This document shows, piece by piece, positions 1-64,000 of a DNA stretch of 64,000 nucleotides. The position numbers and the translations under genes were made by a program. Position 1 is the stretch's first letter. Each line of letters starts with the position of its first letter. The notes under the pieces were generated by a model. It saw only the letters and a list, made by a program, of their open reading frames with translations. It was not told the DNA's origin and did no database searches. Source of the stretch: Isoetes taiwanensis (Eukaryota; Streptophyta; Lycopodiopsida; Isoetales; Isoetaceae); NCBI GenBank assembly GCA_021234155.1, contig JAJEKV010000156.1:744001-808000 (forward strand), written 5' to 3'.

Positions 1-1461
1 ACAAAACGCGGATGGTTCCGAAAAAAGTCGATGTTGCAAGCCAGCTGCATCTATCCCCGAAAAAAAAAAGGGTAAGATCCAAAATGAAACACAGATACTG
101 GAACGGATCCGGGATATGGCAAAAGGGCAACCAAGTTGATTTATCTGCAAAAATGTTAGGATAAAAAATGAAATCTAGATGGTTTTCTTCCGGTCCTGGA
201 TTACCTCAACCGCAGCATCCACGACAACATCGACCGTGACCGAACCTTTGCAAATCATTTACAAAGGCATTATTGCCGAGGGAAAAATGGCGAAAATAGC
301 TGGGTCTTTGTATTCGAATCAAAGGTAGAGTAGTGGCGATCACCGAAATCCCTGCTGAACTGTATAATCCAGCTTGCAATCTGCGCTTCCACGAGCTCTC
401 CCATACTCAAAACTTGCCGCGCCAGGGTCAGGCATAGGCGAAAGGGGCTCGCCAGCTAAAACTTGATGCACTATGGCTACGGCTATCGAATCGAGCTTGC
501 TTCATATGCAGATGCGATGGAATCCAAAGCTCAAGGTCAAAGTTCGGAACAAAGCTCAGGGCATGCCGGATTGGTTGGAGCTTAAGCAAAACGCCATTTG
601 ACAGGACCAAGGGCGCAGGAGCTCACTGGAGCTTGGCTATGGCGGTGCAAGATTTTCTTTGTTGACGACAGGTCACACGCAAAGCCACACTTAGATTTCG
701 TCATTTTTTTATAAATCTCTATTTTTTGCTTCCAGAAAAACGTGTCGGTTTTAGAAGGAGGTATCAACTATGAATATTCCAAAAGCATCTTGCCTGTAAT
801 GTCTATATATGTTAGAAAGATATATTATACTGTAGCCTTTTTATTAACATGTGATGTCTATGGCTTAAACAACACGTTATGTAATTATACATACAAAAAA
901 AAAAAATCCAGTCATAGATAGATGTGCTATGGCATAGAAAATAAGAAATGTTATAGGTATATGTGGTATACATAAACAAAAATGCTATCAGTTAGATACA
1001 TCATATACTTAAGACGCAAAAAACTATAGATATCCATAGACAAATATGGTATAACATAAAAAACATGCTATCTATATCTTGAATGATAAACACTAAAGCC
1101 TTAAGAAAAGGAAGTGATTGAAGAAGTACAAGAAGGGACTTGGAACCTCAGGCGGATATATTCCACCATTGAGTTTTGTATACATTACTATCTAAGAAAA
1201 GACGTAGAAAGATGAAAGTTAGTTTCCTAATCTACATATACAAAATGGAAAGTGGGTTGTCATTGATGAAAGACAATTTTGGTGATGCCATGCGGCAAAA
1301 TTCATTAATGTGGAATGGAAGTAGGGGCATGGATTTCACTGAACCGGTCGACAAAAAGGCAACAGTTGTAATGTTGTTGCGAGAACAGATCTTTTTCTTG
1401 GCTCCCAACCTACCATTTTGTAGGGGAACAGAGTTTAGGGCTCCCTTCCCACAATTGCGGC
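1..1461. other. Unassigned AT-rich intergenic sequence
   Basis: No coding region, RNA gene or mobile-element motif is recognised here on either strand. Short open frames exist (for example 428-610 minus and 1176-1505 plus), but they lack family motifs and splice context and look like chance frames. Confidence 0.5.
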
Positions 1462-1956
1462 GTATCAATGAAGTGAGCCCACTTGATACATTACTTCGTG
1501 GTTAAGGCACGTTTTGCCACCACAAGCTTTTGAACAGATGGGTGCCATGTAGGCTGTCTGATAGGGTGTGTAATGGCGGAGTGACATCATGACATTATAA
1601 TAATCAATACAAAGTTTATACTTAGGTGAAAGTTACCTACATATAAATTCTACTAGTTTTTAGAAAATACAAAGGAAATTCTAAGGGCTTTTTAGTATCT
1701 GGTGAACAATGAAGGGTAAAAACAAATACCAAAAAGCCCTTAGAATTTCCCCTATTTAGAATTGATGTAGGTAACTTTCACCTAAGTTTAAACTTTCTCG
1801 AAAGCAACAAGTATATAGATTATTAAAATGCCGGATGTCGCCAATAGACATCCTATCTGACAGTCTACGTGACATGAATTGGTTCAAAAGCTTGTGGTGA
1901 CTAGAAATGCCTTAACCACGAAGGAATGCGATCAAGTGGGCTCACTTTGTTGATAA
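1462..1956. mobile_element. Foldback / MITE-like element with long inverted arms
   Basis: The left arm (about 1462-1700) and right arm (about 1725-1956) are imperfect inverted repeats over roughly 230 bp each. Matching blocks include GTGAGCCCACTTGAT (1474-1488) with its complement near 1930-1945, TTCGTGGTTAAGGCA with its complement near 1908-1922, and AGGTGAAAGTTACCTACAT (1624-1642) with its complement near 1764-1783. The innermost stem (1673-1700 against 1730-1755) leaves a loop of about 25 bp. No protein is encoded and no clear target-site duplication was found. A foldback element or long-TIR MITE is the simplest reading. It ends about 225 bp upstream of the AOX TATA box, so it could influence that promoter. 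Confidence 0.7.
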
Positions 1957-2180
1957 GTATATATTTATACAACTATTGAAGGGAAGTATTTTCTAATTTG
2001 CTTTGGTTGTCTCCTATCTTTTATTTCTTAACGGAATGGCGGTAAGAAAAAGCACACATTGGCGGTAAGAAAAAGCACCCATGTGCTCAAATATGAAAAG
2101 AAAGCTCCTAAGAAGCACCAAAAGAAACTTGTGAAGGAGGTTATTTTCGTGGAGAATTGAGAAAAGAAGAAAATAAAAAA

Positions 2181-2187
2181 TATAAAT
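2181..2187 (+). promoter_or_regulatory. Probable TATA box of the AOX gene
   Basis: TATAAAT lies in an A-rich stretch 46 nt before the first in-frame ATG at 2233. That spacing predicts transcription starting near 2210 and a very short 5' leader. This is a motif and position argument only. Confidence 0.5.
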
Positions 2188-2232
2188 AGCCCAAAGTTCC
2201 AACAAGAATAACAGTTCCGCATATATTCATAC

Positions 2233-3891
2233 ATGATACATCCCTACATTGCCATGAGTATGATACAGACATTGAAGACAGCAGGGCGCCTTGCTTTAGT
2301 CAGGGAGTCCAAATTTAGATTGCTTCCAAGTGTGTTTGCTGATTCTCAGAATCATTTTCCCTGCAGTCAGCTTTCTTCTTTTCGATCCAACACCACAACT
2401 GCAGATGCACCAGTCCAAAAGCAAATTAGCGACCCTAGTGTCGCCAAAGAGGCCAATTATTGGGGTATTCCTGTGGAGAAATCGCTCGAAAATCACTGGC
2501 CCTGGAATTGCTTCAAGGTATTCTCTTAAATTTATGCTTTGACTCTCTTATTTCATAATCACATCTGCAAGTTTTGCTCTTAAGAGTCTTGAATGATGCA
2601 TAAAATTCCTTATAACCATATTAATGTCGTTTCAGCCTTCAGATTCTTACAAGGCAGATGTAAGCATTAACCTAGAAAGGCACAAGGTACCAGAATGCTT
2701 GAGTGACAAGATAGCATACTATGGAGTGAAGGCCATGAGGGTTCCAACAGACATATTTTTTAGGGTAAGAACAGATATAACCTTTTATAATGATTAAGTG
2801 CATATTACAGCAAATTAGGACTAAGACTCTCTGTTCCAAAACTTCTTTTTCATGCTAGAAATATCAAAAGTCAGTGCAGATCCATTAAGGTCTCTTTTTT
2901 ATGTTAGAAATGTCTGAAATGAGCTAACTCTCCTTCATTTTAATGCAGAAACGTTATGGCTGCAGAGCCATGATGCTTGAGACAGTAGCTGCAGTTCCAG
3001 GAATGGTAAGTGGCATGATTTTGCACTGCAGATCCTTAAGAAAATTTGAGCACAGTGGAGGATGGATTAAAGCCCTGTTAGAAGAGGCAGAAAATGAAAG
3101 AATGCATCTCATGACCTTCATGGAAGTGTCTGAGCCAAAATGGTATGAAAGGGCCCTTGTGTTTACAGTGCAGGGAGTTTTCTTCAATGCCTACTTCCTG
3201 TTGTATTTGGTGTCTCCGCGCATTGCGCATAGGATGGTTGGATATCTGGAAGAAGAAGCTATCTATTCTTATACTCAATTCTTGAAGGAAATTGACAAGG
3301 GAAATATTGAAAATGTTCCTGCTCCTGCCATAGCCATTGACTACTGGAGGCTACCTGCTGATGCTACTCTTCGAGATGTGGTTACTGTTGTTCGTGCAGA
3401 TGAGGCTCACCACAGAGATGTCAACCATTTTGCATCTGTAAGAAAACAACTGAACATTTTTAGGAACAAAAAACCAAAAAAGCAAAGCCATTCATACACT
3501 TCGATGCAACCTTACTACACTAAAGCTTCCATGAAAAAGGAAAAGACGGGAAAGCAGTAGAAAATAGCAAAATTGATAACCTAAATAGCATAGCTCATAA
3601 TCTTCCTCAAAACGGTTCATAAACCTCGAACAACTTGTTAAAAGAGAAAAAGATGAAGACGAACAAGGACAATAGAAAAAAACGAAGAAATTCATAACTA
3701 GAGAGATTGTTCCACGGCATAGCCATAAGTAAATAATCCGTCCTTACAAATATTAGAATAAAGAAGGAAAGCCTTATTTCAGTACCACATAAAAGTGTTC
3801 GAACTAGTCTAACATATGATTTTATTTGTAGGATATTCATAGCCATGGGAAACAACTCAAAGAAGCTCCAGCCCCTATTGGTTACCATTGA
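2233..3891 (+). CDS. AOX: Mitochondrial alternative oxidase (ubiquinol oxidase), four exons
   Basis: Alternative oxidase takes electrons from ubiquinol and reduces oxygen to water in the inner mitochondrial membrane without pumping protons. Exons: 2233-2517, 2636-2764, 2949-3437 and 3832-3891 (stop TGA 3889-3891), all with GT-AG introns. Sizes 129, 489 and 57+3 nt for exons 2-4 are the conserved plant AOX sizes. The 320-residue product starts with a basic, Ser-rich presequence (about 1-60), then WNCF with regulatory CysI at 93 and YGCR with CysII at 143. Di-iron ligands are all present: E149 (LETVAAV), E188 and H191 (NERMH), E239 (LEEEAIYS), E290 and H293 (ADEAHHRD). The C-terminus EAPAPIGYH is canonical. 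ATGs at 2254 and 2260 are alternative starts that would shorten only the targeting peptide. Both regulatory cysteines suggest control by disulfide formation and by 2-oxo acids. Nothing looks broken; no AOX1 versus AOX2 subtype is assigned. Confidence 0.95.
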
Positions 3892-5019
3892 CTTGAATAA
3901 GAGATTTACAAAGAAAGACTTTTATTGCTTTTATGTTCCACCAGTTTAAAAGCATTTTAAAGTATTGTTTTCAAAAGGATGTATCAATCTGATTTATCAT
4001 TTGTGTGTGTTGTTAGTTTTCAAAGTTTGTGGTGGAAAGCCAAAAAGTTGAAATGATCGATGACATTTTCTTATTTAACTTCCCATTTTTTTGAGGGGCA
4101 AACCTTAGAGTGGAGAAACAACATAAATGTCGAATTGATTTCATTATAAGATGATGGTTTTCTTGGTTAGAACATGACAGTTGCTTGGTCAAGCACAAAA
4201 ACACAAAGACATGTAATGGACTAGGGCAAGGCATTTTTGCACAAGTTAATCAAACAATTGATGTTTGATATGGAGAATGATTTATACATGTTCTTTTTCT
4301 TTGGTGGGCACTCCTCATATTAGATAATAATGGACATTTTGGGATATTAATTGTAATTTTGTAGTGAAAATTCGCTAAATTGATGCTTGAGCCCACTCCT
4401 ACTTGCCAAAAAAGCCACTTTGACAAGGGCAGGGGTTCAACTCCCCTCAATGAAAATTTGCAATGTAAGATACAACATAAACTCCCCTCAATGAAAATTT
4501 GCAATGTAAGATACAACATAAACATGCTTACCGTACCTTAGCATCTTAAATTTAATGTGTCTTTGGATGAATGAACCTTTGGGATTATGGGGATTGAACA
4601 AGTTCAATTGCATGATTTAAGAAGGGAATACCTAGTTTCTAGATTGGCTCCTTTCAAGGAACAATTAGTTAATCAAAGAAGTCAATTTTGGATCTTTTGT
4701 CATATTCTTGGCATATTTGAAACTCTTAGGTTTGTAATCTTATTTTAGCAGGCTTGCCTAACCCCCCACAACAATCCATGCCATTACATCATGCTAAAAA
4801 TGATGTGGCATGATCCCATCCTGGAAAATTAGAAATTCCCCGAACTTTGTCTTCGATAGTTACCAGATTGTTTTTCTTTCCTCCTACGATTATTTGCCAC
4901 GATTTAGAATGTTATATGGCAGCTCCTGGATATCTAGACATTCGCTTGTCTCATAATCTGTTGATAGATTCTTTCTTTTGTTGACTTGGATTCGACCTCT
5001 AACGTATTTGAAGACACAC
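3892..5019. other. AOX 3' flank and unassigned intergenic sequence
   Basis: An AATAAG signal near 3896 could serve AOX 3' end formation. Apart from the 41-bp tandem duplication listed separately, nothing recognisable was seen in this AT-rich stretch. Confidence 0.45.
4439..4520 (+). repeat. Exact 41-bp tandem duplication next to a tRNA-like B box
   Basis: Two identical 41-bp units (4439-4479 and 4480-4520) begin AACTCCCCTCAATG and end TACAACATA. The first unit starts inside GGGGTTCAACTCCCC (4433-4446), a tRNA T-arm-like palindrome that matches the RNA polymerase III B-box consensus. A decayed tRNA-derived SINE is possible; no convincing A box was found. Confidence 0.6.
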
Positions 5020-5024
5020 AAAAC
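5020..5024. repeat. Left target-site duplication of copia element (AAAAC)
   Basis: AAAAC directly precedes the left LTR and is repeated at 9777-9781 directly after the right LTR. Confidence 0.85.
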
Positions 5025-5234
5025 TGTGAAGATATCAAGTGAAGATCTCAGCCACTCATCATGATGGCATATTCTGATGTAGAATAACAAGTAGAAGTCC
5101 TAGATGTCGATTGAGCTCAGTCGTGTCGTTTGGAGTCAGTTATGTTGTCTGTTCTATTCTATTATGAATATACGGAGTCTGCTATTGTCTAATCATGTGT
5201 TCTCTTTCTAGTTCTATATCTTTACATGTTTATA
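5025..5234 (+). repeat. 5' LTR of copia element
   Basis: It begins TGTGAAGATATCAAGTG and ends CATGTTTATA, so its termini are TG...TA rather than the usual TG...CA. It matches 9567-9776 over its full length with about six substitutions. Confidence 0.92.
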
Positions 5235-5246
5235 TGGTATCAGAGC
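5235..5246 (+). other. Copia primer binding site (initiator tRNA-Met type)
   Basis: TGGTATCAGAGC immediately follows the 5' LTR. This is the standard plant Ty1/copia primer site, complementary to the 3' end of initiator methionine tRNA. Confidence 0.93.
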
Positions 5247-5604
5247 TTACCGTGACGAACCTGGGCCCTGAATTCGGCTGCTGTTGAAGCAAACAAAATC
5301 GTTTTCAGTGGGAGCATAGAAGACTAACCCTAAAAACGTGGCAATCAGAGGAAGAGGGCGAAGGACAGCATGCCGAATCATAGAAGAAATCAACAATGTA
5401 GAATGGAGAAGGAGAGGAGAATTCAACGGGCCATATTGCGGGTGAACAGAAGACTTGCAATTCGGAAGAGAATTTCACAGAAGAACAGCAAAAATAGTGT
5501 CTTCAATTGCCTAAGAAGAATCATCTATCTATGAAGAAACCTTTCCGGCTCAGAAGATTTGTGAAGAGGTGTGAAGAAACTTTTCCCATCAACGATTTCT
5601 TCAA

Positions 5605-6045
5605 ATGGCCTCGTCAAACCAAGGTGTGGATAAATTAGTTGAAAACTTTTTAGAGAAGTTTACAGGAGATAATTTCCGTACTTGGTCAATTAAACTTCAA
5701 TTGCTGCTCATGAGAGAAGGGACTTGGGCTGTGGTAGAAGGGACTGATGCCAAGCCCGTAGATGAGCAACAGATTCTGCAAAATTGGTTGAATGGCAAGC
5801 AAGAGACAGAAAGGCCATTACCACAATAGGATTAGCACTTGGAGAGGAGTATGTTCATCTCTTGAACATAAAAGGAGACACAAAGCAGAATTAGGAAGCA
5901 TTACATAATGCATTTGGTGGAACAGGGAAAACATGTGAACTGGCACTTAAGCAGCAGTATTTTGGGATGGAGATGGAGGCAGAAGAAACCATTCCAGAAT
6001 TTGTAAGCAGGATGAGGTGTCTTAATGTGCAGCTTGAAGACAGAT
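5605..6045 (+). pseudogene. Copia gag remnant lacking the zinc knuckle
   Basis: The frame opens at ATG 5605 (MASSNQGVDKLVENF) and contains the copia gag pattern FTGDNFRTWSIKLQLLL, then stops at 5827. Gag-like sequence continues in other frames (AFGGTGKTCELALKQQY near 5910; ETIPEFVSRMRCL near 5985). It then runs straight into protease near 6050. The CCHC knuckle that normally separates gag from protease is not seen, so the C-terminal part of gag appears deleted. Confidence 0.8.
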
Positions 6046-7515
6046 GACAGATTCTTTATGGCAAGAGAAGTCTCTTTTGGTGGCCTATGCAGGTTGATTT
6101 GGCTGGATTCTGGAGCATCTTTATATATGTCACCTGCCACAGAATTGTTTCATACCTTAGAAATGCTACCAGCGGGAAGAAGAGTTTATATTGGTGATGA
6201 CACCTATCATGAGATCGCTGGAAGAGGAAGTATGATGGTGCAGGTGCAATCAGGAGATATGCGGATTGAGAGTGTGTATTATGTGCCTGGTATCACACAA
6301 ACTCTATTATCAGTGGGGAAGATCGCTGATGCAGGCCACTCCATTACCTTTCATTCACATAAGTGCTATATTTATGATGAGGAAGGCAGCCAAGTTGCAA
6401 CAGGCACACGCGAGGATGGGTTGTATAAGTTAGATGCAAGAGTCAAAGTTCCAGCTAGAGCTCTTGTCATCCGAGAGAAGGATTATTCTTTGCAACTGTG
6501 GCACAATCGAATGGGGCATCCCCACATTCAAGCCCTTGTGAAATTAAAGAATGAACAAATGGCAGAGGGTATTCACTTCATGGCGAGCAGTAGGTTGGAG
6601 TTGTGAGCCATGTGTTCTTGGAAAGCATCACCGACATCCTTTCCCATGAGTGTGAGAGCGAAGCAGCCTTTGGAGATAATCCATACGGATATATGTGGTC
6701 CCATGCAAACCTTGACCTTCAGCAGGAAGTCTTTCATGATAACATTCATTGATGATTACTCGAGATATGTTAGTGTATATCTCCTTGGTCGAAAATCCCA
6801 AGCACTTGCATGTTTTTGAGAGTACAAGGCTGCAGTAGAGAATAGAATAGAATAGAATATGATTTTATCGTCCACGGAGACCGACTGGCCTATGGGACCC
6901 AGAGAGGAGCACCAGTTATGTCATCAAAGTGTTGCGAAGCGATAACGGTGGTGAGTTTCAATCTGGTGCATTTAGTCAATTTTGTAGAGAAGCAGGCATA
7001 TTGCAGCAGTTCACCACCCCATATACACCTCAACAAAATGGGGTTGCGGAGCGAATGAATCATGCTTTGATGAAGAGTGCCCGCAGCATGTTGAATTTGG
7101 CTGGCATGCCCAAGCACTTTTGGGGGGAAGCTGTGATGACTGCAGCATATTTGTGCAACAGGCTGCCTACTTCTGCAGTGAATGGTCTCACACCATACGA
7201 AAGTTGGTTTGCCAAGAAGCCTACTTTGCAACATATCCGAATTTTTGGATGTGTTGCTTATGTCCATGTTCCAGATGAGAAAAGGAAGAAACTTGATGAT
7301 AAGAGTATGAAGACTGTGCTAGTTGGTTACTCGTTGGAGTATAAGGCTTACAGGTTATACCATTTGCAAGGCTGAACAATCATCATCAGCCGTGATGTGA
7401 TCTTCAATGAAGCTATGCTTTGTAATGGTGTAATCAATTTGGCTGCTGCTCAAGGGCATTTAATCTCCCGTGTGGTTGACTTCAGTATCATTGATGACTA
7501 GTTTGGGGCAGCAGA
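6046..7515 (+). pseudogene. Copia protease and integrase, broken
   Basis: The protease motif LDSGASLYM lies at 6103-6129 (catalytic Asp codon 6106-6108). The pre-integrase domain has LWHNRMGHPH (from about 6498), and its Cys pair CEPC is in another frame after a one-base shift near 6600. Integrase core: HTDICGP (about 6685), SDNGGEF (about 6939) and NGVAERMN (about 7038) supply the D, D and E residues. A ~70-bp LINE 3' end (6837-6907) interrupts the core between the two Asp residues. The integrase tail runs to a stop at 7372 and further in another frame. Confidence 0.88.
6837..6907 (-). mobile_element. Very short LINE 3'-end insertion inside copia integrase
   Basis: Read on the minus strand it is CTGGGTCCCATAGG, then GTCTCCGTGGACGATAAAA, then TTCTATTCTATTC. 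This matches the 3' end of the LINE at 26419-28761 (28690-28740). The copia reading on either side (EYKAAVEN, then VIKVLRSDNGGEF) is continuous once it is removed, so it is a separate, later insertion of a heavily 5'-truncated LINE copy. Confidence 0.82.
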
Positions 7516-8830
7516 CTCCATGCCCATATTTAGTAGTGCAGCATGGCCAAGTATGTCAGTAGGACCAAGTACTTCAGCAGGCCCAAACATTTCAGAAAGT
7601 ACAAGTTCTTTAACAGGTCCAAGTAACCATCCAACCCATGAAGAAGATAGTCCAGAAGGGTCTCAGCCTGAGCAGAATTTAGCAGATCAGATTTTGGACA
7701 TTGAAGAAGTACCTGGGCGAGTTCCATCTCCTCCTCGTCCTCATCCTTACACCCATCGTCATAGAGTGCCGGATCCAAGTCCAATTAGACCAAATCGTGG
7801 AGCCACAAGATCTGGTCGCATAAGTTATCTTTCCAAGAAGGCTCTTGAATCACAAGCAAGTCCAGGACCCAGTCACAAGCGAGCTCGTGGATTCCTAGTG
7901 ATTGGAAATGAGGAAGTAACTGAGCCAAGAACAGTTCGTGAAGCTTTGACAGGTCCATATGCTGCAAAATGGCAGCAAGCAATGGAGGTGGAATATGCAT
8001 CCATAATGAAGAATGAAGTATGGGAATTGGTGCAGTTACCTCCCCATAGACGTGTGGTGAGTACAAAATAGTTATTTCAAATCAAGCGCAGTGCTTCTGG
8101 AGAGATTGAGCGGTTTAAGGCCAGATTTGTAGCCCGAGTATTTTCACAGATTGAAGGTGTGGATTTCCATGAGACGTTTTCACCGGTTGTCACCATGGCC
8201 TCCATCCGCACCTTAATGGCTTTGGCAGTGCAAATGAACTTGGAAATTCATCAAATGGACGTCAAGACGGCTTTCTTGAATGGGCAGCTCAATGAAGAAG
8301 TATATATTTCACAACCAGAAGGATTCGTGATAGCAGGTCAAGAACATTTGGTATGCCGCTTGCATAAGTCTCTTTACGGGCTGCGTCAATCTCCTCGTGC
8401 CTGGTATGAACGCATACACACCTTCTTTACCTCTCTTGGTTTTGTAAGCAATGAAGCGGATGGCAATGTGTATGTTAAAGAAGTGGGAGATCTCTTTGTT
8501 CAAGCAGCCCTATATGTAGACGATTGTATCCTGTTATCCAATAATATAGAGGCCTTGGCGCGTGTGAAGCAGCAACTCTCTCAAGAATTTGAGATGACAG
8601 ATATGGGAGCCATCCATTATTGTCTTGGGATCCAAATTATCAGGGTTAGAGCAGCAGGCTGGCTGAAATTGGTACAAGCGCAGTATGTTGAAGTTGTTCT
8701 TGCACGCTATGGTATGGCAGATTGTAATCCAGTCACCACACCCATGGAGACCAGTACGCTCACCAAAGAGGTGTCCCCAAGCCGAAGAAGAGAAGGCACT
8801 TATGCAATTTGTGCCTTATCAAAGTGATGT
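7516..8830 (+). pseudogene. Copia linker and reverse transcriptase, broken
   Basis: A Ser/Pro-rich linker (7520-7850) leads into the RT start (EPRTVREALTGPYAAKWQQA, about 7922-7980). A stop at 8069-8071 interrupts it. RT continues with HQMDVKTAFLNGQLNEEVY (about 8250) and the catalytic YVDD at 8513-8524, then MTDMGAIHYCLGIQ. A frameshift near 8800 joins to the RNase H frame. Confidence 0.9.
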
Positions 8831-9515
8831 TGGAAGTTTGGTTTATCTGGCTGTTTGTACTCGACCAGACATCTCCTATGCAGTGGGAGTTGTTAGTCAG
8901 TACTTAGAAAATCCGGGACACACACATTGGTTGGCTGTTAAGCGCATTCTGCGCTACCTTCAAGGCACAATGCAGTATGCCTTAGTTTATGAGCGAAGTC
9001 ACAACCCAACAATGTTTTGTCTGATGGACTACACGGATGCGGATTGGGCTGGCGATCATGATAGTAGATGCTCTACTTCCGGATATATTTTCTTCATTGG
9101 CAACTGTTTGATATCCTAGAAAAGTAAGAAGCAGTCTATCATTGCATTGTCAAGTACCGAAGCCGAATATGTTGCTGCTACATCTGCTGCTCAAGAGCTT
9201 ATGTGGTTAAGAAGATTGTTGAGCGGTCTTATGCATGATCAACCAGGCCCTACCTTGCTGCTTTGTGATAACATGAGTGCTATTGCTCTGGCACATACCT
9301 TGAAGAATCATGCCAGAACCCGACATATAGACACTCGGTTTCATTTTATTAGAGAGCAGGTTCAGCAGGGTATAATCACTCTTGAACATTGCAGTACGAG
9401 TGATATGAAGGTTGATCTTCTTACCAAGGCTTTGCCTCGTGAGAAATTTCAGTCTGATAGGGATCAGTTGAGGATCATGCAGCATGAAAAAGACCACCAG
9501 CCTGATCACGGCTGA
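8831..9515 (+). pseudogene. Copia RNase H, broken
   Basis: Typical copia RNase H sequence: YTDADWAGDHDSRCSTSGY (about 9030-9090), an in-frame stop at 9117-9119, then ALSSTEAEYVAATSAAQE (about 9147) and LCDNMSAIALAHT. The catalytic Asp-Glu-Asp motifs (DADWAG, EAEY, CDN) are present. The frame ends with a stop at 9513-9515. Confidence 0.88.
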
Positions 9516-9566
9516 GTGGGAGTGAAGCTACATCAAAAATGCAGCATGATCATGGCTGAGTGGGAG
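9503..9566 (+). repeat. Duplicated polypurine-tract block before the 3' LTR
   Basis: Two copies of GATCAYGGCTGAGTGGGAGTG (about 9503-9523 and 9548-9568) precede the LTR; the second runs into its first bases. GAGTGGGAG is the only purine-rich block at the LTR edge, so the second copy is the probable plus-strand primer and the first a duplicate. Confidence 0.65.
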
Positions 9567-9776
9567 TGTGAAGATATCAAGTGAAGATCTCAGCCACTCA
9601 TCATGATGGCATATTCTGATGTAGAATAACAAGTAGAAGTACTAGATGTCGATTGAGCTCAGTCGTGTCGTTTGGAGTCAGTTATGTTGTCTGTTCTATT
9701 CTATTTTGAATATACGAAGTCTGCTATTGTCCAATCATGTGTTCTCTCTCTAGTTCTATATCTTTGCATGTTTATA
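9567..9776 (+). repeat. 3' LTR of copia element
   Basis: This 210-bp LTR begins TGTGAAGATATC and ends GCATGTTTATA. It is followed by the right target-site duplication AAAAC at 9777-9781. Confidence 0.92.
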
Positions 9777-9781
9777 AAAAC

Positions 9782-10462
9782 TGTCTCAACACAATGTATA
9801 ACTTAGACTATCACCAGATGAGACAAGAAAAAACAACATAACGTGTCTCATTCTGGAGCAGTTCATGAACTTTCTCCCTTTTCGTATCTCACTCGGCACC
9901 ATTAAACTTGGGTAACAAAGCTTTAACAAGTTTCAATAGGTTAGATGAGGCAGAAAGGAGCTTAGTTCCTATAAGCCGTCATAAATCAGATGTTGGTGCA
10001 TGCTTTTCAGCAAGAGACTTTGATTTAGTCTTTTGATCAGCTAGATGCTGGAAAAACAGGCCTTTTCATGTTGCAATCTCGTTTTCTGTCAAGTACTGAG
10101 ATTCCATTTCGTATTTTGGAGAAGCTTCTTTAAACAGGCATATAAATGCAAAAGAAAAGAATACAGATTGTGCTGGCAATTGCAACTAATGCAAACATTG
10201 TTGCCAAGTTTCAGAGCAAGAATGATAGAGCGGGAAAGCATGCATGCTATGCTCTGGTATAGATGAAAAAATTCATAACTTAAATTCATTTCTTCATTTT
10301 ATTACTGCCACGATTATATTCCATCATTATTTTTTTTCACTAAATGCATGATTGGCAGTGGTTCTGATTACTTCCAGGCTAAAGATTTCACTTCAGCATC
10401 AAGTTCTTTGAAGCTTCTATGCGTTATCTTGTTGTCGGTATAGAAGTCAATCCCATGTGCAA
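9782..10462. other. Unassigned intergenic sequence
   Basis: No gene or repeat family is recognised. The ATG-started frame at 10045-10266 has no family motif and is probably fortuitous. Confidence 0.45.
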
Positions 10463-10575
10463 TAAGAATAGAATAGAATAGAGTAGAGTAGAGTAGAGTA
10501 GAGTAGAGTAGAGTAGAGTAGAGTAGAGTAGAGTAGAGTAGAATAGAGTTTTTATCGTCCACGAAGACGGTGCTT
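10463..10575 (-). mobile_element. LINE 3' end with expanded (CTCTA)n / (TAGAG)n microsatellite
   Basis: About 85 bp of TAGAA/TAGAG pentamers (10463-10548) is followed by TTTTTATCGTCCACGAAGACG. On the minus strand this reads CGTGGACGATAAAAA then CTCTA repeats, the terminal signature also found at 6837-6907, 28720-28761 and 43845-43917. The LINE body beyond about 25 bp is not recognisable, so this is a nearly fully truncated copy whose tail expanded. Confidence 0.7.
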
Positions 10576-11118
10576 CTTGTTTTCCGTCTCTACTATAATC
10601 GTCCTAATGAAGATGTCGATGGAGCCGAGACGATAAGTAGGCCTATTATAATTTGAAGTTGAATAATTATCTAATAAGATGTATGTTCCAGCTCAAGATT
10701 TGCGCAACTAGATGAAGAAGTTGGAGACACAAAGCATGTTGAGTGATAATCAGAGTAGATTTTGGAGCCAGATTACTTGACTCTTACATCTCATGCAGCC
10801 ATGGCCTGCAAAATCACAATTCCTAGCTCGCTGAATTTAATGTTCCTCCTGGAATGAGAGAAATTAACATCTGTAGGAATTTGTTATCTTTAGCATTGAA
10901 AGATTTAAAATGCCAAGTATTTGAAGAAAACTCTTGTACGCATGGGATAACTTAGAGCAGAGATGTTATTTGACTCTGGAGATAAAGGACAAAAGGAAGG
11001 CATCTAGTTTGCGTGCTCATGGAATCAAGGTTTCACTGCGACAAATCCCAGAATGGAAAGCTATGTGCAGAGTTTTTTGCATGTGCATCTTACTTCTGTT
11101 CTGTATTTGAGGGTCCAT
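10576..11118. other. Unassigned intergenic sequence
   Basis: No recognised coding or repeat motif on either strand. Confidence 0.4.
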
Positions 11119-12590
11119 GGACAACAGACAGTTATCCCTTCTTCTAACCATAGTTGCAATCCTTTTTTAAGAAGGGCAGGATGATTCCTGGGTAGTTAGA
11201 GATGGCTTCAATCTACTTGGAGACATACCGGGAGGTACTATGTTTATCTGCCTACTTTTATGTAGTTATTATTCTATGTTGGTGATTCAAGTAGATTTTA
11301 GAAATCAACTGTTTTTATTGATTCTTTTTTTAACTGATTCACTTATTCATTTATCCCAACTAAGTTGTACAAGTCTAAATGAGAACTCCAATGTGTTAAG
11401 TATTTTCCTTTCACCTAAAGGGCAGAACTAAGGAGCACAAGAAACAGTTTGAGATGTGCACTTAAAGAGATAATATAAACTTGAAGGGCTTGGCTTTTGC
11501 AACTTGTGTTTAGAGCCACCAGATTCAAGAAAGGCATTTGCGCTTTTAACGGTGAACAAATCTTGAGCTTTGTCATCTGCCTCTTAAGATAAAAGCTTGG
11601 CTAAAATTAATATAGTATTTGCTTTGTGCTTGCATTTTCGTTTTGGCAGGTCAAATCATGGTTTTTGGTATAATGTTGTATCATTGCAACAATGCACTTT
11701 AAATGGCAATGGGAATCTATACTGAAGAGTTAAGGGCGAGAGTCAAGTGAACTATTGAAAATACTCGAAGTGGCCATTAATTGCAGGGAGTTGCTCTCTG
11801 CAAATGTGGATATCCAGCGGATGCGGCTATCTAGGTGCACGACGCTGCAAGAGTAAGTTTTGATTTTGAACTTGCTCATATATAGGCGGCAGCTAGGATG
11901 TCGCATCTTGTAGATGGGCTAGATGAAGTCCATATGGAAGCCATTGCAACACTTGAACTAAAAAGGTCACGATTGTAATGGTTTTTAACATAAGGACTTG
12001 TGGTTAATAAATAAGGTGTATCAACATAATTATTGATATATTTTAAATATCGTGCATATTTTGTACCATAGATATGTGTCATCTAAGATGACAATTTTAA
12101 TCTCATCCTTTCAATCGATGTGTCAATTTTGTATTAAGAGTGTTCATCTTAGAATACAGTTGTCTAGAACTCTAGATTGATGCAGAATAGAACTTGAAAT
12201 GAACCAAAAGTTTGGCACCCAATTTGATCTCAAACTCACGGATATATGTGTCCATACATATCAGTTTAGAAGAATCCCATCATAGACATCGATGATTTCG
12301 TTACTTCTTTTTGTCCAAATGCAGATCGACAATTTATATCTTTCCTTGCATTTTGGTACATTTGCAGGATGCTACAATTGGAAAAGTAGTAATTTAACAA
12401 AGTTTGATGGTTATCCTAATCAGAATTAAGCCGCCACCCATTAGATGACCCTCAAGGTGATTGGCAAGTAATTTACATTGGAAATGAAGGTGATAAGCTC
12501 CTTGTTAAGGATAATCCTTGGAAGTACAGAATGAATGCTTTTGAAAAAATGGGAGAGCGCCTAAACTGTGCGCCTATTTTCTTGATTATT
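11119..12590 (+). pseudogene. Auxin response factor-like pseudogene fragments
   Basis: Auxin response factors bind auxin-response promoters through a B3 domain and pair with Aux/IAA repressors through a C-terminal PB1 domain. The better-supported part is a PB1-like segment at 12368-12570. After a TTTGCAG acceptor it reads ATIGKVV, LTKFDGY, a stop and frameshift, then GDWQVIYIGNEGDKLLV and KDNPW. This matches the family pattern GRxxDLTKFxGY...WxVVYTDNEGDxxLVGDDPW, including the acidic OPCA motif. A second possible piece, GQQTVIPSS at 11119-11145, resembles the sequence after the B3 domain but is weak. An exon-like block at 11788-11850 (ELLSANVDIQRMRL, with AG and GT borders) is unassigned. At least one indel and one stop show the PB1 part is dead. 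Confidence 0.45.
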
Positions 12591-13200
12591 TTTGTTACGA
12601 ATGATCTGTTCTTTCTGCAAACCCATCAACTTATTAGAAAGTAAAACACCACAGGGTACTCGATTTACCACCCAACTGGGCCAACTAGAAGAGATATCAC
12701 CAAGTCAAGCTACTCCACGACTGTATAAGAACAAGCTCTTTCTAGCCACCAACCACTGGTGTTAAAGGAAATCCTTCTAATGATATGATCAAACAAGAAC
12801 CTAGAGATAATACTAGAAGATAAGGCTAGACTCATCATCAACATAGGAAGAGGCAGATTTAGCTGTGCAGTCAGCTTAGACCCCTTTGCACCTTTCTGGG
12901 CATAACTCTCAGACCATAAGGAATCTATGGACAACCAAGCCCAATCTGGAAACTACAAGAGCTTTCCAAAAGGTAAGGATTGCCGATTTTTGAGTTGTGG
13001 TCGCGGAGATATCACATCTCAAAGCTGTCCTTCTATTTACATGTAACAACACCTTTTTTTTTTTTTTTGCCTTTTTACTTTTAAATAAAGGTCAAGGTTT
13101 ATTTTTAGCTCTCTCTTTGATAATATCAAGGCTTAGACATACTGGATGGCTTTCTTACTTGATCATATCAATAAATATTGTTCCATGCAAGGCCACTCCC
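12591..13200. other. Unassigned intergenic sequence
   Basis: Nothing recognised apart from a T-rich run near 13053-13068. Confidence 0.4.
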
Positions 13201-13207
13201 CCGAGCA

Positions 13208-13330
13208 CCATATCAATTCCTTCCCTTCTCAAGACTGATCGTCCTCGATCATCTTTCTTAAAGATTTACATTCCTTCTCAAAGACTATCAATTCCTTCCC
13301 TTCTCAAGTCTGATCGTCCTCGATTGCCAT
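13208..13330 (+). repeat. Direct repeat of ~43 bp, 78-bp period
   Basis: TATCAATTCCTTCCCTTCTC...TGATCGTCCTCGAT occurs at about 13208-13250 and again at 13286-13328, differing at one or two bases. It lies upstream of the L1 ORF1 homology, possibly in that element's 5' region. Confidence 0.6.
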
Positions 13331-13685
13331 TAAACCTAAAAGAAAACCATCAAATCTCCCTTTTCAAAATTGATCTTTAATTAATTTCTGAAAAGCGTGT
13401 TAGTCTTTCCCTTCTTGGGGCCAATCTTGTCCCCCTAGGAATGTTCTTTTTCTGATCCTCCAAGGCAGGGTCTGCGCTTGGATAGAAAAATCTCCATACT
13501 GATCTATCAAGTAGGCATCCCTCATTTGAATAGTCGTGGCATAACCAGCCCGTTCCAGTCCTTCAAGTTAAATATCACCATTCAACTAGAACAAGAAAGA
13601 TGTTTTTCCCTTCCATTAGGAAGATATTTGAAAAAAATCTTTATTCTAATCTCAAATAATTGATCACACATGCTCAAGCAATCTC

Positions 13686-13806
13686 AAGCATCAACTCATT
13701 TCATTTACTTGGACATGTTATCAACTCATTCCAACTTCTTGGACATGGCGTCAACTCATTTCAACCTCTTGGACATGGCATCAGCTCATTCCAATCACTT
13801 GAACAA
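13686..13806 (+). repeat. 30-bp tandem repeat, four units
   Basis: Four imperfect 30-bp units of the type ATCAACTCATTYCAACYTCTTGGACATGGC. The open frame 13670-13858 reads through them as a ten-residue repeat (LDMASTHFNL-like), which follows from a period divisible by three and is not by itself proof of coding. Confidence 0.7.
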
Positions 13807-13889
13807 GAGCAATAACTCTTTTATTAACAGTGGAAATTTTCCAAATATCCTTCCTTAAATGGATCTTTAAATGGACACTGCAAACTTTG

Positions 13890-15395
13890 ACTCTCTATGT
13901 GTGGCCTCCACTACTCTACGTGGAATGAAGACTCTTCAAGATCCTTTTCAACTCTATTGGCACTTACATCTCAACTGAATATGTTCCTGAAAGACCATCA
14001 AGATCCTTTGTTCAACTTGACCTGCCCAAACCTATACCTACTACAATTCCTTTTACAGATGCTTTTGAACAGAAAACCTCCCCATCACTTAGATGGTCGG
14101 GTCTGCCTCCTCAGTGTCAAAATTGTGATCAGAGAGATATTATTGGTATGAGATTTGCAAGAATAAACACCTTCAACACCTGGATACATCGAGGATTAAC
14201 ATTGATGATCAAAAAACCAATCAATATGGTCATAGTTCCAAGGTTTTCTCTATACATTTGGACAGTGTTAACCATAAAGATTCAGAGGAAGGGGAAAAGA
14301 ATATAATTGCAAATGGACAGGAATTTGCTTGGAAGAGAGCAAATGGTAGCCAAAGGAGAATTCAAAAGAAAAGGATGGAAAGAGAAATATAGAATCAAGA
14401 TGGAAAAACCATGGACTCTAAGTCAAGAGAGAACATCTATACAAACAATTATTCAACAGGAATAAAGGTTCTACAAAAATATGGAAATCTACAGTCAAAA
14501 GGAAAAGCTCCAATGTTCCCATCAAAGACTCCAACTGATGATCTTCATTCAACTCCTAACAAAATCATCAGGGATGCCAAAGTTTTACAAAATGTTAAAC
14601 CTTTATCATTAATGGATTTCTCTGTCCATATTAAAAGCAAGGGAGATTCATTAATTAGAAAACGCTATGCTAGTTATATACCTACACACAAGAAACAAGC
14701 CAGATAAAGCTTCTACTATCAAATTAGTAGGATCTAATTCTGGAGGCAAAGTCCTCCCAGTTCAAAACTCGGTTGCATCAACTTCTTCAACAAATATTGA
14801 TGCTTATACAAGTATCAAAAGGGGACCCAATGGCATTGCTAAGACATCCAACCAAGCAAAAGACATGATGCTTTCTCCAAAAAAGGACACACATAAAATA
14901 GTTGTGAATCAATTGGAGGATAATATTAATTGCTCAAATCAATATCAGGTACTTGCAACTCTTAATACTGACCATAACTTGGATTTAATGTTGAGCACTA
15001 CAAATAACCCTGATAAACTTGTCAATCCCTCTGTCAACCCCTCTGTCATAAATCTAACAGCTTTTATCATTCATTCACACCTTTGCTAAATATAGGTTCT
15101 CTTATTGATTTAGATCAAATTTGTACCCCCCTCCCCTAACCCTATATCTCCAGTAATATCCCCTGCTATTGAAGAGCAGTTAGCCTCTCTGCAAGAATGA
15201 TTGATAGAGAATGCAAAAGCTTCAGTCCAGAATGAAGAATTAGATAGCCAAATGTCAGCTCTACAGAACAAGGAATCATTTGATGAGGTGGTGTGGGATA
15301 CTCCAGAAAGATTAAAATTGATTGATCAGCAGTTGATTCCCGGCAGTCTCAGCCTAGAGATCCTTGGCATCAATGGGAGCAATGATGATTGTTAA
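13890..15395 (+). pseudogene. L1 ORF1 remnant (DUF4283 / zinc-knuckle type)
   Basis: In one frame near 13955-14120 the translation contains RPSRSFVQLDLPKPIP and then GLPPQCQNCDQR. This fits the plant L1 ORF1 pattern of a DUF4283-type domain ending in DLSKPLP, then LPxxCxxC of a CCHC knuckle. The knuckle is cut by a frameshift. Low-complexity, Lys/Asn/Ser-rich coding-like sequence follows in frames 14411-14707, 14667-15089 and 15201-15395. Confidence 0.65.
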
Positions 15396-15719
15396 CCATC
15401 CAGGCAAGTACCTCTCCATAATACCTCTAATATTTGCCTTTTTAAAGATAAAGTAAATAAAATGTTTGAATTTGTGTCGAGGGGTATCTCTGACAGTGAT
15501 ATTGATTTTGATATGACAAAGATGATTGGAAGAAGGATGAACACCTAAGGGATAATGTTTTGATTATAAAGCCTAACAAAAGACTTGATAAATCTAACAA
15601 TACCATTCCAAACTCTGTGATTAGTGTCCCAGCCAATAACACCAGAAGCGAAAAAAATAAGCTTAAGAATAGAAGATCTGGAAGGTTTGGTTGTCAATTC
15701 TAGTTTTAATATCTGAAGA

Positions 15720-16800
15720 GGATTGTTAGTTGGAACCTTAGAGGCATTAAAGGGTATTTAAAGAGAAGGAGAGCCATATCTCAACTTAAGCACTACAATA
15801 CAGACATTATGTAGGAACACAAATTACCTAAATTTGAATCCTCAAATCTCCTCCATCTGGATTGAAGCTGTTAATACAAAAGGGGGGTTGGCTATCATTT
15901 GGAAGAATATCAAGCACCGTATTTCTAGAATGTGGCAGGTAGTAACTTTCTCAGTCAATAACTCCAACTTTGGTGTGATCAATGTTTATGCATCCACAAA
16001 CCCAAAAGAAAGGGAAGGCCTCTGGCCAGAAATCAGCTCTTGGATTAAAAACAACCCTTCTTTTGATTGGATTCTTGCTGGGGATTTCAATAACACTCCT
16101 ATCTGGGATATGAAGCTTGGAAATAAAATAAATATGACCTCCATTGAAAAGCTCAGTTGAGACAATATGATCATTGATTCTGCCCTGATCCATATTCCTT
16201 CCTCTACTTCTAATTATTTTTGGTCAAATAAGCAGAAAAATCAAGCTCGAGTTTACTGTGTTGTTGATAGATATTATGTGTTTTGTTTTGTAACTAGTGA
16301 TGAAAGTACATCTATCTCTGACCATCAGCCCCAATTCCTTCACACTAAGCATTTGCTTGCTATTTCAAGAGATGGAAATATCCCCTTCAAGCTAAACTGT
16401 TCTCTTTTTTAGAATGAAGAGTTCAACAAAGAATTCATTGAATTTTACCAAAATATTGAGACTGGTTCTGCTTTAGGATCTATGCAATCCTTTTATTCTA
16501 AGCTCAAAGAGGCTAAAGGTTGGATTAAAAATTGGGCCAAGGTTAGACATCTTAATAGAATGAAAGAGACAGAAACTCTTCTAACCCACATGAAGGAAAT
16601 TAGATCAATGTTACATGCTGATACAATCTTCAAATAGAGGAGGAGATGTTAGAGAGTCATCTGAAAAATACTGAAGAAAGGGAGGCCAAGTGTGCAGCAA
16701 TTAAGTGCAAAATCAAATATAATAGTGAAATGGATTATGGCAGCTCCAAGTTTTTCTTTAGGGTTGCAAAGGATAGCTTCTTAAAAACTAAAATCAACTG
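15720..16800 (+). pseudogene. L1 ORF2 endonuclease domain remnant
   Basis: This is an apurinic-type endonuclease (EEP fold) that nicks target DNA to prime LINE insertion. Visible motifs: SWNLRGIKG (about 15726), EHKLP after an in-frame TAG (about 15815), GGLAIIWKN (about 15880), VINVYAS (about 15980), ILAGDFNNTP (about 16070) and SISDHQPQ (about 16314). These correspond to the catalytic N, E, GDFN and SDH signatures. Stops at 15812-15814, 16158-16160 and 16410-16412 inactivate it. The downstream linker (WAKVRHLNRMKE, KFFFRVAKDS) is the usual region before RT. Confidence 0.82.
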
Positions 16801-17860
16801 ATATGATTTGATTCAAAGGTGTTGCAGCTATCGTTTTTGAGATCGAAGTAAGTTACCAAGTATTTATTGGATCGAGGTACATGTGGGCCAAAAATTCTAT
16901 GCAAATTATTCCTAGGTGAATTATTGAGATCCCCCAAAAACAATCCTGCAAATGAATTGGTAATTTTGCTATCTTGGCATGAAATGATACCTATTTGCAT
17001 AGATCACCTTTTTGGCTTAATGCTCTCTTGTATTAGCAAGCTTTAGCAGTCCATGAATATGTATCATGTACTTTACAAATATAAATTCATCATCCACATT
17101 TCTAACTACGGAGATCATATCAATTCCAAAACCTTCCACATCATATCACAAACTGGCCAAAGTTGGCAGAGTTCACGACATGCCTGCATGAAAAAGCAAT
17201 ACATCCATCTTGAAAACAGGCTGGGGAACTTTAATCCTACCTTTTATGAGATAATATGTCCATAACCGAAATTAAAAGCAGAACCAAAGATAAGCAATCA
17301 GAGCTCAAACATTCTGTATACTTGATCATACCTTTTATGACATGATAATGTCCACAATAAAAAGTAGAAGCAATCACCAAAGATGGGGAATCAGAGCTCA
17401 AATATTGTTAGAATACATACTTCTAATATCAAATTCCACATGCCAGTAAGGCAGCCACCTCTGACATGGCATGCATTTAGCCATTGATTTTCAGATTATA
17501 TGGTCTAGATTTGTGCCACATTAAGAGGGGGGCCTGTAAAACGAAATGCTAACAGGACAACATCTTTATAAAGCTAAAAGAAAGGATACCTTCGAAATGC
17601 TTAAATATTCCAACAAAATAGCATTGGCTAGACTATAGACTCCTAAATAAACTACTGAACTTGAAGATAGATTTCACCTCTTACAGCAAAATATGGTAAG
17701 CAAATGGATCCAGTTCCGTTAATGGTTCAACAAGGAGACACTGCACTGGAATTGACTCCTCCCCCTGACTATGCAGTAGAAGGAATCATGGCCCCCCCAA
17801 AGAATGGCCAAAAATCAATAGCCGTAACAGAGCTGCAACCTGAAGTTATGCACTCAGATC
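16801..17860. other. Unassigned sequence with a short tandem duplication
   Basis: No gene is recognised. An imperfect ~90-bp direct repeat lies at about 17240-17320 and 17330-17410 (CCTTTTATGA...AATGTCCA...AATCAGAGCTCAAA). A plus-strand open frame at 17704-17886 is Pro/Glu-rich but runs into the following array and matches no family I recognise. Confidence 0.45.
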
Positions 17861-18478
17861 CTGCAGTCAAACTTTACGCTAATTGAAGGCAATCATATAC
17901 ACAACATAAAAATCTATCCTCATTGCCAGTTTCCACAAAATGAAAAGCATAAGATTAACGCATCTACGGCTTTAAAAAAATGCCAGAAAAAGGTAACCAA
18001 CCTGACTAACAAGCCATGAAGATTGCCTTCTGTACTACAGTTGGTGTAGCAGCCCAATACTCAGGCTTTCCAAGCTCCCACAAACGGGGAAAACCTGTCA
18101 AGGACTCCAACTTGAAGCCATCTAGAATGCACACTATAGTTACTCTCAATAAACAGGTCCTCTAGATTGTTAATTAAAATCCAGATTATATGGGTATCCC
18201 GAAAGTTAGATGTCAAATCCTCAAAAAGAAGCCCTTGAAAGGGGTTATGGCATAGATATTGGATACACAAATCTTCAAAAATACACACCTAAATGATGCT
18301 TGGTTTTGTCAGGCAATGTTATCCTATATTGGGCCAGAATACCGGCCATGTAAACCTCCTTTTCCATAGTAGCTTCATTGTCATGATCCGTTTCAGTGAT
18401 TGCATGCGATAGATTTTGCATATTACGACCAACAGATTAGAGATTTAGAGAATTTTGAAAAGCAGGGAAATGATGCGG
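17861..18478 (-). pseudogene. Serine decarboxylase-like pseudogene, array unit 1
   Basis: Read on the minus strand, exon A (after an ATATTACGACC-flanked acceptor region near 18420) gives LSHAITETDHDNEAT and then ARYRKTLPDKTKHHL. A donor AG|GTGTGT and an acceptor TTTC(A)G lead to exon B, which starts YPYNLDFD, then [18 protein letters not shown] and QVGVLD. The family pattern is KHHLGYPYNLDFDYG...[34 protein letters not shown] block of about 11 residues after NLDFD is missing, and one base is lost in [13 protein letters not shown]. Enzymes of this family make ethanolamine from serine. The unit lacks the PLP-lysine region and cannot be functional. Confidence 0.75.
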
Positions 18479-19079
18479 TCAAAGTTTACTCTAATTGAAG
18501 GCAATCATATGCACACATGAATGTCTATTCTCATTGCCAGATTCCATAAAATGAATGAGCATAAAAAGCATAAGATTAACACATCTAAGGCTTTAAAAAA
18601 ATTTTAGAAAAAGGTAACTAACCTGACTAACAAGCCATGAAGATTGCCTTCGATACCACATTTGGTGATGTAGCCCAATACTTAGGCTTTCCAAGCTCCC
18701 ACAAACTGGCAAACCAGTCAAGGACTCCAACTTGAAGCGGTCTAGAATGCACACTATAGTTACTTTCAATAAACGGGTCCTCTAGATTGTTAATCAAAGA
18801 CTATATGGGTATTCTGAAAGATAGAACTCAAAAAAAAGTCCTTGAAAGTGGTTATGGCATAGATATTGGAAACACATTTCAAAAATACACACCTAAATGA
18901 TGCTTGGTCTTGTCAGGCAATGTTTCTCTGTATCGGACCAAAATACCGGCCGTGTAAACCTTCTTTTCCCTAATAGCTTCGTTGTCATGATCCATTGCAG
19001 TGATTGCATGCGATAGATTCTGCATATTACGACCAACAAATTAGAGATTTAAAGAATTTTAAAAAGCAGGGGAACAACG
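18479..19079 (-). pseudogene. Serine decarboxylase-like pseudogene, array unit 2
   Basis: Same two-exon content as unit 1, with more small deletions in exon B (a missing stretch near 18800). The stop-creating deletion after NLDFD and the lost base before the NCGTEG motif are both shared with the other units. Confidence 0.72.
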
Positions 19080-19672
19080 AAGTCAAAGTTTACCCTAATT
19101 GAAGGCAATCATATGCACACATAAATATCTATCCTCATTGTCAGGTTCCATAAAATGAATGAGCATAAATAGCATATCTAAGGCTTTTCAAAAAATGCCA
19201 GAAAAAGGTAACCATCCTGACTAACAAGCCATGAAGATTGTCTTCTGTACCACATTTGCTGATGTAGTCCATTATTCAGGCTTTCCAAACTCCCACAAAC
19301 GGGCAAACCAGTCAAGGACTCCAACTTGAAGCGATCTAGAATGCACACTATAGTTACTCTCAATAAACATGTCCTCTAGATTGTTAATCACAATCCAGAT
19401 TATATGGGTATCCTGAAAGTTAGATCTCAAATCCTCAAAAAAAAGCCCTTGAAAGGGGTTAATAGCATAGACATTAACACAAATCTTCAAAAGTTTGTCA
19501 GGCAATGTTTTCCTGTATCGGACCAGAATACCGGCCATGCAAACCTCCTTTTCAATGGTAGCTTCATTGTCGTGATCCGTTTCAGTGATTGCATGCGATA
19601 GATTCTGCATATTACGCCAACAGATTAGAGATTTAAAGAATTTTGAAAAGCAGGGGAACGATGCAGTCAAAG
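19080..19672 (-). pseudogene. Serine decarboxylase-like pseudogene, array unit 3
   Basis: The best-preserved unit. A minus-strand frame from 19670 to 19272 reads through exon A (ITETDHDNEATIEKEV, then MAGILVRYRKTLPDK), the intron, and exon B ([18 protein letters not shown], then WFARLWE). The frame is open through the intron only because of deletions. It ends at a stop in the frameshifted position shared with the other units. Confidence 0.78.
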
Positions 19673-20271
19673 TTTACCCTAATTGAAGGCAATCATATGC
19701 ACACATAAATATCTATCCTCATTGCCAGATTCCATAAAATGAATGAGCATAAAAAGCATAAGATTAACACATCTAAGGCTTTAAAGAAATTCTGGAAAAA
19801 GGTAACCAACCTGACTAACAAGCCATGAAGATTGTCTTCTGTACCACAGTTGCTGATGCGGGCCAATATTCAGGCCTTCGAAGCTCCCACAAACGGGCGG
19901 GCGAACCAGTCAAGGACTCCAACTTGAAGCGGTCTAGAGTGCACACTATAGTTAAACGGGTCCTCTAGATTGTTAGTCAAAATCGACATTATATGGTTAT
20001 TTCAAAAATTAGATCTTAAATCATCAAAAAAAGGCCCTTGGGGTTATGGCATAGACATTGGAAACACAAATCTTGAAAAATACACACCTAAATGATATTT
20101 GGTCTTTTCAGACAATATTTTCCTGTATCCGGCCAGAATAACGACCATGTAAACCTCTTTTTTCCTAATAGCTTCATTGTTATGATCTGTTTCAGTGATT
20201 GCATGCGATAGATTCTGCATATTACGACCAACAGATTAGAGATTTAGAGAATTTTGAAAAGCAGGGGAACG
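19673..20271 (-). pseudogene. Serine decarboxylase-like pseudogene, array unit 4
   Basis: Same content. Exon B lacks the block spelling ESNYS (the marker is followed directly by AAACGGGTC near 19952), and the region near 19860 has an altered NCGTEG segment (GATGCGGGCCAATATTC). Confidence 0.72.
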
Positions 20272-21775
20272 AGGATCTTCGTTATTTCTGCTGAAAGCTC
20301 TCTGCACCATGTCGGAGGCATGAAAATCTAGAATAAACAAATGGTTGCTAGCATAATCGGCAAGCAATCTCACACCAAAATGGAACATGGACATAAAGAA
20401 AGGCAAATGTTGCATCAAAAACTTTTTAGTGGTCCAGAGTTTTTCCTTTGACTCCAAGGACCGGAGTAACCTATCTTAGATCCATCTGAAAATTGGGAAG
20501 GAAAAATCATTCATTCGTTTTTCGTATGCATTATTGAACTAAGCAGAAAGGGCAAAATAATAACTAACTACTAAATGGCCCAAAATAAAAGTTGTGAAAC
20601 ACAAATAAATTAACAGTCAAGATCGCGCACAAACTACTGTCATCTAACCAGAAAAAGGTAACCAACCTAACTAACAAGCCATGAAGATTTCCTTCTGTAC
20701 CACAGTTGGTGATGTAGCCCAATACTCAAGCTTTCCAAGCTCCCACAAACGGGCAAACCAATCAAGGATTCCAACTTGAAGCGGTCTAGAATGCACACTA
20801 TAGTTACTCTCAATAAACAGGTCCTCTAGATTGTTAATGAAAATCCAGATTACATGGATTTTCATTAACAATCAAATCATAAAAAAAAGGCCCTTAAAAG
20901 GGGTTATGGCATAGACATTGGAAACATAAATCTTCAAAAATACACACCTAAATGATACTTGGTCTTTTCAGGCAATGTTTTCCTGTATCGGGCCAGAATA
21001 CCGGCATGTAAACCTCTTTATAGCTTCATTGTCATGATCCATTTCAGTGATTGCATGCGGTAGATTCTGCATATTAGAGATTTAGAAAATTTTGAAAAGC
21101 AGGGGAACGATGATCTTCATTATTTCTGTTGAAAGCTCACTGCATCTTGTCGGAGGCATGAAAATCTGGAATAAATAAATGTTTTCTAGCACAATCGGCA
21201 AGCAGCTCATATCAAAATGGAACATGGACATAAAGAAAGACAAATGTTACACCGAAACCTTTTTTGTAGTCCAGAGTTTTCCCTTTGATTCCAAGCACCT
21301 GAGCAACCTATCTTAGATCCATTTGAAAATTGGGAAGGAAAAATCATTCATGTTCGTTTTTCGTATGCATTATTGAACTAACCAGAAAGGGCAAAATAAT
21401 AACTAACTCATAAATGGCCCAAAATAAAAGTTGTGAAACACAAAGAAATTAACGGTCGGAGGGATGAAAATCTGGAATAAACAAATGGTTTCTAGCATAA
21501 TCGGCAAGCAGCTCACACCATGGACATAAAGAAAGACAAATGTTGCACCGAAACCTTTTTAGTGGTCCAGAGTTTTCCCTTTGAATCCAAGCACCGAGTA
21601 ACCTATCTTAGATCCATCTGAAAATTCGGAAGGAAAAATTGTTCATGTTCGTTTTTCGTATGCATTATTGAACTAGCCAGAAAGGGCAAAATAATAACTA
21701 GCTACTAAACGACCCAAAATAAAAGTTGTGAAATACAAAGAAATTAATGGCTAAGATCGCGCACAAATTATCATC
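20272..21775 (-). pseudogene. Array unit 5 with repeated upstream module
   Basis: The decarboxylase exon part occupies about 20641-21108. Flanking it are three copies of a ~330-370-bp module (20272-20640, 21109-21455, 21456-21775) marked by TCGGAGG(C/G)ATGAAAATCT, GCATAATCGGCAAGCA and TTTTCGTATGCATTATTGAA. On the minus strand the module lies upstream of exon A, so it is probably the gene's 5' exon, intron or leader. Its minus-strand open frame (20457-20236) matches nothing I know. Confidence 0.65.
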
Positions 21776-22234
21776 TTATTTTGATTTTGATATTATCCTA
21801 TCCTAATAATATTAATAAGGTTATAAGAATGGGGGTTTCTCATGCCCCCTCATCCACACCCCATACATATATGCCCATGAATTACCTTCTAATCCCCACC
21901 GTTTGCAAAAAATATTAAGCGTTCAGATTGTGACACCTCATAGGGCATGTGATGGCCATGCATGGGGCATGCAGCCTCATCTCCTAGCCGTTGGATAAAA
22001 GGGTTAGGTGAAATCTACACCATTGAAATTAACTAAGAAATATCTTAGAAGCTTCGTAAATTAGGGCAAGGGATCTGAGCCGTTCTTGAAAGGGGCATAA
22101 ATATTGGCCGTTGATTGAAAGGGACTCTTTATTTGAAGTTTATGATCGGGCTTTTCTTTCGGGATGCGCATACGCGGCATTGATCAAAACTGAGCTCTTC
22201 AAAGGGTAGCGGTGTCAGGTTTCCGAAGGAGAGA
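21776..22234. other. Unassigned sequence upstream of the DHH-like fragment
   Basis: No gene is recognised. A repeated CATGCCCC / GGGGCATG pairing (about 21840 and 21975) gives weak dyad symmetry. CCGTTGGATAAAA (about 21989) is promoter-like but unproven. Confidence 0.4.
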
Positions 22235-22603
22235 ATGCGATGCCTTCAGTCATCTGTTGTGTATCATTACCCATGTCCAGATGGAGTTTTCGTGGCTTTG
22301 GCTGCACATTTATATCATTCAATCGTCGGAAAAATGGCGTTTTCTTATCCCAATAGTACATACCATCCCCTCCGGTGAGAACCCTCGATATAAGATCTTC
22401 TTGCTATTTGATTTGGTGCAAATTAATAACGCATTATGGTACTCATTGCGTTATTCCTGGTCGTGAAAGCAAGGTTTTGATTATGTAGAAGTTCAATCTT
22501 ACAGGGCAGACCAGCTATTTACTGGAGGAATCGATGTCTGCTATTTGTTGGATTATGTGGGGCCTGATGGTTTTGCCATGGAGCTTTGCCAACGAGCTAA
22601 AAG
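22235..22603 (+). pseudogene. DHH-superfamily phosphoesterase-like gene fragment, two exons
   Basis: Exon 1 (22235-22374, ATG 22235) encodes VVYHYPCPDGVFVALAAH and then LYHSIVGK. A GT-AG intron (22375-22504) leads to exon 2 (22505-22603), which continues in phase: ADQLFTGGIDVCYLLDYVGP, then DGFAMELCQRAKR, ending at a good GT donor. The HxxCPDG and YLLDYVGP motifs fit the N-terminal part of plant and bacterial DHH phosphoesterase-like proteins. The next expected exon, with the VxDHH motif, was not found in the following 2.6 kb. This is therefore either a truncated gene copy or one with a very long intron. The two exons themselves show no stops. Confidence 0.6.
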
Positions 22604-25261
22604 GTGAATCGTATTTCTAGGTACTTAGTGTTAATATTTTCATCTACTGCATTTAGATGATCAAAGCTGGGTGAATGCTGTTATTTGTTCACTTCAATAC
22701 TAAAAATTAATACGTAGGGCATTGACACACTCACTCCCTACTCTCTATGATTTTGGCTCTTCCCTGATGGAGAACCTATGATCGGATGTTGTCGTGTACT
22801 CATGAAAAATCAGAGGATGCGATATTCTCGAAGTTTACTCCTAGAAAAAGCCGGATCAATCTTGGAGGGCAACTGCTGTAGGTGCTAAATAGGTTTGCAT
22901 CTTTGCTTATCGAATCTGAGCAATATGTAAGAATGGCATCAGCTAGGGATCTCAAAGCTTGAAATATGAGATCCCTGAAATAAAATGATGGCAGAAAACA
23001 AACGTACAAAACATACATACGTGCAAAACAAAATCTCTGAAATCTCTGAAGACTTAACTACAAACCTGCAGATGCTTGATCGTTGTATTCCAATGCAACA
23101 CATTGAGTCTACTTCGAGTCTGGAGTTGTTCATTCTGGCTATGGAGCTAAATGTCTTTTAGCGCCCTTTATGCAGGCTGGAGCTCAGGTTTGACATTCAA
23201 GTATTTTTTTTATTTCCTTTAGGGTCGATTGTTGCCGTAAATTATTGCCTTTTTCGTCTCTTAACCATGTGCTTTTTCTTCAGGCTTTAGGCACAAAACA
23301 GAGGATACAGAAGCACATGGCTGCAAATAGAAGGATATGGTATTTTGCCATTCTCCAGCTTCAGCTCTTCAAATCTTGTGCTGGCTGCTATGCCCACTAG
23401 GAGATGCTGCATTTTCTAGTTTTTAGGAAAACATTCTCTCTCAAAATTGCAAAGCGCCAGGAAGCAAGCAACTAGATCTGAGACAAGGTAAGCCAGTTGA
23501 TCTTTCTTTTAAAAATTTTAGAAACGTGTAAGGTTGCTTCATACCTACACCAATCTGGCCTTCAAGCTATATTTAGAAGCATCACATGTCATTTTCGTTG
23601 GTATTTAAGATATGTGAATCTTCTATGTTCCTGAGAATCAGATCTGTGAATCATTATTCCTGCACAGTAGTAGCAGAGGGCCGGATTGAAATTTGCATAT
23701 GTTTCTTAAGGCTTTTCAAGCAAGTTAGAGTGGCAGTAGCTATGCTTGAAATAATTTGATCCGCATTTATGTTAAACTGTGATTCACACAGCAGAGGTAG
23801 GAAAGCTTCTCTGCATTTTGATATTTTGAGGTAATTCCGCCTTCCATTTTTGCCTAAAATAAAAAAATCATAACAATCACATCCCTAGAGATATTAATTT
23901 TTTATTTTACAATTCTGAATTCAGGTTTTATGTGTGAAGCATCCAACAGAGGATCTTAAGTGTTCTTTATTGCAATATCTCTGTGGTATAAGTCCTACGC
24001 GGAATACTATTTTGAAGTAAAAAGCAAGGCCATAACACGTTTACTAGGGACATCAGATGGCTGAAATTGGGTGCCATCCTATCACCTCATGTGTTTACCA
24101 AGATGTGACAGATATATGGAGAAAACCCTCTTTTAATGTCGGATCTATCACCTCAGGTGTTTACCAAGATATGACAAATATATGGAGAAAACCCTCTTTA
24201 ACGTCTGATGGTTTGCTTAGTTGATGTTGCACAAAGCTATTTGCATTTCTTACATTATTGATACTCATCATCCTCCGACAATGGATTTCTTACATTTGAA
24301 AGTGTGTTTCAAGCACCATATTAGGATTTTGATGGGTAACTATCAATCCCAATGTACTGCATTTTGATGCACTTTTACATCTTGATTATTTATATTGTGT
24401 GTAGTAGATCACACAATTGGTACTTAATTGGACGAGACTCTTCTAATAGAGCACTTTCAGGGTTTACATGAATTAGACGCTAAACGGCGGCAAAGGTTAG
24501 GTGAGAGCTGATCTTAGCATGATAAACATGATTTTCTTCAATGGAAGGCATGCTCGAACTAGAGTACTTGGTATGCTTATTCTATTTGAAACACATAGAT
24601 CTATTAGGACTGCGGTAGAGATTCTTTAAGACTTGAAGCAATTAGAAACTGGGAACGAGCTGCAAAGATTCGACCATTATAACTTACAGAAATTGGAGCT
24701 CTTAGGGTTCACATTATGATCTAACAATGGAGTATGATGTGCAAAATTTTGTGAGGAAATTATTGCGACCACATGCTTCTGTAGAATGCCTTGCAAAGTA
24801 GTCCTCCTTGGTGCATCATTGAACTTCATATCTCGAACCCTTAGAAATAACACAAACAACTTTGTTATTACCTTCTTGAGGCTTCATATGTTTTTGCAAT
24901 CGTTCATCCTCAGTTGTAAGGTATAGTTTTCCTTGCAGATGCAACATACAAATTTAATATGTAGCTTCATTTTTTATACTGCTTTGTGTTATTTCAGGGA
25001 TGGACTTGAAGGATTGGGCGCTTTCTAACAATGATTTAATGGAGTTTCAAGGCAGAAGTTGCAAAATTTGGGGGTCCAAGGTTTGCAAGGGCAAGCCCTT
25101 TTTTTTGTGTATGTGTCTGATTTTGAGAATTGATGCATGTGTTTGAGTAGCAATGGGCTCTGAGCAGGCTGCAAAAAGGCTTGATGTAATGAATTCATGT
25201 TCAAACATAACGTGAATGGGCAGAAATCATTGAAAATGTTATGTTTTAGAGCTGAGGAAGA
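22604..25261. other. Unassigned sequence, possible stray exons
   Basis: A coding-looking stretch at about 23127-23190 reads VHSGYGAKCLLAPFMQAGAQ, and another at about 25000-25080 reads MDLKDWALSNNDLMEFQGR. Neither is assigned. Downstream exons of the DHH-like gene are one possibility but I could not match them. Confidence 0.35.
24083..24208 (+). repeat. Imperfect ~63-bp tandem duplication
   Basis: TATCACCTCATGTGTTTACC...GGAGAAAACCCTCTTTTAATGTC is repeated immediately as TATCACCTCAGGTGTTTACC...GGAGAAAACCCTCTTTAACGTC with a few substitutions. Confidence 0.75.
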
Positions 25262-26439
25262 TGGGCTTCTTGCCCATGTATAAAAATTGTTCCACCTATT
25301 AAGTTATACTTAGGTGTTTTGTGAAGCCTGTTCTGTTGCAAACGACTCTACTATTAAAACATGACAGGTGACTTTACTGTTAAATCATGACGTGCTGGCA
25401 AGGTTGTTCCTGTATCTCTCGATAAGGTGAAGTTTATGGTACATGTCATCAATTTCTTGCAGATGTTTAGGCGTTCGTTGTTATTTGCATCTTGGACTTT
25501 ATCTAAGCTATCAAGCCAATGTTGTTATTTATGGCGTAGATCCTGGTAAGGGCATAACAGTCTTATCCTGACCACCTCACTCATGGCATGCCCAATTGGC
25601 TTTCGCAGCCTAGCTTTGCTAAGCTCTTGGTATTCCATAAGGCGTTGGTCTTTTCATAATAATGCCTAGCCAATTTGCATGAGAATGATTGATTCAAAAG
25701 GAGAAATTAATTGCTGCTATACCCCTCAACAAGTTGATTTGGCAGCACAGATGTCTGGACATGTATCTGCAATTACATCCATATGTATTTAACAACAATA
25801 TATACCCTGCTGAATCATCGTGATCTAGGTTGACATTGTACCAGGTTGACATTGTACCGGGCAGCTCGTGCTTAGTCACCATGAATCATACAAGCACCTG
25901 CTAAAGTCTTTCCAGTGCATTTTTTTTTACATGCAGTGACACGGAAATGCAAATACAGGCTTCCACTACGATGGAGCTATAGGTATAGATTATGACAAAA
26001 TACCATATATCATACCTCTTAATAGCTGCATGGATTTTACATACATACATCATGGATTTTACAAACATACATTGTTATCATGGTTGTGTAAGAAACCATG
26101 TTCTACTGTTGCAACTTCTCAAAAGTTGCCTTGCACTCTTGAGACTATCACATTTGCCATACATATCATATGTGCAGTCTCAATAGAGATATCTGAATCA
26201 AACCCTTAAAACACTGCAAATCCATGCATGAGCTTAGCTTTTCCTAAAGCCCCAAGAATACCACAGGCATCCATATCTGCAAGAACAATGGTCTGTCCAA
26301 GCTCAATGCCTTTTAATAGCATCCCATTAGAAGAATTAGAAGTACAAATGTTCGTCTGAAAATCATTTTGATAGACGTTCTTAATGGCACATTGTTAGTC
26401 GCAGAATGCCTTGCTTGCCTTTTTAAAGCTAAGAAAGCC

Positions 26440-28070
26440 AGGTACATTGCAGCGCATCAAAGAGAAATGTTTTATCTCCTGGAACGTCACCCCAGGACCT
26501 TCTGGCGAAGGGTTCTTAAAAGCGATGATGACCCACGGGGAACATCACTCTGGCGATGGAGGCTATCGACCCTGGTGCACATGCAACATTACCCCGCAAG
26601 AAGGCCCGATCTTTGGAAATCACGATTCCGGGCGTGGAACAAGGCTTACTGGCTTGTCTTGCCAATGGGAAAGCCCGGGATCCGGATGGCATGCGGCGAG
26701 AATTGCTTAAATGGGCGGGGCCATCCATAATACGATCGACCGCCTTGTTCAACAAGGCATTACGGGGAAGGCTTCGCTGCGGTGGACCAATAGCGAGTTG
26801 TTCCCATCTATAAAGGCGGTGACCCAAGATTTGCCCCAATTACCAAACAATGATGGTCGATTCGGTGTTTGCAAAATTCTTCTTTGGGATTCTCGGCGGC
26901 GGAGTTTGATGAGGCGGGCCAAGGTAGGCAAAGAGAGATACCGCCCTCACCCAGGCGGGATTGGGACCGACACTCAACCATTGATCACATCTTCACATTG
27001 CGAAGCACGGTTGAAGACTGGCGAGAACCGCCGATCGGGATCTATTGTTGCTTGCGTGGATTTTGCGAAGGCATTTGTGCTTCGTGCCTCGGGAAAAACT
27101 ATGGACAAGATTGCGGCGGTACGGGGGTTCTGTACATTTGCGAATGCGGCAGGCGTGCTATATGAAAAGATGCTCGGGAATTCGGTTAAAAAAAACAAGC
27201 CAACCATTAGATAGTAGTATCGGGGTTCTTCGGGGATGCCCTCTCTCCCCAACATTGTTTGGGCTTTACATTGATCAACCGGAGAGCTAACTTTGGCGAT
27301 AATGGGGGCGGCGGGGCTCACCTTCTCTACCGGATCATCAAGCGGTTAATATATGCCGATGATGTGGACCTCTAGCTTACACACCGCCAGACATGCAACG
27401 ACATCTCGATGCCACGGACACATTTTGTCAGCGGCCCGATATCTCTTGGCGTCAACTTGGCCAAGACTAAGGTGGTTTTCATATCATCTTCACGGCGGGG
27501 ATCCCTCCTTCGATTCGAGGGCGAGAATGTGGAAGTAGCATCCACATACAAATATTTGGGAGTGGAGTTTCCTTCTACTATGCAGCTTTGGGACACGTCC
27601 ATACGACTACGAAGTTTCTGACGGGCTGGAAAACACTATATGCAATGCAAAACAATAGTCGTAGAGCGGAGTTGTATGATTGGACCCATCAGTCGCACCT
27701 GTTCAAGGTCTTAGTGGAGCCTGTCTTTTTATACGGGGTTGAAATATGGGGCCCAGTAGTATCCCTCGCTACTTGGAATGACTTGGAGCAACGAGAAAGC
27801 CTTCTTGGTAATACGAGCACTAGGGGTGAAGTCCCATATCCCATATCAAATTCTCTTTACCCAGAGGCAGATTCTTGCCTCTTGAGGAGGCCCTTGATCG
27901 CCACATTGTCTATTTTCAGAAGATGGTCAACATGGACGATGCTCGTCTCCCTAAACTAGCTTATATCATGGCAATGGGGCCACAGCACCTCAAGGCCTGC
28001 TGGAGGGAAAAGAGAGCTCAATGGATGACTAGATGGAATGTGCAGGAGCATAGGTGCATACATGTGTAAA
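26440..28070 (+). pseudogene. LINE reverse transcriptase ORF, broken
   Basis: Motifs in order and in shifting frames: LANGKARDPDGMRRELLKW (about 26654), RHSTIDHIFTLRS (about 26965), VDFAKAF (about 27058), GVLRGCPLSPTLFGLYID (about 27220), IYADDVDL (YADD at 27352-27363), VNLAKTKVVFISSSR (about 27450), YKYLGVEF (about 27549) and VEPVFLYGVEIWGP (about 27714). These are RT motifs 2 to 7 and the thumb of an APE-type LINE. At least five frameshifts or stops are needed to join them. Confidence 0.88.
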
Positions 28071-28614
28071 CAGAGGTAGATCGCCATAGCTTGAGGCAAT
28101 ATCTTGACGCTTGCTTCATCGGCCAAGCTTTGGGATGCCGGCGCCCTTGAACAGTCAAGACAAAGACACTACCGGCGCCACATAAATCCCGCATTGGAAC
28201 GAGGCCCACAATGCTACTGCGCACCCACTTGCCCATGAAAAGACGAGACTCATTGCCTCCATTCGCGACGGGGGCACATTATCTTGAATTGAGGAGACAG
28301 CAGATGGATTGGTGAGCCACGTCGGGGCGAGCTCTGTCAATGCCGCCAAATGGGAGTCATTGAGGATGAATCTCATACCCTTCAAAGTTGCCCAAAGATA
28401 TGATCAAATTGGGGACGCTTATGCTGAGAGTTGGTCGCCCTGGCCGGCCGCTACATGTGATATTGAGCACGGCATCCGTACGGGTGCTAGGATCATACCT
28501 TCAGGAGGTCATGGACATGCGAGATCAGCTATGTCCTCGGGCACGCGCTTGACATGTACATACACATTTATTTCATGATGATGTATACTTGTACAGTTTG
28601 ACAACATTCTTATT

Positions 28615-28761
28615 ACTGCCACGGTTTTTCCCTCGAAAACCCTTCGGGGCGGGGGTTTTTTAACCCGGACAGTAATAAGTTTGCTGCGCTCCTTCTGGGT
28701 CCCATAGGCCGATTGGTCTCAATGGACGATAAAAAACTATTCTTATTCTTATTCTTATTCT
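28615..28761 (+). other. LINE 3' UTR with stem-loop and terminal signature
   Basis: TTATTACTGCCACGG (28610-28624) pairs imperfectly with CCGGACAGTAATAA (28665-28678), enclosing a GC-rich hairpin. Then come CTGGGTCCCATAGG (28696-28709) and GGACGATAAAAAACTATTC. The same order, though diverged, is seen at the end of the second LINE (60765-60897). Confidence 0.65.
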
Positions 28762-29456
28762 TTGTCAGTTTGAGGATGTTTATTGCTTTTTAAAAATGCT
28801 AGTTAAGAAGAATACCAAATGACATGATAAGCATACCTTATATTGGCATGAAAAGTGGAATATAGATTTTGTGTATCCATTTGCACTCTTACAATATCTG
28901 ACTTTGCCAAGGATTCAAAAAGTGCATAGAGCATCATTACAAGCAGAGCATTATGAAGGTATATATTGGATGAAGATTATATGAGAGGACATCCTGGCAT
29001 CATGTGTAGTTTCTTTTCTATATAATGACTTTTTTCCTTCTTCATGAGATACCAGTGGCAATGTAACAGTAAACTCTGCCAATTTGCAGCAGCCATATTT
29101 GGTTGTTGATTTGCATCAAATGACTATTTGCATGAGCTAATTCTAGTGCATTTGCTGACTGATAATGAAATTATAGAAAGCAAGGGTGTGGCCAATGAGT
29201 GAAAATATGGGGTTGGCTCACATTTTACAAGCCAGGTATTAAAATTGTTCCACCTATGAAGTTATACTTAGGGTGTTTTCCATAACCTGTTGCAAATGAC
29301 TCTACTGTAAAATATGGCAGTTGCAAATGACTACTGTAAAATATGGCGGGTGAAAGTGAGAGGGGCATGCTGGCAAGATTGTTGCAGTATCCCTCGTTAA
29401 GGTGAGGTGTATGGTATATATTGTTAATTTTTGGCAGATTTTGGGGCATTCTTTCT

Positions 29457-29636
29457 TGGGAAAACTACCAAACTACCCCTATGAGTTTGTGTAATTACCA
29501 AAATACCCTTATGAGTTTCAAAATTACCAAAATGCCCCTACACACCTTCTATACACAAGGGCATTTTGGTAATTTTGAAACTCATAAGGGCATTTTGGTA
29601 ATTACACACTCATAGGGGTATTTTGGTAGTTTTCCC
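29457..29636. mobile_element. 180-bp palindromic MITE with 8-bp target duplication
   Basis: The element starts (T)GGGAAAACTACC and ends GGTAGTTTTCCC; the two halves are near-perfect inverted repeats around a ~25-bp centre (about 29530-29555). Each half contains repeated ACCAAAATRCCCYTATGAG blocks. TTCTTTCT flanks both sides (29449-29456 and 29637-29644), an 8-bp duplication as hAT-type elements make. The matching site in copy 1 of the duplication (near 25474) lacks the element. Confidence 0.88.
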
Positions 29637-30640
29637 TTCTTTCTATTTGCATCTTGGACTTTGTCTGGGCTATGAAGCTAATATTCTCATTTATGGTCAT
29701 AGATCCTGCCAAAGGCATAACTGTCATATCTTAACCACCTCGTGGCATACCTAATTGGCTCTCAGTCTAGCTCTGCTAAATTCCTTGGCAAGTATATTCC
29801 ATAAGGCCTTGATCTTTTCATAATAATGCTTAGCCAATTTGCTTTTTAACAAGTTGATTTGGCAGCATAGATGTTTGGACACGTTTCTGCAGTTACATGC
29901 ATATGTATCTAACGACAACATATACCCTGCCCAATCTTGAAAATCTAGGTTGAGATTGTACTTTGCAGCTCATGCTTGGTCACCATGAATCATAGAACAA
30001 CCTGTTGAAGTTTGTTCTGGTGCATTTTTTTTTACATGTAGTTGCGCAGTAATGTTAAATACAGGCTTTCATTACTTTGTTGCTTTAGGTAGAGACTATG
30101 ACACTGTACAGTTGCATGGATTTTACAAGCAATGCACATTTTACTAGCAATGCCCATTTTCTGCATCTACTGTTTTCATGGTTATGAAAAAAAACCTGTT
30201 CTGTTGTTGCAAGTTTTCAAATATTGCCTTGCACCCTTGAGACTACCGCATTTGCCATGCATATCATAAGTGCAATCCCCAAAGGAATATCTGAATCAAA
30301 CCCTTTTAAAACGGCAAATCCATGCATAAGCTTACCTTTTCCTAAAGCTCCAAGTATCCACAGCTTCAAGAGGAATGATGTTAACAGGCTCAATGCCTTT
30401 TAATATCCTTTTGAAGAAACAGAGTTATAAATGTTCGTAAAAAATTATTTTGATAGAGGTTCCTGAAGGCACATTGTTAGCTACAGAATGGCCTGTTGCA
30501 CTTAATGTGTCCATTTGAGGATGTTCATTGCTTCTTGAAATTGCTTATCAAGAGGAATATATCATGACATGATAGACATACATTATATTGGCATGCAAAA
30601 GTGGAATATAGATTTTTGTGTCCTCATGCTATGTTCACTA

Positions 30641-32679
30641 TCTAGAAACTGACCACCGACCACCTCTGCTATTGTACCTAGTTAGTATATTACCAAGCCC
30701 TCATGCTCTGCTGGAATAGATGTCTGGTTAGCTCAACTTTGGATTTCACGAGGATTAATCATCTGCTCACAAAGTTTCGTCATGGCGCGATTAGTATTAT
30801 AAGGCATTTGGAATGCCAAAAACAATACTAAGATGGCAGACGATTGCTGCTCAGTGAGCTTATAGTTGCATGAATCTTTATGCGCATTGTCCATATCAAA
30901 GCTACAATATTGATGCTTCAGAACCTAAGCATGGTTACATCTTGCATGTACTCAGGTGTCAATTTCAATGATCAAATGCGTCGGGTGCCGAGAGGAGATC
31001 AAATTTTTTCATAAAATGAATGTAACTATGCTGACATGATGAATGAGGCCATCTACATCTTACGTCGAGTATTTGTAAACCATCAGAATGAAAGCTTGCT
31101 GCAAATCCGAGCTACGAATTTTGTGGTGGCACGCCTAGGCACCATGTCTACTCCAGTTTCTCCATAGCTCAATAACTCGCTTTTCATTGTGATCTGTTGC
31201 ATGCATTTGTATCTAGATGGCACGTTTTGCAAGGGGACAGATCTTTAGACATTTCGTTCTGTTAGTTTTAGCAAGACTCCATTAACATCCTCCAAATAAC
31301 GTTGCTGAGTAGTTTATTTGCCAGGTTACAATGATACAAATCGTATTAATTTTCAGTAAAACAGAATCTCTTTGATTTTAATATCTGTAAAAACTTAACC
31401 TAGTTGTTTTCTTTATTTGCAGGTTTAGATGTAACAGCCATGCATGCACAATGATATATGCATCCAAGCAAAGCATGTTTGCCTTCTATCTTTTCAAGCC
31501 TTGATGACAAAAATTTTGTCTGTGAAAGCTTAACATAAGACATCTCATGACGTCTCATCTGCAAATGACTTACATCTTTTCAGCACTGGTAGATAGACAG
31601 AATACAGACTACATAGTTTCTATTTGAATATAAGTCACAAACGTGTTTTTGAGAAGTGTAGTTTGCCTTTTGGGTTTGTAAAGGTACTTTCATGGTTGCA
31701 TAAGCTTCTTTGGCAATTCAAAGATCCCTTGGAGGCACCTTGATTTATTTCATCAGCTTGTGCTCTCTTGGGAATTGAATTGCATATCTACTTAGACCAA
31801 TTTTGAGCTAAATGATTCTAATGATTGTCTGGTCTGTTGAAGTGAATGTTTGTTGCGAACGCTTGCACATATAATTGCAACACACGTTTTTAGACCCCAT
31901 CTCATTGTACACAAACTAAGGTGTTGGAAAATGTCTAGCTTTTTGGAATAAGCAAAACTTGTGCTCATAATCAAGAGAAACAATAATAGTTTTTGTGAGT
32001 TGTTTGTATTACTCAAAAGGTTCTAATTAAGCAGAGCAAATAAAATATTCTTAGATACAATGGATGCACTTTATTAGCTTGCGTGATAAAAGAGTGCTAA
32101 AGAACTTCAATTGGTTGTTCGTAGGAAAAATAGAATAAAATTAAATATATTTTAGATCATGGCTTATGCATAGTTATTCTTCTCACCAAAATTTAATTCA
32201 CTACACTTTCAAAAATACAATGGACGTTAAAAATCTTATTTGTCTACCTTATTGTTAAAACATGGCTTATGCATAGTCATTTTTCTGACCAGTGTTTCTT
32301 AATTTGCTACAACTCTTGATACTTCTATATGGCCTAGGAGCCAACACATACATCGACGATGTGTACCATGAAAGTATTTGCAACCATTAGTATTCAAAAT
32401 AACCCAAAAAATAACTGTGGAGGCTCAGAGATGTTTGTTTTCTACATGGTCCAATGTGATTCTAAAAATAAAAGGATAACCATGTAACATGAGAATGAAG
32501 CCACATTCGTCCTATTAAATTGACAAGTAAGCTCTCAAGTAAGAAATAAATATGGTCCAAGAAGCTCTCAGCATGGATTCTCTTATATTTTAAGAGAATT
32601 TGGAATCCTCATCGGTCAATAATTCAGTTTCACTACGACCTTGCCTACTAAGGCGACAGTCATTTATTAATAGATTCAA
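30641..32679. other. Unassigned AT-rich intergenic sequence
   Basis: No coding, RNA or mobile-element motif is recognised on either strand. Confidence 0.45.
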
Positions 32680-32684
32680 CCAGC
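32680..32684. repeat. Left target-site duplication of gypsy element (CCAGC)
   Basis: CCAGC immediately precedes the left LTR and recurs at 43596-43600 immediately after the right LTR. Confidence 0.88.
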
Positions 32685-35011
32685 TGTTGATGGCAAACCT
32701 GGCTAAGCCACCAACCTCAGGTCAAAGAAGCACTAATCTTGGTCTAGGACCTCCAGATCACTTGAGGTGATCACTCTGTGCTGAAATATCTGTTCTTAAA
32801 CTTCCAGAAAACAAGATTTCACTAGTTTCCCAAAAGCCAGAAAAACTAGTCTTACTCTAACAGGCACAGAGATCAATGTGCTCGACATTTTGAACCCAAA
32901 CAGGCATAGCATGCCACAATGATATCTGAAGAAAGTGCTGTAGAAAGTCTATGCATAGAAGCTTCACGGTTGGTGAGAAATAATGATTCTTGACCAAGTC
33001 AGAAATTGGTCAATGGACTGGACAGTGCACTAAATTTTGTCAAATAAGAATGGTGATGAATTTTTATGCAACTAAATTGAGACGAGTGAACACGAAGTCG
33101 CACAATAAGAGCATGCTATTTTCAAGATCAAAAATTGATGCGCAATTTGGGAAGCATGTCTGAGCATCTAATGTTCATGAAGGATGAGACAGACTTTAAA
33201 ACATCAATAGGTTGATCTTTCTCCTCTTTTTTCTTAGCTTTTCCTTTCCTAAATGATCGTACTAATGCAGCTAGAGCTTTTGTATGCAACCAGATGCAGA
33301 GGTATGGCTTTTTCTTCCTATTTATAGAGTTAATTCAAATATAAATGCATCAAACGATATTTTCCAAGGTCAGATTTTCATTAAACTGGAATCAAAGTCA
33401 TCACATTTGATATCATGTCAATGATCAAGATGATCAATCAACAGGACATCTCTAAAATACATAAATCGTGAAGTTTTGGATACAAATCAATCATAATGTG
33501 CCTCAGGATCAATCTCTTAAGGCAGGAGGAACTCTCAGCATCAATTCCGACTTCACACTTCAGGTACTTCGTCTTTGAATCGCGCAAAAGCCCACGAATT
33601 TTTCATCGAATGAATCCCCTTTTAAAAAACTCTGTTTCCGGCCGGATCTTGGCAAATTTGGGATCTTGGCCATGTTTTTGGTTGGTTTAGGTACTTCTTT
33701 GGCTGTAGCAGGACAGAAATGGTTGGCCACTGCAATGGTTGTTCAGTTTGATCGAAGAAAAATCCAGTTCTTGGCAAGCTAGGTTTTAGGGTTCGAAGTT
33801 TTCTTGAGAACAATTATCCCACAGGCAAGAATCAAAAAATAGGCCAAGGTATAAATAGAGATCTATTTTCATCTCTCTTGATTACGTGGTCTTCTCCCAC
33901 GCCAAGCTTTCGGCTCGTGTTTTCGACTTGGCATGCTGGGGGGCGCCACTTGGCGAGAGGATGAGAGGGTAGATAGATGGGGGGTAGATGTAGGTAGGTT
34001 TTGCCATTTTTTAAATGAAGCACGCTTCCCAAGAAAACCATTTAGAAGACCAATACACACTCTTTTTTCAAAAATTTTTGTGCCAGCTGGCATGACTTCA
34101 TGAGGGCTATCAGGTGGTATCATCAAACTTTCAAATGCAATACTTTGATTTTTTGTGGAAAAATGAATGGGGTTAGTAGGTATTAGACATGGGATTTGGT
34201 GAGGTGGCATGGAGGAAGAACAAGGCTAATAGGCACATTTGTCAATCATTTCAATCTTATGGTTGACCAACTTTTTGGGTTTGGTCAACATTTGCCTAGT
34301 CATCATTTGATGATGCAAGGTGATGTGATGATGTGGAATGATGTAATGGTGTTAAGTGATGTAATGGTATGGAGTGATGTGGTGATGTGGACACTTGTTG
34401 CTTAGGTGGCAACTTGGTGAATGACTTATGGAAGTGGCAAATGATGAGTGGACCAATGTGGCTTTGTAAGTGATGACATATGTATCTAGTCATCATGCCA
34501 TGTCACTTGGAGGTAGTGACTAGGCAAACTCGTGTTTAGCTTTTCCTTTCTTTTTTTTTTTTGTATAGCATAAAATGCCCCCCCTTTTTGCCACATGGTA
34601 TGGAGTGTGTGATAGTGGAATGATATGATGAAAAAGATGATGTAGAACTTGATGCTTAGGCAATCCTTTTGGTGTAACAACTTTGCAAATGTGCCCTAGG
34701 TAGTGGTAGGTCAACTATGGAACAAAAGGCTATGTGTGAGGTGTATGATAGTATGGGGTGATGGAATGTTGGAGATGTGGAGTGTAAGGTAAGGGAATAG
34801 AAATGACAATATGAAAGAGAAAAGATACCACTTTAATAGCTTGCAAACTTCATAGGGGTCTTCCAAACTTCTAGATGCTTAGATCCTCTCAATGTGTGAC
34901 CTTGATTCCAGTTCAATGTCTTCACTTGGTTCTTCAACATAGTATCTTCTTTTCCCTGCAACATAAATAAGATTTGCTGGCACTTTGCCATGTTGCCATA
35001 GCAGGGCAACA
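32685..35011 (-). repeat. 3' LTR of gypsy element (left copy)
   Basis: 2327 bp; plus-strand ends are TGTTGATGGC and CAGGGCAACA. Near-identical to 41267-43595, with small indels concentrated near 33060-33150, 33520-33570 and 33905-33950. On the minus strand TATAAATAGG (33318-33327) is the probable LTR TATA box. Confidence 0.93.
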
Positions 35012-35778
35012 TCATGCTAAACAAGGAAAAGGAATGGCTGGTCCCCTCAGCCTTATGAGCAAAATATGACAGAAGAATGGTGATGGTGGTGCAAGAAAAT
35101 GGAAATTCTGAGAATATGAGTAGCAAGGGTGACAAAAAGAGAAAAAAAATGGAGATGATGTTGGGGAAAGTCCGAACAATTTGGACATAATGATGTGAGT
35201 GATGTTTGAATGGATGTCTTAGGATGGATGCTCATATGGAGTTGGAACACTTGACTTGACTCTGAGAGTGAGTTGACTCATGACCTGACTTGACTTGCTT
35301 GACTTCTTTCGAAAGATGTGTGGAGCAGGAACAGTGACTTGAGTTGGGAGTGTCTTTTGACTTCTTCTAAAACTTGAGCTACCTTTATGGAAGGCTGATG
35401 GAAGGTAGCAGGTTGTGTTCTCTCTTTTGAAAAAAGATTTTGGAAGCAAGGGCTAGATGAGAATGGACCAAAGGCAGATGATCATGAATGGAATGTATCA
35501 AGTGAACCTGCAGGTATGGAAAAAATATGATGTTAGTACCACGTCCTCCCAGCTAGTTGTGGTAATATTTAGCTGTTTGGGATCCTGCATCAGTGAAGAA
35601 TTCTGGCTGATATGAATTGGAGGGCAACTGTTTGCTCAGGTGGAGATTATTCAGACTGATGAACCTGTGATGACAAGTTCTATATATGTTAGGAAACAAC
35701 TCCTCTTATGCTTTCATGACTGTGAACTCAACCTGCAACACCATAATACACACAAGATATCAAAGTTAAACCTATTTT

Positions 35779-35821
<43 letters not shown>

Positions 35822-35946
35822 CTTATGAAAGCAATTCCAAAATAACACTAAAAGAGCACAAGCATCCACATCTTTAAGGAACATGCCTATTAATTCTAAA
35901 GCTAATGTCTCTAATAACTCAAATGACTAACTATCCAATAACTATT
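35012..35946 (-). other. Gypsy 3' untranslated region, with a 41-base poly(A) tract
   Basis: Noncoding stretch between the integrase end and the 3' LTR. It includes 41 uninterrupted T (35781-35821), which is poly(A) on the element's sense strand. A classic polypurine tract is not obvious at the LTR edge (sense strand ...TTGTTTAGCATGA before TGTTGCC); CTGAGGGG about 30 nt away is the nearest purine-rich block. Confidence 0.6.
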
Positions 35947-37075
35947 CTATTCAAACAAACTCATACAAATATGTTGTTGCCAATACCTTTTCAGATGCAA
36001 TGTGTTTATAGGGTTCATGAGCTGTTGACCTGTTGTGATATCTTCTAGGAAGTAAGAATTTGTACCTGCTTGTCCACAGATTTTGTATGGCCCTTCCCAC
36101 AAGCAATCAAATTTACCTGCTGTGTTTTCCTTTGCCTTGTCCCATTTGAGAACTAGCTCTCCCTCTTTGAAACTTCCTTGCAATTTGTGGATGGCCTTGA
36201 ATGCTGCTGCATCCTTTGCTTTCTTAAGCAACATGGTATTCTCTGCTTCAAACCTCTCCTCTTCCAGATGGAGCAACCTATCAAACCTTTCCCTGTATGC
36301 TTCCTCTATCTCGCATTTTGAATCTTTAGAGCTAACCTTAATGAGGGCAACTCAATTCCTTTGGAACAATGACCTCAACACCATAGACAAGAGCAAAAGG
36401 TGTATGATTAGTAGCATTTTTAATTGTGGTTCTATATGCCCAAAGTGCATCATGTAATTTAAGGTGCCAATCTTTTTTTTATGCACCTCTATTGTTTTTT
36501 CTTGAGAATAGCTTTTAGCACCTTGTTGGTAGACTCACCGCCATTGCCCTCGAGGGGTAGTATCTTTGAGCTTTTCACATGCTTTACCTTCAAGGTCTTT
36601 AGCAGGTTGCTGATCACATCATTCATGAACTGAGTGCCCCTGTCAGAAACTATTTTCAGAGGGATGCCAAACCTAGTGCATATGTTTTCATGTAGGAACC
36701 TAGCAGGTTGTTAGAGCATTTGCTTGTCTCAATGGGACGACCCTCGCCCACTTGGTGAAGAAATCATTGCCACTAGTATGTATTCATCTTTGAGAGGAGA
36801 GTTTGGATTTATAGGACCTATGAAGTCTAGTCCCCAAGTTTGGAATGGACACGGAGGCGTGATGCTAGTCAAAGCAAAGCCGGTGAAGAATTCTTCTTCC
36901 ATGTATCCGGCATTTATGGCATCTCGATGGTCTCATAACAATCTTTAAACAAGCTAGGCCAATAGTATCGGACACTGAGTATTTTTCTTTGCGGTTGTAA
37001 TCCGCTGCATAGTGGCCTCCACAAATTCCTTCATGACAAGCCTCGATTATCCTTTCGACCGACTGTCAACACACC
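35947..37075 (-). pseudogene. Gypsy integrase, broken
   Basis: The sense (minus) strand encodes a zinc-finger remnant (GGHYAADYNRKEK, then SRCHKC, about 37010-36890), then WGLDFIGPINPNSPLKD (about 36845), IVSDRGTQFMNDV (about 36650) and GGESTNKVLKAILKK (about 36545-36500). These supply the D, D and E residues. The C-terminal part is a clean frame (36276-35947) with GELVLKWDK, FDCLWEGPYKI and NTLHLKRYW. Stops and frameshifts fall in the core. Confidence 0.85.
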
Positions 37076-37905
37076 TTAATAAAACACGGATTGATCAATT
37101 TTACATAGTACATCTCCAATCATTCTGTATGTTTTTGCTCTTTCTTTGAATCTTCTCAACTGACTGCTTGTGAAGTTTTGTGGTACCTCTTCATGTTTGA
37201 GAAACTTGATGATTTCATCCTGCCAATCTTCTTGCATCTTACTGGATAGCACAAGGTTAGTAGCAATTTCACACACCTCATCAGTATTTAAACCATTAAA
37301 ATCCTCAAACTCAAACACCTTGTTGGTCAAATAGTCACTAGGACTCTTGATTGTTTTTGATTCGAACTTTTAGATTATAAATCCGTATCTTGCGGGCCCA
37401 TCTACACAACTTAGCCTTACTCTGAGTTTTCTGGAACAACATGGGAATAGGATTTTGATGCATCATTATTTTTACCTCATTGTGCTGAACTATATGACCA
37501 AGCCTTTGTAAGAAAAACATTATTCCAGCTGCACTTTTTTCCATTCTTGGGTGCCTGTTTTCAGCCTCAGACCAAATTTTGCTGGCAAAAGATATTATCC
37601 CATGTTTCTGCATGAGTGCTATGCCTACTGACTTTGCTAGTGACACCGATATATGCCGGAATGGTTGAGCAAGGTCTGGTGGTTTAAGAATCTCGATTGG
37701 CATATGGAGGTTATCAACAGGTCAAATGCAGCCTGACATTCCTCTGTCCATTCTATTGCAATAAATTTGCTCTCATTCTGGTTATACTTGCCAACACGTG
37801 TCAGAGCTGCCAAAGGACTTATGATGTGTGAAAAGTTAGGCACATACATTCTCAAAAAACTTGTCAACCCCATGAAACTTTTCACCGCTTTAAGGTTTTA
37901 GGTGG
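37076..37905 (-). pseudogene. Gypsy RT connection and canonical RNase H
   Basis: KSFMGLTSFLRMYVPNFS (from about 37882) is the RT thumb/connection. RNase H follows with VGIALMQKHGIISFASK and ENRHPRMEKSAAGIMF, whose Asp position and Glu are the family signature. The linker to integrase (37330-37076, DEVCEIATNLVLSS) is an open frame. Frameshifts near 37700 and 37335 separate the pieces. Confidence 0.82.
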
Positions 37906-38700
37906 AGCTAATTTCTTGTGGCTTCCATTTTTCCTTCGGACACTTTGATCCCTTGAGTAGACACCTCATGACCTAACAATTCACCTTTAGAACAGAGAAA
38001 TACACACTTCTTTTGATTCAAGCACACTCCACCCTTCCCGCATAATTCCATTGTCATTGTTAGCAACTCCATATGTTTACTTTGAGAGAAGATCCTAGGC
38101 ATAAATCATCTAAGAAAACTCTAAAATTTGACATTGGCATGCTTTGGAATATTTTATCCATTGCTCTTTGAAAGGTAGGATGCATTCATCAAGCCAAAAG
38201 GCATTTTCATCATGGCAAAAAAAGTACCCCAAGGGGTTATGAAAGAGATCTTAGCTTGATCCGCCTCTTTTATCTTGATTTGATTGAAACACGAGAATCC
38301 ATCCAAAAAGAATATATTTCTTTCCCCCGCAGTTGCATGTAACACTTCTTCGAGAAATGGTAATGGATAACAATCTTTAATAGTGGCCTTGTTTAAATCC
38401 ACGTAATCTATACAAATCCTAATGCTTTTATTTTTCTTTTCTCTTTGGAACAATGCAAGACAACCAATCGAGGATTTGTTATCTCTTTGATAACCGACTT
38501 CCTTCATCTTCAATAATTCCTCTCGATCGGGGTAAGTAGTGATGCATTTATTCTTCCGAGTTTTTGCATTCTGGGTTTAGCATCTTCTTTTATCTTTATT
38601 TCAAACTCACGGATATCGGTCCTCACTCCCACTAATTTCAGATAATCCCGTGCAAAAACGTCCTTCGGCTCTCAAAGAAAATTTTTAAAGAAGCCTCATC
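37906..38700 (-). pseudogene. Gypsy reverse transcriptase, broken
   Basis: The minus-strand frame 38513-38154 encodes RICIDYVDLNKATIKDCYPL, then FLDGFSCFNQIKI and FITPWGTFFAMMKMPFGLMN. After a frameshift comes FQRAMDKIFQSMPMSNFRVF then LDDLC (about 38155-38100), so the catalytic box is FLDD rather than the common YIDD or YVDD. A further frame (38102-37908) carries CLNQKKCVFLCSKGELLGHE. Confidence 0.88.
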
Positions 38701-38859
38701 TTTTTGCTATCAAATAGGTCTCCAAGAAAAAGTGTTCTTACTGCCCATTTTGTTGATGGTTAACTCTTTTACCTTTTTTTCTTCTTTGTGCATCTATCAC
38801 CGAATAGGATATAGGCGTGTTGCATCTTCCTTGTTCAATTCATCTTCATTTATAGCTCC

Positions 38860-39285
38860 CTGACCAAATAGTCAAGGAGCACAGTTACGCAAAGTGCATC
38901 CGCCTCGCAATTCTCCTCCCTAGGTATATGTTTGATCTCCCAAGCCTTGAACTTGCTCGGCAGGTTGCAATACCCTTTCTTTGAGTCCCGACATGTCTTG
39001 GTTTTTGGTGCGATACTCTCCAACACCGTCAATGCATATCGGTTGAGAGTCGCCAAAGATAGATACATTAGTTAAACCCAAAGCCAAAGACTCTTCTAAG
39101 CCAGCTATAAGTGCCTTATATTCAGCCATATTTGAAGTGATTCCTTCATGTACTCTGCCAACTTTGGATAAGAGTTTATTGGCAGAGTTTCTTATTACAA
39201 TGCGAGAAGATGCTATATTCAATTTGATTGAAATTCCACCATCAAACCATAACACACCTTTATTGAGTTTTGCTTCCATACCAAG
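38860..39285 (-). pseudogene. Extra RNase H domain between gypsy protease and RT
   Basis: The sense strand reads GVLWFDGG (catalytic Asp), SNMAEYKALIAGLEESLALG (catalytic Glu) and VSIFGDSQ (catalytic Asp). After a frameshift near 39060 it continues KAWEIKHIPREENCEADAL, with the final Asp. This is the RnhA-like or archaeal-type RNase HI fold common in plants, distinct from the gypsy RNase H at 37340-37700. It sits upstream of RT and downstream of protease. All four catalytic positions can be found, though the reading frame is broken. Confidence 0.85.
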
Positions 39286-40531
39286 GTCATCTAGACAGGT
39301 GGGTATGACTTCTATTGGTTTATAGACGAAAAGGCATTTTCAAACACACGGCTCATCTTCAATCAACATGTCTTGTTCTATAAAGTTGTACTGCATTAGC
39401 ATCACCTGTTTTGTTGTATAGAGTTACAGTTCTTGCTCCATTTGAAATAGTACACCGCCCCCTTGGGACGGATGGTCTAGCATCTGATGAGACAACCACC
39501 TCCTTCCCAAAGAACAAGTCATATATGTCACATCACAAATTATCTTCAAAAGCCACAACTATGAAACTTGCCTCAACAATTATACCTTCAATTTCTATTG
39601 GCACCTTTGTCACTAGTCCTATAGGTTTTATTTTAGCATTGGAGAATGACCTCAATATGACAGGTGATGGTTGAGTGACAGCAAGACCACATTTCTTCAT
39701 CACATGTTGAGGCATGACATTTAATGGGGAGCCTCCATCTAGCAAGACCCTAGACAAATGCAAGTTACCTAAACTATTTGAGCAAGTAAAGGCACCTGGA
39801 TCTTTTTCTTCTTGAGTTAATACTACTTTCTCTGTCTCATGCACATCAGTAAATGAAATCTGTTCAACGTCATTACACTTTAATATTTTCTCTCTATAGC
39901 TAGGTGCAATTCTGAGAAGCGTGAGGAGATCTATGCTTACTTTAGAACTTTTTAGGATCATATCTAGCTCATCTAACTCTTTGTCCTTTTTATTAAACTT
40001 CTCAAAAGGAGGTGGAGCTATTACCTGAACTTCTTTGTTGACAGGGATGTTCTTGCTCATACCTTTATCTGCAGGTGTTCCATTTTCCAACATTTTTCTT
40101 GTTTGCACCACCATGATCTCTTCCTGCTCCTCATATTCCTCCACAAACCTAATGGCAGATGTTCCTTCCAATTTCTTGCCTTTGTCCTGCTTGTCAAAGT
40201 ATTCTTTGACAAAACATTTGTCTTCAAGATGACCTATTTCCTTGCAGAAATTGCACACAGGGCAGATCTTTCCAAAATGACCTTTCTTTCCACATTTTAA
40301 GCATGCCCTGTAATAGCAAATATCAGAAGGATGAGTATCTTTGAAACAATGTGCACAAGGAGGATAAGTTTTTTTGCTGTTCTTCAACTCCAAAAGTTGT
40401 TTGGTCAGTTTTGCAATGGTCTCAGACATTTTGGCCATCTCACTCTTGGATTCATTGATTTTAGGTGTAGCTTCTTCATCTTTGGATTTTCTTCTTTCTT
40501 TTTGCCTTTGCATACACATGCACATGCTCAT
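39286..40531 (-). pseudogene. Gypsy zinc knuckles and aspartic protease
   Basis: A 332-codon minus-strand frame (40531-39533) starts with a Lys/Glu-rich coiled segment. It then has several Cys/His knuckles (CAHCFKDTHPSDIC, CLKCGKKGHFGKIC, CNFCKEIGHLEDKC), about residues 58-105. The protease follows with VLLDGGSPLNVMPQHVMKKC (about residues 262-281), the LDGGS form common in plant gypsy elements. It is open throughout this frame. Sequence 39532-39286 continues the polyprotein with stops. Confidence 0.9.
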
Positions 40532-41221
40532 ACTCCCTGCTCATAATCGGATAAAAGGGTCAAGACAATGGTTTACATGGCTATCAGGTAAAAAAAGACA
40601 TATCATTGGAGATTTTAGTTGCCTTTTCAAAAGCTTTGTGTATGGTATCAAAACCTTCCGATTTTTGAATTTTTAGCATCTTCCTGTGCACCTTAGATCT
40701 TGGTGATGATCCCTTAATGAAAGCAGCCACAAAATAGAGTGTGGGAGTAGGTACCTGACTCTTTTGGCATTTCCCGGTATGCACTAAACCTTTCCACATA
40801 GTGGTTAATACTTTCACCCGCCCTTATACAAAAAGTCCAGAGTTCGTTTGCTAGCTCTTGAGGGGGGTGACGACTTGCCAAACCTAGCTAGAAATTGCTG
40901 CACAAGACTCTCATATGTGTCAGTACCCATAACTGAGGTCACATGCTCACACCAAGCATATGCCTCATCAGATTTCATGCATCTCTTAAACTCAGAAAAC
41001 CTACAGCCCTTTCTACAACCATAATCTCTATAATATTCATCAAATACCTTCAGAAAATGGTTAGCATTCATAGTTGGTTCAAATATGGGTGGAGTAATGG
41101 GCAAACTTAGCTCAAAATACTGTGGGATTGCACAATTTGGTTGTCCCACAGCTGCAACAGGTACTCCTTGTGGTTCCAATGGTTCTGGAGCTTCTTGCTG
41201 TTCACTTCTTCTAGGAGCCAT
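40532..41221 (-). pseudogene. Gypsy gag, frameshifted
   Basis: The probable start is ATG at 41221 (MAPRRSEQQEAPEP), 24 nt after the primer site. A nearby upstream ATG at 41278 lies within the LTR edge and is unlikely. The capsid part contains NANHFLKVFDEYYRDYGC and SDEAYAWCEHVTSVMGTDTY, then VQQFLARFGKSSPP. The frame stops at 40814-40816. Gag resumes in another frame at 40817-40584 (TLYFVAAFIKGSSPRS) before the zinc-knuckle frame. Confidence 0.83.
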
Positions 41222-41244
41222 GAGTTCTTTGTAAACCAGGTGGA

Positions 41245-41263
41245 AATCTCGGTAGGACCTCCA
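41245..41263 (-). other. Gypsy primer binding site, tRNA-Gln-like
   Basis: The minus strand, 3 nt after the 5' LTR, reads TGGAGGTCCTACCGAGATT. Its complement AATCTCGGTAGGACCTCCA looks like the 3' end of glutamine tRNA including CCA. The tRNA match is from memory. Confidence 0.75.
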
Positions 41264-41266
41264 AAA

Positions 41267-43595
41267 TGTTGATGGCAAACCTGGCTAAGCCACCAACCTC
41301 AGGTCAAAGAAGCACTAATCTTGGTCTAGGACCTCCAGATCACTTGAGGTGATCACTCTGTGCTGAAATATCTGTTCTTAAACTTCCAGAAAACAAGATT
41401 TCACTAGTTTCCCAAAAGCCAGAAAAACTAGTCTTACTCTAACAGGCACAGAGATCAATGTGCTCGACATTTTGAACCCAAACAGGCATAGCATGCCACA
41501 ATGATATCTGAAGAAAGTGCTGTAGAAAGTCTATGCATAGAAGCTTCACGGTTGGTGAGAAATAATGATTCTTGACCAAGTCAGAAATTGGTCAATGGAC
41601 TGGACAGTGCACTAAATTTTGTCAAATAAGAATGGTGATGAATTTTTTATGCAACTAAATTCAGACAGTGAACACGAAGTCTGCACAATAAGAGCATGCT
41701 ATTTTCAAGATCAAAAATTCAGTCTGCAATTTGGGAAGCATGTCTGAGCATCTAATGTTCATGAAGGATGAGACAGACTTTAAAACATCAATAGGTTGAT
41801 CTTTCTCCTCTTTTTTCTTAGCTTTTCCTTTCCTAAATGATCGTACTAATGCAGCTAGAGCTTTTGTATGCAACCAGATGCAGAGGTATGGCTTTTTCTT
41901 CCTATTTATAGAGTTAATTCAAATATAAATGCATCAAACGATATTTTCCAAGGTCAGATTTTCATTAAACTGGAATCAAAGTCATCACATTTGATATCAT
42001 GTCAATGATCAAGATGATCAATCAACAGGACATCTCTAAAATACATAAATCGTGAAGTTTTGGATACAAATCAATCATAATGTGCCTCAGGATCAATCTC
42101 TTAAAGGCGGGGAGGAACTCTCAAAGATCAATTAGACTTCACACTTGGTGCCTTCTTTTGAATCGCGCAAAAGCCCACGAATTTTTCATCGAATGAATCC
42201 CCTTTTAAAAAACTCTGTTTCCGGCCGGATCTTGGCAAATTCGGGATCTTGGCCATGTTTTTGGTTGGTTTAGGTACTTCTTTGGCTGTAGCAGGACAGA
42301 AATGGTTGGCCACTGCAATGATTGTTCAGTTTGATCGAAGAAAAATCCAGTTCTTGGCAAGCTAGGTTTTAGGGTTCGAAGTTTTCTTGAGAACAATTAT
42401 CCCACAGGCAAGAATCAAAAAATAGGCCAAGGTATAAATAGAGATCTATTTTCATCTCTCTTGATTACGTGGTCTTCTCCCACGCCAAGCTCGGCTCGTG
42501 TTTCGACTTGGCATGCCAGGGGGGACGCCACTTGGCAGAGGATGAGAGGGTAGATAGATGGGGGGTAGATGTAGGTAGGTTTTGCCATTTTTTAAATGAA
42601 GCACGCTTCCCAAGAAAACCATTTAGAAGACCAATACACACTCTTTTTTCAAAATTTTTTGTGCCAGCTGGCATGACTTCATGAGGGCTATCAGGTGGTA
42701 TCATCAAACTTTCAAATGCAATACTTTGATTTTTTGTGGAAAAATGAATGGGGTTAGTAGGTATTAGACATGGGATTTGGTGAGGTGGCATGGAGGAAGA
42801 ACAAGGCTAATAGGCACATTTGTCAATCATTTCAATCTTATGGTTGACCAACTTTTTGGGTTTGGTCAACATTTGCCTAGTCATCATTTGATGATGCAAG
42901 GTGATGTGATGATGTGGAATGATGTAATGGTGTTAAGTGATGTAATGGTATGGAGTGATGTGGTGATGTGGACACTTGTTGCTTAGGTGGCAACTTGGTG
43001 AATGACTTATGGAAGTGGCAAATGATGAGTGGACCAATGTGGCTTTGTAAGTGATGACATATGTATCTAGTCATCATGCCATGTCACTTGGAGGTAGTGA
43101 CTAGGCAAACTCGTGTTTAGCTTTTTCCTTTCTTTCTTTTTTTTTTGTATAGCATAAAATGCCCCCCCTTTTTGCCACATGGTATGGAGTGTGTGATAGT
43201 GGAATGATATGATGAAAAAGATGATGTAGAACTTGATGCTTAGGCAATCCTTTTGGTGTAACAACTTTGCAAATGTGCCCTAGGTAGTGGTAGGTCAACT
43301 ATGGAACAAAAGGCTATGTGTGAGGTGTATGATAGTATGGGGTGATGGAATGTTGGAGATGTGGAGTGTAAGGTAAGGGAATAGAAATGACAATATGAAA
43401 GAGAAAAGATACCACTTTAATAGCTTGCAAACTTCATAGGGGTCTTCCAAACTTCTAGATGCTTAGATCCTCTCAATGTGTGACCTTGATTCCAGTTCAA
43501 TGTCTTCACTTGGTTCTTCAACATAGTATCTTCTTTTCCCTGCAACATAAATAAGATTTGCTGGCACTTTGCCATGTTGCCATAGCAGGGCAACA
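41267..43595 (-). repeat. 5' LTR of gypsy element (right copy)
   Basis: 2329 bp, same termini as the left LTR. On the minus strand TATAAATAGG at 41901-41910 is the probable promoter TATA box, leaving about 640 bp of R-U5. A TATAAATA on the opposite strand (42433-42440; 33850-33857 in the left LTR) could drive antisense transcripts. Confidence 0.93.
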
Positions 43596-43600
43596 CCAGC

Positions 43601-44210
43601 TTTCATGCCGGAATACTCATACAAAAATTTGATAATAGTTCAACAACTTCCTTGCGTTAACATTCTCTATGTGTATCTTCGTCTAACACTGAAAGAAATA
43701 AAGACTAATGCTTTCGTGCACATAACTTGCTAAAAAGTATAGTAAACACTCGTCAAAATTTACTAGAGTTCCAACCATGCAGTTTCATGTACAACTTAGT
43801 TAAATTATAATAATGATTGTTTGCCATTATACTATTACTTCTCCGTGGACGTTAAAAAAACTATTCTATTCTATTATATTCTATTCTATTTTATTCTATT
43901 CTATTCTATTCTATTCTTTATTGTTGCTTCTTTATCATCATACTCTTTGTAAAACGAGAGCCTTATTTAACAACCATGGTCATGTTTAAACCAGCATGAA
44001 ATTAGAAAAACTCCGTGTATTTTTTCCTCAATATGGCTTTAAAATAGCAATAGCGAAAAAGATTGCTATCCATAAAAATCACGACTACTTTTTTAGGTCC
44101 AAAATACGACCGTGATTGAGAAATAAGGCAATCGTTTGTAACATCTCAATGAATATAAATCTGACAAAAGTTTACTGATGCAATAGACATCAGTCTCATA
44201 TACATATAGT
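43601..44210. other. Unassigned flank with a LINE-tail microsatellite
   Basis: No gene is recognised. The LINE 3' end at 43845-43917 is listed separately. Confidence 0.4.
43845..43917 (+). mobile_element. LINE 3' end with (TTCTA)n tail, almost fully truncated
   Basis: CCGTGGACGTTAAAAAAA is followed by about 55 bp of TTCTA/TATTC pentamers. It matches the terminal signature of the LINEs at 28723 and 60866 and of the fragment at 6837-6907. Only some 15-20 bp of LINE body remains. Confidence 0.7.
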
Positions 44211-45394
44211 CCTTAAATAATAAGGGACTTGTATATATATATATATAGATATAGATCATTAACTCTCAAACTATCCCCGTCCGATTGGGTTAGAATTCCT
44301 AGGAATGGGAAACCCTTCTTAGTTTTCATGAAAGACGGAAGGGTTTCCGTATATTGAACCCCGGAAAGGTTTCCACAGAAAAATAAAAGTCCTAGAGAGT
44401 TTTTTCTCACCAGCAATAACTTTGTCTAGATTTATTGCCTGCGGCCAAGGTTTTACTGAAAAAAATTACTGTTTTGCACTATTATCTCAAGTTTAGGCGA
44501 TTGCGAATCGTCATAGCTAGAGCAAGCCAGGGCAATCGAATCGAAATGGTTTTAGGATGACCTGCAAGTATTTTATCAAGATTTTCAAAAGGGTTTAGAT
44601 CATTCAGAGGTTATAGGGTGATCCGGAAGTGATTTATTTGGATTATTGGAAGAGTTTCCATATTTTAGCAGGATGAAGATTAACAAATAGAGGGGTCTCT
44701 TTAATTTCCCCGTTGGAGGGTTTCCAGAAGCTCGAAAGGATTTCAGAGAGAGGTTAGCATCTAAAATTGGGTTTTTTGCAGTTTAGGTAAGTATGTCGTT
44801 GTTCTTTGATTTTAGCTGATTATGTTCCATTCTAGTTGATTTGGAGCTCCAATTTAGCATGAAAGACACCCGCAGAAATTGCAAAGTTACATTTACCTTC
44901 GTTTTCAACGAATAGATGGTGAATGGACTTCTAGAGCTAAGGGACAAGTGTCCCGGGCAGTTAGCAACTGCCAGACCCTTGCCTATTAGTAGTGTGCCTT
45001 TTAGGTTTTTTGCATCAGCGCTTTGTTTGCATCTCTATTTCCATAATTTGCCAGAGCTCAATTTCCCTCCCCACCCTCCCTCCTTCTTCTCCTTCTCTAT
45101 TGATACGTAAGCTTTCCTTTCTAGTTTCTCCTGTTTGCCCTTGCCAATATCTATACATCCGGGAGTTTTATTTTTTTTATTTTGGGGGTAGTGTTCTATG
45201 ACTTTAAATTGCAGATTGGAAACATGGTTTGTTATGTTGGTGGGTTTATGTTGCTATGCACTTCCTCATATAATCTTCCGAAATGCCTTGAAACTTGGCT
45301 CCCATCTGCCATACCATCTTAATATTATCTAGACTAGAGTAGGGCATATAGGCAAGTGCCCTAGACCTGAATATAGGCGAGAAAATTAGGATAT
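44211..45394. other. Unassigned sequence with scattered GGGTTTCC motifs
   Basis: A TA-dinucleotide run lies at about 44232-44255. Several GGAAAGGTTTCC-like short palindromes occur at 44300-44380 and 44705-44740, related to the denser repeats at 47.3-48.0 kb. No gene is recognised. Confidence 0.45.
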
Positions 45395-45955
45395 GTTTGA
45401 ACCACATTTTGAACACCATATAGTATTCCGCTTGAAATCTTATAGTATTTTGCAAATCTTGTTATCTGATTATGGAATTTTGGCGCGCATACCCCACAAG
45501 CGAGGGCACTACGTCTGGTTTAGATTAAGGATTAAGCGAAATCTTATAGTATTTTGCAAATCTTGTTATCACAGGTATAGCAAATTTTGTACTTACATAC
45601 TTATTGAGGAACTTTTCACGTGCGGTTTTAGATTAGGAATAAGGGGTGAATATACCTATCCAGCGACTCGTTGCGGAGTCACCCAGTGTGAATATGCACC
45701 CAAGGGGTTTACTTGGGAATTTTAATTTAAATGTGTTGGACCCAATGGTTGTGTTAATTAATGTCAATGGTAGTTATGTGTTGGTTGTTAATAATATGCG
45801 ATAGTTATTTATGTGTTGGGGATTTAATTTTTTATATGTTGGATGCCTCATAATTGTATTTTGCAGTAACTAGAATTCATTTTGAGAGGCTTTCATCATT
45901 GGCTTTTTGAATTTGATCACAATAAGCCGAAATAAGGCATTAAAAGTTACAATTA
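45395..45955. mobile_element. Partial TIR element (core plus one terminal repeat)
   Basis: 45395-45745 matches 54545-54785 in direct orientation (AATCTTGTTATC, CACAAGCGAGG, GTCACCCAGTGTGAATATGCACC). 45726-45955 matches 54195-54500 in inverse orientation (GTGTTGGACCCAATGGTTGTG; TTTGAATTTGATCACAATAA). Together they imply an element of the form inverted repeat, core, inverted repeat. This locus keeps only the core and right arm. No transposase was seen. Confidence 0.6.
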
Positions 45956-46544
45956 AAGATGAAGCAGGTTAGTCATTGTGCGAAATTTATAAAGTTTCGC
46001 AATCTGAAAACCTGTTGTTTATGCTACATATTGTTACTTAGCTACAGCGCTATTTCTCTTTCACAATGACACCATTATGATTTGTATCACTCCGCTCTCT
46101 AGCTTAAAGGTAATGCATGATTCACCTTATGGTTGATTAAAGTTCAAACCTACAATATAAATGCATTCTTGTAGCCTTGTTTTGGTGATCTCGTGACATG
46201 GAAAAGTGGAATAATCCACTTTGTTATGTGACTGCATAAAATCCGTTTGTTGATTGAAGCTAAAATTTGCGTTGCTATGAGCAATTGAAGCAGCATGAGA
46301 ATATCAGAGTTGGGAAGCAAACATATAGGGCCTAAACTACAAACTCTTTTTTGAATCTGCGGCAAATCTTAGGAAGAGGAAGCAAAAGGTCTTGCGGCCT
46401 GCATTGTAGAATCGAAACCAATACCTTGTAAAAAAACATTATACTATGAAGAAACATTAAAAAATAAATACCTTTGTAAGTGTGAGCAAAAATCCATCTC
46501 GTGGTAGTAAAATCCCACTCGGCAATAGAATCAGAGGGCAAGTA

Positions 46545-46790
46545 CACATGCGTATACGCATGCACGTACCTTTGCACTTTACTACGTGCACAATACACAT
46601 GCCATTACCCGTACACAATACACATGCATGCACATGCATGCACCGCATGCACATGCATGTGCACATGCAATGCACATGCATACACATCTTTGATGTTCAT
46701 GCACAAACAACTGCTATTTGTGCATGTGCACATGCATGTGTGCATGTGTGTGTGCATGTGCATGTGTGTCTATGTGCATGTTATCTATAT
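46545..46790. repeat. CATGCA / TGCATG-rich palindromic simple repeat
   Basis: Dense CACATGCATGCACATGC units at 46608-46685 are followed by the complementary type TGTGCATGTGCACATGCATG at 46715-46780, so the two halves can pair. The alternating purine-pyrimidine pattern also favours Z-DNA. Open frames across it on both strands are low-complexity artefacts. Confidence 0.8.
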
Positions 46791-47340
46791 TTCTGTCTGA
46801 GAGAAAAGCAACCTCCGGATTATTTAAATACACTAATCAGCGGCAATAAAAGTGCGCTCAAAATACTTATTTAGTACACCTCAACGAATCTAGCCAGCGA
46901 AATCATAAGCTATGTGAAAAGCGTATAAAAATCACAAAGTAACCCACTTGTTGTTGATGGCTTCTGTATACCTGATGCACCCGGCTAGGTAATTATCAGG
47001 CTTCATTACAAAACATATAGCCCTCGGTGGCCGATTCACAGGGGAATAGGAGGGAATTTTTTGAATGTAGCGATCCTCTTCAGTCATCATCATCCACATT
47101 TGCACCATCTTCCTCGTGGTGTTCTCAACGAAACTTTACGGCATCCTCGGCGTTTTCAATGAAATCGCACTTATATTTTCATCCATTTTATATAGAGATG
47201 GACCTGTGGAAGCATCCTTCTCACACCGCTCAAACACGTCTACATCCGAATCCATTGGGATGTTTGCAAGCGTGGAGTGAAAGCGCAAGAGAGGAAAAAG
47301 CATTTAAAAATGTGTGGAGCAAATCATAATACCTCGTGAA
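46791..47340. other. Unassigned sequence
   Basis: The plus-strand frame at 47027-47329 has ordinary composition but no family match. On the minus strand, a frame near 47130-47060 contains an acidic stretch (EEDGANVDDDD) broken by stops. Neither is called as a gene. Confidence 0.35.
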
Positions 47341-47985
47341 ATTTCTAATGGGCATATGGAAACCCTTCCTATTTTCCATCTTATATGGAAACCCTTTCTG
47401 TTTTCCATCTTACATGGAAAATAGAATGTAACTGGACTTTGTTCAAAATTTGAAGTCTTAGGTGACCGCAGCGTGCTTGTGACGTGCGCCTTAATGAAAG
47501 GCGTCCATGTCAATAAGCAGTGATCCATAAAGGCTTTCACATACAAATATTCTAAAAATAAAATAATGTGCGAAAACCCTTCCTATTTTCGCTGGAAACC
47601 CTACCCATTTTCCAAGAAACCTTCACATTTTTGTTTTATGTGAAGCCTACAGCTTTCATGAAACCGCCGGAAGGGTTTCATAAGCAGGAAAAAACCCTTC
47701 TACATTTTTTATTGGCCCGGGGAAAAGTTTCATGAAAAAGCAGAAACAAGAAAAACCCTTCATTTTTGTGGCCCAGGAAGGAGTTTCCACTGGAAAATAG
47801 GAAGGATTTCCAGGGAAAATCGAAAGGGTTTCCATAAAACAAAAACAGGAAAAAACCCTTCCTGTTTTTATTGAGCCGGAAGGGTTTCCCTGGAAATTTG
47901 GAAGGGTTTCCCTGGAAATTTGGAAGGGTTTCCCTGGAAAATAGGAAGGATTTCCAGGGAAAATTGAAAGGGTTTCCATTGCATA
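47341..47985. repeat. GGAAGGGTTTCC repeat cluster with 22-bp tandem core
   Basis: The core is a 22-bp tandem repeat GGAAGGGTTTCCCTGGAAAT(TT) at 47878, 47900, 47922, 47944 and 47966 (last units diverged). Around it, GGAAACCCTTCC and its complement recur at 47358, 47388, 47575, 47680 and 47810-47860 at irregular spacing. The motif is itself nearly palindromic. Minus-strand open frames (47979-47656 and 48034-47678) merely translate the repeat. Confidence 0.85.
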
Positions 47986-48045
47986 AAATTAACCTCAGGC
48001 TACATCTAAGTTTTATTGTTAACCTTAGACTCAAATAGGTTTAAA

Positions 48046-48069
48046 AATTCAATTCAATTCAATTCAATT
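48046..48069 (+). repeat. (AATTC)n microsatellite
   Basis: About five AATTC/CAATT pentamers in a row. Confidence 0.85.
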
Positions 48070-49030
48070 GGTAGTGTACTATAAAATCCAAAGCAATGCA
48101 CTCTTCTGGATTGGAATATATGTTGTGTGAAATGAATGCATGTCAATCGTTTTTTCAATGTATATAGTCAATTTTGTTAGAGTGCAGTTTTCAATGTATG
48201 TAGTCAACTTTGTTACAGTGGCAGTGTAGCAATTGATCCCAAACACATGCGCAAACGGACGTGCCTAGGACTTTTTTAACATCCCTTGTGGGCCCTGAAT
48301 GCTGCGCAACTGATCCTTTGTTACAGTTCCAGGCAGAATGCCGCCCCTTGGAGTCAAACCGGATCATTTTTGGACTTTCAAAGTCTGTGGTGAGCTGGAT
48401 GATGTATTACCCATCTGCCCAGTTTTTTGCCCTGAAACGAGAGCGAATCTTCAATCGATAGCACATCAAGTTTGTGAAGAGGATAAATTGATAATGGGGT
48501 TTGTTATGTGTGCTGCAAAGGGAAATAGGTAAATTGACCAATCTCACAATCTGTACATGCAGAACAGATGATGTCGTCTTACAGGAAGAACTCTACCCTC
48601 TTCTCAGGTGACAGGTCTTTTGTAACATATTTGTATGCATATTGGAAAATTGGGTTGCAACTAACGCCATAGTTCACATAGAGCATCATGATGACTAAGC
48701 ATTTGGTGAGTAAAGTTAAGAGCAGGAGGAATGGTATTTCGGTTTGCAACACATCAACTTTATGGGGAAACCTGTGCCATTTGTAGTCAATGTTACCTTG
48801 AATTCCATAGACAGCTGGCATATCTAAAAATTGAATCGGCTGTTTTTTTTATTTGTCTCATGACAATGATGCCAGTCATTTGCACCTAAAACTTGCATTT
48901 GGCAGTTTTACTTTCTTATTGGCTTCTCTCACTTGTGACTAATACAGACATGATTAGTTTTTAAAACCTCATTACTAGTCGAGGATCATGGCTGGATTCT
49001 GTAGACCATGGTGTTGAGCATTATACCCAA
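48070..49030. other. Unassigned sequence upstream of the LHT pseudogene
   Basis: A frame at 48338-48532 (PPLGVKPDHFWTFKVCGELD) has plausible coding composition but matches nothing I recognise. Confidence 0.35.
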
Positions 49031-49033
49031 ATT

Positions 49034-50175
49034 TGGTATTCTACTGTTCATATTACAACTGCCATGGTGGGGCAGGAGTCTAGCATTGCCTTGGCGATGG
49101 CACACTTGGGTTGGTGAGTGTCATCAGATTTTGATCTAATCTGCAATGCACATGCTTATTTACCATTGTAACAAAGTTTTTCGCTACGGGATAAAGGTCG
49201 AAATTGTTAGGTGTCAGTTTATATATTTTCGTATGTTACCGTGCAGTTTGCACTATTGTACCAGTGGAAGTTTCTCATGTAGCATCTGAAATTTGGGGAC
49301 CATATTTATGGGTCACCATGGTCATGAATTTTGGATATGCATGATGATCTTCACTTTCGCTAAAAGGTACTTTGCTATAAATTAATTGGTCATGAATGAT
49401 AAAGAAGATCTCCATTCCCGGGAAACCTTTGTGTGAATTTCATGTAGTTATTTTATCTGCACCTTTCAGTGTGGACCTTAATTAAGCTGGTTCATTGATA
49501 ATGGAAAAAATGTTCCTCTTCAGGTGGCCAGGCATAGTAGTGCTTGTTATTTCCTGGATCACATCCCTACCTTGGTACACTTTATGGCAAATGGATTTGA
49601 ATTGAGACTGATGAAGTCTCAGCTTTGGTCGCTATCAAGATCTTGGTGCCGCGTGCTTTTTGGCGAAAACTTGGCCTGGTTGTGGGGTGCAGCAAGTCAT
49701 AGTACCGAGTGCTGCAAACATGTAGCTTATATGGTAACTGGTGGATATGCTTTGAAACGCTTTTGTTGAAGTTAGTCAGGGGAGAACAGAGAACAGATGG
49801 AAGAGTTTGTGGTGGATAAGTCATATTTGGCGCTTTCCAATTAATTTATCGCATATAAACTTCAATTCAGCAACAATGGCGACCAATATCCCTTCAAACC
49901 CTCATGTCGATTAGGTAATATTTTCATTTAAGGGACCCAAGTCCTGTCTGTTACTAGTCACTCTTTTTGGGTCAGTGCAGTTATTCCACAATCATCTGGA
50001 TAGCACTTGTTGGATGGGGAGGGATAAGCATTGTGTGTGCCCTCAGAAAAGGAATTTTAAAAGCCTTTAATGCCATTGGAATGTGCTTTTGCATATGGAG
50101 GACTGTCGCGTTGGAGATTCTGGCGATAGGCTCCACAAAAAGAAAAGCCTAATAAGAAACCAATGTAGATGGGTA
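49034..50175 (+). pseudogene. LHT-type (lysine/histidine transporter) amino-acid permease pseudogene
   Basis: LHT proteins import amino acids with protons across the plant plasma membrane. Pieces appear in the correct order. 49034-49117: WYSTVHITTAMVG then LAMAHLGW (family WYSAFHNVTAMVGAGVL...AMSQLGW). 49526-49775: WPGIVVLVISWITSLPWYTL then WQM, then KLGLVVG and YMVTGGYALKRF (family GKSLKKF). Near 49855-49880: a weak NFNS match. 49967-50165: CSYSTIIWIA then FNAIG, ALEI and AIGSTK (family LSYSTIAW...ALGDVAFAYAGHNVVLEIQATIPST). Single-base losses (for example inside AGVLALP) and stops break every exon, and the C-terminal half is missing. Confidence 0.7.
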
Positions 50176-53100
50176 TTAATTGCATACATACTTATTTGCA
50201 GTTTGTTACTTTGAGATTGCAGTTATTGTTGAACGACTTGGGAAGGCATGTGTTTTTCTAATGTCCTCCCGAAGTTTGGAGCAACCAAAACCGTGATTGC
50301 CATTATCAATCACCTTGCGTGAGATTCATCTTCACGGGCATACCAGGTGATGTGTTTGATACCGGCTACTCTTCTGCAAAATCGTATTTACTAAATTGTG
50401 TTAGTTATCCAGGTATTTGCCATCCCAATGTTTGGTTGGCAAGTAAGCGTTCCTAAAACTCCTGCTCATATTCTTATTAAAACCTACTTATGTTGGTAGA
50501 GATCCGTCCTGAATATTGGTTTTGTTATTTTGAATTGTTATGTGTGTTCCAAGCTTGGAATAGTCTTGTGCACAAGGATACTCTGTTGTTGCTGATATCT
50601 TGTATACAGTATTAGTACGCATTGTCTTTGTGTTTTATCAAGAAATACCGTAGTAAGTTTGGTCTCTCTTGGCTAATATATCATGAGACACTATGAGACA
50701 CCCTACTTTTTTATTTGATGAGTGGAAGTATCACTTACGTTTAAGAAGGGCGTTTTGGGAATTCTAATTGGGGTTAAATTACAGCGTGCGTCTGCTGGCT
50801 ACTACATTACACCTTTTTGGCGAACTTCTTGGTTTATTTGGAGATTTAAGCGGCTCAACAACTTATTTTTGTAAAATTTCGCATCTTTGAAATTCCATTG
50901 TGTTAATGTATTTTTCATTATGATTGCATTTTCAGGTAATTTCATCTTCTAGCCTGTTTTTCTACTAGCACATCGGCCTACTGCTAATTTTTCTTGTCAT
51001 TAAACCTGTCTATGAATCCTGGTTTCTGGCTATTTTACTTACGTTTTGTTTTTTAACTACTTTTATTCCTTTAACTTCTGTCATTACTTTTTCATTTTTT
51101 AAAATCAATGCTCCTTAATGGCTTGCAACAAAGGTTGATAGTCATTTTTACATGCTAACTGCATCCTGTCGTGGAGGCAGGATTCCTTTCAGAACTTAAC
51201 TTTAGATGGGCAGCATTCAATTTCAATGGCAGTAACATAGACATAGGTCCTGTTGAATTTGAAAATTTCTTGTTTTGTAAATTTGCTTGCTAAAACACAC
51301 CTTCACGCATTTCCTCATGCTGTTTATGTAAAAAATCTGCGAATGGTTTTCAGTGGTATGCATAGCAGTTTTAGGCTACTCTCTGTACCTCAAGAACCTA
51401 CTTGCAGCAATGACCAAGAGGAAACAGCTTCTCATAAAGTTTTGTGGTAGTATCTCCATCATATGGTAATAATTACTTTTTATAGCCACATGGAGAAGAT
51501 TTAGTCTTCAGATCTGAACAGAATAGAATCAGAATAGCACAGATAGGTGGGGCCTTGTTTATATTGGGTTGATGGTTTTAATTGCCGGCACTCTCTGACC
51601 TGTATAACGTGTATTCCTAAACAACATCATGAATAAGGGTAAAACGTCCTTCTAGTTTTGTATTATTATTTAATGTAACTAATGTTGGGTTCAACCCTGT
51701 ATAATGGCTGTTAATAAAGAAGCCAGAATATTTAGCCCTATCGTGGCTGGCCAATTGGGTAAAGTCAGTAAATTTCGTTGGGCCATATATATTCCTACTA
51801 AGTTAAAAGTTTCATAGCAGAGGCATGCATTTTATTTAGGAGTTGCACTACTGGTGATTGCTCTAACTGGGAAGCTTGATAAGCATAACAAGCGGTTTAG
51901 GCGTGTCTCTTTCAAATCTTCCATTTTTCAAAATAACCGGCTGTACAAAGGTTTAAAGGCTTGATGCAGTCACTTAGAAGGCATGTGCTCATTCTGAAAA
52001 GCACCCCAGTTGCACAACTAACAGACTCGGCGAAAAATTATCTAGTTTGAGCCATGACATTTTAAGTGGACTGAGATTTGTGTATACTTGATACACATTT
52101 CATGATAGAATAGGTGCCACCACGATCATATCAGATGTTTATTTATTTATTTATTTATTTACTTACTTAGCCCTCTGGGGTCTTACTTGGTTAGGTTGGG
52201 TTGCATATGCAGTTGAGAAAGAATATGCATCATTGTTAACCATGGTTTGCTGTATTTCATAAAACCTACAGCTTAGAGCTGAGTAGAGCCATACAAAGAA
52301 GCTCTGAAAAGAAGAGGCCTAAAAGCTAAATAGTGTTCTCTCACTCCTCAAGTCTTGAAAATTTTTGTACAATAACTGAAGACCTGTATATACATTTAAT
52401 GGATTAGGTTTTTTTTTTTTTTTGGAAGGCATGCATGCGTCTCTAAGTGGGTTTTGAACCTTGGTAGAGTCACCCAAGGATTCATATTTTTGTTTGGATC
52501 ATACCAGAAAATTTGGTTCAGTTCAAGAAAAAAGTAATTACTTTCTGTTAAATAGATGGAAAATTCCAGTCCTAGTTAACAGCTAAATAATACTATAAAG
52601 TAAAAAGGATTTTTGTTGAAATGATTGTCAATTTACACTATTTTTTAATCACGTAAAAATATACTAACATGGGCATAATTTCAACAAAAAAGTTTGTCTA
52701 CATTTTATAAAAGCCACGGGCTATAATATCAATGCGACGTGGTGGGTATTTTGCAGAGTATCTTGGTTGCAAGATAGATTTGAGCATCTCCGTAAGTTTT
52801 CATATAGGTTCCATTGCACAACATTCTTCTTGGAACTCTTTTTGAAGTCTTATATGGATTTATGATTTAGTGGTTAAATAGCTTCATTTGGACTTTCTGT
52901 TTGTATTATTGTTGCTTTTTTGTTGCCTCTAGGGGCAAACCCACCGTCCAATGGTTATGGCATATTTAGAGGCAAACCCTAGTCATGTGGATTTATGGCA
53001 TATTCTAGGTATATGCGGTATATCCCGAAATATGCCAATCTTTACTCAAACTTGCTATGGTGTATCTTGGCGGTGGCGCATTGTTATTGAACTGACCACT

Positions 53101-54194
53101 TGAAGCCGGCTAGCAGGATTCTTGGTGTTGCAGGCTGCGTCACGGATTCTAAAAGAACCACGTGACTTGTGCTACTTTGGGATGTCGCGGTTTACGTAGG
53201 CGGTTTGGTTTCATGCTTTGAATTCTGATGAGATTCTGAGATGTCTTGGGGGATGCGATCTGGTCGATCTGACTCGGGGGTAGGTGGTCGGAAATTTTTG
53301 GCATCGCTAAGACTAATGCGGGACAAAGAACACTAAAGGAAACTTGTGGCGGAGTCAAAATTATATATAGAGCGGCGAAAAAAGGTATGTTACTTACTTT
53401 CGATATTCTTTGAAGCTCATCAAATTACTATATGTAGCATAATAACGGGGGTTTTCTTTGTGTTTTGATAAGCTTTTCACTAAGGTTTTCTATGATTTAG
53501 TGATGTATTCAAATGGATGTACTAATGTATGCACGTCTAGAGTTACTTATGACAAAGCCACTTTTGTGCGTGTGGTGCATAATGGTACATGAAGACATTG
53601 ATTTTAGCGCTTTTTTTGATGGTGGCGACGATGACTCACCGACAAAAACCCTCTTTTCATGTGTGGTGCATAATATGGAGCACATGAGGGGCTTTGAAGA
53701 GCGCGTAGTCGCGGTTTCTGCGCCCAAACCTTACATTTCTTATCATAACTTTTTGATCCAAAGCTACATTTTGAGATGATTTTTATTACGTTGGAAAGCT
53801 CTCTCAAGAGACCTTTTGATAGTGTATGATATGGATATGTTTGGTTAAGTTATCTATGCCTAAAACAGCAATTTCTCAGCCGGGTTTAGTGAAGCTTTCA
53901 CATCTTACTAAGCCGGGATTAGCCCAGGGATTAGCTATTGGATATTGCTCTATAGCTCATTAGAATGAAACGCAAAAAATGACCATACATTTTTGAATTT
54001 TGAGGCAATTATTAAGCAAATTCCAAGGCTTAGATCCTTGTGCTATAATGAGAAAGGTACTTTGGGACACTTTTGAAGACTCCATGGGGTAGGCCCAAAT
54101 TCGTTAAAATGTTTTGTAATAGATTGTTTACCAAACTTTATGACTTTTCGAGAATAATGGGATCAATCTGCTCTATCTTTATGGTAGCTTTTAC
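50176..54194. other. Unassigned intergenic sequence
   Basis: No gene, RNA or element body is recognised in about 4 kb. Small features: GAATAGAATCAGAATAG at 51520-51536 (possibly a LINE tail relic), a TTTA microsatellite at 52138-52164, and GGGTTTTGAACC at 52449-52460, whose complement resembles a polymerase III B box. Confidence 0.4.
52138..52164 (+). repeat. (TTTA)n microsatellite
   Basis: Six to seven tandem TTTA units, decaying to TTAC at the 3' end. Confidence 0.9.
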
Positions 54195-54790
54195 TTATGT
54201 TACATTTGTTTTATTGTGATCAAATTCAAAGCTACGGTGATGAAAGCCTCAAATGAATTCTAGTTTTTTTTCTTGTTTGAATTCTAAAATTTTTGTCTGC
54301 AGGAAGGGGTTGGCGTCCCTTAAGGCCCAGAAGAGCCAAAATTTTGCAACACACAAACCATTAACATCCAACATATAAATTAAATCCCCAACACATAACA
54401 ACCATTGCCATTAACAACCAACACATAACTACCATTGACATTAATTAACACAACCATTGGGTCCAACACATTTAAATTAAAATCCCTTAAACCCCCCTTT
54501 GGTTTGGTACCTTCCTGCATGAGGGCCCTCGCATAATTGTATTTACTGTCACGAAATCAACACACCATATAGTATTAAAGCGAAATCTTATATGAAGTAT
54601 TTTGTGAATCTTGTTATACATTATAGCAAATTTACGTACTTGAATACCCACAAGCGAGGAACTTTCGTGCGGTGTAGATTAAGGAATAAGGGTGAATATG
54701 CCTATCCATACTCTGGTGCCCGAGTCACCCCAGGTGTGAATATGCACCCCGGCCAAAGAGTTTTAATTTAAATATGTTGGACCAAGCATT
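54195..54790. mobile_element. Partial TIR element related to 45395-45955
   Basis: The left arm (54195-54500) is inverted relative to 45720-45955. The core (54545-54785) is direct relative to 45395-45745. It then begins the right arm (TTTTAATTTAAATATGTTGGACC, about 54763-54785) but stops. TTTAAATTAAAA at 54471-54482 pairs with that arm. Confidence 0.6.
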
Positions 54791-57700
54791 ATATTAGTAT
54801 GTCAATATTCGAACCAGATATATCAATCAAGCGCCAACCAAAATGATATTGATTTTTGGAATTTTATTTCCGTTTGACCTTGGATCTGCTGCGACTTGGC
54901 CAATGTAAAAAGGAGATCATTAACCATAAGCTCACTCGGTATCCTAATATTGTGAGATTCAAGGAGACAAGTTGAATGGTTTCTACAAAGAATTTGCACG
55001 GAAACATACCATGCAAGATAAAATGGGTTGAGTTTATGTTAAATTACTATTAGTGTTCCATTTTTTGGAAGCGGTTTGGAAATTCTTGTGTCGCCGAGGT
55101 TATGTTTGACTCAACACACTAGCCATAATCGCATGGAATATGCGTGGTGGCCCGAGCTTTTGAGAGCAGTTGTAATCGCGGTCGTTTAGGTGTGAAGATG
55201 AGGTATGTCATGCCTTCCATATACAAGATTGATGTGCTTAATAGATTGTATCTTAGTTGTCTTTTTGTAATCCATTTGTCTGTGCCATGGGTGCCTCCAA
55301 GGGGCTTCAAATGGACTTCCATCTTCTTGCGGCGAGCCGAGATATCCTTTCAACCTCTTACGATACACATATCCTTTTGTGCTTGAGCAAGATATTCGCG
55401 CTCAATATAGGCGATATGCAGGGGTGTGTACTTACTTTGAAATAATATCGCATTCACCCCTCCTTTCTATGTACAGTGTCTTTCTAAATCAAAATGGCCT
55501 CAGTGGAGAATGCTAAGTTGGAAAATATATATTGCTAGATGAATTTGGTTAAAAAATTTGTGACTTTGGCTATTCAAAAGGTAGCGGGTTTCTACTTTGC
55601 ATGTATATCACTTGATGGAGCACTTGTTTATGTCGTGTATGGAGTCTTCTATCTGCATTCTCGGTAACATCCATGATTGGTACAAGCACACGCACCGAAG
55701 TGTTGTCTAAGAAAGAGTATATGATGGTAGGTATGTGTGAATCTTCTAGATATTCTCATTCCAAGAAGTTACTTTTTGTCAATACAAATGATGAGTTCTA
55801 CATATTGCGGATATGCACGGTAGCGTCCTTCCTCTTCGTCATGCTTGTAGGGAGCTTACCCGTTTTGAAGGAATCTGAGAAGACCCAAAATTTTGTAAAA
55901 AACTGGCCCCGATTAGGAAGCATTATTATAACTTTGATTAACGATTATAATATTTTTCTGATTTAATAATATCAATATTCTTGTCACGAGTGAATGTGCA
56001 GTATTCTATTTCGGACAATATCTGAGATATCTATTTGAAGGGCTGACATCTTAACCACACGTCTTTGTTCATAATCTAGCAAAGTAAGCGTTGCTTTTTG
56101 CGACATACTCTTCGTAAGCCAAGCGGGTACAGTCACGTTTCTTTATTAGTAGCGATTCACCATTCAAGATATTATGAACCATAAATGGTTTTAAAATTTA
56201 ACTGAACTCATGGAAGATGTTGATGTGGGTAATGAAGCTTGATGATCCCAACCGACCACCGAACAGAGGAGATAATGTGCATTATTCAAAAGGAAAGGTA
56301 GGATACCTCTACGGACTTGGCCATTATGTTGGTGATGTTAGTGCGGATTTAGATGATATGGATCTAGAAAACTATGCAGGTTGATCTTTGACAATAGTGG
56401 AGAATTTGTTTGTGTTATGATAGAACTATATGGAAGACTTGGGATCATTTCATTCAAAGTAGGACTTTCAGTTCACAACTAGACTTTTTAAGTTTGGAAG
56501 CCTCATTTTATGCAGTATATTGAAGCTATGGCTTTTTATAGTGGGCATACTAGGTGTCGCTAACATCAAATGAAGTGAGTCCGATTTAGATGTGCCACTA
56601 AATTGAGCCTGGGTCTAGGCTCCCCTTTCCATGGATAAAAATAAGGGGTTTCTCCCAGAAAAATCCGACCATTCTTAAAATACATGACCATCTAAAATGT
56701 TTTGATTGTTTTACGTGCAAAAATAACGGAAGTAAAACACCCAAAAACCACACTTCCAAATATTTTTTAAATTTAAGTCTAAATACAAAGCGACATTTTA
56801 CTAGTCGAGGGCATCACTATTTTGAGCCCTATCCCTTTCCACATGCTTCTCCTTTATGTTGCGTGGTGTAGTGAGGCATGGGCGGCGCCCTCGGTGTGCA
56901 ACAAACAACCATGCCAGCGGCCGGAGTGCAACGCGGGGCTATCGTTTTACCTAATGGCCTTCCATAGTGCGTGGTACAAGGCTACATCGAATAGCCTCGA
57001 CCACACTACTGCTTGAGTACTTTTGATGGCAGCCTGTGACTAAAATGGTGAGGGCCATGTCGCTGGGAATTAGCGACTTAAATCCAACTCTCAAGTTCAC
57101 TTCGGGAGATTGGCCCTGGAAATTTGATCAAAATCCTCACGTGCAGCTATTTTATGAAAGGGCGTTTGATCACGGACCCAACTTCTTGGAAAACTAGGCT
57201 CAAACAATTGGGGTGAAAATGATCATTGCGGCTCATTTAAAGGTGTGAGAGCACGATTATATTCACTCCGCGCCCCTTTCCTCTTAGGCTTTCAAAATTT
57301 TATATTCTTAAACTTCAAATCGAGGCCAATCTTCTTTCCCTAGGCCTAATGGGCTCTTTTTAGAGTTCACCGGGAGGTGGATGCTAGCATACTGCCTATC
57401 ACATGCCTTTGATATGACCCACGTTACTAGGAGAGGAGAAAACTCCTCCCTTGCCAAAAAGAATTATTAAAAAATTCTTCCTCTTGTAAACCACGGTAGA
57501 AGTCGATTCCTTTAGCATTTGGAATGCCATGGTAACCTCAGTGAGGTGCCTCTGATTGGACTATGGAGGTATCACTAGAAATAATTGCCATAGGTGGAAT
57601 GTTATTCTAAGGGGATCTTGAATTAATGCCTTGCCGGATCATTATAAGCGAGGAGACAACATCTGTTCCAATCCTATTGGCTCTAAACCTCGACATGCTT

Positions 57701-57900
57701 TCGGGCACCTATAGACTACCTCACGCTTATTGTCCTTCCATCTTTTTTCTGCTTTGCTTCGTGCAATAGACCTGCGTGTAACTTTGCTAAAGTAACAATC
57801 ATTGACATAGAGCAGGCTTTGCCTATGAAAGAAAGAAGGTGTGCATAATATCGCTTCCTGAAAATTCACGAAGCATTGATACGCGATGAAAGATGCTAAT
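54791..57900. other. Unassigned sequence, possible decayed LINE pieces
   Basis: IIAWNMRGG at about 55123-55150 recalls the start of a LINE endonuclease but nothing nearby confirms it. GC-rich islands at 56870-57000 and 57340-57460 have no family match. Confidence 0.3.
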
Positions 57901-57929
57901 CCTGTGGCTATAGGATTCCCAATTATATT

Positions 57930-58130
57930 GCTTTTTTTTCAACCATGTCATGCAATGATGGCTGGTAAGGTTATGAACTGGTGAGGAGCACCGTCCCAAT
58001 AGTTTGACCACTAGGCCATGATCACCATAAACATAGAACATTAGGGCCACCTGATAATAGTCGATTAGGATTTGAGCTTTGAGGAGGAGATGAGCACAGC
58101 ATCAATAACCTAACCACTGAACCGCTTCTG
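57930..58130 (-). repeat. Two tRNA-like SINE candidates
   Basis: On the minus strand TGGCCTAGTGG (58008-58018) fits the polymerase III A box and CAGTTCATAACC (57969-57980) a degenerate B box about 30 nt later. About 100 bp away GCGGTTCAGTGGTTAGG (58106-58122) followed by GCTCAAATCC (58070-58079) repeats the arrangement. Neither folds into an obvious full tRNA, so tRNA-derived SINE relics are the likeliest reading. Confidence 0.35.
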
Positions 58131-58929
58131 CGATAAACTTTTCTAGTTCAATCATACCACCCAATGATAGCCAATGGGATGTAGCCAATTACGGAGGGGA
58201 AACACCCGCCATTAGTCTACTGACTAAAACATCGCTGCGGTAGGCATTTCCTTTGGTGGGAATCCCATAGTATTCAAGAAGGCGTACGTCTATTGGAATG
58301 ACTAGTATATCCATGTATGTACATGAGTTTTGGGTTAGTAATCTGTGAATGAACAACAATGCCATGCAATGTTGAGTGCAAAGCGGATTACACCACCCGA
58401 TAATAACGGTGGGGTTGAGCATAGGTAGGGGCTCACACATGACAATTAACCTAACACCATTATTACTAGATAGGCATTATATATGGCGGGATAAGGAAAG
58501 TGCCAGTAGTATAGAAGACTATCTATTACCAAGCTAAAGGCTTATGCATGGATGATAGATGGATTTATTTGTGAAAGAGCGTACATTAATGTCACAATAA
58601 TTCCTTATAGGCGATATTCACTATACTTCTTTTCAGTGTTCTCTGGGGAGAGGAGTATCAAAGACTTTATACTTACTGTTCCACATACAGGAAATTACAG
58701 GCCGTATACAAATTGTATGTGCAAAGACATTCATGGCGATCGTGATCTAATACAATGGTAATTGTTGTGGCCGATAAGCGAGTGGTAGCTTCATCTATAG
58801 ACCGACCATAGGCGATCGTGAATTATTAGAAAAATCTTCTCTAGAAATGGATATGCGTTTAGATCACCAAAGGTGCCATACGAAATTTGCGTGATTCAAT
58901 CACTTGACCCTAGCATTCTTTAAAAGACT
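58131..58929. other. Unassigned intergenic sequence
   Basis: No recognised gene or element. Confidence 0.35.
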
Positions 58930-60897
58930 CTTCTCCATGTGTCGTTTTGTTGCAACCTCACACTATTTAATACCTAAGCTCATGATTTAGGAATCCAGTG
59001 TGTGAAATTGTGAAAGAAATGTCCCGGATTGCACACAAGGATTGATGGAGTGGGGCAGGGTTTGTCTTGCTTGGTGATATGATCCGGCGTATTGGAAGAG
59101 CGAGGGTAAATGCTGCCTTCGAGCTCAACCCACGGGACTCCGTCATTGCGTAGCCGGCGAGGCGGGGCTCAAAGCTTCGGCTCAACCACGGACTCTAAAT
59201 CATTGCCTTCGACAGGGCAGGCTCAAAACTCGACCCATAACTATTGAGCAACAAAAGTAGCTTTACTTTGCTTGAAACTTCCATGTATTTAGCAATCTTC
59301 TTCAAATTTATAATGTCCGAGTTCTTCGCCGTGCGAAACAAAATTGACATACCAAGCAATTCCACGGTTTCTAAGTTCTTTGGCGGCCCGATTTGGATGG
59401 TATCGCGGCCCGAGCTTTACCAGGCGGGCCCCAATGGTGCCCTTCTCCACGGCCTCTTCAACGAGGCATTACGAAAGGCTTTACTTTTCGGTAAGTTGGC
59501 GCGCCGCCACAAAGCGAGGGACCCCCGGCGGAAGCCAACTATACGTACCGTATGGTGGTGCGGCGTCTTTACCTTAAGTTGCTTCTTAGAGACCATGGCG
59601 GCGATTGACACTTTAGACCACACAGGATGCTTTGGGGCCGCGCCACGCCCCAATTCGACGCCTTGAGAACTTGCGCCCGAACAAGGAATGCTTCTTCCGG
59701 TCCCATCATCCGGCACCCACGCCTTCCCTCATTCACTTACAGGGGCGTGGTGCGTGCTTCCGATCTTATAAGTGTCGGGCGTGAGTTTTCTACTACCACC
59801 TTTGGGGACATCCATCGGGTTCACAGATCGCTGCGGTACAGAAGCCACAGTATGCAATGCAAACAACGATCCTGAAACATGTACATGGGGTCACGTTTTA
59901 CTTATTCAGGGCCTTGGTTTGAACCGGTCCTCCTCTATGGGGGCGAGAAACGGGGGCGGTGATATCCCACTACACTTGGAGCAGCGATCTAAGCGGTCTG
60001 AAGGCCTTCTTGGCGAAGACGCTGGGAATTAAACCTGGTCCCCATGTCGGATCTTTATGGGAGCGAGGCTTCAGCTCCATTCTGAGAGGCTGCGTTGGAG
60101 CGTCACATTATTTACTTCCGGAAGAAGGTGGTGGCTATGGATGAGCGGCTGCTAACCTTGCTTTGGCGGTGGCGTGGGCGCGGCGGCTCAAAGCGCGATG
60201 GAAAGACAAGCAAGCCCGGTGGTTCTCGCTATGGAATATGCGAACTTCTGAGATGTGGACGGTGCATACAGAAGGAGCAGCTGCCTTAGGCGATGCGGTG
60301 CGCGCTGCGTAAGCTTTAGGGTCGCGAGCCGCTGTCCACATATCAGGTAACAAATGCTCCAGCGGCGGAGTTAATCCCATGCTACAGGCCCACACCGCAT
60401 GCACCCATCTACCCATAGCCTTGGGAGTGATTGCTTTATTCATACGAGGTGCACACCACCTCACTTATTGAGACGGGGAGATGGATTGGGGGCCGTAGGG
60501 GCAGTCGCTCCAATCATCCTTGACCATTGAAGGATGAAAGTCCATACCCTCGAGCACATGCCGTGTCTGGCATGTCGGTACGGTATGCACCGATTCGTAC
60601 ATCGAGGCCTTACGCAGGCCTCTTTGAGAACCTGCGGCCTCGCGGAAACTGTTGGGATAAAGTACCTCCGGGAGGTAATGGATCGCGGACTGATTATGCC
60701 TGTCAGGCAGTGCGCCTCGAAATAGCGCCGGTGCCTCTGGCATACGTTAACCGGCATCCTTATTACTCTTAAGTTTTCCGAAAACCCTTGAGTGAGGGGC
60801 GCAATCTGGTAGTAATAACCACTCTCTCTTTGTACTTGGGTCCACCGGTGATTGGTCTCGAGTGAACTGATAAAATCATATTCTATTACATTCTATA
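58930..60897 (+). mobile_element. Decayed LINE, copy 2 of the 26.4-kb family
   Basis: An endonuclease remnant appears first (VKEMSRIAHKD then GFVLLGDMIRRIGRAR, about 58998-59100; family GFVLLGDFNARIG), then RT pieces (LFNEALRKALLFGKLARRHK, about 59448). The thumb region follows (TWSSDLSGLKAFLAKTLGIK, about 59970; ERHIIYFRKKV, about 60096, matching DRHIVYFQKMV of copy 1 at 27893). The 3' end has GTGATTGGTCTCGAGTG, CTGATAAAATCA and TATTC pentamers at 60866-60897. Much of RT, including YADD, is deleted or unrecognisable. Confidence 0.75.
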
Positions 60898-63800
60898 TGT
60901 TTCTAAGGATCAGGTGATTCCCACGCTAATAAATATCTAGGCCAATGTTGTTAAAATCATTTTTACATTTTTAAGTACCTCTATATAAAAAATCCTCACG
61001 TTTTACCTGTGGATTTTTATAATTTTGTATGTAAAATAATAAAAATAAACAAATTGCACATTCTTTGAGCACTTTTGCTCGGTTTATGTTTTGCTCTTGT
61101 TAAATGCATTTTTGTTTACAAATTCTGAGCGTATAGCATACCCAACAAGTAAATGAAGCTTATCTTTGCTATTAGAAACACTAGTAAGTTCAAACACAAA
61201 AGATATCCTGCGCGGTTTACCCATGCACCTCTTAAGAAAGTTGAGAAAAATATTATTATTATAGAAGTTAAAATTTAAAATTTTAAAGCTGCTAAAAGAT
61301 GAATATGTTCAAGAATATCAAATATTTAGATAAAAAAAACCACTGATCTAAGGATTTTAAAAGATTTCTAAGGATTTTCGAAGTTTGAAAGATTTTAAAG
61401 ATTTTTAGCATTATTTTATATAATCGTTTTAAAGATTTTTCAAAAATTTAAATCTTCAAAAAATCTTAAAAGCGTTTTTTCATGATGCAGTTTTTGACAT
61501 ATAACAACATTGAACCACTTGCATTTTGATCTAACCCCTTTTTTCCTCAGGCGCGTGGGTTTTCTTTCGAATTGTGGCAAACAATTTACCAAAGACTTCC
61601 TACTATTGGGTTCTGGCAGATAGGTGCCACTCTATTTATTTACCCGCGGGGAGGCCTTCATGAGCGGTGACGTTAAACATTTGGTGTATGCTTTCAGTGT
61701 CACATTGGCCCGACCCATTTAATCATTTCAGTAGAAAGGCCCTCGGCATCTATGAAACTCCCATTGGCTAGTCATTATACCCTCTTCTATCTCCTTTTCA
61801 TGAATATTCCGCTGCCACATTTCCTCTGGCATCCTCCCATCTTGCCCTTATGGTAATCTGATTTAATTGAGATCTTCAATTAACAATTAGAGTCCTTAAG
61901 ATTTTGTAGATTTGCCCTGGCACTGATTCCCTGAAACTTTCAGTCTTTACCAATCATATTCTTCACAAATGCACCTGTTTGTCTTCTTCATATTTCGCCT
62001 TTTTTCATCTACTTAGTTTTCCTGCAATAAATTTTCATTACTTATTTACCGTACTTTTGTACTGTTTCACTTAAACCTCCGACTCTTACATTCCTTGTCA
62101 TACCATTTATTGCATGGCCTTGGCCTTTCTATGAGATCTGAAACATTCTTCCACACTTTTAATCAACAAAGGAGGTGTGGTGTTTGAATCTCTTTGCTTT
62201 AGTGGGCCATTCTATCTTGTTGATTTTCTCCTCATAAATTTTAGCATATTATTTAGCTTTATTGTAGTCGAAAGAATCACGGGTTGACATCATACATTTA
62301 CACTCTTGTAATGACATGTTTAATTTGAGATGAAAAAATCAATGGTAAGTGGTCGGATCTGAACAATCTTGTACTAAAATCTATTATCGACTTCACTGTC
62401 ACACATATACTCTGCTGCAAGCAAATAATCTACTTATTTGGATCCCTTGTCTTGTGAGCCCCTCTAGATGTAAACTACGATAATGGATATTTGGATATAC
62501 CATTTATAGATCAAAAACCTAGGCCCATACACGTATTTAATAGTAAGCTACCTTGTGCTTAACATATTCATAGTCCATCTTGGTTTCTGTCCAACACGTA
62601 GTATCTCATCATTGCTTAAAGGTATCTAATCATGGGATCCTTGGATTCCGCAATCTCTGAGAAAATACTTATAGCGAGGACTACCCTTCCATTAAATCTC
62701 CTATCTTTTAGCTTTAAAGCTAATGGCATTAATGTTTTTATTGTTCTGGTAATGAAAAGGGTCTTGCGGGAGGCCTGGCGGCTTTGGCCTGAGACACGGC
62801 CCTGGCTATGAGAATGGAGGATGAACATGGCTGGACTCTGTATACATGTTACGATGTATATGAGGATCAAGAAGATGAGAACCACCTCTTCGAGGTGGCA
62901 TGGGCGGTGGACTCAGGTGCCATTTGAGATTTGGCTTGATATGCCTAATCTAAATACCATGAGCTCCGGACTTTTTCCACCAGGAACCCATCAAATTGGT
63001 AGCATCTACCTTCTCCTTTAGGAAATTTGGAAGGTCCCTAATCTTAAAGAGAAATTATATGGCCTCAAGCTATCATCCGAGCAAACCCAAATATGATATT
63101 AGCTGGATTGAGAAGACTTTTGACACTCATAATTGAGCTCTATCTATCCTTTTCTAACTTTACTTTGAATTTTTAGGGTGCATTAAATCTTTGGTAAAAG
63201 AAATAGGAAGGATCGACCTTCATTCTAATCTTGTGGTAACTACTTCGAGTTCGAGGTGAGATCAACAATACATGAAGATGGATGCCCACGTAGTACGTAC
63301 GTAACGACATGATGCAAAAAGGGATATCTTATGCGGGCTAAGGATAAAGAAAAGGAAAGATTTAATCAGGGGAAAACTCATATATTGCAAATTCTTGAAT
63401 ACGTCTATTCATATTAATGGGAGAAAAGATCATCTTTGAGGCGAGCCAAGAAAAGAAAATTTCACGAATGATCTAATAAGCTCTACGTTTCGGTCCACAA
63501 AAACTTCGATTTTCATGACTTAATTCCTTTTTTGATGTTTTAGGCCTATGATAGGCCTTAAAATTACTCTATATGTTGAAGGGTCTACGTAACCAACCCT
63601 ACCCAAATTGGACACTTTTGTAAGCATATGTATATATATATACAGAAGTTTTTGTCTTGTATCCCGATGGGATAAAAATAAAATGGAATGAAAAGGAGGT
63701 TGATAATGCAGTCAAGTATGCTGATACATTGGGAGTATAATTTCCCAAGATTCTATAAGGTTCTAAATTCACACCAAGAATTTAAAACTACCCAATAATC

Positions 63801-64000
63801 TAGAGATTCTATAAGATTCTCACGAGGTTTTCTAGGAATGTATTAAGATTACCCAGATACTGAAGTATTCCTTAATATTATAGATTGTAGAAGATGCTAC
63901 GAAGATGTTTACCACCCTCGACTTATTTAGCGGGCATAAGTTGGGAGCATGTGAGAACAAGGGTCATACTTACGAATGTTGGCCTTCACAGGGCATTGTG
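60898..64000. other. Unassigned AT-rich intergenic sequence
   Basis: No gene or element is recognised. Minor features: A/T-rich AAGATTTTAAAGATTTT repeats at 61340-61470, a TATATA run near 63631-63642, and AGATTCTATAAGRTTCT repeats at 63750-63820. The 62616-62885 minus frame has no family motif. Confidence 0.4.

Follow-up and report, generated by a model that had tools for sequence, protein, structure and literature searches.

A tandem array of dead serine decarboxylase exons in Isoetes taiwanensis, very probably the remnant of a gene-capturing Helitron

Introduction

Tandem arrays of truncated Helitrons in plants were reportedly described by Xiong et al. in 2016. In the excerpts available from PMC12628747 and PMC6591975, such arrays are local, repeat the 5′ end of the element and have a single 3′ end or none. 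Non-autonomous Helitrons that carry host gene fragments are known from maize and rice; as portrayed in the excerpt of PMC2575219, they occupy an A|T target, begin with TC and end in a hairpin followed by CTRR. In Arabidopsis, a gene-containing unit of ~0.4 kb is repeated in tandem in the tRNA-Cys cluster, within Helitron-annotated sequence; according to the part of PMC10701932 consulted, these tRNA genes seem to be expressed, and Helitron prediction tools were not reliable at that locus.

Here we describe a locus that resembles each of these systems. It lies in a 64,000-nt stretch of the Isoetes taiwanensis genome (contig JAJEKV010000156.1, positions 744,001 to 808,000), referred to as the window. 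Like the truncated-Helitron arrays, it is a local array in which a Helitron 5′ end is repeated; like the Arabidopsis cluster, it repeats a gene-derived unit, in this case exons of a serine decarboxylase (SDC). Three single-unit relatives elsewhere in the genome (L001, L002 and L003) share with the maize and rice elements the A|T target, the TC 5′ end, the hairpin and CTRR at the 3′ end, and a host gene fragment as cargo. We conclude with high confidence that the array is what remains, after decay, of a non-autonomous Helitron with a captured fragment of the host SDC gene.

Results

On the minus strand, window positions 17862-21093 hold five head-to-tail units, named A to E in 5′-3′ order, each running from within SDC exon 1 through intron 1 and exon 2 into the beginning of intron 2. 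With unit boundaries as we set them, unit A (20649-21093) is 445 bp long, B (19658-20256) 599 bp, C (19072-19657) 586 bp, D (18474-19071) 598 bp and E (17862-18473) 612 bp. A 600-bp array query retrieved the other four units at E values of 8.6e-153 to 1.5e-198, far beyond chance. On the 5′ side, the array is accompanied by three copies of a 5′ module, all on the minus strand. Copy 1 (21456-21796) consists of Helitron 5′ subterminal sequence without SDC, and most matching rows from elsewhere in the genome (26/38) stop at its outer edge, at 21796-21797; copy 2 (21094-21455), with a period of 295 bp, leads into unit A; and copy 3 (20257-20645), which lacks the terminal TCTATATATAATAC part, leads into unit B. 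No module accompanies C, D or E. Beyond copy 1, positions 21797-21806 contain the degraded Helitron 5′ terminus and the junction to the host flank, at the point where family copies end as A|TCTATATATAATAYTAAA. At the other end, the 3′ flank of the array (17451-17861, minus strand) is common to L001-L003, with window 17451-18475 matching L001 3955-4968 at 84%, and another part of the element body, at 16790-16947 on the same strand, matches these three elements at 73-76% identity. An earlier note on this DNA had recognized five tandem minus-strand units with two exons each, and the array is as it described; its span of 17861-21775 is correct if the 5′ modules (to 21796) are counted in, its unit length of ~600 bp applies to four units and fails for unit A, and the upstream module that it mentioned accompanies only A and B of the five, one extra module copy lying besides.

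Unit A contains a perfect palindrome with a 19-bp stem around the intron 1/exon 2 border (window 20820-20885), which is absent from the folds of units C and E (folding covered A, C and E). It looks like a template-switch mutation, i.e. a quasi-palindrome correction.

The identity of the exons, previously proposed from family motifs, is confirmed by structure database matches: a composite sequence, assembled by hand from the reading frames of the units, hit three serine decarboxylases in the PDB at E values from 1.5e-45 to 6.6e-42. An intact SDC gene is located on a different contig from the array (C1038:7736922 onward). Manual joining of the exons along the open frames yields a protein of 478 amino acids, of which residues 54-469 align to PDB 8jg7_A at E 2.3e-239 without a disabling break. 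A genome search with a 117-aa SDC stretch gave 16 matching rows (26/26 candidates scored). The C1038 gene, 91% identical, is the sole row covering residues 40-117 without a stop, one being a lower bound on the number of SDC genes because the assembly has gaps; the row at C1026:12583206 shows 41% identity over residues 40-107, also without a stop. Likeness to plant serine decarboxylases (PDB 8jg7, 8jij, 8jik) extends over exons 1 and 2 of the units and over the whole C1038 gene. The array units differ from these enzymes in being frameshifted fragments that lack the later exons, among them the one with the SGHKF motif of the PLP lysine. With SDC homology and disabling lesions together, the array is a serine decarboxylase pseudogene. 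A processed (retro) pseudogene is ruled out, as intron 1 sequence is kept in all five units.

To place the array among its relatives, the unit DNA was searched against the genome, giving 18 rows (13/13 candidates scored). Besides the five units of the window and the gene, these rows represent ten loci, L001-L003 and L005-L011. The genome-wide copy count proposed in the earlier note thus returns one five-unit array and other copies that are single or partial, all counts from the assembly being lower bounds. L001, L002 and L003 are blocks of ~5 kb, 99.1-99.5% identical, that end abruptly in different flanks. All three begin with A|TCTATATATAATAATAATGG..., and L002 and L003 end in the hairpin GCCCAGC-AAC-GCTGGGC followed by CTAG|T, giving element lengths of 5,092 bp (L002) and 5,094 bp (L003). 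In both, A precedes and T follows the insertion and there is no target duplication. L001-L003 have the 5′ TC, and L002 and L003 also the 3′ hairpin and CTRR, of a Helitron. For L003 only, an exact empty site was found: its flanks, joined at A^T, match C919:1178605-1178844 over 240/240 bases. The 5.09-kb Helitrons L001-L003 moved recently. Their match to the window runs from the 3′ flank to mid-module only, and the outer ~1.26 kb on their 5′ side, terminus included, does not match the window. Owing to this dissimilarity, their ends look like those of another Helitron subfamily that took up, and now carries, the older SDC body.

Two features of these elements are recorded in their own right. The empty and the filled L003 site (1275311 onward) lie ~97 kb apart on the same contig, C919. 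Their flanks are identical across 240 bases, as would be expected if this region had been duplicated recently or is duplicated in the assembly. The L001 element is split by an 8,156-bp Helitron (C1034:9834937-9843092; sequence read at the edges only) inserted between the A and the T relative to L003, which interrupts its 3′ end. This nested Helitron contains a PF14214 Rep domain, and L002 and L003 show the uninterrupted site. The genome-wide search for PF14214 found the domain in 150/150 candidates scored, of 1813 at first look, and indicates, on the Rep domain, that an autonomous partner of the Rep/helicase type is present in the genome.

The window copy itself is linked to Helitrons by its 5′ module, whose first part is 5′ subterminal sequence from a dispersed family of Helitrons. 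A search with the module gave 38 non-window rows (40/360 candidates scored); 26 of these end at 21796-21797 and 2 at 21800, and the remaining 10 do not reach this far. Fetched family copies start with TCTA(T/C)ATATA(A/G)TA..., and A precedes the TC in 8/8 distinct fetched loci with a recognizable terminus, 7 of them independent because L010 and L011 share flanks (L015 and L018 repeat L011 and L010, respectively). The terminus is damaged in L021, L008, L009 and the window, where degradation has left no recognizable terminal TC at the 5′ end. The order 5′ terminus (A|TC), module, SDC is complete in L010 and L011. To the right of 21807, the host flank matches C967:935748 onward at 88-96%, and to the left of this match C967 has other DNA where the window has the element; because the match stops at the Helitron end, it supports the element boundary independently. 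No 3′ hairpin with CTRR was found in the whole window at up to 2 mismatches, and a search of the minus strand at 9.8-18.0 kb, limited to perfect stems of ≥6 bp, detected no 3′ Helitron end and recovered the L003 end as a control. Lacking both a detectable 3′ end and the terminal TC, the window copy is a remnant. The short motif TTTGTGCGCGATC on its own is non-significant (2 matches; 15/100 shuffles reach 2 at two mismatches), and the Helitron assignment is therefore based on the long alignments. The earlier reading lacked this context: what it called an upstream module starts with Helitron 5′ sequence, which makes the SDC fragment Helitron cargo.

The SDC homology starts at one point inside exon 1 (TTGGTCGTAATATG) in units B-E and in L001-L003, L006, L007, L010 and L011, and the DNA upstream of this breakpoint is common to these copies and unrelated to SDC. 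Unit A has lost 14 nt at the capture junction, and L005 does not extend to it. A common breakpoint with a common upstream neighbour in several copies is explained by a single capture. L008 and L009, which start in intron 1 and have neither exon 1 nor the common junction, could represent a deletion derivative or a second capture.

All five units share a 35-bp deletion after NLDFD, which removes YGALSQLQHFS, and the loss of one G before NCGTEG, in line with the deletion and the lost base that the earlier note had read at these points; unit D lacks 5 bp beyond the common deletion. In the gene, the 35-bp segment is flanked by two GATTA direct repeats and the lost G lies within a GGGG run. Both sites are prone to mutation or slippage, and, judged on the lesions alone, independent recurrence is possible. 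The 35-bp deletion is also present in L001-L003 (3/3) and L005, i.e. in 4/4 copies of the lineage that cover the site, and absent from L008, L009 and the intact gene; in L006 the SDC homology ends just inside the deletion site, and L007, L010 and L011 stop short of covering it. The lost G is shared by 3/3 of L001-L003 and not by L008 and L009, L005 having no coverage there. In a maximum-likelihood tree, the units, L005 and L001-L003, i.e. the lesion carriers, form one clade with support of 98/98; the tree treats gaps as missing data, so the deletion itself plays no part in this grouping. Because single-unit relatives elsewhere carry the same lesions, death of the fragment preceded its tandem amplification, in agreement with the previous proposal that it was amplified after it died.

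The units differ among themselves by 8-13%. Over exons and intron, K2P distances between units are 0.088-0.149, compared with 0.138-0.160 to the gene, which is constrained; C and E are the closest pair (0.088). The tree, built from 14 trimmed rows with L010 and L011 left out for little overlap, nests L005, the unit on C1038, among the window units. Forcing the five window units into a clade that excludes L005 lowers the log-likelihood by 21.37 and is rejected (p-AU 0.000244). In this tree L005 occupies 43% of the columns and some of the inner branches are weak (4/11 starred); the nested position could reflect an old conversion event. Pairwise identities of L005-L011 in the untrimmed comparison are too low, as those rows include unrelated flanks. 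The segment around L005 on C1038 corresponds to window 3.2-18.3 kb in separate pieces. Most of these are 90-96% identical and two are at 80 and 84%; there is one inversion, and other DNA lies between the matching pieces. Over C1038 and C967 together, identity in the duplicated segments is mostly 90-97%. With L005 nested among the units, the array, which these sequence comparisons make out to be old, was probably multi-unit before the C1038 segment was duplicated. There is no sign of recent homogenization, and the earlier suggestion that the units had since been homogenized is supported neither by the distances nor by the nesting of L005.

Several other features lie in the window. An alternative oxidase exon (2928-3557; PF01786, E 2.1e-77) in the left flank adjoins, and partly lies within, the stretch duplicated on C1038. 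A Copia-like retrotransposon occupies 5025-9776 (integrase ORF; end repeats 97% identical); the C1038 counterpart matches window 4329-5027 and 9803 onward, with 2.8 kb of other DNA in between, none of it listed as matching the Copia-like element. The stretch at 13823-16158 is inverted in the C1038 counterpart and is, going by motifs, presumably LINE-like; among seven window ORFs searched against Pfam, the two in 13.9-16.2 kb had no match to any family. Further along, 33872-34391 and 42468-42972 are similar stretches 8.6 kb apart. Both contain the beginning of nearly the same ORF as well as an identical 18-bp tandem repeat, and they may be the two LTRs of a retrotransposon.

Discussion

The sequence of events that best accommodates these data begins with a Helitron lineage that took up, in one capture, an SDC segment starting partway through exon 1. 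One sublineage then lost 35 bp of exon 2 between the GATTA repeats, and one G, which broke the frame. It exists as single units in the 5.09-kb Helitrons and as the tandemly repeated copy in the window. By the tree, in which the short sequence from C1038 is decisive, the repeats probably predate the duplication of the segment that comprises the left part of the window and its C1038 counterpart. A rival account, in which the SDC gene was tandemly duplicated at its own site and then decayed, with no transposon involved in the capture, would agree with the retention of intron 1, by which the fragment is no processed retrocopy. We consider it extremely improbable, because the intact gene lies on another contig and lacks the junction, its exon 1 running on upstream past the breakpoint, while the other exon-1 copies with sequence there join one non-SDC DNA at one point and L001-L003 are mobile. 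Little more can be said for a young satellite repeat in the making, homogenized by gene conversion, as had been envisaged before. The monomers of ~0.6 kb with one common junction speak for such a repeat, and C and E are closer to each other than the other pairs, yet the assembly has five units at one array locus (counts being lower bounds), the units have diverged by 0.088-0.149 and L005 nests inside them; the long homogeneous arrays at many loci that define satellite DNA are replaced here by one five-unit array. We give this alternative next to no weight.

Having preferred a Helitron-borne fragment, we can ask how it became repeated. The junctions B-C, C-D and D-E have one common breakpoint, TAAACTTTGAC-...-TTCCC or nearly so; the junctions between modules 1 and 2 and between A and module 3 are products of different events. 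Given the common breakpoint, the simplest account would be one illegitimate duplication of ~0.6 kb, enlarged by homologous unequal exchange. Two separate duplications would have copied the Helitron 5′ module, possibly through aberrant rolling-circle replication. Aberrant rolling-circle replication may also be invoked for the entire array. The model, as given in the excerpt of PMC12628747, predicts repeated 5′ ends and lost 3′ ends, and the same source describes many plant arrays with multiple 5′ ends and a single 3′ Helitron end; in the window, the 5′ module is present in three copies and no 3′ end was found. The prediction fits the modules but not units C-E, which have no module. Moreover, a start close to the terminus is seen in module copy 3 alone, with module 2 starting further inside, and the internal breakpoint common to three unit-unit junctions is better explained by local duplication and unequal exchange. 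By analogy with those arrays, a rolling-circle origin of the whole array would thus be possible but rather unlikely. As to a role for the repeats, small or antisense RNA from the array could in principle repress the intact SDC gene: four of the five units contain exact matches of ≥21 nt to the exon 1-intron 2 stretch of the gene (longest matches, some partly intronic, 31 nt in A, 27 in C, 23 in D and 26 in E, with 18 in B), and unit A can form a perfect hairpin with a 19-bp stem. However, at ~13% divergence over ~430 bp the neutral estimate ln(np)/−ln(1−p) gives a longest run of ~29 nt, so that the observed matches have about the length that neutral decay would leave; the hairpin of unit A is not formed by units C and E, and inverted repeats of ≥60 nt are absent from 15-25 kb. 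A repressive role, as read from sequence, would be very improbable, and the array is most likely without function. A hairpin-RNA locus arising from inverted duplication is ruled out by the same absence of inverted repeats of ≥60 nt from 15-25 kb. It would be similarly far-fetched to suppose that an old Helitron-borne array has been kept through segmental, perhaps whole-genome, duplication and is transcribed, feeding small RNAs that tune the only intact SDC gene found.

The locus allows three steps to be put in order, from capture of a gene fragment by a Helitron, through death of the fragment, to its tandem amplification, and one genome keeps the intermediates: the intact parent gene, deletion-free copies, single-unit mobile copies and the array. 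A captured coding sequence can thereby be the starting point of a tandem repeat. For annotators, the locus calls for caution, as its five decarboxylase-like units are transposon debris. Literature searches returned nothing joining Helitron with 'serine decarboxylase' and nothing on 'serine decarboxylase' with pseudogene and transposable element; among the matches listed, as titles and abstract beginnings, none dealt with Helitron gene-fragment capture combined with a tandem exon array.

Compared with the gene-fragment Helitrons of maize and rice, as described in the excerpt of PMC2575219, the window copy has no recognizable ends and carries its cargo in tandem. The truncated-Helitron arrays, in the available parts of PMC12628747 and PMC6591975, differ in what is repeated: in the window, the repeat is mainly captured exons and most junctions lack a 5′ end. 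Unlike the tRNA genes of the Arabidopsis cluster (PMC10701932, in excerpt), the SDC cargo is dead, and related Helitrons with defined ends and an empty site accompany it in the genome. As far as these partial sources go, Helitron gene capture and Helitron-derived tandem arrays are both known, and the window array combines them.
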